A stretch of DNA of 35,646 nucleotides. Origin: Sanguibacter inulinus. Its GTDB lineage: Bacteria > Actinomycetota > Actinomycetes > Actinomycetales > Cellulomonadaceae. The position numbers and the translations under genes were made by a program. Location: assembly GCF_013415325.1 (NCBI RefSeq), contig NZ_JACBYE010000046.1:1-35646 (forward strand), written 5' to 3'. This document shows positions 1-35,646 of this stretch, piece after piece. The number at the start of each line of letters is the position of its first letter. Position 1 is the first letter of the stretch. The notes under the pieces were generated by a model. That model was not told the origin of the DNA. It did not search any database and saw only the letters and a list, made by a program, of their open reading frames with translations.

Positions 1-18
1 GGGCGGGGGACCGGGTGC

Positions 19-456
19 TCAGGCCTCGACGGCGTGCGCCGGGGAGATCTGGGAGGCCGTCCCGGCGTGGGAGACCTCGATCTTGCGCGGCTTGGCGTCT
101 TCGCTCACCGGGATGGTCAGGGAGAGGACACCGTCGGCGTACGAGGCCGAGATCTTGTCGAGAGCGAGCCCTCGGCCGACGGTCAGCTGACGGGCGAAGG
201 TCCCCGAGGGCCTCTCGCGCACGAGCCAGTCTGCCGACGACGAGCGGGCAGAGCGCTCGGCGCGCACCGTCAGGGTGCGGTCTTCGACCGACACGTCGAT
301 CGTGCCGGGGTCGACGCCGGGAAGGTCTACCGACATCACGTAGTGGTCGCCCTCGCGCAGCAGGTCCATCGGCATGCTGGTCGCGGTGCGGGCTGTCGGC
401 AGGGCCGAGGTCAGGAGTCGTTCCATCTCCGTGAACGGGTCGATCCGTGCAGCCAT
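19..456 (-). CDS. Hsp20/alpha-crystallin small heat-shock protein
   Basis: ATP-independent holdase chaperone of the small heat-shock family, 145 aa, cytosolic. The alpha-crystallin domain covers about residues 25-130: it opens with DLLREGDHYVMSVDLPGVDPG, typical of the family's first strands, and the C-terminal part has the GVLSLTIPV strand (the family's G-x-L motif). A short PRKIEV tail follows. A strong GGAGG lies 9 nt before the ATG; an in-frame GTG three bases upstream (459) has 6-nt spacing and is equally possible. The gene stands alone on the minus strand with a CIRCE-like operator over its promoter, so HrcA-controlled heat induction is inferred. Family assignment is secure; clients are unknown. 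Confidence 0.95.
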   Translation of the reverse strand: MAARIDPFTEMERLLTSALPTARTATSMPMDLLREGDHYVMSVDLPGVDPGTIDVSVEDRTLTVRAERSARSSSADWLVRERPSGTFARQLTVGRGLALDKISASYADGVLSLTIPVSEDAKPRKIEVSHAGTASQISPAHAVEA

Positions 457-545
457 CACGCATCACCTCCTCGTCACAGGTCCCGGATCTCGGGACCGGT
501 CGTGGTCTCGGGCGCCTGCCGCCCGAGGTGGCTACAGACAGTTTT

Positions 546-572
546 TTAGCACTCGAGATCGGCGAGTGCCAA
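546..572. promoter_or_regulatory. CIRCE operator (HrcA box) overlapping hsp20 promoter
   Basis: TTAGCACTC, nine bases, then GAGTGCCAA. The CIRCE consensus is TTAGCACTC-N9-GAGTGCTAA, so one base differs. Read on the minus strand, TTGGCA (567-572) and CTAAAA (544-549) are 17 bp apart and could be the -35 and -10 of the hsp20 promoter, so the operator would cover the promoter core. HrcA as the repressor is inference from the site; hrcA is not in the window. Confidence 0.85.
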
Positions 573-582
573 GCCAGGATCC

Positions 583-599
583 GTTCGCTGTGAGCGAAC
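583..599. repeat. 7-bp perfect inverted repeat upstream of hsp20 promoter
   Basis: GTTCGCT-gtg-AGCGAAC, centred about 30 bp upstream of the CIRCE site. It does not match CIRCE or the HspR HAIR consensus. It may be a second regulator site or chance. The rest of the 328-base gap 460-787 holds only the hsp20 leader and the upstream sequence of the next gene; I see no further gene there. Confidence 0.4.
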
Positions 600-787
600 A
601 ACGGCGCGACGGCGGACCGTCTCGAGGTGGGTGCTGGCGGCACCCTCAGTGGGTGTCCACCTGCCGTCCATCTCCGTGCCACCCGGGGTTCCTCGGCTGC
701 ACCTACGGCCTGCACAGCCGGGTCATAGGTCTGCTGCCTAGACATGACCCATCACGCCAGCACCACCCTCTGAACCCTGGAGCCCTC

Positions 788-1537
788 ATGCCGAACCTGT
801 GGATCGTCGCGGTCGACCTCGTCGCCATCCTCGTCCTCACCTATGCCGTCTACTTCCGCCGTCACCGCCGCAGCGAGATGCTGCTCGCGTACATCGGGCT
901 CAACGTCGGGGTCCTCGCCGTGACGAGCGTGCTCGCGACGTCGACGGTGGGTGCAGGTCTGGGGCTCGGGCTCTTCGGTGTGCTGTCGATCATCAGGCTG
1001 CGGTCCTCCGAGCTCGCCCAGGAAGAGGTCGCGTACTTCTTCGCCTCCCTCGCCCTGGGGCTCATCGCCGGGCTCCAGCCTGACCCGTGGTGGATCGCAC
1101 CGCTGTTCAGCGCCGCGCTGATCGTCGTGATGCTCCTCGTCGACTCCAACCCGAAGACTGCCGGCTACAGGCGCCAGGTCGTCACCCTCGACACGGTCTA
1201 CCCCGACGAGACCCAGCTGACCGCGCGACTCGAAGACCTCCTCGGCGGCACGGTGCGCCGCGTCGTCGTCCAGGAGACAGACCTGGTGCGAGACCTGCAG
1301 CGCGTCGACGTCCGCTACGTCGTCCGGCCCACGGTGACGACACGCTCCCCGCTGCTGGCCTCGACCCTGCCGGCCCGCAGCACCGCTGACGCCCCGTCCC
1401 TCGGCGCCGGGGCCTTCGCCTCCGACGTCCCCGAGTCGCTGCGCCCTGCGGCCCGCCGCGCGGGGCACACAGGCGGGGCCTCGTCCGACGCCCTGCTCGC
1501 GGCAGACCGCGCGACCGACGCGGCGGTGCGCTCGTGA
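788..1537 (+). CDS. DUF4956-family membrane protein
   Basis: 249-aa protein of unknown biochemical function. The N-terminal half has four predicted membrane helices (about residues 4-22, 30-48, 50-70 and 78-115 with a short break); the loop GVLSIIRLRSSELAQEE is the conserved core of the DUF4956 family. A soluble C-terminal domain (about 120-200) and a low-complexity Ala/Ser/Arg tail follow. The frame is open far upstream, but the family homology starts at this ATG and GGAG lies 5 nt before it. It overlaps the next gene, a VTC polyphosphate polymerase, by 4 nt (GTGA). DUF4956 and VTC-domain genes commonly occur together, so a membrane partner of polyphosphate synthesis is a reasonable but unproven role. 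Confidence 0.85.
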   Translation: MPNLWIVAVDLVAILVLTYAVYFRRHRRSEMLLAYIGLNVGVLAVTSVLATSTVGAGLGLGLFGVLSIIRLRSSELAQEEVAYFFASLALGLIAGLQPDPWWIAPLFSAALIVVMLLVDSNPKTAGYRRQVVTLDTVYPDETQLTARLEDLLGGTVRRVVVQETDLVRDLQRVDVRYVVRPTVTTRSPLLASTLPARSTADAPSLGAGAFASDVPESLRPAARRAGHTGGASSDALLAADRATDAAVRS

Positions 1538-2406
1538 CGACGCCCGACGTCGTGCCTACGACGCCTACGGCACCCACGGCACCCTCGGCACCGTCGGCCG
1601 CCGACCTCAGGCTCACCGATCTCGTCTCGGGCTTCGGGGCCGTCGACCTCACCGAGGTCCAGGAGCTCGCCGACCTGCAGACCCGGGTCGACCGCAAGTA
1701 CGTCGTCCCGACGAGCATGCTCGCCGACCTCCTCGCGGACCACCAGGGTCTGCGAGTCCTCGAGATCGACGGGCGGCGCAGGTTCGGCTACGAGTCGGTG
1801 TACTTCGACACCCCCGCCCTCCAGTCGTACCGCAGCGCTGCCCACGGACGCCGCCGCCGCTTCAAGGTGCGGACCCGGACCTACGCAGACTCGGGGGAGT
1901 GCGTCTTCGAGGTCAAGGTCAAGGGTGGACGCGGCGAGACCGTCAAAGAGCGGCTCGCCTATGACCGTGCCTCGGCCGCGTCGATCGACCCGCAGGCACG
2001 CGCCTTCGCAGCGACGGTGCTGCAGCAGGCGCTCCCCGACGCGCGACACGTCGTGGCAGCCCTCGCGCCGACGCTCGTCACCACCTACGACCGCACGACC
2101 TTCGTCGACCCTGTCGCCGGGACACGACTGACCTGCGACGCGGCGCTGCTGTGCACGCCTGCGCCGCAGGACCGGTCGGGCCTGGCGGCGGAGGGCGGGT
2201 ACAGCACGGCGGGTCACGCAGGCCTGGGCGACCAGGTGGTGCTCGAGAGCAAGTCGCCCGGGACCGCCACGGCCGTCGACCGGTGGCTGTGGGCACGCGG
2301 TCACCGCCCGGTGAGCCTCAGCAAGTACTGCGTCGGCCTGGCTGCCCTCGACGCCGCGCTGCCCTCGAACCGGTGGAGCCGCACGCTGCGTCGGCACGTG
2401 GTCTGA
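1534..2406 (+). CDS. VTC-domain polyphosphate polymerase
   Basis: 290 aa, a member of the CYTH/triphosphate-tunnel fold related to yeast VTC4, which polymerises polyphosphate from ATP. Visible features are the entry motif DRKYVVP (about 51-57), the basic strand RFKVRTRTY followed by FEVKVKG with alternating Lys/Arg and Glu lining the tunnel, and the closing LESKSPG and SKYCVG strands. The GTG start overlaps the stop of the DUF4956 gene (GTGA), indicating translational coupling. The first 25 residues are Pro/Thr/Ala repeats and probably disordered. No CotH-type or PPK gene is adjacent. Whether this copy makes polyphosphate is inferred from the family only. Confidence 0.87.
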   Translation: MTTPDVVPTTPTAPTAPSAPSAADLRLTDLVSGFGAVDLTEVQELADLQTRVDRKYVVPTSMLADLLADHQGLRVLEIDGRRRFGYESVYFDTPALQSYRSAAHGRRRRFKVRTRTYADSGECVFEVKVKGGRGETVKERLAYDRASAASIDPQARAFAATVLQQALPDARHVVAALAPTLVTTYDRTTFVDPVAGTRLTCDAALLCTPAPQDRSGLAAEGGYSTAGHAGLGDQVVLESKSPGTATAVDRWLWARGHRPVSLSKYCVGLAALDAALPSNRWSRTLRRHVV

Positions 2407-2440
2407 TGCACCGGCGACCGACCTGCTCCGCGCTCTTGGC

Positions 2441-5041
2441 TCAGGCGTTCTCCCGCACCACGTCAGACGGCGACTTGTCCGTCCGCCACCCGCGCCACAC
2501 AGGGTGGCGCAGTCGTCCCTGGGCGGTCCAGCCGCTCACGGCGACCTCGCCGACCCTGTCCGCACGGACCCAGTGCGCGTCCCGTGCGTCGGCCGCGGGG
2601 ACGTCGTCGACCGGTGGCGTGGCACGCGGGTGGCGGGCCAGCTCTTCGGCCAGCCGTCCGAGCGTCGCCTCGGTGAAGCCTGTGCCGACCCGGCCCGCGT
2701 ACCGGAGCGTCCCGGAGTCGTCGGGCACGGCGACCAGCAGGGAGCCGAGGGTCTCGGCACGTGCGCCGTTTCCGGTGCGCCACCCGACGACGACCACCTC
2801 CTGCGTCTGCACGTGCTTGACCTTGACCCAGGTGTGGGCCGGTCGCCCCGGCCTGTACGTGCTCGACCTGCGCTTGGCGACGATCCCCTCGAGACCCAGC
2901 TCCTTGCTCGCCGCCAGCGCGGTCGCGGCGTCCGAGGTGAAAGCAGGCGGCACGTGCACGGGTCCAGACTCGGTGACGACCTCCTCGAGCGCTGCGCGTC
3001 GCCCGTCGTACCCGACCCGCGTCAGCCGGCGACCAGCACGCTCGACGAGGTCGAAGGCCATGTAGTCGACCCGCTGGGCCTTCTGCGCCGCGGCGACGTC
3101 CCGGCGGGCCGTGAGGTTCATGCGCGTCTGCAGCCGGCCGAAGTCAGGTCGGCCCCCGCGGTCCAGGGCGACGATCTCGCCGTCGAGCACCACGTCTTCC
3201 GTCACGCACGACGAGAGCACCTCGAGCTCGGGGTACGAGGCCGTGAGGTCGTTGCCGTTGCGGCTCGTCAGGCGCACCGACCCTGGGGACCCCTCACGGT
3301 CCGCGACCACTGTCGCGATCGCCCGGATCCCGTCCCACTTCATCTCGAAGGCCCAGTCGTCCTCGTCGAGGTCCTCGACCGACCCGGGGGTCGCGAGCAT
3401 GGGCGTGATCGGCTTGGCAGAACCGCTGCTGCTGCCGCCACTGCCGCTCGCGCCGTCGCGCACCTCCGTCGCGGTGTCCTCGGCCGCCCCGTCGCCCGCG
3501 CCCTCTCCAGACCCGTCCGAGGAGCCACCCGTGCCCCCGCCCGCGCGACGCCGCCCGCCGTGCGAACCTGCACCCTCGTCGGCCATCTTGTGCACGAGCC
3601 ACGAGTTGCCACCCCCGGTGTGCGCCGTGTGGATGAGCGCGAGGCGTCGCGACCCACGGTCGGTCCCGCCCGAGCCGTCGCTGTGCAGGGTGACGATGAC
3701 CTCCTCGCCCTCGCGCCACTTGTGCAGGTCGTAGGTGCCGCGGTCCCAGATCGACACTGTGCCGGCGCCGTACTCGCCCTTCGGGATCGTGCCCTCGAAG
3801 CTGCCGTACTCGAGCGGGTGGTCTTCGGTCTGCACGCCGAGCCTGTTGTGGGTCGTGTCGACAGGCTCACCCTTGGGCAGCGCCCAGCTGACGAGCACAC
3901 CGTCGTGCTCGAGCCTGAAGTCGTAGTGCAGCGCCCGCGCGTGGTGCTCCTGGATGACGAAGGTCGGCGCGGCAGCCTCCTCGCCGTCGGACGTCGCAGC
4001 AGGTCCCCCGGACGGAGCCTCGGGGACCGGCTCAGGTGTCTTCGACGCGTCGCGCTTCGACCTGTACACCTCGAGCCGGTCCGTCCGCTCGAAGCCGGCC
4101 ATGCGCTCGGCCGTCGGCTCGAGCGCCGCGTGGCCTCCGGTGAGCAGCGGCGCGAGCAGGTCGCCGTCGCGCTCGAGCCTGGCGACCACCTCGTCGGCGA
4201 GGAGGTGCTCGAGGCCTCCTGCCTCGAGCTCGGCCCACGTGCGGGGCGCGGCGACGTAGGGCTTGTCCCGGCCACGCAGCGAGTACGGGCTGATCGTCGT
4301 CTTGTTGCGGTTGTTCTGCGACCAGTCGACGAGCACCTTGCCCTCGCGCAACGACTTCTTCATGTCCGAGACCACCATGTCGGGGTGGTCGGCCTGGAGC
4401 GCCCGGGCGAGCTCGTGCGCGACGGCGCTGACGGCGTCGGAGTCGTGGGCCCCGTCGAGCGCCGCGTAGAGGTGGATCCCCTTGGACCCGCTCGTCACGG
4501 GGAAGGGCTCGAGGTCCATCCCCGTGAGGATCTCCCGCGCCCACAGCGCGACCTGCACGCACTCGTCCAGGCCGGTCCCCGGGCCAGGGTCGAGGTCGAG
4601 GACCAGCCTGTCGGGCCTGTGCTCGACCCCGGTCCGGCCGAACCTCCACTGCGGCACGTGGATCTCGAGGGCGGCGACCTGACCCAGCCACGTGAGCGTC
4701 GCGAGGTCGTCGACGAGCGGATAGGTGTTGACGTGGTCGGAGTGCTGGATGTCGCGCCTGTGCACCCAGTCGGGAGCGGAGTCGTCGAGGTTCTTCTGGA
4801 AGAACACCGGCCCGCCCGTGCCGTGCACCCACCGCTTGCGGGTCGCCGGACGTCCCGTCGCGTGGGCGACGAAGGGCTGGGCGACCGCAGCCAGGTAGGC
4901 GAGCACGTCGGCCTTGGTGGTCCCCGTCTCCGGGTAGACCACCTTGGACAGGTTGGTCAGCGTGACCTTGTGCCCGTCGATGGTCACGGTCTCGCGCTGC
5001 GCGTCGCGCCGCGCGCCGCCGGTGCTGTCGTCGTCGGGCAC
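2441..5041 (-). CDS. ligD: Multifunctional ATP-dependent DNA ligase LigD (POL-PE-LIG)
   Basis: 866-aa end-processing and ligation enzyme of bacterial non-homologous end joining. Domain order is polymerase/primase (about 20-290; metal motif DLDPG 149-153, SGSKGIH 184-190, and the DWSQNNRNKT block 239-248), 3'-phosphoesterase (about 360-487; QEHHARALHYDFRLE and EDHPLEYGSFEGTIPKGEYG), a Gly/Ser linker (488-542), and ATP ligase (543-866; adenylation motif KWDG with Lys568). This is the mycobacterial order, unlike Pseudomonas LigD (PE-LIG-POL). GTG start with GGAGG 5 nt upstream. It is divergent from ku across about 150 bp and convergent with the VTC gene (34-bp gap, no clear terminator). All three activities look intact by motif. 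Confidence 0.96.
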   Translation of the reverse strand: MPDDDSTGGARRDAQRETVTIDGHKVTLTNLSKVVYPETGTTKADVLAYLAAVAQPFVAHATGRPATRKRWVHGTGGPVFFQKNLDDSAPDWVHRRDIQHSDHVNTYPLVDDLATLTWLGQVAALEIHVPQWRFGRTGVEHRPDRLVLDLDPGPGTGLDECVQVALWAREILTGMDLEPFPVTSGSKGIHLYAALDGAHDSDAVSAVAHELARALQADHPDMVVSDMKKSLREGKVLVDWSQNNRNKTTISPYSLRGRDKPYVAAPRTWAELEAGGLEHLLADEVVARLERDGDLLAPLLTGGHAALEPTAERMAGFERTDRLEVYRSKRDASKTPEPVPEAPSGGPAATSDGEEAAAPTFVIQEHHARALHYDFRLEHDGVLVSWALPKGEPVDTTHNRLGVQTEDHPLEYGSFEGTIPKGEYGAGTVSIWDRGTYDLHKWREGEEVIVTLHSDGSGGTDRGSRRLALIHTAHTGGGNSWLVHKMADEGAGSHGGRRRAGGGTGGSSDGSGEGAGDGAAEDTATEVRDGASGSGGSSSGSAKPITPMLATPGSVEDLDEDDWAFEMKWDGIRAIATVVADREGSPGSVRLTSRNGNDLTASYPELEVLSSCVTEDVVLDGEIVALDRGGRPDFGRLQTRMNLTARRDVAAAQKAQRVDYMAFDLVERAGRRLTRVGYDGRRAALEEVVTESGPVHVPPAFTSDAATALAASKELGLEGIVAKRRSSTYRPGRPAHTWVKVKHVQTQEVVVVGWRTGNGARAETLGSLLVAVPDDSGTLRYAGRVGTGFTEATLGRLAEELARHPRATPPVDDVPAADARDAHWVRADRVGEVAVSGWTAQGRLRHPVWRGWRTDKSPSDVVRENA

Positions 5042-5102
5042 AGGGGCCTCCGTCGGGTGTCGGGTACGTGGACCGTCTCACGGCAGCCGTGCCGCCCGGG
5101 TG

Positions 5103-5128
5103 GGTCCGCCGGCGTCGTGCGGCGGACC
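5103..5128. repeat. 9-bp perfect inverted repeat between ligD and ku
   Basis: GGTCCGCCG and CGGCGGACC separated by 8 nt, in the divergent ligD-ku region. A second small palindrome, CACGGC-A-GCCGTG, lies at 5079-5091. Either could be an operator for the two divergent promoters. The regulator is unknown and chance GC-rich symmetry is possible. Confidence 0.4.
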
Positions 5129-5191
5129 GTCGCTGACAGACCCATCATGGCCACGGGTGCGACCCTCGGCATCCGGGAGCATCATGGGGTG

Positions 5192-6253
5192 ATGCGAGCG
5201 ATCTGGAAGGGTGCCGTCACGTTCGGGCTCGTCAACGTGCCCGTCAAGCTGTACAGCGCGACCGAGGACCACGACGTCGGCCTGCACCAGGTGCACGACA
5301 CCGACGGCGGCCGGATCCGCTACCAGCGCCGCTGCGAGGTGTGCGGCAAGGTCGTCGACTTCGGTCACATCGCCAAGGCCTACGACGACGGGGAGCGCAC
5401 GGTCGTCCTGACCCCGGACGACCTCGACGCGCTGCCCGTCGAGCGCAGCCGCGAGATCGACGTGGTCGAGTTCGTGCCGCGCGACCAGATCGACCCGATC
5501 ATGTACGAGCACGCCTACTACCTCGAGCCCGACTCCAAGTCGGTCAAGTCGTACAGGCTGCTCGTGCGGACCCTCGAGGAGAGCGACCGCGTCGCCGTCG
5601 TGTCCTTCTCCCTGCGCCAGCGCACCCGGCTCGCGGCGCTGCGCGTACGGGGCGACGTGCTGCTGCTCCAGGTCCTGCGCTGGGACGACGAGGTCCGCGA
5701 GCCGGAGTTCCCTTCTCTCGACGAGACGCCTCGCATCACCGCGAAAGAGCTCGAGATGGCCTCGGCGCTCGTCGCGAGCTTCGAGAGCGACTTCGAGCCC
5801 GAGAAGTTCACCGACGAGTACCAGGTGCAGCTGCGCACCCTGATCGACGCCAAGCTCGAGCACGGCGACGCCGTCGACACGGCCGCGACCTTCGGCGAAG
5901 AACCCGACGAGGAGAAAGAGGACGGGGCCGAGGTCATCGACCTCATGGAGGTCCTGCGCCGCAGCGTCGAGCGCTCGCGCGGGTCAGGGTCGGGCACGTC
6001 GAACGGCGGCAGCTCGGACGACGGTGCTGAGAAGAGCTCGACCTCCAGACGCAGCCCGGCCAAGAAGACGCCGGCGAAGACGAGCGCTGCGAAGACGAGC
6101 GCTGCGAAGAAGCCAGCAAGCTCCGGTGCCTCAGGCACCAAGGACTCCGGCTCGGCCTCGAAGGCCCCGGTGAAGAAGACCACCGCGCGTGCCACCGCGA
6201 CGAAGGCGACGTCGGGCTCCGCGAAGAAGACCCCGGCGAAGAAGACGGGCTGA
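5192..6253 (+). CDS. ku: Ku DNA-end-binding protein
   Basis: 353-aa bacterial Ku, a homodimeric ring that threads onto double-strand DNA ends and recruits LigD. It begins MRAIWKGAVTFGLVNVPVKLYSAT, the invariant Ku N-terminus, which fixes the start although the frame is open for 2.7 kb upstream on the antisense of ligD. A GTG one codon earlier is possible; GGGAG is at 5175-5179. The Ku core ends near residue 250. An acidic stretch (about 236-247) is followed by a Ser/Gly linker and a Lys/Ala/Pro-rich tail (about 285-353, PAKKTPAKT repeats), a DNA-binding extension also known from mycobacterial and streptomycete Ku. Divergent from ligD. Confidence 0.96.
   Translation: MRAIWKGAVTFGLVNVPVKLYSATEDHDVGLHQVHDTDGGRIRYQRRCEVCGKVVDFGHIAKAYDDGERTVVLTPDDLDALPVERSREIDVVEFVPRDQIDPIMYEHAYYLEPDSKSVKSYRLLVRTLEESDRVAVVSFSLRQRTRLAALRVRGDVLLLQVLRWDDEVREPEFPSLDETPRITAKELEMASALVASFESDFEPEKFTDEYQVQLRTLIDAKLEHGDAVDTAATFGEEPDEEKEDGAEVIDLMEVLRRSVERSRGSGSGTSNGGSSDDGAEKSSTSRRSPAKKTPAKTSAAKTSAAKKPASSGASGTKDSGSASKAPVKKTTARATATKATSGSAKKTPAKKTG
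6074..6110 (+). repeat. 15-bp tandem repeat in the ku tail
   Basis: The unit GCGAAGACGAGCGCT occurs twice exactly (6074-6088, 6089-6103) and starts a third time. It encodes AKTSA repeats in the Lys-rich C-terminal tail and stays in frame. Slippage here would change tail length without breaking the gene. Confidence 0.8.
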
Positions 6254-6382
6254 GAGGCCCGGCCTCGTCGGCGGTCTTCCCGGGGCAGGTCCGCAGGGAG
6301 AGCCGCACCGGGAAGGTGCCCCCCCCGGACCACGGCAGCGATCGTGCCGAGGGGCAGGGCCAGCCGCCCAGGAGCGCCTCGC

Positions 6383-8161
6383 TCAGACCGACGTGGTGCC
6401 GACGTCCCCGTCGTCGAGCTCGGGCGGGAGGTTCTCGTTCGGGCCGGCCTCGGGCGGCCGCGGCTCGTCCTGCGGGTAGGCCCGCACGGCGACGATCGCG
6501 ATGTCGTCGTCCGCGCGACCTGGCACCAGCGTCGTGAGCACGTGGTCGCACAGCTCGTCGAGGTCGTCGTCCTGACGGTTCTCGAGCGTGCGGACCAGCG
6601 CCTCGACGCTCGCTGTCATCGTCCGGTTGCGGCGCTCGATCAGCCCGTCCGTGTAGAAGATCAACGTGTCGTTGTCAGCGAGAGCGATCGTGAAGTCGTG
6701 ACGCTGGTGGTCCGGGATGATCCCGAGGATCAGGTCGTTCTGACGCCGCAGCACCTCGACCGACCCGTCGGCGCGCAGGATCACGGGCGGCGGGTGGCCG
6801 GCGTTCGACCAGCGGATGGTGCGGACCCGCGACCGCAGGTCGGCACGGTCCTGCTCGATCCGCGCGACGATCGCGCTCGCTGTCGCGGTCTGCCCGAGGT
6901 TGAGCCCGTGGATCGCGTTGTCGGATCGCATGAGCACCTGCGAGGGCACCTCGCCGCGGTCGTAGGCGATCGAGCGGATGATGCCGCGGATCTGCCCCAT
7001 CGCGGCCGCCGCGTGGTGGTCGTGCCCGGTGACGTCGCCGATCACGAGGACCGTCGAACCGTCGTCGGTGAGGAAGGAGTCGTACCAGTCGCCACCGATC
7101 TCGAGGTCGTCGGAGGCCGGGTGGTAGCGGACCACGATGTGCAGGTGGTCAGGCTCCGGGGGAGAGGTCAGCAACGAGTGCTGGAGCGCGACAGAGGACT
7201 CGCGGGTGCGCTCTGCCTCGCGCGCGGCGAGCTCGGCGTAGGCGTTGAGCAGGTCGATCTCTCGGCGCAGGTCGGTCGCCGCGCCCAGAGCGGCGCTCAC
7301 CGTGGACGCGACGAGCATGAGGAAGGCACGCTGGGCGGCGTCGTAGGGCCTGCGCACGCTCCCCTTGAGGACGAGGACGCCGTGCGCGGCCTGCTCGTCG
7401 GCGCGCGAGAGCGGGGCGACGAGCGTCGGGCTCAGCGAGACGGGCAGCCGGCTCGTCCACGCCCTGCGGACCACCTCTGCGTCGACCAGCTCGCTGTGCA
7501 CGAGGTCTGTCGCCCCGGCGAGCACCAGGTCGCCGCCCTCGGCCAGGTGCAGCTCGGCCCGTGCGATGTCGTCGCTGTCGCGCAGCACGTCGAGCACAGC
7601 CGCCGACAGCCCCGTGATGCTGCTGCGGTGCTCGGTCATGGTGGCGTGCAGCTGGTCGATGGTCTTGAGACGGCGGCGGTCCACGACCGAGGCCGTGGTC
7701 TCGGAGGTGATGTTGAGGATCCCGAGGACGGCGCCGGTCTCGTCGGTGATCGGGCTGTAGGAGAAAGTGAAGTGGGTCTCCTCGTCGAATCCTGACCTGT
7801 TCATGACGAGCAGCTGGTCGACCTCGCCCACGGAGCGCCCGGTCTGCTCGACCTCCTCGAAGAGCCCGCCGACGTAGTCCCAGATCTCCGCCCAGACCTC
7901 TTTGGACGGACGGCCCATGGCGTTGAGGCGCTTGTCGGTCCCGAGCATGTCCCGGTAGCCGTCGTTGTAGATCATCGTGTACTCGGGGCCCCAGGCGATC
8001 ATCACCGGGAAGGTCGTCGAGAAGCACAGCTGCACGGCCTGCCGCAGGGCAGGGTGCCAGGTCGAGGGACGACCCAGCGGCGTCTGGTCCCAGGCGAGCT
8101 CTTTGGCCGCCATGCCCATCACGCTGTTCTTCGTCGCCTCGGCGAACCACAGTGAATCCAC
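6383..8161 (-). CDS. PAS-GAF-SpoIIE (PP2C) phosphatase
   Basis: 592-aa cytosolic sensor phosphatase that would dephosphorylate a STAS-type anti-sigma antagonist. Residues about 20-155 form a PAS domain of the type found in actinobacterial RsbU-like proteins (TPLGRPSTWHPALR, then AWGPEYTMIYNDGY). A GAF-like region spans about 165-300, then a short helix, then the SpoIIE catalytic domain (about 320-575) with metal-binding GGDWYD (356-361), GDVTGHD (375-381), FYTDGLIERR and DDDIAIV. The acidic Pro-rich tail is probably disordered. The GTG start is chosen because TACTGT sits 6 nt upstream, matching other leaderless genes here, and no Shine-Dalgarno is present. ATG 8119 is an alternative. The candidate substrate is the STAS protein at 10555. 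Divergent from the diiron/CDGSH pair. Confidence 0.9.
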   Translation of the reverse strand: MDSLWFAEATKNSVMGMAAKELAWDQTPLGRPSTWHPALRQAVQLCFSTTFPVMIAWGPEYTMIYNDGYRDMLGTDKRLNAMGRPSKEVWAEIWDYVGGLFEEVEQTGRSVGEVDQLLVMNRSGFDEETHFTFSYSPITDETGAVLGILNITSETTASVVDRRRLKTIDQLHATMTEHRSSITGLSAAVLDVLRDSDDIARAELHLAEGGDLVLAGATDLVHSELVDAEVVRRAWTSRLPVSLSPTLVAPLSRADEQAAHGVLVLKGSVRRPYDAAQRAFLMLVASTVSAALGAATDLRREIDLLNAYAELAAREAERTRESSVALQHSLLTSPPEPDHLHIVVRYHPASDDLEIGGDWYDSFLTDDGSTVLVIGDVTGHDHHAAAAMGQIRGIIRSIAYDRGEVPSQVLMRSDNAIHGLNLGQTATASAIVARIEQDRADLRSRVRTIRWSNAGHPPPVILRADGSVEVLRRQNDLILGIIPDHQRHDFTIALADNDTLIFYTDGLIERRNRTMTASVEALVRTLENRQDDDLDELCDHVLTTLVPGRADDDIAIVAVRAYPQDEPRPPEAGPNENLPPELDDGDVGTTSV

Positions 8162-8167
8162 GTCGAC

Positions 8168-8173
8168 ACAGTA
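8168..8173 (-). promoter_or_regulatory. -10 box TACTGT of leaderless PAS-SpoIIE gene
   Basis: On the minus strand TACTGT is followed by 6 nt and then the GTG, so the predicted transcript starts at the start codon. No clear -35. Confidence 0.45.
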
Positions 8174-8303
8174 GTGGAGCCGCCTGACACCAGCGACCAC
8201 CTGGCCGGTGCCCAGCTGTGACCTGCGGCGTCGTCCCGGTACCGGGTCGTGTGCACCCGGAGTTGTCCACAGGCGCCGGGTCGCGAGAGGGGGAGGTCGC
8301 ACC

Positions 8304-8309
8304 TACGGT
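8304..8309 (+). promoter_or_regulatory. -10 box TACGGT for diiron/CDGSH operon
   Basis: TACGGT about 49 nt upstream of the GTG at 8358, giving a leader of roughly 42 nt that includes the GGGAG ribosome site. A TTGTCCACA motif (8263-8271) lies 32 bp upstream of the box. No convincing -35. Confidence 0.4.
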
Positions 8310-8357
8310 CAGGTCGACTGTCCTTTCTCCATGTCCTCCGACGTACGGGAGCCCCCT

Positions 8358-9425
8358 GTGTCCACGACTGCCCGCGACGGTGCGCGCACCCTCCCGCTGC
8401 CGACCCCCCGAGGTCCGGTGAGCGAGGCGCTGCTCGCGCAGCTCGTCCTCGACCCTGTCGACGCCCCGCAGTCCGCCCGCGACACCTTCGACGAGGCCGT
8501 CCGGTCCGCACCGGCCGTCGTCGACCCTGACGTCCTCCTGACGCAGGACCACGATGTCCAGCTCGCGCTGTTCTGCCTCTACGAGCTCCACTACCGCGGC
8601 ATCGAGGACGTCAGCGACGACTGGGAGTGGGACCCGTCCCTCCTGGCCGCCCGTGCGGTGATCGAGCGCGCCTTCGAGGCAGAGCTCCGCAGCCGTGTCG
8701 AGATGCCTGAGCTGCCCGCGCCGGACCGCGCCTCGGTCGCTGAGGCCCTCTTCGACCTCACCTCGCAGGACTCCGGCCCTGGGCTGTCGCACTTCGTCGC
8801 CAAGAAGGCGACCGAGGAGCAGCTCCGCGACCTCCTCGTGCACAGGTCCGTCTACCAGCTCAAGGAGGCCGACCCGCACACCTGGGCCATCCCGCGGCTC
8901 GGGGGAGCGCCGAAGGGTGCGCTCGTCGAGATCCAGACCGACGAGTACGGCGGCGGCGACCCCGCGCTCATGCACGCAGCACTCTTCGCCCAGACCATGC
9001 GTGGCATGGGCCTCGACGACTCCTACGGCGCGTACGTCGACCACGTCGACGCCGCGACCCTCGCCTCGGTCAACCTCATGTCCTTCTTCGGGCTGCACCG
9101 CCGGCTGCGCGGGGCCATCGTGGGGCACCTCGCGGCCTTCGAGATGACCTCGTCGATCCCCAACCGCCTCTACGGCAACGGCTTCAGGCGCACCGGGCAC
9201 GACGCCGCGACGACGCGGTACTTCGACGAGCACGTCGAGGCTGACGCCGTCCACGAGCAGATCGCCGGGCGCGACCTGGCCGGGCGCCTCGCCGAGGACG
9301 ACCCGTCACTGCTGCCCGACATCGTCTTCGGGGCCGCGGCCTGCCTCGCGGTCGACGGGTGGGCGGCTGCCGCGCTCCTCGCCTCGTGGGAACGCGGATC
9401 CCTCGCGCTGCGGTCCGTGGCATGA
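8358..9425 (+). CDS. Iron-containing redox enzyme (haem-oxygenase-like diiron family)
   Basis: 355 aa, related to the haem-oxygenase-like diiron oxidase/oxygenase superfamily (Pfam Haem_oxygenas_2). Likely metal ligands are visible on three helices: E76-L-H78 in YELHYR, E191 with D195/E196 and H206 in EIQTDEYGGGDPALMH, and the H292-x3-D296-x2-H299 set in EHVEADAVH, the classic third-helix pattern. Substrate unknown; members of the superfamily perform varied oxidations, and it is not a canonical biliverdin-making haem oxygenase. GTG start with GGGAG 6 nt upstream; ATG 8331 is in frame but lacks a ribosome site. It overlaps the CDGSH gene by 4 nt (ATGA), suggesting that the iron-sulfur protein serves as electron donor or partner. 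Confidence 0.82.
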   Translation: MSTTARDGARTLPLPTPRGPVSEALLAQLVLDPVDAPQSARDTFDEAVRSAPAVVDPDVLLTQDHDVQLALFCLYELHYRGIEDVSDDWEWDPSLLAARAVIERAFEAELRSRVEMPELPAPDRASVAEALFDLTSQDSGPGLSHFVAKKATEEQLRDLLVHRSVYQLKEADPHTWAIPRLGGAPKGALVEIQTDEYGGGDPALMHAALFAQTMRGMGLDDSYGAYVDHVDAATLASVNLMSFFGLHRRLRGAIVGHLAAFEMTSSIPNRLYGNGFRRTGHDAATTRYFDEHVEADAVHEQIAGRDLAGRLAEDDPSLLPDIVFGAAACLAVDGWAAAALLASWERGSLALRSVA

Positions 9426-9703
9426 CCTGGGCCGCGGGGTCGGGTGCAGCGCCGGATCTCCACGCAGGTCAGACGGGTGCGCCGCTGGCCGCCGTCGCGC
9501 CTCTCGAGGGCGACGTCACGGTGACCCTGTGCCCGGACGGGCCGCTGCTCCTGCGTGGACCGGCCACGCTCCTCGGCCCCGACGGTCAGCCGCTGCCGCG
9601 GTCGCGCAACGTCGTCGCGCTGTGCAGGTGCGGTGGCTCAGCCATCAAGCCCTTGTGCGACGGCACGCACAAGGTCAACGGCTTCAGGTCTGACGACGCC
9701 TGA
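9422..9703 (+). CDS. CDGSH-type iron-sulfur protein
   Basis: 93-aa protein with one CDGSH motif near the C-terminus, CRCGGSAIKPLCDGTH, which fits C-x-C-x2-S-x3-P-x-C-D-G-T-H; three Cys and one His would bind a redox-active [2Fe-2S] cluster. Residues 1-60 are a small beta-rich region. There is no membrane segment, unlike mitoNEET. The start is the ATG overlapping the upstream TGA (ATGA). Pairing of a CDGSH protein with a diiron redox enzyme suggests electron transfer between them; this is inference. The 83-nt gap downstream shows no clear terminator. Confidence 0.9.
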   Translation: MTWAAGSGAAPDLHAGQTGAPLAAVAPLEGDVTVTLCPDGPLLLRGPATLLGPDGQPLPRSRNVVALCRCGGSAIKPLCDGTHKVNGFRSDDA

Positions 9704-9786
9704 GGGGCAGGTCGGACCAGGCGGCCGAAGTGTGCTGCGGGGCGCGACCGAGGCCACCAAGAGCTGAGCCCAGGGGCGGACCGTCG

Positions 9787-10266
9787 TCAGGACTGAGGGA
9801 TCTCGGCCGAGGCGCCGGGCCGACCCTCGGGCGTGGCGTGGGCCGGGGAGAATCGCGCCCAGATGTGCTTGGTGGTCTCCGAGACGTACCAGCCGACGTC
9901 GAGCGCGAGCTGCTGGGCCAGCATGAGGCCGAAGCCACCCTCGCCGGGCTCCCGCTCCTCGGCGAGCGCAGGGACGCTCGACGTGTCGTGGTCGGCGACG
10001 TCGAGGAGGTGCTCGTCTCCGTTGACCATGAGGGTGACGATCGTCGGCGGCTTCCCGTGGCGCAGCGCGTTCGTCGCGAGCTCGCTCGTCACCAGGACCA
10101 TCTTCTCGGGGATCTCGTCGAGCGACGAGCTGCCGAGGTACGGGGTGCCCGTGAGCTCGCGGAACAGCGAGCCGCGCAGCTTCGCAAGCCCGTCGACAGA
10201 GTCGAGGATCCAGTGGCGCACCTCGGTGAAGTCGGCTGGGGGCCGTGCTGACCTGATCTCGCTCAC
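9787..10266 (-). CDS. RsbW-like ATP-binding anti-sigma/serine kinase
   Basis: 159-aa HATPase_c_2 protein (SpoIIAB/RsbW type) that would bind a sigma factor and phosphorylate a STAS antagonist. The N box LVTSELATNALRHG has Glu62 and Asn66; the G1 region is LDVADHD (88-94), and the G2 box is GGFGLML (110-116). Sequence after 145 is a short polar tail. The GTG start with GAAGGG 8 nt upstream places the fold at the usual distance from the N-terminus. Divergent from the STAS gene at 10555 and near two SpoIIE phosphatases, so the three parts of a partner switch are present; no sigma-factor gene is in the window. It could instead act on a non-sigma target. Confidence 0.88.
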   Translation of the reverse strand: MSEIRSARPPADFTEVRHWILDSVDGLAKLRGSLFRELTGTPYLGSSSLDEIPEKMVLVTSELATNALRHGKPPTIVTLMVNGDEHLLDVADHDTSSVPALAEEREPGEGGFGLMLAQQLALDVGWYVSETTKHIWARFSPAHATPEGRPGASAEIPQS

Positions 10267-10554
10267 AAGGAAGGCCCTTCGTGGTCTCGGGCGGTCGACG
10301 CTCGGGGACGCCGTCGCCGCGCTGGTGTCTGCGGTGAACGGCCATCTTGCCACCGGTCCGCGCCGAGTGCGCGCTCAACGCGGGACGTGGCTCGACCGTC
10401 CTGGTCACGGTTCACCCGGCCCGCGGACGCCCCCGCTGAGACGACTCCCTGGGCGGCGCTGATGTGCACGGTCTCGTGTGGTCGAGGTAGCGAGGGTCTG
10501 AGATAGTTGTGTGCCGAGCACCGACGTGCTCGCAGCCGTACCTGGGGAGACTTC

Positions 10555-10920
10555 ATGGACAACCGCAAGACCACGAGCGGGCGCTTCTCGCTCGACGACG
10601 CGTCACCGCACCTGTGGGTGCTCAGCGGCGAGGTCGACGTCGTGGTCAACGCGCGGTTCCGTGAGGTGTGGCCCGCGGACCGTCGCTCCCTCGAGCCTGT
10701 CGAGGTCCACATGGGGGACGTCACCTTCATCGACTCGAGCGGTCTGCGGATCCTGTACGAGGCGCTCAAGGTGACCCCGGAGGGCCAGCGCCCGGTCTTG
10801 GTGGACGTGCCTGAGCGCGCCCAGTGGATCATCGACGTGACAGGCCTCACCTCGCGCTTCGACTTCCGGACGACGACGTCGCCGTCTGACGACGACCTGC
10901 CCCTCGCGGACCTGGGCTAG
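10555..10920 (+). CDS. STAS-domain anti-sigma factor antagonist
   Basis: 121-aa SpoIIAA/RsbV-like protein. The phosphorylation loop reads VTFIDSSGLRIL; Ser61, the first Ser after Asp60, aligns with the residue phosphorylated by RsbW-type kinases and dephosphorylated by SpoIIE phosphatases. ATG start with GGGGAGA a few bases upstream. It sits between the kinase gene (divergent) and the phytochrome-phosphatase gene (convergent, 49-bp gap), so it is the natural substrate of both phosphatases. A polar acidic tail follows residue 105. The 288-base gap 10267-10554 upstream holds both divergent promoters; I can only suggest a weak -10 near 10502-10507 (GATAGT). Confidence 0.9.
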   Translation: MDNRKTTSGRFSLDDASPHLWVLSGEVDVVVNARFREVWPADRRSLEPVEVHMGDVTFIDSSGLRILYEALKVTPEGQRPVLVDVPERAQWIIDVTGLTSRFDFRTTTSPSDDDLPLADLG

Positions 10921-10969
10921 CGCTCGGCACGCAGCCGCGACCCGTCACGCGGTCCGACGTCTCCTGCTG

Positions 10970-13243
10970 TCAGGCACAGTCCTCGTCGCGGCAGAGCAGC
11001 AGCAAGGTCGCGTCGTCGTTGGAGTCGGCCGCGTGGGACAGCTCCATGGCGCCGTCGACCCCCGCTCCGCCGGCCAGCGCGGACTGGAGCCTCTCGACGC
11101 CCACCACGATCGACTCCGTGCGTCGCTCGACGAGACCGTCGCTGAACAGCGCGATCCCGCCACCCTTGGGGACCGTGACGCGCCGCGTCGCGGGCTCGCT
11201 GTCGAGGATCCCGAGCGGCGGTGTGCCGAGCGGACGGTCCCACGTCGACGAGCTGTCCGGGGCGAGCAGGAGCGGCGGGAGGTGGCCCGCGCAGGAGTAC
11301 TCGACCTCGCCCGTCGCGAGGTCGAGCACGGCGACCAGGACCGTGGCGTACTGGTCCGGGAGGGTCCAGCGCGCGACGCGGTCGAGCTCGGCGATCGACC
11401 GGGCAGGCGACTCTGAGCCGACGAGGATCGCGCGGAGCGCGTTGCGCAGCTGACCCATCGAGGCTGCGGCGGGCAGCCCGTGGCCAGCGACGTCGCCCAC
11501 GACCGCAGCGAGCCGTCCGCTCGGGAGGACGAGAGCGTCGTACCAGTCACCGCCGACCCGTCCACCGTCGGCGGGCTCGTACCGCGCGGTCACCTGCCAC
11601 CCTGTCGGCTGGGGGAGTGAGGTCGGCAGCATGGACCGCTGCATGGCCTGGGCCGAGCGCAGGTCGCGCTGCCCGCGCAGGTACAAGGCCTCCACGAGGT
11701 GGGCGCGCAACGAGGTGGCTGACACGACGACATCGTCCTGCCACGGGATGCTGTGGTCGCGGACGACCTCGCGCCACCGTTCGAAGGACTTGCGCGGGCT
11801 CAGGCGGACAGAGTTGTCCTCGAGGCGCTCGATGGTCTTGTTGTGCGGGTCGCCGCCCCAGTCGACGTCGCGGGTGGCCTCGTGCCGCAGCCACACGACG
11901 GCCTGACCGTCGGGGAGCGTGATCCCGAGGAGACCCGCGGCGTCGTCGGTCCCCGCGAGCTCGGGCACCGAGGCGACGATGCTGTCGGTCCGGACGAGGT
12001 CGTCGTCCTGCTCCAGGACCCACTCGGCGAGCTCACGGCTCTTCTGCGCGTCGGGGGTCTCACCCCGGGTCGAGATCTCGTCGTCGGCGAAGACGACCAC
12101 GCCGTCGGCCTGCACGAGGTCGAGCAGCAGGTCGGAACCCGTGAGAGCCTGCCCGAGCGGGAGGTCTTCGTCGCGGCTGCGCGCGACGAGGTCGGCGAGC
12201 ATCCCGGCGGCGCGCTGCGAGGCTGCCAGGCGGTCTTCCTCGACCTGTGCGACGAGCCGCAGGGAGAGCGTGGACCCGAGGAACTCTGCGGCGGCGCGCA
12301 CGCCGAAGGGCGGCTCGTGCGGGCCGGAGTAGTGATGGCAGGCGATGAGGCCCCAGAGCTTGCCGTCGCGCAGCAGCGAGATCGACATCGAGGCCCGCAC
12401 GCCCATGTTGCCGAGGTACTCGAGGTGGATCGGCGAGACGCTGCGCAGGGTCGCGTGGGTGAGGTCGAGGGGGGCGCCGGTGATCGGGTTGGCCGTGGGG
12501 ACGATCTCAGACGGGACGTAGTCGACGTCCGAGATGAGCCGGATCCAGTTCTTCTCGTAGAGCGCACGGGCCTGGGCGGGGATGTCTGTCGCCGGGTAGT
12601 GCAGACCGAGGAAGGAGTTGAGACCTTCCCTGTGCACCTCCGCGACGACCTCGCCGTTGTAGTCCTCGTCGAAGGCGTAGATCATCACGCGGTCGAAGCC
12701 CGTGAGGTCCCGGACGTGACGGGCCGCGATGTCGAAGACCTCCGCGAGGCTCGAGACGCGGTTGAGGTCGTTCACGGCGTCGCGGACGGCCTGGTACGTG
12801 TTGGCGAAGGTGAAGGGGCGCAGGCCCTCGGCAGGCTCGAGCTCGATGACCAGGAGCGAGTCGTCGAGGTCGTCGGGCAGCGGGATCCTGTGCAGGATCG
12901 CGTCCATCTCACGGAGCTGGCCGTCGACCTCGACGGCCACGAGCAGCGGGTTGCGGTCGTGCAGGCGCGGACCTGCGGCCAGGTGACGGCGCACCACGCC
13001 CTCGAAGTACGTGCCGAGCCCCTCGCGCAGCGTCGAGCCGAGCAGTGTCTCGCTGGGGCGGCCGAGCAGCTCGGCGACGTTGACGGAGCACTGGACGACG
13101 GTGAGGTCGCTCGAGCGGACGACCAGCAGGCACCCGCGGGGCTGCACCCGGCCCGGGATGTGGATCGGCTCGCGCGCGCAGTTGTCGAGGTCGACAGGGG
13201 TGTCGGGGGTCAGCAGCGTCTGGCGCGGGGGGAGGGCCGTCAC
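10970..13243 (-). CDS. Bacteriophytochrome-SpoIIE phosphatase
   Basis: 757-aa red/far-red photoreceptor fused to a PP2C phosphatase. PAS domain about 15-135 with the biliverdin-attachment Cys22 in NCAREPIHIPGRVQPRG; GAF about 150-335 with YPATDIPAQAR (Asp220, the PASDIP motif), His273 in SPIHLEYLGNMG and ACHH 301-304; PHY about 345-515 with tongue motifs WLRHE, WGGDP and SPRKSF (482-487); SpoIIE about 530-757 with GGDWYD (564-569) and GDVAGHG (583-589). No histidine-kinase module. Chromophore and catalytic residues all look intact. The GTG has no Shine-Dalgarno; it overlaps the stop of an 11-codon leaderless ORF, so translation is probably coupled. The likely target is the STAS protein at 10555, whose gene converges on this one. 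Confidence 0.92.
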   Translation of the reverse strand: MTALPPRQTLLTPDTPVDLDNCAREPIHIPGRVQPRGCLLVVRSSDLTVVQCSVNVAELLGRPSETLLGSTLREGLGTYFEGVVRRHLAAGPRLHDRNPLLVAVEVDGQLREMDAILHRIPLPDDLDDSLLVIELEPAEGLRPFTFANTYQAVRDAVNDLNRVSSLAEVFDIAARHVRDLTGFDRVMIYAFDEDYNGEVVAEVHREGLNSFLGLHYPATDIPAQARALYEKNWIRLISDVDYVPSEIVPTANPITGAPLDLTHATLRSVSPIHLEYLGNMGVRASMSISLLRDGKLWGLIACHHYSGPHEPPFGVRAAAEFLGSTLSLRLVAQVEEDRLAASQRAAGMLADLVARSRDEDLPLGQALTGSDLLLDLVQADGVVVFADDEISTRGETPDAQKSRELAEWVLEQDDDLVRTDSIVASVPELAGTDDAAGLLGITLPDGQAVVWLRHEATRDVDWGGDPHNKTIERLEDNSVRLSPRKSFERWREVVRDHSIPWQDDVVVSATSLRAHLVEALYLRGQRDLRSAQAMQRSMLPTSLPQPTGWQVTARYEPADGGRVGGDWYDALVLPSGRLAAVVGDVAGHGLPAAASMGQLRNALRAILVGSESPARSIAELDRVARWTLPDQYATVLVAVLDLATGEVEYSCAGHLPPLLLAPDSSSTWDRPLGTPPLGILDSEPATRRVTVPKGGGIALFSDGLVERRTESIVVGVERLQSALAGGAGVDGAMELSHAADSNDDATLLLLCRDEDCA

Positions 13244-13275
13244 GAGCGAGGGGCGACGTCGGTGCCGGGGTGCAT
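13240..13275 (-). CDS. Leaderless 11-codon upstream ORF coupled to the phytochrome gene
   Basis: ATG at 13275 lies 6 nt after the box TATCGT (13282-13287 on the minus strand), so the transcript is predicted to begin with this ATG. It encodes MHPGTDVAPRS and stops at 13240-13242, where TGA overlaps the GTG start of the phytochrome-phosphatase (GTGA). That start lacks a ribosome site of its own, so the small ORF could deliver ribosomes to it. No known peptide is recognised. Alternatively the ATG is unused and the main gene is translated weakly. Confidence 0.5.
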   Translation of the reverse strand: MHPGTDVAPRS

Positions 13276-13281
13276 GGGAGA

Positions 13282-13287
13282 ACGATA
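13282..13287 (-). promoter_or_regulatory. -10 box TATCGT of phytochrome-phosphatase gene
   Basis: Minus-strand TATCGT, within GGGTATCGT, 6 nt before the ATG of the upstream ORF. GGGTAT resembles the -10 of stress sigma factors of the SigB/SigF class, but I see no GTTT-type -35 at the right distance, so the sigma class is left open. Confidence 0.4.
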
Positions 13288-13294
13288 CCCACCC

Positions 13295-13332
13295 GCGGGC
13301 ACAGGGCGGCAGCGGTGCCGCCCTGTGCCCGC
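13295..13332 (-). terminator. 16-bp perfect hairpin downstream of beta-galactosidase
   Basis: Perfect 16-bp arms (13295-13310, 13317-13332) with a 6-nt loop, about 100 nt after the beta-galactosidase stop and 50 nt before the phytochrome-gene start. No T run follows, as is common in high-GC actinobacteria. It probably separates the PPOX/beta-galactosidase transcript from the phytochrome gene. Confidence 0.8.
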
Positions 13333-13430
13333 AGGCTCGGGGTCCGACACGACGTCCCGCGTGCCGCGACCACCCACGGCCGACTGCCGCTCGTGGTCAC
13401 GGCCCGGAGGCGTCGCAGGACCGCGGCGGG

Positions 13431-15227
13431 CTACTGCTCCTCGTGCCCGAGGTCGAGACCCGGGACGAAGGCAGGTGCCTCGTCGAGACCGTCGAGGGTC
13501 AGCACCAGCACGGTGTTGCGCCCGGCCACGACGACAGGTGCCGGGACGTAGAGCGTCTGCTGCGGTCCCGCGCTCCAGTACCGCCCGAGGTTGAAGCCGT
13601 TGACCCAGACGACACCCTTGCCGAGCCGCGCGGCGTCGAGGAAGAGGTCGGCGGGCTCGTCGACCTCGAAGCTCCCCGCGACGAAGGACGGCCCGAGCAC
13701 CGCGCCGCCCTTGACCACGGGTCCGCCGTGGGCGCGCACGTCCTCGGTGAGCGGCCCGACGTCGTCGAGGTCGAGGGGCAGGACCTCCCACCCCGTCACC
13801 TCGGTGCCGCCGACAGTCACCGGCCCGATGATCCCCTTGTGCTCGCCGAGGCGCGGTCCGTAGTTGACCCGGCCCTGGTCTTCGACGAGGAAGGTCAGCA
13901 CACCCTCCGGGCCGCCGGGGAGCGAGAGCGTCCGCTCGTGGCGGGACCTGTCGAGCGTGCCGACGGCCGACCCGTCCAGCATGGCCTGGGCCCTGTCCCT
14001 CACCTCGCCGACCGACAGGACGCGCTGCTGCGCGGCGGCCAGCGTCGTGCGGTAGAGCGCGAAGCCCGTGTAGGCGTCGACCTCGTCGGTGCTCGGCACG
14101 TGCTCCGACGCCGTCCACGAGCCGAGGCCCTCGGCGGCGTCGAGGACCGAGAGCGAGAACTCCAGGTCGACCGCGGGGGTCGGCGCAGGGACCCGCTCCG
14201 GCAGAGCCTGGTCGGGGACCGGCGCGTAGCGGGCGATGACGTCGCGGAAGGCGAAGAACTTCGCCGTCGGGCTGCCGTCCTCGGCGAGCGGGGCGTCGTA
14301 GTCGTAGGACGTCGTGGTCGGCTGGTAGACGCCCTTGTCGTTGGCGCCGCTCGTGAAGCCGAAGTTCGTCCCGCCGTGGAACATGTAGATGTTGACCGAC
14401 GCCCCCGCGGCGAGCAGCTCGTCGAGCTCGCGCGCGGCGTCCTCGGCCGAGGTCGTGTGGTGGTGCGCGCCCCAGTGGTCGAACCAGCCGTCCCAGAACT
14501 CTGCGCACATGAGCGGACCCGTCGGCTGGTGCTCGCGCAGGGTGGCGAGGCGCTCGGCGCTGCGCGAGCCGAAGGAGCCCGTGCTGTGCAGCGCGTCGAC
14601 CGACCCGTCGGCGAGCATCGTCCCGCTCGGCTGGTCGATGCTCGTCAGCGGCACGGTGATGCCGTGCGACCGGGTCAGCGCGACCAGCTTGTCGAGGTAC
14701 ACGTGGTCGGAGCCGTAGGCGCCGTACTCGTTCTCGACCTGCACGAGGACCACCGGCCCGCCCCGGTCCACCTGGAAGGGTGCGACGAGGTCGAGGACGG
14801 TGCCGAGGTACTCCGAGACAGCCTCCATGTACAGCGGCTCGTCGCGGCGCACACCCACGGCAGGGTCACGGAACAGCCAGCCCGGCAGACCGCCGTTGTC
14901 CCACTCCGCGCAGATGTAGGGTCCGGGGCGCACGATCGCGTGCATGCCCTCGGCCTCGACCAGCCGCAAGAACCTCTCGAGGTCCAGACCGCCGTCGGTC
15001 CGGAACTCGCCGCGGCGGGGTGCGTGCGCGTTCCAGGGCACGTACGTCTCGATCGTGTTGAGCCCCATGAGCCGGGCCTTGTGGATGCGGTCGGCCCAGA
15101 GGTCAGGGTGCACACGGAAGTAGTGGAGCGCCCCGGAGAGGATCCGCAGAGGCTTCCCGTCGAGCAGGAAGTCGGTCTCGCCGATCACCATCCTGCTGTC
15201 CGGCACCTGCGTGCTCGCGCCGCTCAT
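13431..15227 (-). CDS. Glycoside hydrolase family 35 beta-galactosidase
   Basis: 598-aa retaining beta-galactosidase. The catalytic barrel begins with FLLDGKPLRILSGALHYFRVHPDLW and carries VQVENEYGAYG with acid/base Glu167 and CAEFWDGWFDHWG with nucleophile Glu243, followed by MFHGGTNFGF. C-terminal jelly-roll domains end with GFNLGRYWSAGPQQTLYVP, typical of GH35. No signal peptide, so it should act on imported beta-galactosides in the cytosol. The ATG overlaps the TGA of the upstream PPOX gene (ATGA) with no ribosome site, so translation depends on that gene. No sugar transporter or LacI-type regulator is adjacent. Confidence 0.94.
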   Translation of the reverse strand: MSGASTQVPDSRMVIGETDFLLDGKPLRILSGALHYFRVHPDLWADRIHKARLMGLNTIETYVPWNAHAPRRGEFRTDGGLDLERFLRLVEAEGMHAIVRPGPYICAEWDNGGLPGWLFRDPAVGVRRDEPLYMEAVSEYLGTVLDLVAPFQVDRGGPVVLVQVENEYGAYGSDHVYLDKLVALTRSHGITVPLTSIDQPSGTMLADGSVDALHSTGSFGSRSAERLATLREHQPTGPLMCAEFWDGWFDHWGAHHHTTSAEDAARELDELLAAGASVNIYMFHGGTNFGFTSGANDKGVYQPTTTSYDYDAPLAEDGSPTAKFFAFRDVIARYAPVPDQALPERVPAPTPAVDLEFSLSVLDAAEGLGSWTASEHVPSTDEVDAYTGFALYRTTLAAAQQRVLSVGEVRDRAQAMLDGSAVGTLDRSRHERTLSLPGGPEGVLTFLVEDQGRVNYGPRLGEHKGIIGPVTVGGTEVTGWEVLPLDLDDVGPLTEDVRAHGGPVVKGGAVLGPSFVAGSFEVDEPADLFLDAARLGKGVVWVNGFNLGRYWSAGPQQTLYVPAPVVVAGRNTVLVLTLDGLDEAPAFVPGLDLGHEEQ

Positions 15228-15685
15228 GCGAGCCGCGCCGGGAAGCCGCCCGAGGCGAGCGGGCCCCACGACGTGATGGTCACCCGGATCAGCGACTTGT
15301 CCTGCGCGCGCATCGCCTCGCGGTACTCGTCCCAGTCCGGGTGCTCCCCGGCGATCACCCGGAAGTACTCGACCAGCGGCTCGAGCGCCTCCGGCATGTC
15401 GAGCACCTCGGCGGTCCCGTCGACCTGGACGTAGGGACCGTCCCAGTCGTCGGACAGGATGCAGAGCATGACGCGCGGGTCACGGCGGGCGTTGGCCGCC
15501 TTCGCGCGCTCGGGGTACGTCGACACGACGACCCGGCCCTCGGCGTCGAGGCCGCAGGCGACGGGGGAGGTCTGCAGAGACCCGTCACGCTTGTAGGTCG
15601 TGAGGACCGCGCGGTGGCGCGGACGGACGAAGTCGAGCAGCTGCTCGCGGGTGGCACGCTCGGCGCGTGCGACAGTTCTGGCCAT
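15224..15685 (-). CDS. PPOX-class F420/flavin-dependent oxidoreductase
   Basis: 153-aa split-barrel protein of the pyridoxamine-phosphate-oxidase-like superfamily, resembling the actinobacterial F420-dependent group (Rv1155 type). The conserved core is RPRHRAVLTTYKRDGSLQTSPV (about 21-42), then VVVSTYPERAKAANARRDPRVML, in which the Lys/Arg-rich helix contacts the cofactor phosphate. Cofactor choice (F420, FMN or haem) cannot be read from sequence. The ATG at 15685 places the core normally; GTG 15745 would add 20 unmatched residues. Overlaps and is probably coupled to the beta-galactosidase, an odd pairing with no obvious pathway. Divergent from lsr2. Confidence 0.87.
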   Translation of the reverse strand: MARTVARAERATREQLLDFVRPRHRAVLTTYKRDGSLQTSPVACGLDAEGRVVVSTYPERAKAANARRDPRVMLCILSDDWDGPYVQVDGTAEVLDMPEALEPLVEYFRVIAGEHPDWDEYREAMRAQDKSLIRVTITSWGPLASGGFPARLA

Positions 15686-15779
15686 GCCCACGAGCCTGCC
15701 CGGTGCGCTGGGCTGCGGCAACCCGTTACCGCTGGCTGTGGACAAGTCCGAGCCCCGCGCGGGCCCCCGCCCGTCACGT

Positions 15780-15785
15780 TAGGAT
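15780..15785 (+). promoter_or_regulatory. -10 box TAGGAT of lsr2
   Basis: TAGGAT about 52 nt upstream of the lsr2 GTG, giving a leader of about 45 nt that includes GGGAGA at 15825-15830. A TTGTCCACA motif on the opposite strand (15737-15745) ends 34 bp before it. Confidence 0.45.
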
Positions 15786-15836
15786 CGTCGGGTTCACCAG
15801 ACCGGGGAGCAGCACGGACACGTCGGGAGAACGCTC

Positions 15837-16166
15837 GTGGCACAGCACACCAAGGTCGTCCTGACAGACGACGTCGACGGCGGACCGGCGACCGAGACCG
15901 TCCGCTTCGGGCTCGACGGCAGCGAGTACGAGATCGACCTTTCCGCCCAGAACGCCCGCGCGCTGCGCGACGCCCTCGCCCAGCACGTCGGCCACGGCCG
16001 CAAGGCCTCCTCGCTCGGCTCGACCCGCGGCTTCACGCGCGTGGTCACCGGCCACGACCCGGCTGCGCTGCGTGCCTGGGCCGACGCCCGCGGCATCGCG
16101 CTGCCCGCCCGGGGCAAGAAGATCCCCGACGACGTCGTCGCGCAGTACCGCGCTGCGGGGAACTGA
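15837..16166 (+). CDS. lsr2: Lsr2 nucleoid-associated protein
   Basis: 109-aa H-NS-like protein that bridges and silences AT-rich DNA. The N-terminal dimerisation domain is about 1-58 (VRFGLDGSEYEIDLSAQNARALRDAL). The C-terminal DNA-binding domain (about 70-109) ends with LPARGKKIPDDVVAQYRAA. The minor-groove AT-hook-like loop is RGK here; Mycobacterium Lsr2 has RGR. GTG start with GGGAGA 6 nt upstream. Its stop overlaps the next gene's start (TGATG). Actinobacteria often carry several lsr2 copies, so this may not be the main one. Confidence 0.95.
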   Translation: MAQHTKVVLTDDVDGGPATETVRFGLDGSEYEIDLSAQNARALRDALAQHVGHGRKASSLGSTRGFTRVVTGHDPAALRAWADARGIALPARGKKIPDDVVAQYRAAGN

Positions 16167-18145
16167 TGACCGCTCCGCGCGACACCGTCCGACGCAAGGT
16201 CTCCAGCTTCTCCGACAGGCTCCCGGTGCCCCCGCGCTGGGTCCGGTACACCCTCGTCAGCCTTCTCGCCGTGATCTCCTGCCTCTGGTTCGGGATCACC
16301 ACGGCGTCGACCGAGGCGAGCCTCGGACCCCACAACGCCCGCTACGAGGTCACCACCTCCTCCCTCGTGACCGTCGACCTCGGTCCCCTCGGCACCGTCC
16401 AGCTCGAGTCGCCCTTGCCTCTCATGCTCGGCGTGCGCGTCACGATCGAGGAGATCCCCGCCGACCTCACGGCTGTCGACTCTGCGACGACGCTCAACGC
16501 GCTCGCGGGCGACGTCGACGGGTATCTCCAGTTCTTCTCAGGCCCTGACGCGACCATCTCCTACGTCACCCGCACGCTGCTGACCGACGCCGCCTGGCGG
16601 GCCGCCGGGGCGCTCGCGGCGATCCTCGTGGTGGGTTGCGCGGGGTATCTCGCGCTCGGTGCGACCCGGCGGCGCGAGCTCGGCGAGCCCCTCGCCCGCG
16701 CGTCGGTGGTCGTCGCCGGCGGTGTGGCTGTCGCCCTCGTCGCGACGACGCTCGTGGTCACCGACCGTGCGAGCACAGCGCTCGACAGGGTCGACGCCCA
16801 GGCGTCCCCGGTCTTCGACGGGACGGCTCTCGAGGGGGCGCGCATCACCGGGCGGCTCTCCGGGGTCATCGACACCTACGGCGGCCAGCTGGTCAACGTG
16901 TACAGGTCGAACGAGTCCTTCTACGAGACGGCCGACCGCAACCTCGAGACCGCGTGGGCGGACCGCCAGGCCCTCGACGAGCAGCGCACGTCCCTGCTCT
17001 GGGACAACGGTGTCTCGGGGCGCGCCGAGCTGCTCGCCGGTTCTGCGGGTGACAACGCGGGCGAGGCCGACGCCTCGGTGACACCTTCCGACGGCACGCC
17101 CTCCGACAGCACACCGTCCGACGGCGCGCCCGACGCCGCGTCGGCAGACGTCTCGAGCCCTGCCGAGGGGGACGGGACGGACGAACCCGGCGACGAGCCC
17201 ACGCAGACCCCGTCGACGAGCGACCCTGACGACGTCGTGACGATGCTCATGGTCTCCGACCTGCACTGCAACACCGGGATGAGCCCGCTCATCACCACGG
17301 CTGCGACCCTGTCCGAGGCGTCGGTCATCATCAACGGCGGTGACTCGACCATCAACGGCACGGCGGTCGAGAGGTTCTGCGTCGACTCCTTCATCGGGGC
17401 CGCGCCCGACGGCGTCGACTGGGTCCAGGCCGACGGCAACCACGACAGCTCGATCACCTCCGACCAGGCGCGCTCGGCGGGGGCTACCGTGCTCGACGGC
17501 TCGGTCGTCGACATCGACGGCGTGAGGTTCCTCGGGGACTCCGACCCCAAGGAGACCCGCATCGGACAGGCGTCGACCTCGGTCGCCGGCGAGAGCTACG
17601 AGGAGGCCGGGAACCGTCTGCGCGACGTCGCCTGCTCCGAGGACGACCCGGCCGACATCTTGCTCATCCACACCCCGGGCGTAGGCGAACCTGTCATGGC
17701 CTCGGGATGCGTCCCGATCCAGCTGTCCGGGCACATCCACCACAGGTCCGGTCCGCTCCAGTTCGGCAAGGGCGTGCGGTACGTCAGCTCGACGACGGCT
17801 GGCGCGGCCTCCGGTCAGCCGACCATCGGTCCGCTCAACGGGACCGCGGAGATGACGGTCTTCCGCTTCGACCGTGAGCGTCGCGTCATGCTCGACTACC
17901 AGGTGATCGCCGTCCAGCCCGACCGCTCGGTCCAGGTCGGGGAGCGCATGACCTTCCCGCCGATCCCCGGCGGCGCCTCGGGCGGGTCGGGTGGCACCGC
18001 GGTCGACGGCTCGTCCGACGCGCCCACGGACGCTCCGACCGACGTCTCGACGCTCGCCCCGGGCGACACACCGACTGCCCCGGCTGCCGACCCTGGCACG
18101 GAGACCCCGGAGGAGGCCTCGGGGGAGGTCGACACGACGGGCTGA
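16166..18145 (+). CDS. Membrane-anchored metallophosphoesterase
   Basis: 659-aa protein with a calcineurin-like phosphoesterase domain. Three predicted membrane helices (about 27-46, 142-165, 180-199), then a coiled region, a disordered SDGTPSDSTPSDGAP linker (about 290-355), and the catalytic domain with DLH (365-367), GGDSTING, GNHD (424-427), HTPG and GHIHH (522-526). A Ser/Thr/Pro/Asp-rich tail starts near residue 595. The positive N-terminus is predicted inside, which puts the enzyme outside the membrane. Substrate unknown. Start by TGATG overlap with lsr2. The domain is complete and the motifs intact; the pairing with lsr2 is unexplained. Confidence 0.88.
   Translation: MTAPRDTVRRKVSSFSDRLPVPPRWVRYTLVSLLAVISCLWFGITTASTEASLGPHNARYEVTTSSLVTVDLGPLGTVQLESPLPLMLGVRVTIEEIPADLTAVDSATTLNALAGDVDGYLQFFSGPDATISYVTRTLLTDAAWRAAGALAAILVVGCAGYLALGATRRRELGEPLARASVVVAGGVAVALVATTLVVTDRASTALDRVDAQASPVFDGTALEGARITGRLSGVIDTYGGQLVNVYRSNESFYETADRNLETAWADRQALDEQRTSLLWDNGVSGRAELLAGSAGDNAGEADASVTPSDGTPSDSTPSDGAPDAASADVSSPAEGDGTDEPGDEPTQTPSTSDPDDVVTMLMVSDLHCNTGMSPLITTAATLSEASVIINGGDSTINGTAVERFCVDSFIGAAPDGVDWVQADGNHDSSITSDQARSAGATVLDGSVVDIDGVRFLGDSDPKETRIGQASTSVAGESYEEAGNRLRDVACSEDDPADILLIHTPGVGEPVMASGCVPIQLSGHIHHRSGPLQFGKGVRYVSSTTAGAASGQPTIGPLNGTAEMTVFRFDRERRVMLDYQVIAVQPDRSVQVGERMTFPPIPGGASGGSGGTAVDGSSDAPTDAPTDVSTLAPGDTPTAPAADPGTETPEEASGEVDTTG
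17087..17131 (+). repeat. Three 15-bp tandem units in phosphoesterase linker
   Basis: Three adjacent 15-base units starting TCCGAC (17087, 17102, 17117), each differing at a few bases, encode the SDGTP/SDSTP/SDGAP linker repeats. Confidence 0.75.
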
Positions 18146-18190
18146 CGAGGTCGTCCACAGGGGAGGACTCGACATCCGGGTGCGTGGATG

Positions 18191-18217
18191 AGAAAGTTCG
18201 GTATGCCGAACTTCTCG
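18191..18217. promoter_or_regulatory. Palindromic operator, probable MntR site
   Basis: Core AAGTTCGG-TATG-CCGAACTT (18194-18213), perfect 8-bp arms, extended by GAGA and TCTC flanks with one extra A on the left. It lies just upstream of the manganese importer operon whose DtxR/MntR-family regulator is encoded 2.7 kb downstream. TATGCC at 18202-18207 could be the -10 of the promoter. Binding by MntR is inference from context. Confidence 0.7.
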
Positions 18218-18238
18218 ATCCGCAGACCCGTCGACGTC

Positions 18239-19255
18239 GTGGTGCGCCGTCCAGGCCGTAGACCGGTGGTCGTCGTGGCCGCCACGACGCTCGCCCTGCT
18301 CGTCTCCGCCTGCACGCCGACGGCGTCGGTGCGGGACGAGGCCGGTGACAGGCTGCTCGTCCTGACGACCTTCACGGTGATCGCCGACATCGCCCGCGAG
18401 GTCGGGGGCGACCACGTCCACGTCGAGTCGGTCACCGCGGTCGGGGCAGAGATCCACGGCTACGAACCGACCCCCTCGGACCTGAGGAGGGCCTCGGACG
18501 CGGACCTCGTCCTCGCGAACGGCCTCGGCCTCGAGGCGTGGTTCGACAGGTTCGTCGCCGGCCTCGACGTCCCGACTGTCACGCTGTCGGACGGCATCGA
18601 GGCGCTTCCGGTCGTCGAGTCCGTCGGCGTCGAGGGCGAGGCACCGCCCAGCGACGACCTGGGCGCTCCGAACCCGCACGCGTGGATGTCCCCGGCTGTC
18701 GGTGCCCACTACGCGCACGCCGCAGCCGAGGCCTTCGCCGCGCAGGACCCTGAGCACGCGGAGGCCTACAGGGCGAACGCCGAGCGCTACGCCGGCGAGC
18801 TGCTCGCCGTGGGGGAGACGCTCACCGCGGCGCTCGCCGAGATCCCCGCCGAGTCCCGGGTGCTCGTCACCTGCGAGGGTGCCTTCTCCTACCTGGCCCG
18901 GGACGCGGGACTCGACGAGGTGTACCTGTGGCCCGTGAACTCCGAGGGACAGTCGAGCCCGCGCCGCATGGAGGCCGCGATCTCCACGGTCCGGGACCGT
19001 CAGGTGCCGGCGGTGTTCTGCGAGTCGACGGTCTCCTCGGACTCCCAGGAGCAGGTGGCCCGCGAGTCCGGCTCGACCTTCGCAGGGGTGCTGTACGTCG
19101 ACTCGCTCTCCGAGCCCGACGGGCCCGTCCCTACCTACAAGGACCTGCTCACCCACGACGTCGAGGTCATCATCGCGGGGCTGACCGGCGCGACCGGTGC
19201 TGAGCCCGTGAACAGCAGCGCGGCGCAGCCCGCGACCGCCGGAGCGGGACGATGA
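18239..19255 (+). CDS. Manganese-type ABC transporter substrate-binding lipoprotein
   Basis: 338-aa cluster A-I metal-binding lipoprotein (PsaA/SitA type) that delivers Mn(II), possibly Fe, to the ABC importer. From this GTG the signal peptide is RRPGRRP, a hydrophobic run and lipobox LVSAC with Cys25. Metal ligands by motif are His73 (HGYEPTP), His147 (NPHAW), Glu213 (CEGAFSYL) and Asp288 (YVDSLSE), at nearly the spacing of PsaA. YLWPVNSEGQSSP is also typical of the Mn/Fe group. The frame is open to ATG 18188, but that start lies at the edge of the operator palindrome, so a start at 18239 or 18242 is preferred. No Shine-Dalgarno is visible for any candidate. Overlaps the ATPase gene by 4 nt. 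Confidence 0.9.
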   Translation: MVRRPGRRPVVVVAATTLALLVSACTPTASVRDEAGDRLLVLTTFTVIADIAREVGGDHVHVESVTAVGAEIHGYEPTPSDLRRASDADLVLANGLGLEAWFDRFVAGLDVPTVTLSDGIEALPVVESVGVEGEAPPSDDLGAPNPHAWMSPAVGAHYAHAAAEAFAAQDPEHAEAYRANAERYAGELLAVGETLTAALAEIPAESRVLVTCEGAFSYLARDAGLDEVYLWPVNSEGQSSPRRMEAAISTVRDRQVPAVFCESTVSSDSQEQVARESGSTFAGVLYVDSLSEPDGPVPTYKDLLTHDVEVIIAGLTGATGAEPVNSSAAQPATAGAGR

Positions 19256-20040
19256 GCCGCGCGGACCGCGCGGCGGTCACCTGGTCGACCGCCGCCGACG
19301 CTGTGACTGTCGACGACCTCAGCTACACCTATCCCTCGTCCTCTGGCCGGGGCAGGGCTGCCCGACCCGCCCTCGACAGGGCCTCGCTCACCGTCCGCAC
19401 GGGGTCGATCACCGGGCTGGTCGGGGTCAACGGCGCCGGCAAGTCCACGCTGTTCAAGGCGCTCATGGGGATGATCGAGCCCGACACCGGGCACCTGAGC
19501 ATCCTCGGCCAGGCGCCCCAGGCCGCGCGGCGTGCCGGTCTCGTGGGCTACGTGCCGCAGGCCGAGGCCATCGACGACACCTTCCCGCTGACGGTCCGCG
19601 ACGTCGTCTCGACAGGTCGCTACGGACGGCTCGGGACCACCCGTCGCCTCGGGCGCGGGGACAGGCTCGCCGTCGACGCCGCGCTCGAGCAGGTCAGGCT
19701 CGCCGACCTCGCCGACCGCCAGATCGGACGGCTCTCCGGTGGGCAGCGGCGACGGGTGTTCGTCGCCCGGAGCCTGTGCCAGGAGGCCCAGGTGCTGCTG
19801 CTCGACGAGCCCTTCGCAGGGGTCGATCGCGGCTCCGAGGCCCTCGTGGTCGCGGTCCTGCGTGACCTCGTCGCCCGGGGCGGCGCCGTGCTGCTCTCGA
19901 CCCACGACCTCGTCGCGCTCCCGTCCCTCGCCGACCACGTCGTCCTCGTCCACCACTCGGTCCTGGCCTCCGGCACGCCAGACGCCGTGCTGACCCCTGA
20001 GAACCTGGCCCGCGCCTTCGGCGGAGAGGACCTGCGATGA
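19252..20040 (+). CDS. Metal ABC transporter ATP-binding protein
   Basis: 262-aa cytosolic ATPase of the Mn/Zn importer. Walker A GVNGAGKST (58-66), signature LSGGQRRRVF (from 161), Walker B VLLLDEPFAGVD (about 180-191) and switch His in STHDL. The ATG overlaps the lipoprotein's TGA (ATGA), and its own stop overlaps the permease start the same way, so the three subunits form a coupled operon. Metal choice follows from the binding protein and MntR next door. Confidence 0.95.
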   Translation: MSRADRAAVTWSTAADAVTVDDLSYTYPSSSGRGRAARPALDRASLTVRTGSITGLVGVNGAGKSTLFKALMGMIEPDTGHLSILGQAPQAARRAGLVGYVPQAEAIDDTFPLTVRDVVSTGRYGRLGTTRRLGRGDRLAVDAALEQVRLADLADRQIGRLSGGQRRRVFVARSLCQEAQVLLLDEPFAGVDRGSEALVVAVLRDLVARGGAVLLSTHDLVALPSLADHVVLVHHSVLASGTPDAVLTPENLARAFGGEDLR

Positions 20041-20867
20041 CAGCGCTCACCTGGTTGACCGACCCCTTCACCTACGAGTTCATGCAGCGGTCGCTGCTGG
20101 TCACCGTCGTCGCCAGCATCGTCTGCGCGCTGCTCAGCTGCTGGCTCGTCCTCATCGGCTGGTCCCTGCTCGGTGACGCCGTCTCGCACGCCGTGCTTCC
20201 GGGCGTGGTGCTCTCGTACATCGTCGGCATCCCCTTCGCGGCAGGTGCGCTCGTCTTCGGCTTCGGTGCCGTCGCGCTCATCGGGGCTGTGCGCGACACG
20301 ACGCGGCTCAAAGAAGATGCTGTGATCGGCGTCGTCTTCACGACCCTCTTCGCGATCGGGCTCGTGCTGGTCTCGGTCACCCCGAGCCACATCGACCTGT
20401 CGCACATCCTCTTCGGCAACCTGCTCGGTGTGACCGACGCGGACATCTGGCAGGTGGTCGTCCTCGGTGCGCTCACCACGGCGGTCCTCGTCGTCAAGCG
20501 CCGAGACCTCACGCTGCTCGCCTTCGACCCCGTCCACGCGCACGCTATCGGGCTCTCGCCGCGCAGGCTGCGTGCTCTGCTGCTCGCGGCGCTGGCGATC
20601 ACCGTCGTCGTCGCGCTCCAGGCCGTCGGGGTGATCCTCGTGGTCGCGATGGTCATCACCCCCGGTGCGACGGCCTTCCTCCTCACCGACCGCATCTCGC
20701 GCATGCTGGTGATCGCCCCGGCCGTGGCGGCACTCTGCGCCGTGGCCGGGATGTACGCGAGCTACTACCTCGACGCGTCGAGCGCCGGGATGATCGTGCT
20801 CATGCAGGGGATCGCCTTCGGGGTGGCCTACGCGGCGACCTGGCGGAGCCGTCGCGTGCGCGCCTGA
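20037..20867 (+). CDS. Metal ABC transporter permease (ABC-3 family)
   Basis: 276-aa integral membrane subunit with seven to eight predicted helices. Family features are the N-terminal FMQRSLLVTVVASIVCALLS, the WSLLGDAVSHAVLPG loop and the GVILVVAMVITPGATA segment. Third gene of the importer operon (4-nt overlap with the ATPase). A hairpin begins right after its stop codon. Confidence 0.95.
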   Translation: MTALTWLTDPFTYEFMQRSLLVTVVASIVCALLSCWLVLIGWSLLGDAVSHAVLPGVVLSYIVGIPFAAGALVFGFGAVALIGAVRDTTRLKEDAVIGVVFTTLFAIGLVLVSVTPSHIDLSHILFGNLLGVTDADIWQVVVLGALTTAVLVVKRRDLTLLAFDPVHAHAIGLSPRRLRALLLAALAITVVVALQAVGVILVVAMVITPGATAFLLTDRISRMLVIAPAVAALCAVAGMYASYYLDASSAGMIVLMQGIAFGVAYAATWRSRRVRA

Positions 20868-20886
20868 GCGCGGCAACCAGCCGCGC
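20868..20886 (+). terminator. Hairpin after the metal importer operon
   Basis: GCGCGGC-aacca-GCCGCGC, a perfect 7-bp stem and 5-nt loop starting at the base after the permease stop. No T run. It fits a break between the importer operon and the separately promoted mntR. Confidence 0.6.
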
Positions 20887-20927
20887 ACCCGTGCCGGACA
20901 TCACGCTGGAGGCCGGTCAGGGTGACC

Positions 20928-20933
20928 TACGCT
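20928..20933 (+). promoter_or_regulatory. -10 box TACGCT of leaderless mntR
   Basis: TACGCT followed by 6 nt and then GTG at 20940; the predicted transcription start is at the start codon. No Shine-Dalgarno sits at the usual distance; a GGAGG lies about 30 nt upstream of the start, too far away. Confidence 0.5.
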
Positions 20934-20939
20934 TGACCG

Positions 20940-21632
20940 GTGACAGATGAACTCGAGCTGACCGCTGTGGCCCAGGACTATCTCAAGGTGGTCTGGGGAG
21001 CCCAGGAGTGGTCGGACGAGCCCGTCACCACCAAGCTTCTCGCCGAGCGGATCGGCGTCGGCGCGTCGACAGTCTCGGAGACCGTGCGCCGCCTGACGGC
21101 CCAGGGCCTGCTGGAGCACCCGCGCTACGGGTCGGTCGAGCTGACCGAGCTCGGCCGCAGGCACGCCGTGCAGATCGTCCGCCGGCACAGGCTCATCGAG
21201 ACCTTCCTCGTGTCTGAGCTCGGCTACACCTGGGACGAGGTGCACGACGAGGCCGAGGTCCTCGAGCACGCCGTCTCCGACCTCATGGTCGACAGGATCG
21301 ACCAGCGTCTCGGTCACCCGACCCGGGACCCTCACGGCGACCCGATCCCGGCGCCTGACGGCACGGTCCCGACGCCCCCGGCTGTCACGCTCGCGGCGCT
21401 CCAGGCCGGCACGCAGGCCGTGGTCGCCCGCATCTCCGACGCGGACGCCGAGGTGCTGCGGTACTTCGCGGAGATCGGCTTCGGTCTCGACGTGCAGCTC
21501 ACCGTCGTCGAGCGTCGCGACTTCGCGGGTGTGCTCTGCATCGAGTGGGCCCCGAGCGACGCTCCCGAGAGCACGACGACGGTCGACCTCGGCCTGCGTG
21601 CCGCTGACGCCGTGTGGGTCGTGACGCGGTGA
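20940..21632 (+). CDS. mntR: MntR/DtxR-family manganese-responsive repressor
   Basis: 230-aa metal-dependent regulator. Winged helix about 5-72 (recognition helix GASTVSETVRRLTAQG), dimerisation and metal-binding domain to about 140 (VHDEAEVLEHAVSD then LGHPTRDPHGDPIP), and a C-terminal SH3-like FeoA domain (about 150-230). At the position of the iron-sensing Cys102 of DtxR there is Glu106 here, the MntR-type substitution, beside Glu109 and His110; this favours Mn over Fe. It sits after the importer genes and probably represses them through the palindrome at 18191-18217. The GTG start is predicted leaderless. Overlaps the MFS gene by 4 nt. Confidence 0.92.
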   Translation: MTDELELTAVAQDYLKVVWGAQEWSDEPVTTKLLAERIGVGASTVSETVRRLTAQGLLEHPRYGSVELTELGRRHAVQIVRRHRLIETFLVSELGYTWDEVHDEAEVLEHAVSDLMVDRIDQRLGHPTRDPHGDPIPAPDGTVPTPPAVTLAALQAGTQAVVARISDADAEVLRYFAEIGFGLDVQLTVVERRDFAGVLCIEWAPSDAPESTTTVDLGLRAADAVWVVTR

Positions 21633-22891
21633 CGACCCCCGACCCCTCGGTGTCGCTGGCCAAGGACGCTCCGACGGCAGCAGACCCGCAGACGACCAGC
21701 AGCCCGGCTCGCGGCAGCCGCCCCGGCCTCGCGCTCCTCGCCCTCGCCCTCGGTGGCTTCACCATCGGCACGACCGAGTTCGCGACGATGGGGCTGCTGA
21801 CCAACATCGCCGACGACCTCCAGGCGTCCATCCCGGCCGCCGGGCACACGATCACGGCCTACGCGCTCGGTGTCGTCCTCGGTGCGCCCCTCATCACCGT
21901 GCTGGCCGCCAAGGTCGAGCGCAAGACCCTCGTCGTCTGGCTGATGATCGCCTACGCGATCGGCAACCTCGTCTCGGCTGCGGCCCCGAACCTCGAGCTG
22001 CTGCTCCTCGGACGATTTGTCACCGGGCTGCCGCACGGCGTGTTCTTCGGGACCGGCGCGATCGTCGGCACGGCCGTCGTGGGCCGCGCGCGTCGCGGGC
22101 ACGCCGTCGCGATGATGATGGCCGGTCTGACGGTCGCGAACATCGTCGGGGTGCCGCTGTCCTCGTGGGTGGGGGACCACCTGGGATGGCGGGTCGCCTT
22201 CGTCATCATCGGAGGCCTCGGGCTGGTGACCGTCGTCGGGCTGCTCGCGCTGCTGCCGCGGACCCCGGCCGCCGCCGGCGCGACCCCCCGCACCGAGCTC
22301 GGCGCGCTGCGCAACGGACCGCTGTGGGTGGCCTTCGCGGGCTGCGCGATCGGCTTCGGCGGCATGTTCGCCGTCTACTCCTACGTCAAGCCGACCCTCA
22401 TCGACGTCACCGGTCTGTCGGTCGGCGCAGTCCCGGGCATCCTCGCGCTCTTCGGGATCGGCATGACGCTCGGGGTGCTCATCGGCGGCAGGCTGGTCGA
22501 CAGGGACGTCATGCGGACCGTCTACCTCGGCTACGTGAGCACGGCCCTCGCGCTCGTGGCCTTCGGTCTGGTCGGCGCCTCGCCGGTGCCCGCGGTCGTC
22601 GCGCTCTTCGCGATCGGGGTGACGTCGCAGATCCTCGGGATCGCGCTCCAGGCCCGGCTCATGGATCTCTCGCCGGCTGCCCCGTCGCTCGGCGCAGCGC
22701 TGTGCCACTCCTCGCTCAACGCGGCCAACGCGAACGGCGCCTTCCTCGGTGGGCTGGTCATCGCCGCAGGCTGGGGCTACCTCTCGCTCGCCTGGGCAGG
22801 GGCCGCGCTGACGATCGTCGGGCTCGCGGTCATCGTGCTCTTCGGGCGGCAGAAGATCACCCGGGTCCCGGCCGAGCTCCTCGCGCACTGA
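21629..22891 (+). CDS. MFS transporter, DHA1 family (AraJ-like)
   Basis: 420-aa, twelve-helix major facilitator. After a polar 30-residue N-terminus, helix 1 reads GLALLALALGGFTIGTTEFATMGLL, the signature of the AraJ/NepI/YdhP group of sugar or drug exporters; GRFVTGLPHGVFFGTGA is conserved helix 4. GTG start overlapping the mntR stop (GTGA). Co-transcription with mntR is likely, but nothing in the sequence shows a metal substrate; substrate unknown. Confidence 0.9.
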   Translation: MTTPDPSVSLAKDAPTAADPQTTSSPARGSRPGLALLALALGGFTIGTTEFATMGLLTNIADDLQASIPAAGHTITAYALGVVLGAPLITVLAAKVERKTLVVWLMIAYAIGNLVSAAAPNLELLLLGRFVTGLPHGVFFGTGAIVGTAVVGRARRGHAVAMMMAGLTVANIVGVPLSSWVGDHLGWRVAFVIIGGLGLVTVVGLLALLPRTPAAAGATPRTELGALRNGPLWVAFAGCAIGFGGMFAVYSYVKPTLIDVTGLSVGAVPGILALFGIGMTLGVLIGGRLVDRDVMRTVYLGYVSTALALVAFGLVGASPVPAVVALFAIGVTSQILGIALQARLMDLSPAAPSLGAALCHSSLNAANANGAFLGGLVIAAGWGYLSLAWAGAALTIVGLAVIVLFGRQKITRVPAELLAH

Positions 22892-22896
22892 GACGT

Positions 22897-22923
22897 GCGC
22901 ACCGGCAGCGTGCTGCGGTGCGC
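22897..22923 (+). terminator. Hairpin after mntR-MFS operon
   Basis: GCGCACCG and CGGTGCGC (8-bp perfect outer stem) with an inner CAGC/GCTG extension and one bulged G, starting 5 nt after the MFS stop. No T run. Confidence 0.6.
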
Positions 22924-22980
22924 CGCCGTGCGCGACAGATCGCGTCGTGGCAGTCTCAGGAAACCCCCAGCGTCGCTGGC

Positions 22981-22986
22981 TACGGT
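22981..22986 (+). promoter_or_regulatory. -10 box TACGGT of the VKOR gene
   Basis: TACGGT 36 nt before the GTG at 23023; the predicted leader of about 30 nt includes AGGAG at 23013-23017. Same hexamer as at 8304 and, on the minus strand, 34126. Confidence 0.4.
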
Positions 22987-23022
22987 GAACCGCCCCGTCC
23001 GACCGCTGACCTAGGAGACCGT

Positions 23023-23772
23023 GTGGCTACCAGGAACGAGCACACCGCTCCCGGCTCGTCCGGACGGTCCGGCGCTGCTGGACGCGCGGCCGGCGCGGAC
23101 GCCGACGTCGTCGACCCCGACGCCGACCTCACCGACGACGAGCTGCTCGCCGCCGAGATGGCCCTCCCGCAGACCCGGAGCCGGACCCTCGGCGACCGCC
23201 GCTACGGCTGGGTGCTGCTGGTCTTCGGCCTGATCGGCTTCGCGGCGTCGCTCGCGCTGTCGATCGAGAAGGTGCTCAAGCTCCAGGACCCGGACCACGT
23301 CGCGAGCTGCAGCTTCAACCTCTTCCTCGACTGCTCGGCTGCGATGGGCTCGTGGCAGGGCAGCCTGCTCGGCTTCCCCAACCCGTTCATCGGTGTCGCC
23401 GCCTTCCCCGTCGTCGTGACCTCGGGCGTCGTGCTGCTGGCCGGGGCGCGGCTGCCGGCCTGGTACTGGCGCTCGCTGCTCGGGGGGACCGTCGCGGCCC
23501 TCGGGCTCGTCGTCTTCCTCGTCTACACGTCGGTCGCCGAGCTCGGCAAGCTCTGCCCCTACTGCATGGTCGTGTGGTTCGCGGTGATCCCGCTGTTCTG
23601 GTACTCGCTCGTCTACTCGGTCCAGGAGCGCATGGTCCCGGCGTCGGAAAAGATCCGCAGCGTGATCGTCCGCAACCGCTTCGTGCTGCTCGTCGCGCTG
23701 TACCTGGTCGTCACGGCGTGGGTCGTCATCGCGCTGGCCCCGGCGATCGCGGACCACCTGCGCTACTCCTGA
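23023..23772 (+). CDS. Vitamin K epoxide reductase (VKOR) family protein
   Basis: 249-aa membrane protein that reoxidises a DsbA-like partner using menaquinone, supporting disulfide formation outside the membrane. After an acidic N-terminus (1-55) there are four to five helices, the loop cysteines Cys96 and Cys104 (CSFNLFLDC), the quinone-site CPYC (178-181) and a further C-terminal helix. No fused thioredoxin domain, so a separate DsbA-like protein elsewhere is expected. GTG start with AGGAG 5 nt upstream. The 103-nt gap to leuS holds the leuS promoter and only weak hairpins. Confidence 0.94.
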
Positions 23773-23862
23773 CCGCGGAGGACTCCGGACCGTCCACGCG
23801 CTGCCGGGCGGACGGAGCCCGCTCCCCGACGGACGCGGGTCCGAGGCGTCGGAGCCTGGCGG

Positions 23863-23868
23863 TAAAGT
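23863..23868 (+). promoter_or_regulatory. -10 box TAAAGT of leaderless leuS
   Basis: TAAAGT, 7 nt, then GTG at 23876; no Shine-Dalgarno. No T-box or leucine-rich leader is visible, so regulation by tRNA or attenuation is not supported. Confidence 0.55.
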
Positions 23869-23875
23869 TGTCCGG

Positions 23876-26812
23876 GTGACCACGCAGGATGCCACCCACG
23901 CCCAGACTCCCTCCTCGACAGGACCGGGAGAGCCCTCGCAGCGCTACACCGCTGCCCTCGCGGGCGAGATCGAGCTCCGGTGGCAGGAGCGCTGGGCCGA
24001 GCGCGGGACCTTCCACGCCGCCAACCCCACAGGTCCGCTGACCGACGGCAAGGGCCGCAACGCCGACCCGTCGAGCCCCAGCTTCTTCGTCATGGACATG
24101 TTCCCGTACCCCTCGGGCGCAGGCCTGCACGTCGGCCACCCGCTCGGCTACATCGCGACCGATGTCGTCGGCCGCTTCCGGCGCATGTCCGGTGACAACG
24201 TGCTGCACGCTCTCGGTTACGACGCCTTCGGCCTGCCGGCCGAGCAGTTCGCGGTCCAGACGGGTCAGCACCCGCGCATCACGACCGAGGCGAACATCGC
24301 CAACATGAGCCGGCAGCTCCGCCGTCTGGGTCTCGCCCACGACGACCGCCGCTCCTTCGCGACGACCGACTCAGAGTTCGTGCGCTGGACGCAGTGGATC
24401 TTCCTCAAGATGTTCAACTCCTGGTACGACGTCGACGCCGTGCGTCCCGACGGTGGGACCGGTCGCGCGCGCCCGATCAGCGAGCTCGAGGCTGAGTACG
24501 CCGCCGGGACGCGGTCGGTCGCCGACGGCCGCGCGTGGGCCGAGCTCACGAGCGCCGAGCAGCGCGAGGTCATCAACGACCAGCGTCTTGCCTACGTCTC
24601 GAACGCCCCGGTCAACTGGTGCCCCGGCCTGGGCACCGTGCTCGCGAACGAAGAGGTCACCTCCGACGGCCGCTCCGAGCGCGGCAACTTCCCGGTGTTC
24701 CAGCGCAACCTGCGCCAGTGGAACATGCGCATCACCGCCTACGCCGACCGCCTGGTCGACGACCTCGAGGACATCGACTGGCCCGACAAGGTCAAGGCGA
24801 TGCAGCGCAACTGGATCGGCCGCTCCGAGGGTGCGCACGTGGTCTTCGACGTGGTCGGCGGGCGCGAGCCTGTCACCGTGTTCACCACGCGTCCGGACAC
24901 GCTCTTCGGTGCCACCTTCATGGTGGTCTCGCCCGAGCACCCGCTGCTCGACGAGGTCCCGGCCGAGTGGCCTGATGGCACGTCGGACGCCTGGACCGGC
25001 GAGCACGCGAACCCTGCGGACGCCGTCGCTGCGTACCGCGCGATGGCCGCCGCCAAGACGGCCGTCGAGCGTCAGGCCGACGCCGGCAAGAAGACCGGTG
25101 TGTTCACGGGTCACCTCGCCACCAACCCTGCGAACGGCCAGCTGCTGCCCGTCTTCACGGCGGACTACGTCCTCATGGGCTACGGCACCGGCGCGATCAT
25201 GGCCGTGCCCGGCGGCGACGAGCGCGACTTCGCCTTCGCGGAAGCCTTCGGCCTGCCCGTCGTCTACACGGTCGCGACGCCCGAGGGCTTCGAGGGTGGT
25301 GCTTGGACGGGTGACGGCGCGATCGTCGGCTCCGCGAACGACGAGGTCTCCCTCGACGGGCTCTCGGTCGCCGACGCGAAGAGCCGCATGATCGAGTGGC
25401 TGGAGTCCAAGGGCTACGGCTCGGGCACCATCACCTACCGCCTGCGCGACTGGCTCTTCAGCCGCCAGCGCTACTGGGGCGAGCCCTTCCCGATCGTCTA
25501 CGGCGACGACGACCAGCCCATCGCCCTGACCGAGGCGATGCTGCCGGTCGACCTGCCGGACGTCCCGGACTACTCGCCGCGCACCTACGCGCCCGACGAC
25601 GCCGACTCCTCGCCCGAGCCGCCGCTGGGCCGCAACGACGACTGGGTGACCGTCACCCTCGACCTGGGCGACGGTCCGCGCGAGTACCGCCGCGAGACCA
25701 ACACCATGCCCAACTGGGCCGGGTCGTGCTGGTACTACCTGCGCTACCTCGACCCGCAGAACGACGGTCCGTCGGCGACTGTGCCCGTCGACCCGAGCCT
25801 GGACTCCTACTGGATGGGCCCGAACCACAACGCAACAGCCGGTGCTGCCGGGGGCGTGGACCTCTACGTCGGTGGCGTCGAGCACGCCGTGCTGCACCTG
25901 CTGTACGCGCGCTTCTGGCACAAGGTGCTCTTCGACCTCGGCTACGTGTCGAGCGTCGAGCCCTTCCACAAGCTCTTCAACCAGGGCTACGTCCAGGCCT
26001 ACGCCTTCGTCGACGCCCGCGGCGCCTACGTCCCGGCCGACGAGGTCGAGGAGATCACGGCGGGCGACGGTTCGAGCATGTACGTCTGGAACGGTGAGTC
26101 CGTCACCCGTGAGTACGGGAAGATGGGCAAGTCGCTCAAGAACGTCGTCACGCCCGACGACATGTACGAGGCCTACGGGGCGGACACCTTCCGGGTCTAC
26201 GAGATGTCGATGGGCCCGCTCGACGTGTCCCGCCCGTGGGACACGCGCGCCGTCGTCGGCTCGCAGAGGTTCTTGCAGCGACTGTGGCGCAACGTCGTCT
26301 CGGAGGAGACCGGCGAGCTCACCGTCACCGACGAGCCCGCCTCGGACGAGACGCTGCGCCACGTGCACCGTGCCATCGCCGACGTGCGCGTCGAGATGGA
26401 GAACATGCGCACCAACACGGCGATCGCGAAGCTCATCACGCTCAACAACCACCTGACCACGCTCGAGGCCGTGCCGCGCGAGGCTGCCGAGGCGATCGTG
26501 CTGATGACCGCACCGGTCGCCCCGCACATCGCGGAAGAGCTGTGGGAGCGCCTCGGCCACGACGAGTCGCTCACCTACGAGCCCTTCCCTGTCGCGGACG
26601 AGCAGTACCTCGTCCAGGACTCGGTGACCTGCGTGTTCCAGGTGCAGGGGAAGGTGCGCGGCCGCGCCGACGTGCCGCCGGCGATCTCCGAGGCGGACCT
26701 CGAGGCTCTCGCCCTCGCCGACCCCGGGGTGCAGCGTGCGCTCGACGGCCGTGCGGTCATGAAGGTCATCACGCGCGCGCCCAAGCTGGTCAACATCGTC
26801 CCGGCGAAGTAG
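23876..26812 (+). CDS. leuS: Leucyl-tRNA synthetase
   Basis: 978-aa class I synthetase. The HIGH-type motif is HVGH (85-88) after FPYPSGAGL, and KMGKS is at 749-753. The CP1 editing domain carries the threonine-rich [12 protein letters not shown] and the [19 protein letters not shown] loop. The [19 protein letters not shown] segment near residue 200 is a lineage insertion seen in actinobacterial LeuS. The C-terminal anticodon and tail domains are complete. GTG start, predicted leaderless. A DegV gene follows after 14 nt. Confidence 0.98.
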
Positions 26813-26826
26813 CGGCTCGAGCAGAC

Positions 26827-27735
26827 GTGGCGGGAGACCGCACCGACGCGGCCGTGCCGGCAGCAGCCGGCACGGCCCTGAGCCGTGTCCTGGTCGTGAC
26901 GGACTCGACGGCCTCGCTGCCTGCCGGCCTCGCGGCCGAGCACGGGGTCGGGGTGGTCCCGCTCCAGGTGGGGATCGACGGTGAGACCTTCCACGAGGGT
27001 ATCGATCTCGACTCGGCTGCCCTGGTCGCGGCGCTCGACCGGCATGCCGTCGTCACGACGTCGCAGCCCTCGGTGGGTGCCTTCCTCGAGGTCTACAGGG
27101 CGGCCGCGGCTGCCGGAGCCGAGCGGATCGTCTCGGTCCACCTCTCGGGTGAGCTCTCAGGGACCGTCCGGGCAGCCGCCCTCGCCGCGTCCGACAGCCC
27201 TGTCCCTGTCGAGGTGGTCGACTCGCGGAGCGTCGCGACAGGCCTGGGCTTCGCGGCCCTCGCCGCAGCCCGGTCCGCTGCGGCCGGCGCGCCCACCGAC
27301 GAGGTGGTGCGCGTCGCCGAGCGGGTGGCTGAGTCGACCCGTGCGCTGTTCGTGGTCGACTCCCTCGACCACCTGCGACGGGGCGGACGCCTGAGTGCTG
27401 CTGCCGCGGCGATCGGCACCGCCCTCGGGCTGCGGCCCGTGCTCGGCGTGCGCGACGGGCGGATCGAGGTGGTCCAGAAGGTCCGGTCCCGAGGCGCCGG
27501 TGCCGACAGGCTGGTCGCTGCGGCCGAGGCGGCCCTGGCGGCGAGCCCGCACGTGCGCTTCGCCGTGCACCACCTGGGCGACGACGCTGCGGCGAGGGCG
27601 TGCGCGCGGCGGGTCGAGGACGTGACGGGTCGGTCGGTCCTCGTGTCGCCGGTGAGCGCTGTCCTCGGTGCGCACGTCGGACCGGGATTGCTCGCGCTCG
27701 TGTCGGTCGACGACCCGGGAGCTGTCGACGTCTGA
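26827..27735 (+). CDS. DegV-family fatty-acid-binding protein
   Basis: 302-aa cytosolic protein of the DegV/FakB family, which binds one fatty acid; FakB members present it to the kinase FakA. Conserved blocks are VTDSTASLP, TSQPSVGAF, HLSGELSGTV, VDSRSVATGLG and VDSLDHLRRGGRLS. The GTG start leaves about 22 residues before the fold; no better start is seen, and a strong hairpin (26851-26876) lies within this extension. fakA is not in the window. It begins 14 nt after leuS and is probably co-transcribed with it. Confidence 0.9.
   Translation: MAGDRTDAAVPAAAGTALSRVLVVTDSTASLPAGLAAEHGVGVVPLQVGIDGETFHEGIDLDSAALVAALDRHAVVTTSQPSVGAFLEVYRAAAAAGAERIVSVHLSGELSGTVRAAALAASDSPVPVEVVDSRSVATGLGFAALAAARSAAAGAPTDEVVRVAERVAESTRALFVVDSLDHLRRGGRLSAAAAAIGTALGLRPVLGVRDGRIEVVQKVRSRGAGADRLVAAAEAALAASPHVRFAVHHLGDDAAARACARRVEDVTGRSVLVSPVSAVLGAHVGPGLLALVSVDDPGAVDV
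26851..26876 (+). repeat. 11-bp perfect hairpin inside the degV 5' end
   Basis: GCCGTGCCGGC-agca-GCCGGCACGGC, 39 nt after the leuS stop and inside the predicted DegV N-terminal extension. It could act as a partial terminator for leuS or limit DegV expression; no T run follows. Confidence 0.6.
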
Positions 27736-27860
27736 GGAGCAGCAGGCCGAGGGCCCGGACACTGAGGCCTCGACAGATTGGCTCTGTGTCCACAGCCCTC
27801 CGGTAGCCGGGAGCTTCCACAGACGGCGCGACGGCGAGTGCCGAGGCGCGCGCCCGGATC

Positions 27861-27866
27861 TAGCGT
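27861..27866 (+). promoter_or_regulatory. -10 box TAGCGT of leaderless comEA
   Basis: TAGCGT, 7 nt, then GTG at 27874. Two TCCACAG motifs (27787-27795 and 27815-27822) lie upstream. No competence (ComK- or Sxy-like) box is recognised. Confidence 0.5.
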
Positions 27867-27873
27867 CTGGCGG

Positions 27874-28929
27874 GTGAAAGCACCTCGATCCCTTGACGAA
27901 CCAGACGAGCACGGGCTCCCCGGTGGACTTCCGACCAGGTCCCGAGGTCGCCTGCGGGAGGACGGCGGGGACTGGCGCGAGCGGGAGCACGTCCAAGGGC
28001 ACGAGGGGCCAGGCGGCTTGGCTGACGACTGGGCTGACGACTTGTCGGCGGCGTCCGACGCCAGAGACCTGCCCGAGGCCCCGGGCAGCGCGCTCGTCCG
28101 GTCGGTCGCTGCCGCCTACACCGCAGCCCACGGACACCCGGCCGAGCACGACACGCTCGTGGACCGCGAGACAGGACGCCGACGTTGGGCGCTCGGGCTG
28201 CGAGCGGCCCTCGCTGCTGCCGTGGCGCTGCTCGTCGTCGGGGGTGTCGTGGTGGTGCGTGACCTGAGGACCATGTCGGTCGAGCCTGTCGCCGTCAGCG
28301 AGGGTGACGGCGCGGCTGCTGAGGTGGGTGGTGCTCAGGCTCAGACGACCGGAGACGATCAGGACGGTGGAGAGAACCAGGGCGATGCCAAGCAGACGCC
28401 CTCCGGCGAGAAGGGAGATGGGTCGTCTGCTGCCGGCGACGGCGTCTCGTCTGATGCGGGGGCGAGCGGCGAGACGGTGCTGGTCCACGTCGTCGGGCAG
28501 GTCAACGCGCCCGGCGTCGTCGAGATCCCGGCCGGCTCGCGGGTGGTCGACGCCATCGCCGCGGCAGGCGGCACGACCGCGGAGGCCGACACCGCAGCGG
28601 TGAATCTCGCCCGGCAGGCCGTCGACGGCGAGCAGGTCTACGTGCCTGCACCCGGGGAGGCCGTCCAGGTGCCCGGGGCCGGACCAGCTCCGGCGGGTGG
28701 TCCGGGCGGAGGTGACACGAGCGGGGCTCCAGGTGGAGCGCTGGTGAACCTCAACAGCGCGGGTTCGGAGGAGCTCCAGGCTCTCCCGGGCGTCGGTCCG
28801 GCGCTCGCGCAGCGCATCCTCGACTGGCGAGAGTCGAACGGTACCTTCGGCTCGATCGACCAGCTCCAGGATGTCTCGGGGATCGGCCCTGTCGTCTTCG
28901 AGGGCCTCCGCGCCCTGGTCACGGTATGA
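27874..28929 (+). CDS. comEA: ComEA-like DNA-binding protein
   Basis: 351-aa membrane-anchored DNA receptor or helix-hairpin-helix protein. A long charged cytosolic N-terminus (1-104) precedes one membrane helix (about 105-128). Then come a disordered Gly/Asp/Gln linker, an SLBB domain (about 200-262, HVVGQVNAPGVVEIPAGSRV), a Gly/Pro linker, and two helix-hairpin-helix motifs (about 290-351, LNSAGSEELQALPGVGPALAQRI and GIGPVVFEGL). The 100-residue N-terminus is longer than in Bacillus ComEA. GTG start, predicted leaderless. Overlaps comEC by 4 nt. Whether the host is transformable is unknown. Confidence 0.93.
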   Translation: MKAPRSLDEPDEHGLPGGLPTRSRGRLREDGGDWREREHVQGHEGPGGLADDWADDLSAASDARDLPEAPGSALVRSVAAAYTAAHGHPAEHDTLVDRETGRRRWALGLRAALAAAVALLVVGGVVVVRDLRTMSVEPVAVSEGDGAAAEVGGAQAQTTGDDQDGGENQGDAKQTPSGEKGDGSSAAGDGVSSDAGASGETVLVHVVGQVNAPGVVEIPAGSRVVDAIAAAGGTTAEADTAAVNLARQAVDGEQVYVPAPGEAVQVPGAGPAPAGGPGGGDTSGAPGGALVNLNSAGSEELQALPGVGPALAQRILDWRESNGTFGSIDQLQDVSGIGPVVFEGLRALVTV

Positions 28930-31550
28930 GCGGCGTCCCGCGGGATCTCCGGCTGGTCCCGGCGACGCTCGCTGGCTCGTCGGTGACCTGGTGGTCTGTC
29001 GCCTCCGAGGTCCGGCCTGTCGTCGTGGGAGCAGCGGGTGCGGGTGTCACCGTCCTCCTGCTCGTCGCGGTCCGTGCCGTGCTGCTCCGGCGGTGGTCCG
29101 CCACGCCGCCGGTGGTGCGTGCCAGTCTCGGTCAGCTCGTGCTCGTCGGTGCTGTCGTGATGGTGCTGAGTCTTGTGGTCGCAGCACAGCTGAAGGCCGG
29201 GAGCACGGGTCTCCTGCCCGGTCTTGTCGGTGCCGGAGCGAGCGGGACGGTCCGCGGGTCGGTCGTGTCGGAGCCGCGGACCACATCCGCGGGCTTCGGT
29301 GGCGAACCGCGGGTCGTGCGGACGATCGCCCTGACGACGGTGACCGGCTGGTCCGGCGACGTGCTGTCGACCGGCCCTGCTCACGGGGACGTGGTCGTGC
29401 TCGGAGGCACGGCCCTGGCTGACGTCGACTACGGCGCGACCGTGGAGGTCGACGGGAGGCTGCTCGAGGTCGACCCGGGGAGCGCGACGACCGCGATGCT
29501 GGCGCTGCGGGAGTCGACACCCTCGTCTCCCGCGCTGCGGGTCCTCGAGCCACCAGGTCCGCTCCTGCGGGCGGTGGGCACGGTGCGGTCCTCCTTCGTC
29601 GACGTCTCGTCCACGTTGCCCGAGCAGGCGCGCGGCCTCGTGCCGGGTGTCGCCGTGGGGGACACGTCGATGCTCTCGCCGCGCCTGGACGCCGCGATGA
29701 AGACGACCTCGCTCACCCACGTCACGGCCGTCTCGGGCTCGCACTTCGCGATCATCTTCGCGACGGTCTCCGGGCTGTGCACGCTCGTCCGGCTGCCTCG
29801 GCGCGTGAGGGTCGTGGTCGCAGGGCTTGCGATGGCCGGGTTCGTGATGCTCGTGCACCCGGAGCCGAGCGTGGTCCGGGCTGGCGCGATGTCTGCTGTC
29901 GCCCTGGTCGCCGTGCTGCTCGGGCGTCCTGGTCAGGCGCTCTCGGCGCTGTGCGCGGCGGTCCTCGTGCTGCTCGCGGTAGACCCGTTCCTCGTGCGCT
30001 CCTACGGCTTCGTGCTCTCCGCACTGGGGACCGCGGGGCTGGTCGTCGGGACCCGGCCGATCGCCACCTGGCTCGGACGCGCCCTGCCGCGGTGGATGGC
30101 GCTGGCTGTCGCGGTCCCGCTCGCCGCCCAGCTCGCCTGCGCGCCGGTGATCGTCCTGCTCGACCCTGTCGTGGCGACCTACGCTGTCCCGGCCAACGTG
30201 CTGGCCGCCCCGGCGCTCGTCCCGGCCACGGTCCTCGGTGTCGTCGGAGCGCTCCTCGCGCCGTGGTGGCCGGGTACGGCAGGGTTGTTCGCGCAGGTCG
30301 CAGGCTGGGCCACCTGGTGGATCGCCGAGGTCGCAGAACGCCTCGCAGGAGCACCCCTCGCGAGCATCCCGTGGGCGGCCGGGGCGCCGGGGGCGGTCTT
30401 GCTCGCGGTCGTATCAGCAGCAGCGGTCGTCCTCGTCTGGCGGTGGAGCAGCATCGTGTGGACGGCACGGACCGGGATGTTCGTCGCCGGGATCGGGGCA
30501 CCGCCGAGCGCACCGCGCTCGGGCCGGGCCACGACGGTCTTCGCCAGGTTGGGGACCGGAGCGTCACGCGGGACCGGGGCCGTGCACGCGGCCGCACGAC
30601 CGCTCGCGCGTGCTGCCGGCCTGCTGACCTGCGCCCTCGTCGGGCTCCTCGTGGTGTGGCAGACGCAGCCGCCGTGGCTGGCCGACGTGCTGCGCGGTGG
30701 GGGAGCGGCCTGGGACGCCGACTGGCAGGTCGTGGTGTGCGACGTCGGCCAGGGTGACGCCCTGGTGGTGCAGACCGGCCCAGGGCGGGCGGTCATGGTC
30801 GACGTCGGACCGCCTGGTGACGCAGCGGCTCGCTGCCTCGACGAGCTCGGAGTGACCACCCTCGACCTCCTGGTACTCACGCACTTCCACGACGACCACG
30901 TCGGCGGGCTCCCCGAGGTCCTCGACGGGCGCGTGGTCGAGGAGGCCTACGTCAGCCCGGTCCGGGAGCCAGCGGGCCACGCCGAGGGGGTCGCACGGCT
31001 GCTCGACGCTGCGAGCATCCCGTGGCAGGTGGTGAGCGCGAACTCGGACGGGCTGGAGCTGCTGGCCGGCCCGGCACCCGACCAGGTCGCGTGGGGGGTG
31101 CTGGCCCCCGCTGCGAGCGCCGCAGAGGGTCGAGCTGCCGGGCGACCGACAGCGGGGACGGCCGAGGACGGGGCGGCGAACGACGGGAGCGTCGTCATGG
31201 TGATCCGCACCCCGGAGCTGAGCGTCGTGGCCCTCGGTGACCTCGAGGCCCGAGGCCAGGCCGCCCTCCTGCGGAGCCTGACCGACGACGGTGTGAGCCT
31301 CGGCCCTGTCGACGTCGTCAAGATGGCCCACCACGGCTCCCGCGCGCAGGACCCCGAGCTCGCCCGCCTGCTCAGCCCTGACGTCGTGCTCGTCGGCGTC
31401 GGCGCCGACAACACCTACGGGCACCCCACGCAGGACGCCCTCGACCTCTACGAGTCCCACGGCGCGACCACCCTGCGCACCGACCTGTGCAGCACCTCGG
31501 GAGTCCTCGTCCGCGGGGGACAGACCTTGGTCGCAGGCGGCTGCTCGTGA
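28926..31550 (+). CDS. comEC: ComEC/Rec2 competence membrane channel with MBL domain
   Basis: 874-aa protein for passage of single-stranded DNA across the membrane. Two or three N-terminal helices, an extracytoplasmic OB-like DUF4131 region (about 85-200), the multi-helix competence domain (about 225-600, with THVTAVSGSHFAII), then a metallo-beta-lactamase-like domain (about 605-874): DVGQGDALVV, THFHDDHVGG (His653, His655, Asp657, His658), and KMAHHGSRAQD. The metal-site residues are intact, so the nuclease-like domain could be active. ATG overlapping the comEA stop (ATGA). Confidence 0.95.
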   Translation: MSGVPRDLRLVPATLAGSSVTWWSVASEVRPVVVGAAGAGVTVLLLVAVRAVLLRRWSATPPVVRASLGQLVLVGAVVMVLSLVVAAQLKAGSTGLLPGLVGAGASGTVRGSVVSEPRTTSAGFGGEPRVVRTIALTTVTGWSGDVLSTGPAHGDVVVLGGTALADVDYGATVEVDGRLLEVDPGSATTAMLALRESTPSSPALRVLEPPGPLLRAVGTVRSSFVDVSSTLPEQARGLVPGVAVGDTSMLSPRLDAAMKTTSLTHVTAVSGSHFAIIFATVSGLCTLVRLPRRVRVVVAGLAMAGFVMLVHPEPSVVRAGAMSAVALVAVLLGRPGQALSALCAAVLVLLAVDPFLVRSYGFVLSALGTAGLVVGTRPIATWLGRALPRWMALAVAVPLAAQLACAPVIVLLDPVVATYAVPANVLAAPALVPATVLGVVGALLAPWWPGTAGLFAQVAGWATWWIAEVAERLAGAPLASIPWAAGAPGAVLLAVVSAAAVVLVWRWSSIVWTARTGMFVAGIGAPPSAPRSGRATTVFARLGTGASRGTGAVHAAARPLARAAGLLTCALVGLLVVWQTQPPWLADVLRGGGAAWDADWQVVVCDVGQGDALVVQTGPGRAVMVDVGPPGDAAARCLDELGVTTLDLLVLTHFHDDHVGGLPEVLDGRVVEEAYVSPVREPAGHAEGVARLLDAASIPWQVVSANSDGLELLAGPAPDQVAWGVLAPAASAAEGRAAGRPTAGTAEDGAANDGSVVMVIRTPELSVVALGDLEARGQAALLRSLTDDGVSLGPVDVVKMAHHGSRAQDPELARLLSPDVVLVGVGADNTYGHPTQDALDLYESHGATTLRTDLCSTSGVLVRGGQTLVAGGCS

Positions 31551-31562
31551 CACCCTTGGACC

Positions 31563-32567
31563 ATGGCCGCCCCCCGAAGCTCAGCACGTGGCAAGACCCC
31601 TGGACTCGCGTGGGACGAGGCGACGCTCGCACCTGTCGTCCTGGTCCACGGGGCCGAGGGGCTGCTCGTCGACAGGGCTGTCGAGAGGCTCGTCGGGCTG
31701 GCCCGTGAGCTCGACCCCGAGACCGAGAAGACGACCGTCCAGGCCGCGCTCTACCAGTCCGGCATGCTCTCGGTCCTCACCAGCCCGTCGCTCTTCGCCG
31801 AGCCGCGGATCGTCGTGGTCGAGAGCGTCGAGGCGACGACGGACGCCCTGATGACCGACGTCATCGCCTATCTCTCCGCGCCGGCCGACGACGTGTTCCT
31901 CGTCCTCGAGCACCGCGGGGGAGTGCGCGGCAAGAAGATGCTCGACGCGATCCGTGCGAGCGGCGCTCCTGTGGTCACCTGCGACCCCATCAAGAAGGAT
32001 GCCGAGAAGGTGGCCTTCGCGGCTGCCGAGTTCAAGCGCGGCGGGCGCCGAGCCACAGCGGGTGCGGTCCGCGCGCTCGTCGAGGCCGTCGGCAGCGACC
32101 TGCGCGAGCTCGCGGCGTCCTGCTCGCAGCTCATGGCCGACTCCGAGAAGACCATCGACGAGACCGCCGTGTCCCGCTACTACGGCGGACGGGTCGAGGC
32201 GACGGGCTTCAGGGTCGCCGACGCTGCCATCGCCGGCGACGCCGGTCAGGCCGTCGCCCTGCTCCGCCACGCGCTCGACACCGGAGCCGACCCCGTCCCT
32301 GTCGTCGCGGCCCTCGCGATGAAGCTGCGCACCCTCGCCAAGGTGGCTGGGATGCGCGGCCGGGGCGGCAGCGCCTCTGACATGGGGCTCGCGCCGTGGC
32401 AGGTCGACCGTGCCCGCAAGGACCTCGCGAGCTGGACGCCGGAGGGCCTCGCGACAGCCATCACGGCGACGGCCCAGGCCGACGCCGAGGTCAAGGGTGC
32501 CGGCCGTGACCCGGTCTTCGCCGTCGAGCGCGCAGTCCTCACCGTCGCCCGCAGCGCGGGCCGCTGA
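31563..32567 (+). CDS. holA: DNA polymerase III delta subunit
   Basis: 334-aa clamp-loader subunit that opens the sliding clamp. The N-terminal AAA-like domain has LVHGAEGLLVDRAVERL and the domain boundary SPSLFAEPRIVVVE; it lacks a functional Walker A, as normal for delta. DPIKKDAEKVAFAAAEFKRGG and LRELAASCSQL are typical of HolA. ATG 12 nt after comEC; the comEC-holA order is conserved in actinobacteria. A hairpin overlaps its stop codon. Confidence 0.95.
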   Translation: MAAPRSSARGKTPGLAWDEATLAPVVLVHGAEGLLVDRAVERLVGLARELDPETEKTTVQAALYQSGMLSVLTSPSLFAEPRIVVVESVEATTDALMTDVIAYLSAPADDVFLVLEHRGGVRGKKMLDAIRASGAPVVTCDPIKKDAEKVAFAAAEFKRGGRRATAGAVRALVEAVGSDLRELAASCSQLMADSEKTIDETAVSRYYGGRVEATGFRVADAAIAGDAGQAVALLRHALDTGADPVPVVAALAMKLRTLAKVAGMRGRGGSASDMGLAPWQVDRARKDLASWTPEGLATAITATAQADAEVKGAGRDPVFAVERAVLTVARSAGR

Positions 32568-32580
32568 GGGAGCGGCCCGC
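32556..32580. terminator. Bidirectional hairpin between holA and the HTH-MurA gene
   Basis: GCGGGCCGCT-gaggg-AGCGGCCCGC, a perfect 10-bp stem that includes the last holA codons and its TGA. It lies between two convergent genes (22-bp gap) and can end both transcripts. Confidence 0.8.
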
Positions 32581-32588
32581 TCCTCGGC

Positions 32589-34118
32589 TCAGGCGTCCCG
32601 GAACACCGTGATCTGCGCACCCAGCGCCGTCAGGCGGTCGGCCAGGTCTTCATACCCACGCCGGATCATGTACACGTTGCGCAGCACCGAGGTGCCCTGG
32701 GCGGCGAGCATGCCGAGCAGCACCACGACGGCCGGGCGCAGCGCCGGCGGGCACATGAGCTCCGCCCCGCGCCACCGGGTCGGGCCCTCGACGAGCACGC
32801 GGTGCGGGTCGAGCAGCCGGACGTTCGCGCCGAGGTTCGTCAGCTCGGTGAGGTAGATCGCGCGGTTGTCGTAGGTCCAGTCGTGGATGAGGGTCCCACC
32901 CTCGGCCGACGCCGCGATGACGGCGAAGAACGGCAGGTTGTCGATGTTCACGCCTGGGAAGGGCATCGCGTGGATCTTGTCGATCGGCGCCTTGAGGTCG
33001 CTCACGTGCGTGGTGAGGTCGACCAGCCTGGTCCGCCCGTTGGTCGACATGTACTCCTCGGTCATGTCGTAGCGGAAGCCCATGGTCCGCAGGATCGCGA
33101 GCTCGATCTCGACGAACTCGATCGGCACCCGTCGGATCGTGATCGACGACTTCGTCACGACAGCCGCCGCCAGGAAGGTCATGGCCTCGACCGGGTCCTC
33201 CGACGGTGCGTACTCGATGTCGGTGTCGATCACGGGCACCCCGTGCACCACGAGCGTCGTGGTCCCGATGCCCTCGATCTTCACGCCGAGGTCTTCGAGG
33301 AAGAAGCAGAGGTCCTGGACCATGTAGTTCGGGCTCGCGTTGCGGATCGTCGTGGCGCCGTCGTGACGGGCCGCTGCGAGGATCGCGTTCTCGGTGACGG
33401 TGTCGCCGCGCTCGACGAGCACGATCGCACCGTCCGCCCGGCGCTCGTGGTCGACCTCGACGTGGTACTTCTCCTCGGTCGCGCGGACCTCGACGCCGAA
33501 GTGACGCAGCGCGAGCATGTGCGGCTCGACCGTCCGGGTCCCGAGGTCGCAGCCCCCGGCGTAGGGGAGCTGGAAGGCGGGGCGGTCGTGCACGAGCGGG
33601 CCGAGCAGCATGAGGATGCTGCGGGTGCGGCGCGCCGCCTCCTGGTCCATCTCGTCGAGGGCGAGGGTCACGGGTGGCTGGAGCACGAGGTCGCGGCCGT
33701 CCTCGGTCCACTCGGCGCTCACGCCGATGCTGCGCAGCACCTCGAGGATGCGGTCGACCTCGGCGATCCGTGCGACCCCGCGCAGGGTGGTCCGTCCGCG
33801 GTTGAGCAGCGAGGCGCAGAGCAGCGCGACGGCGGCGTTCTTCGACGAGCGGATGTCGACGGCGCCGTTGAGCTCACGGCCACCATGCACCCGCAGGTGC
33901 ATGACGTCGTTGCGGCCCAGCGTGAGGAGCTCGGCGTCGAGGGCCTCGGAGATCCGCCGGACGGTCTCGAGCGAGAGGTTCTGGCCACCCTTCTCGATCC
34001 GGTTGACAGCGCTCTGGCTGGTCCCGATCTTCTCGGCCAGGTGCGCCTGGGTCCAACCGTGGAGCTTGCGGGCGTCGCGGATGAGGGTACCGATCCGCGC
34101 GGCATCGATCGTCGTCAT
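32589..34118 (-). CDS. MurA-type enolpyruvyl transferase with N-terminal XRE helix-turn-helix
   Basis: 509 aa. Residues about 8-62 are an XRE/Cro-type HTH (LHGWTQAHLAEKIGTSQSAVNRIEKG). Residues about 73-509 are a full UDP-GlcNAc 1-carboxyvinyltransferase-like fold, the first step of peptidoglycan synthesis: SSKNAA with Lys93/Asn94, GGCDLGTR with Cys190 aligned to the E. coli Cys115 loop, Asp393 in FPGVNIDN aligned to Asp305, and IRRGYEDLADRL near the end. The catalytic residues look intact, so the protein may be both enzyme and repressor. ATG 34118 is chosen because TACGGT sits 7 nt upstream; GTG 34127 is possible. An 18-bp palindrome covers its promoter. A standard murA is expected elsewhere in the genome. 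Confidence 0.88.
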   Translation of the reverse strand: MTTIDAARIGTLIRDARKLHGWTQAHLAEKIGTSQSAVNRIEKGGQNLSLETVRRISEALDAELLTLGRNDVMHLRVHGGRELNGAVDIRSSKNAAVALLCASLLNRGRTTLRGVARIAEVDRILEVLRSIGVSAEWTEDGRDLVLQPPVTLALDEMDQEAARRTRSILMLLGPLVHDRPAFQLPYAGGCDLGTRTVEPHMLALRHFGVEVRATEEKYHVEVDHERRADGAIVLVERGDTVTENAILAAARHDGATTIRNASPNYMVQDLCFFLEDLGVKIEGIGTTTLVVHGVPVIDTDIEYAPSEDPVEAMTFLAAAVVTKSSITIRRVPIEFVEIELAILRTMGFRYDMTEEYMSTNGRTRLVDLTTHVSDLKAPIDKIHAMPFPGVNIDNLPFFAVIAASAEGGTLIHDWTYDNRAIYLTELTNLGANVRLLDPHRVLVEGPTRWRGAELMCPPALRPAVVVLLGMLAAQGTSVLRNVYMIRRGYEDLADRLTALGAQITVFRDA

Positions 34119-34125
34119 GCCCGCC

Positions 34126-34131
34126 ACCGTA
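34126..34131 (-). promoter_or_regulatory. -10 box TACGGT of leaderless HTH-MurA gene
   Basis: Minus-strand TACGGT, 7 nt, then ATG at 34118. The palindrome 34130-34147 abuts and partly overlaps it on the upstream side, within the expected -35/-10 spacer. Confidence 0.5.
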
Positions 34132-34147
34132 TCTCATAGATGAGATA
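34130..34147. promoter_or_regulatory. Palindromic operator in the HTH-MurA promoter
   Basis: TATCTCAT-ag-ATGAGATA, perfect 8-bp arms, AT-rich in a very GC-rich region. It would block RNA polymerase if bound. XRE proteins commonly bind such short symmetric sites, so autoregulation by the HTH domain of the adjacent gene is the simplest reading. Confidence 0.7.
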
Positions 34148-34243
34148 AACGTGTGAAGGGATGTGGTGACCTCGGCACCCGTCCCGCCGACCCCGGGTAC
34201 GACGAAGGCGCCGCCCCGACACGGGAAGCGACGCCTTGGGCGC

Positions 34244-34271
34244 GATCTCTGGCACCGAGGTGTCAGAGATC
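34244..34271 (-). terminator. Terminator hairpin of rpsT
   Basis: GATCTCTG and CAGAGATC outer arms, then a G-T pair, CACC and GGTG, with a small GA/CGAG loop; about 12 bp in all, starting 8-9 nt after the rpsT stop on the minus strand. No T run. Confidence 0.75.
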
Positions 34272-34279
34272 AGTGAGAC

Positions 34280-34540
34280 TCACAGGCCGTGGACGGCCTT
34301 TGCAAGAGCCGACTTGCGGTTCGCGGCCTGGTTGGCGTGGATGACGCCCTTGGACACGGCCTTGTCGAGCTTCTTGGACGTGATGACCAGTGCAGCGGCA
34401 GCAGCATCCTTGTCGCCGGCGTTGATCGCGGTCCGCACACGACGAACGTGCGTGCGGAGCTCGGTCTTGACGGCGTTGTTGCGAAGGCGAGCCTTCTCGT
34501 TGGTGCCGATGCGCTTGATCTGAGACTTGATGTTAGCCAC
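34280..34540 (-). CDS. rpsT: 30S ribosomal protein S20
   Basis: 86-aa helical protein that binds 16S rRNA in the small-subunit body. It begins [29 protein letters not shown] and ends [22 protein letters not shown], both canonical. GTG start with GAGAG 7 nt upstream. Encoded on the strand opposite holA, separated from it by the HTH-MurA gene, and followed by its own hairpin. The 246-base gap upstream (34541-34786) holds the rpsT leader and weak GC-rich hairpins (for example 34640-34668) that may end the PemK-like transcript. Confidence 0.97.
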
Positions 34541-34786
34541 GTGAGGACTCTCTGATAATTTCGCCGGAGCGAGTGAACAGGTCGTAGAAGGCGTTTCCAG
34601 CACCGGGACTGGGGTGGGGAACCCGTGGAGAGGTACTGGAATGGTGCCCGCCGACCCGGGCGGAGCACGCAATGACCGAACCTACCAGATCGCCCCGCCC
34701 GACGACAGGTCTGGCGGCCTGCGACCGTGTGAGCCGACACTCACCGAGACCCCCGCTCGCCGGGGCCTCCGCTGAGCGAGACGCTC

Positions 34787-35389
34787 TCAGCGTCGAGCGG
34801 CCGTCACGACCTTCGTGAACACGGCCTCGGGCAGGATCGCACCCTCCCGGCGGACGGCCCCAGGGTCGACCCGCACGACGCGGTCGACCCGCACCTCGCT
34901 GTCCCGGCCCTGCGAGTCCCACGGACCCGAGCCCACGTCGACCCACCGGCGTCCGTACCGCGCCTCGTCGGCGGCGTCGCGGCTGTGGTCCTTGCTCGTG
35001 AGCATCAGCCCGAGCAACCAGGCACCGTCCCGCCCGACGAGCAGCACTGGCCGGTCCTTGCCGCGGGAGAAGTCTTCTTCGTAGGGGACCCAGGTCCAGA
35101 CGATCTCGCCAGGGTCCGGGGCGCCGTCCAGCTGAGGCGAGTACTGCGGCCGCAGGGCGCCTGTGAAGTCGCCGGGATACGCAGCTGCTGCGGTCGACCT
35201 GGCCTCGGTCCCCCCGGCTGACGCACGTGCGCGGACGCCCCCTCGACTCCCGCCGTCGCGCGCGCCTGCGCCGCCGCCGCGCGGAGCCCCTGCCGCCGGT
35301 CGCCCTCCCGCCGTCCCGGCTCGCGTCAGGCTGCCGATCACGGCTCGCGCGAGACGGACGGCTGTCGAGGTCCAGGGAGTCTTCGCCAT
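34787..35389 (-). CDS. PemK/MazF-family toxin-like protein, solitary
   Basis: 200 aa. The C-terminal 110 residues match the PemK/MazF endoribonuclease fold: PGEIVWTWVPYEEDFSRGKDRPVLLVGRD, then LGLMLTSKDHSRD. Residues 1-85 are an Ala/Gly/Arg-rich extension not present in classical MazF. No antitoxin ORF is adjacent on either side, and the gene lies between rpsT and the gene at 35619, so a chromosomal housekeeping or orphan role is as likely as a toxin. ATG with TAGCCT (35396-35401, minus) 6 nt upstream, predicted leaderless. RNase activity is unproven. Confidence 0.8.
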   Translation of the reverse strand: MAKTPWTSTAVRLARAVIGSLTRAGTAGGRPAAGAPRGGGAGARDGGSRGGVRARASAGGTEARSTAAAAYPGDFTGALRPQYSPQLDGAPDPGEIVWTWVPYEEDFSRGKDRPVLLVGRDGAWLLGLMLTSKDHSRDAADEARYGRRWVDVGSGPWDSQGRDSEVRVDRVVRVDPGAVRREGAILPEAVFTKVVTAARR

Positions 35390-35395
35390 GACCGC

Positions 35396-35401
35396 AGGCT
35401 A
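35396..35401 (-). promoter_or_regulatory. -10 box TAGCCT of leaderless PemK-like gene
   Basis: Minus-strand TAGCCT, 6 nt, then ATG at 35389; no Shine-Dalgarno. Confidence 0.45.
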
Positions 35402-35414
35402 GCCGCCGCCGCGG

Positions 35415-35442
35415 CGGTCGCGCTCGGTCGCGCTCGGTCGCG
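35415..35442 (+). repeat. Short tandem repeat, 10-bp unit
   Basis: CGGTCGCGCT occurs twice exactly and then a third time in part. It lies in the 229-base gap between the divergent PemK-like gene and the gene at 35619; otherwise that gap holds only promoter sequence. Confidence 0.75.
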
Positions 35443-35618
35443 AGCGCCCCGACCGACGGGCCGGCTCGGACGTGAGCCGCCGCGCCCCCGGGCCTGACGG
35501 CGTCACGGGTGTCAGGCGTGTCCTGGTTGCGACCCATCCGCACCTGCGGCAGTGTGGCCCGGGTCACACAACTCAGCCTGCTCCGTGCAACGACGCCCGG
35601 GCAGCCACAGGAGGCGCG

Positions 35619-35646
35619 ATGACCGACTCGACCCAGTCCCCGACCC
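35619..35646 (+). CDS. Start of a gene cut by the window edge (possibly lepA)
   Basis: ATG with a full AGGAGG 4 nt upstream and nine codons (MTDSTQSPT) before the window ends. The sequence is too short to identify. Elongation factor 4 (lepA) commonly follows holA-rpsT in actinobacteria, so lepA is a guess from gene order only. A possible promoter is TTGCGA (35526-35531) with CAGTGT 17 bp downstream. Confidence 0.6.

Follow-up and report, generated by a model that had tools for sequence, protein, structure and literature searches.

A probably autorepressing MurA with a fused XRE-type helix-turn-helix domain in a distinct actinobacterial clade

Trigger enzymes such as BirA, PutA and NadR consist of a metabolic enzyme with an added DNA-binding domain and act as transcription factors (Commichau and Stulke 2008, cited in the accessible part of PMC8249747), and PutA is termed a single-target regulator in the same part of that article (PMC8249747). 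In the window analyzed here, a stretch of 35,646 nucleotides from the actinobacterium Sanguibacter inulinus, we find a gene of similar construction, referred to as HTH-MurA, in which a DNA-binding domain is fused to a MurA-type enolpyruvyl transferase and whose promoter carries a conserved operator linked to that domain. It differs from BirA, PutA and NadR in its enzyme, which is that of the first committed peptidoglycan step, and in that its own gene is the only target found. Furthermore, its DNA-binding domain is of the XRE type, whereas those of the BirA and PutA types are winged-helix or ribbon-helix-helix domains. What appears to be new with respect to the known trigger enzymes is the enzyme and, as far as seen, the single target, its own gene. 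Judging from comparative sequence analysis, we consider it very probable that HTH-MurA represents a separate actinobacterial clade of MurA enzymes that are autorepressing, in analogy to BirA and PutA.

MurA, the target of fosfomycin, catalyzes the first committed step of cell-wall synthesis. To our knowledge, the control of MurA known so far is post-translational, namely feedback by UDP-MurNAc, CwlM in mycobacteria and ReoM/ClpC in Firmicutes. The canonical enzyme, represented by E. coli MurA and by a gene on contig C17 of this genome, shares with HTH-MurA the fold as well as the catalytic and PEP-binding residues; however, it carries no HTH, its UDP-contact loop reads SVGAT rather than GDTVT, and it retains D369, the counterpart of which is lost in HTH-MurA.

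In Streptomyces coelicolor, SCO5998 has been named MurA2; the accessible parts of the two articles concerned describe it as one of two UDP-GlcNAc transferases, encoded by a monocistronic gene with a SigB-dependent promoter and a predicted site for the iron regulator DmdR1, and mention neither an HTH nor autoregulation (PMC12161575, PMC8346170). No paper treating SCO5998/MurA2 as a regulator was found in the literature searched, which has subscription papers mostly outside its reach. The Streptomyces loci that we retrieved, amongst which SCO5998 itself does not occur, encode the same HTH and the same MurA domain (about 70% identical to the window protein) and carry the same site before the start codon; on this basis SCO5998 is taken to be a member of the HTH-MurA family, with L103 (S. 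violaceoruber) presumably serving as a close stand-in for it. The original prediction knew of no characterized example, which needs qualification: an ortholog is named in print as MurA2/SCO5998, but its HTH goes unmentioned in those parts of the articles.

HTH-MurA is encoded by a single open reading frame on the minus strand (32589-34127; Table 1), in which Pfam detects both an HTH_3 domain (E 4.5e-15; 55.9 bits against a Pfam cut-off of 23) and a complete MurA-type domain (EPSP_synthase, E 3.4e-45, residues 81-499), in agreement with the fusion proposed originally. HipB is amongst the solved structures matched by the HTH (E 1.7e-5 to 6e-5), whereas here the HTH is fused to an enzyme. An AlphaFold2 model, built on 23 sequences and with a mean pLDDT of 80.9, features four N-terminal helices (residues 6-23, 27-34, 38-45 and 53-67) in addition to the MurA domain, and is least certain at the N-terminus, in the linker (residues 65-73) and in the Cys, Asp and Arg loops. 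The top PDB matches of this model in a fold search are MurA structures; NikO (4fqd) was also found amongst the matches, but not better than MurA, and a NikO-like role was rejected. The true start is more likely ATG 34118 than the GTG 34127 chosen by the ORF caller, since the latter overlaps the -10 element; the ATG lies 11 bp past the operator, a spacing common to most orthologs. The gene is convergent with holA (31563-32567, plus strand), and upstream of it lie a frame for the S20 ribosomal protein and, upstream of that, a frame with a PemK/MazF-like toxin domain (34787-35389, minus strand; E 1.6e-7). Elsewhere in the window, a frame of 1249 amino acids (2504-6253, plus strand) has a Ku domain confined to residues 907-1085, and is probably a Ku gene within an over-long open frame of GC-rich DNA.

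Table 1. Positions in the window of the HTH-MurA gene, its domains and residues, and its putative control elements
Feature	Position	Strand	Remarks
HTH-MurA coding sequence	32589..34118	-	509 aa from ATG 34118; 512 aa if GTG 34127
XRE/HipB-like HTH domain (HTH_3)	33930..34082	-	Residues 16-66, 512-aa numbering; Pfam and solved-structure matches
Recognition helix QSAVNRIE	33993..34016	-	Residues 38-45, 512-aa numbering; predicted structure
MurA-type enolpyruvyl transferase domain	32631..33887	-	Pfam, NCBIfam, residue alignment, fold match
Catalytic K93	33840..33842	-	Numbered from ATG 34118
Catalytic C190	33549..33551	-	Numbered from ATG 34118
Catalytic D393	32940..32942	-	Numbered from ATG 34118
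Operator TATCTCAT-CT-ATGAGATA	34130..34147		Minus-strand reading; imperfect 18-bp palindrome
Predicted -10, TACGGT (TAnnnT)	34126..34131	-	Begins with the two bases that end the operator

A perfect palindrome of 18 bp overlapping the -10 of the gene had been proposed. The palindrome is real and its overlap with the predicted -10 holds, the two sharing two bases, but it is not perfect: two perfect 8-bp arms, TATCTCAT and ATGAGATA, flank a 2-bp center that is not self-complementary, so that the strands differ at 2 of 18 positions. The -10 follows the actinobacterial pattern TAnnnT. No strong -35 is seen at this gene, which has CACGTT at that position; amongst 185 distinct upstreams, 19 have a TTG at -35 distance (16-bp spacer). 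Transcription is predicted to start at, or 1-2 nt from, the A of ATG 34118, which would give a leaderless mRNA. When written as TATCT-N8-AGATA, the site spans the same length as the operator of HipB, which we take to be TATCC-N8-GGATA. Not one match with up to 3 mismatches arose in 100 shuffles of the window, and a search of this genome for further copies returned the site itself as the sole one at the same threshold. Together with the shuffled ortholog upstreams described below, these results rule out a chance palindrome.

Lack of the palindrome in orthologs had been named beforehand as an observation that would refute the proposal, and such a lack was not found. Amongst 205 distinct orthologous genes, 201 carry TATCTCA-N4-TGAGATA with at most 4 mismatches in its 14 arm positions, and the four exceptions have lost the recognition helix. 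The number of mismatches is 0 in 40 genes, 1 in 135, 2 in 16, 3 in 9, 4 in one and 6-7 in four, where the truncated N-terminal frame of genome G034 was included as is. An earlier set of 150 records gave the same picture (147 with at most 4 mismatches), and further families of the class agree. In order to reduce redundancy, 200 distinct proteins were clustered at 80% identity into 25 representatives, 24 of which have the site no more than 150 bp from the start and with 3 mismatches or fewer; amongst 1250 shuffled upstreams, three have a match with 3 mismatches and none a better one. Across these 24 representatives, ten site positions are invariant (2 bits), and the 12 preceding positions hold 0.03-0.54 bits. 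Phylogenetic inertia alone was ruled out as an explanation, because the upstream flanks diverge between families while several arm positions stay fixed; in a set of mostly Streptomycetaceae (L035-L126) the flanks are partly conserved as well.

The placement of the site is equally constant. It ends 10-13 bp before the start codon in 21 of the 24 representatives, and the fourth base past it is a T in 21/24 representatives as well as in 48/53 and 85/85 distinct upstreams of larger sets. The terminal TA of the site and this T would form a TAnnnT -10 about 6-9 nt before the start, and such proximity to the start codon predicts a leaderless or nearly leaderless transcript. Some loci depart from the common arrangement. 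Three of them (L143, L146 and L148; genera g62 and g51, family f13) have GGTATA as right arm of the operator, with the helix still TSQSA, and their genomes are also without a canonical MurA. In genus g13 of family f6 (L127, L147, L149-L152) the variant is mostly TA(A/G)CTCA...TGATAT(A/T), and the start is mostly just 8 bp away. In L218 (genome G838) and L219 (G757) HTH-MurA is split into two reading frames and the operator is kept.

A destroyed recognition helix is found in the four genes without the site and in no others. All four belong to one genus, two of them coming from the order sample, and five genomes of this genus were compared. In four of them the site is missing and MTxxDI replaces TSQSAV, while the fifth keeps both site and helix. 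Compared with the fifth genome, the four are 45-48% identical in the HTH and 78-80% in the MurA domain (residues 77-380 compared), whereas in four other, operator-bearing relatives HTH identity is 74-85%. By contrast with the site-less genes, all 200 aligned operator-bearing proteins (of 201 operator-bearing genes, counting frames above 300 aa) read TSQSA(V/I), SSQSA(V/I), TSQGAV or TSQSTI. Since site and helix are lost together, this HTH is tied to this site, and autoregulation via the conserved operator appears strongly supported. A strict code between helix and site was considered and discarded: TSQG accompanies a symmetric AACTCA/TGAGTT in three genes, but L221, which has the same site, carries SSQS.

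That the palindrome is instead bound by another regulator, the HTH having other targets, seems highly improbable to us. Binding of the palindrome by the HTH is a prediction, and SCO5998 of S. coelicolor has predicted DmdR1 and SigB inputs according to the accessible parts of the articles (PMC12161575, PMC8346170), which would leave room for such a factor; however, the joint loss of site and helix speaks against it, as does the distribution of the site, which accompanies the promoter of the HTH-MurA gene in many families and is not enriched elsewhere in carriers. In three Streptomyces loci (L070, L075, L101), the spacer sequence belonging to the published SigB promoter is found some 340-370 bp ahead of the HTH-MurA ATG, at a distance from the operator, so that transcripts started at this additional stress promoter would run across the operator; one of the two promoter strings taken from PMC8346170 has no match in any locus searched.

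Counts of the site across whole genomes bear on the number of targets. In the order sample the exact 12-base core stands before the gene in 24 of 55 carriers, the remainder having variants, and away from the gene there are 4 copies in the 55 carriers compared with 25 copies (in 22 genomes) in 143 non-carriers. A scan of ten carrier genomes found the exact core once in each and between 0 and 5 single-mismatch matches per genome. Neither result supports a wider regulon, and at the stringency used, which would pass over weaker or strongly diverged sites, no enrichment of the site elsewhere in carrier genomes was detected. We thus see no sign of targets other than the gene itself at this stringency.

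To assess the extent of the family, we analyzed the occurrence of HTH-MurA by protein search in genome samples of increasing breadth. Amongst the matches listed, orthologs with 60-96% identity were found in 55 out of 198 genomes for the order; for the class, HTH-MurA is encoded by 114 of 394 genomes, which belong to 26 of 138 genera (E up to 1e-60); and the phylum sample gives 17 of 396 genomes, one of these being an HTH-less relative at 35% identity. In a scan of named genomes, the best 80 of at least 591 loci are nearly all from Streptomycetaceae. Because no match amongst those listed falls between 60% and about 35% identity, HTH-MurA looks like a discrete actinobacterial clade.

We then asked whether the MurA domain is an enzyme. 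From 210 records, 200 distinct proteins of 495-580 aa were aligned to E. coli MurA, after leaving out four records for length (L128 and L153, which are the same gene of G034, L218 of G838 and L219 of G757) and the rest as duplicates. The counterparts of K22, N23, R91, C115, R120, H125, D305, R331, R371 and R397 are present in 200/200; with the exception of H125, these are residues known for catalysis and PEP binding in MurA. In the window protein, Lys93, Cys190 and Asp393 align with K22, C115 and D305, so that their retention, as noted at the outset, is confirmed. By fold and catalytic residues HTH-MurA is a MurA, while it is not an equivalog by the NCBI cut-off: it scores 304.2 bits against the 392.7 required by TIGR01072 (NCBIfam), but passes the MurA subfamily model PRK09369 with 315.8 bits, where 297 are required, and the HTH-MurA matches listed for other carriers are likewise all under the TIGR01072 cut-off. 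The loop at about residues 160-165 of E. coli MurA, to which we attribute UDP contact, is non-canonical, with S162G, V163D and G164T in 200/200 proteins and A165V in 199/200, and at positions 188, 190, 232, 304 and 369 no fewer than 199/200 proteins have a different residue. A comparison was made with eleven canonical MurAs, namely E. coli MurA and ten others, including the HTH-less relative L129 from another class. HTH-MurA has 19 positions that are fixed in at least 99% of its members yet unlike at least 10 of the 11; they include 162-165, 186, 188-191, 232, 304 and 369. At position 115, HTH-MurA has Cys in 200/200, while the ten HTH-less MurAs aligned (L154-L162 and L129) divide into six with Cys115, as in this genome, and four with Asp115, the fosfomycin-insensitive type of MurA; G142 has both.

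The presence of a second, canonical MurA varies amongst carriers. This genome holds three EPSP-family genes; the one on C17 is read as canonical MurA (437 bits, over the TIGR01072 cut-off), and one on C38 is read, from its TIGR01072 score and length, as a probable AroA. The two MurA-type genes are about 30% identical to each other. A separate murA, the existence of which was to be checked, is thus present here, but it is absent from many other carriers. Of 60 carriers tested (49 of the 55 from the order sample and 11 others of the class), 36 encode a further MurA that passes the TIGR01072 cut-off, and in 24 HTH-MurA is the only MurA. Within the order sample, no MurA above the cut-off is present in 25 of 55 carriers, as against 7 of 143 non-carriers (Fisher p 8e-11, in a test that ignores shared ancestry). 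The seven non-carriers are assemblies of 170-490 contigs from two families, and five show a match below the cut-off; one of the 25 carriers, G010, is a fragmented, partly contaminated assembly. Carriers without canonical MurA are spread over families f10, f13, f14, f17, f24 and f124, and in f14 and f17 sister genera show the opposite, with a canonical MurA and no HTH-MurA. In G034 the only MurA-like gene of the genome (L128/L153) is split by a frameshift near residue 390, which may be a sequencing error or real.

Peptidoglycan is needed by these bacteria and no other MurA is present in such genomes, so that HTH-MurA must, as judged from gene content, perform the MurA step there. This argues for enzymatic activity of the family and makes it most improbable that the MurA domain is a dead enzyme, serving the regulator as a ligand pocket: the changed UDP loop and the lost D369 counterpart would fit such a role, but the remaining residues checked for catalysis and PEP binding are conserved without exception (200/200), and 24 of 60 carriers have HTH-MurA as their sole MurA. 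A change of substrate could have occurred in genomes that also keep a canonical MurA, as this one does, because the UDP-contact loop and further positions are replaced; the operator would then serve that other pathway. The 19 positions fixed unlike canonical MurA, which include several of the UDP-contact loop and of 186-191, and the score below the TIGR01072 cut-off are in line with this idea, which we regard as unlikely, since the same residues are fixed family-wide, also in genomes with HTH-MurA as the only MurA, and the changed loop must therefore be compatible with the MurA reaction.

For the autorepressing MurA that we favor, the position of the site suggests how control would be exerted. 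A dimer of HTH-MurA would place its N-terminal XRE HTH on one operator, which takes up the spacer and extends into the -10 of a probably leaderless promoter, and the bound dimer would shut out RNA polymerase, such that the amount of the first-step cell-wall enzyme would be set by the enzyme itself. DNA binding as a dimer is presumed. Repression rather than activation is suggested because the site occupies the classic place of a repressor. Of the autorepressor layout in the original prediction, the site is borne out by its presence in 201 of 205 genes and its loss along with the helix, while repression itself is read from where the site lies. An autoactivator, in which the HTH recruits RNA polymerase rather than blocking it, is very unlikely: some XRE proteins do activate, but the site extends over the spacer into the beginning of the -10, a position from which a bound protein normally keeps polymerase away, and the four genes without site and helix retain a -10 of the sequence TACGAT, with an ATG following after seven nt.

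Whether the MurA domain is, depending on its ligands, open, closed or in the dormant complex of PEP adduct and UDP-MurNAc might alter the affinity of autorepressing HTH-MurA for DNA, as in BirA and PutA. In one version of this conjecture the tight PEP-adduct/UDP-MurNAc complex, known from MurA crystals according to the titles of the structures matched in the fold search, would be the repressing form, so that excess product would lower new synthesis. HTH-MurA would then be a direct sensor of cell-wall precursors, in which the UDP-GlcNAc-bound, the PEP-adduct/UDP-MurNAc or the fosfomycin-adduct state gates binding to a single operator in a leaderless promoter, and this self-regulating form would have replaced canonical MurA entirely in several lineages. 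We put forward this extended reading tentatively, giving it somewhat less than an even chance. A plain concentration homeostat, in which the HTH represses in proportion to the amount of protein and MurA ligands have no influence on DNA binding, is a serious possibility to which we likewise lean a little less than halfway. It explains all findings without ligand sensing, no coupling between the domains is in evidence, and model confidence in the linker region (residues 65-73) is low. Against it stands, by analogy only, that the known enzyme-repressors BirA and PutA bind DNA according to metabolite state. Trigger enzymes are also described, in the accessible part of PMC8249747, as regulators in the absence of their substrates, which again applies to HTH-MurA by analogy only.

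If the autorepressing reading is true, a MurA acting as its own single-target repressor would constitute a transcriptional feedback loop that needs no additional components. Such a loop would exist in Streptomyces as well as in several other families and, in some, act on the sole MurA. How precursor supply is matched to wall growth, an old question, could then be tested directly on a single protein and its 18-bp site, and there would be reason to re-examine the role of "MurA2" in Streptomyces.
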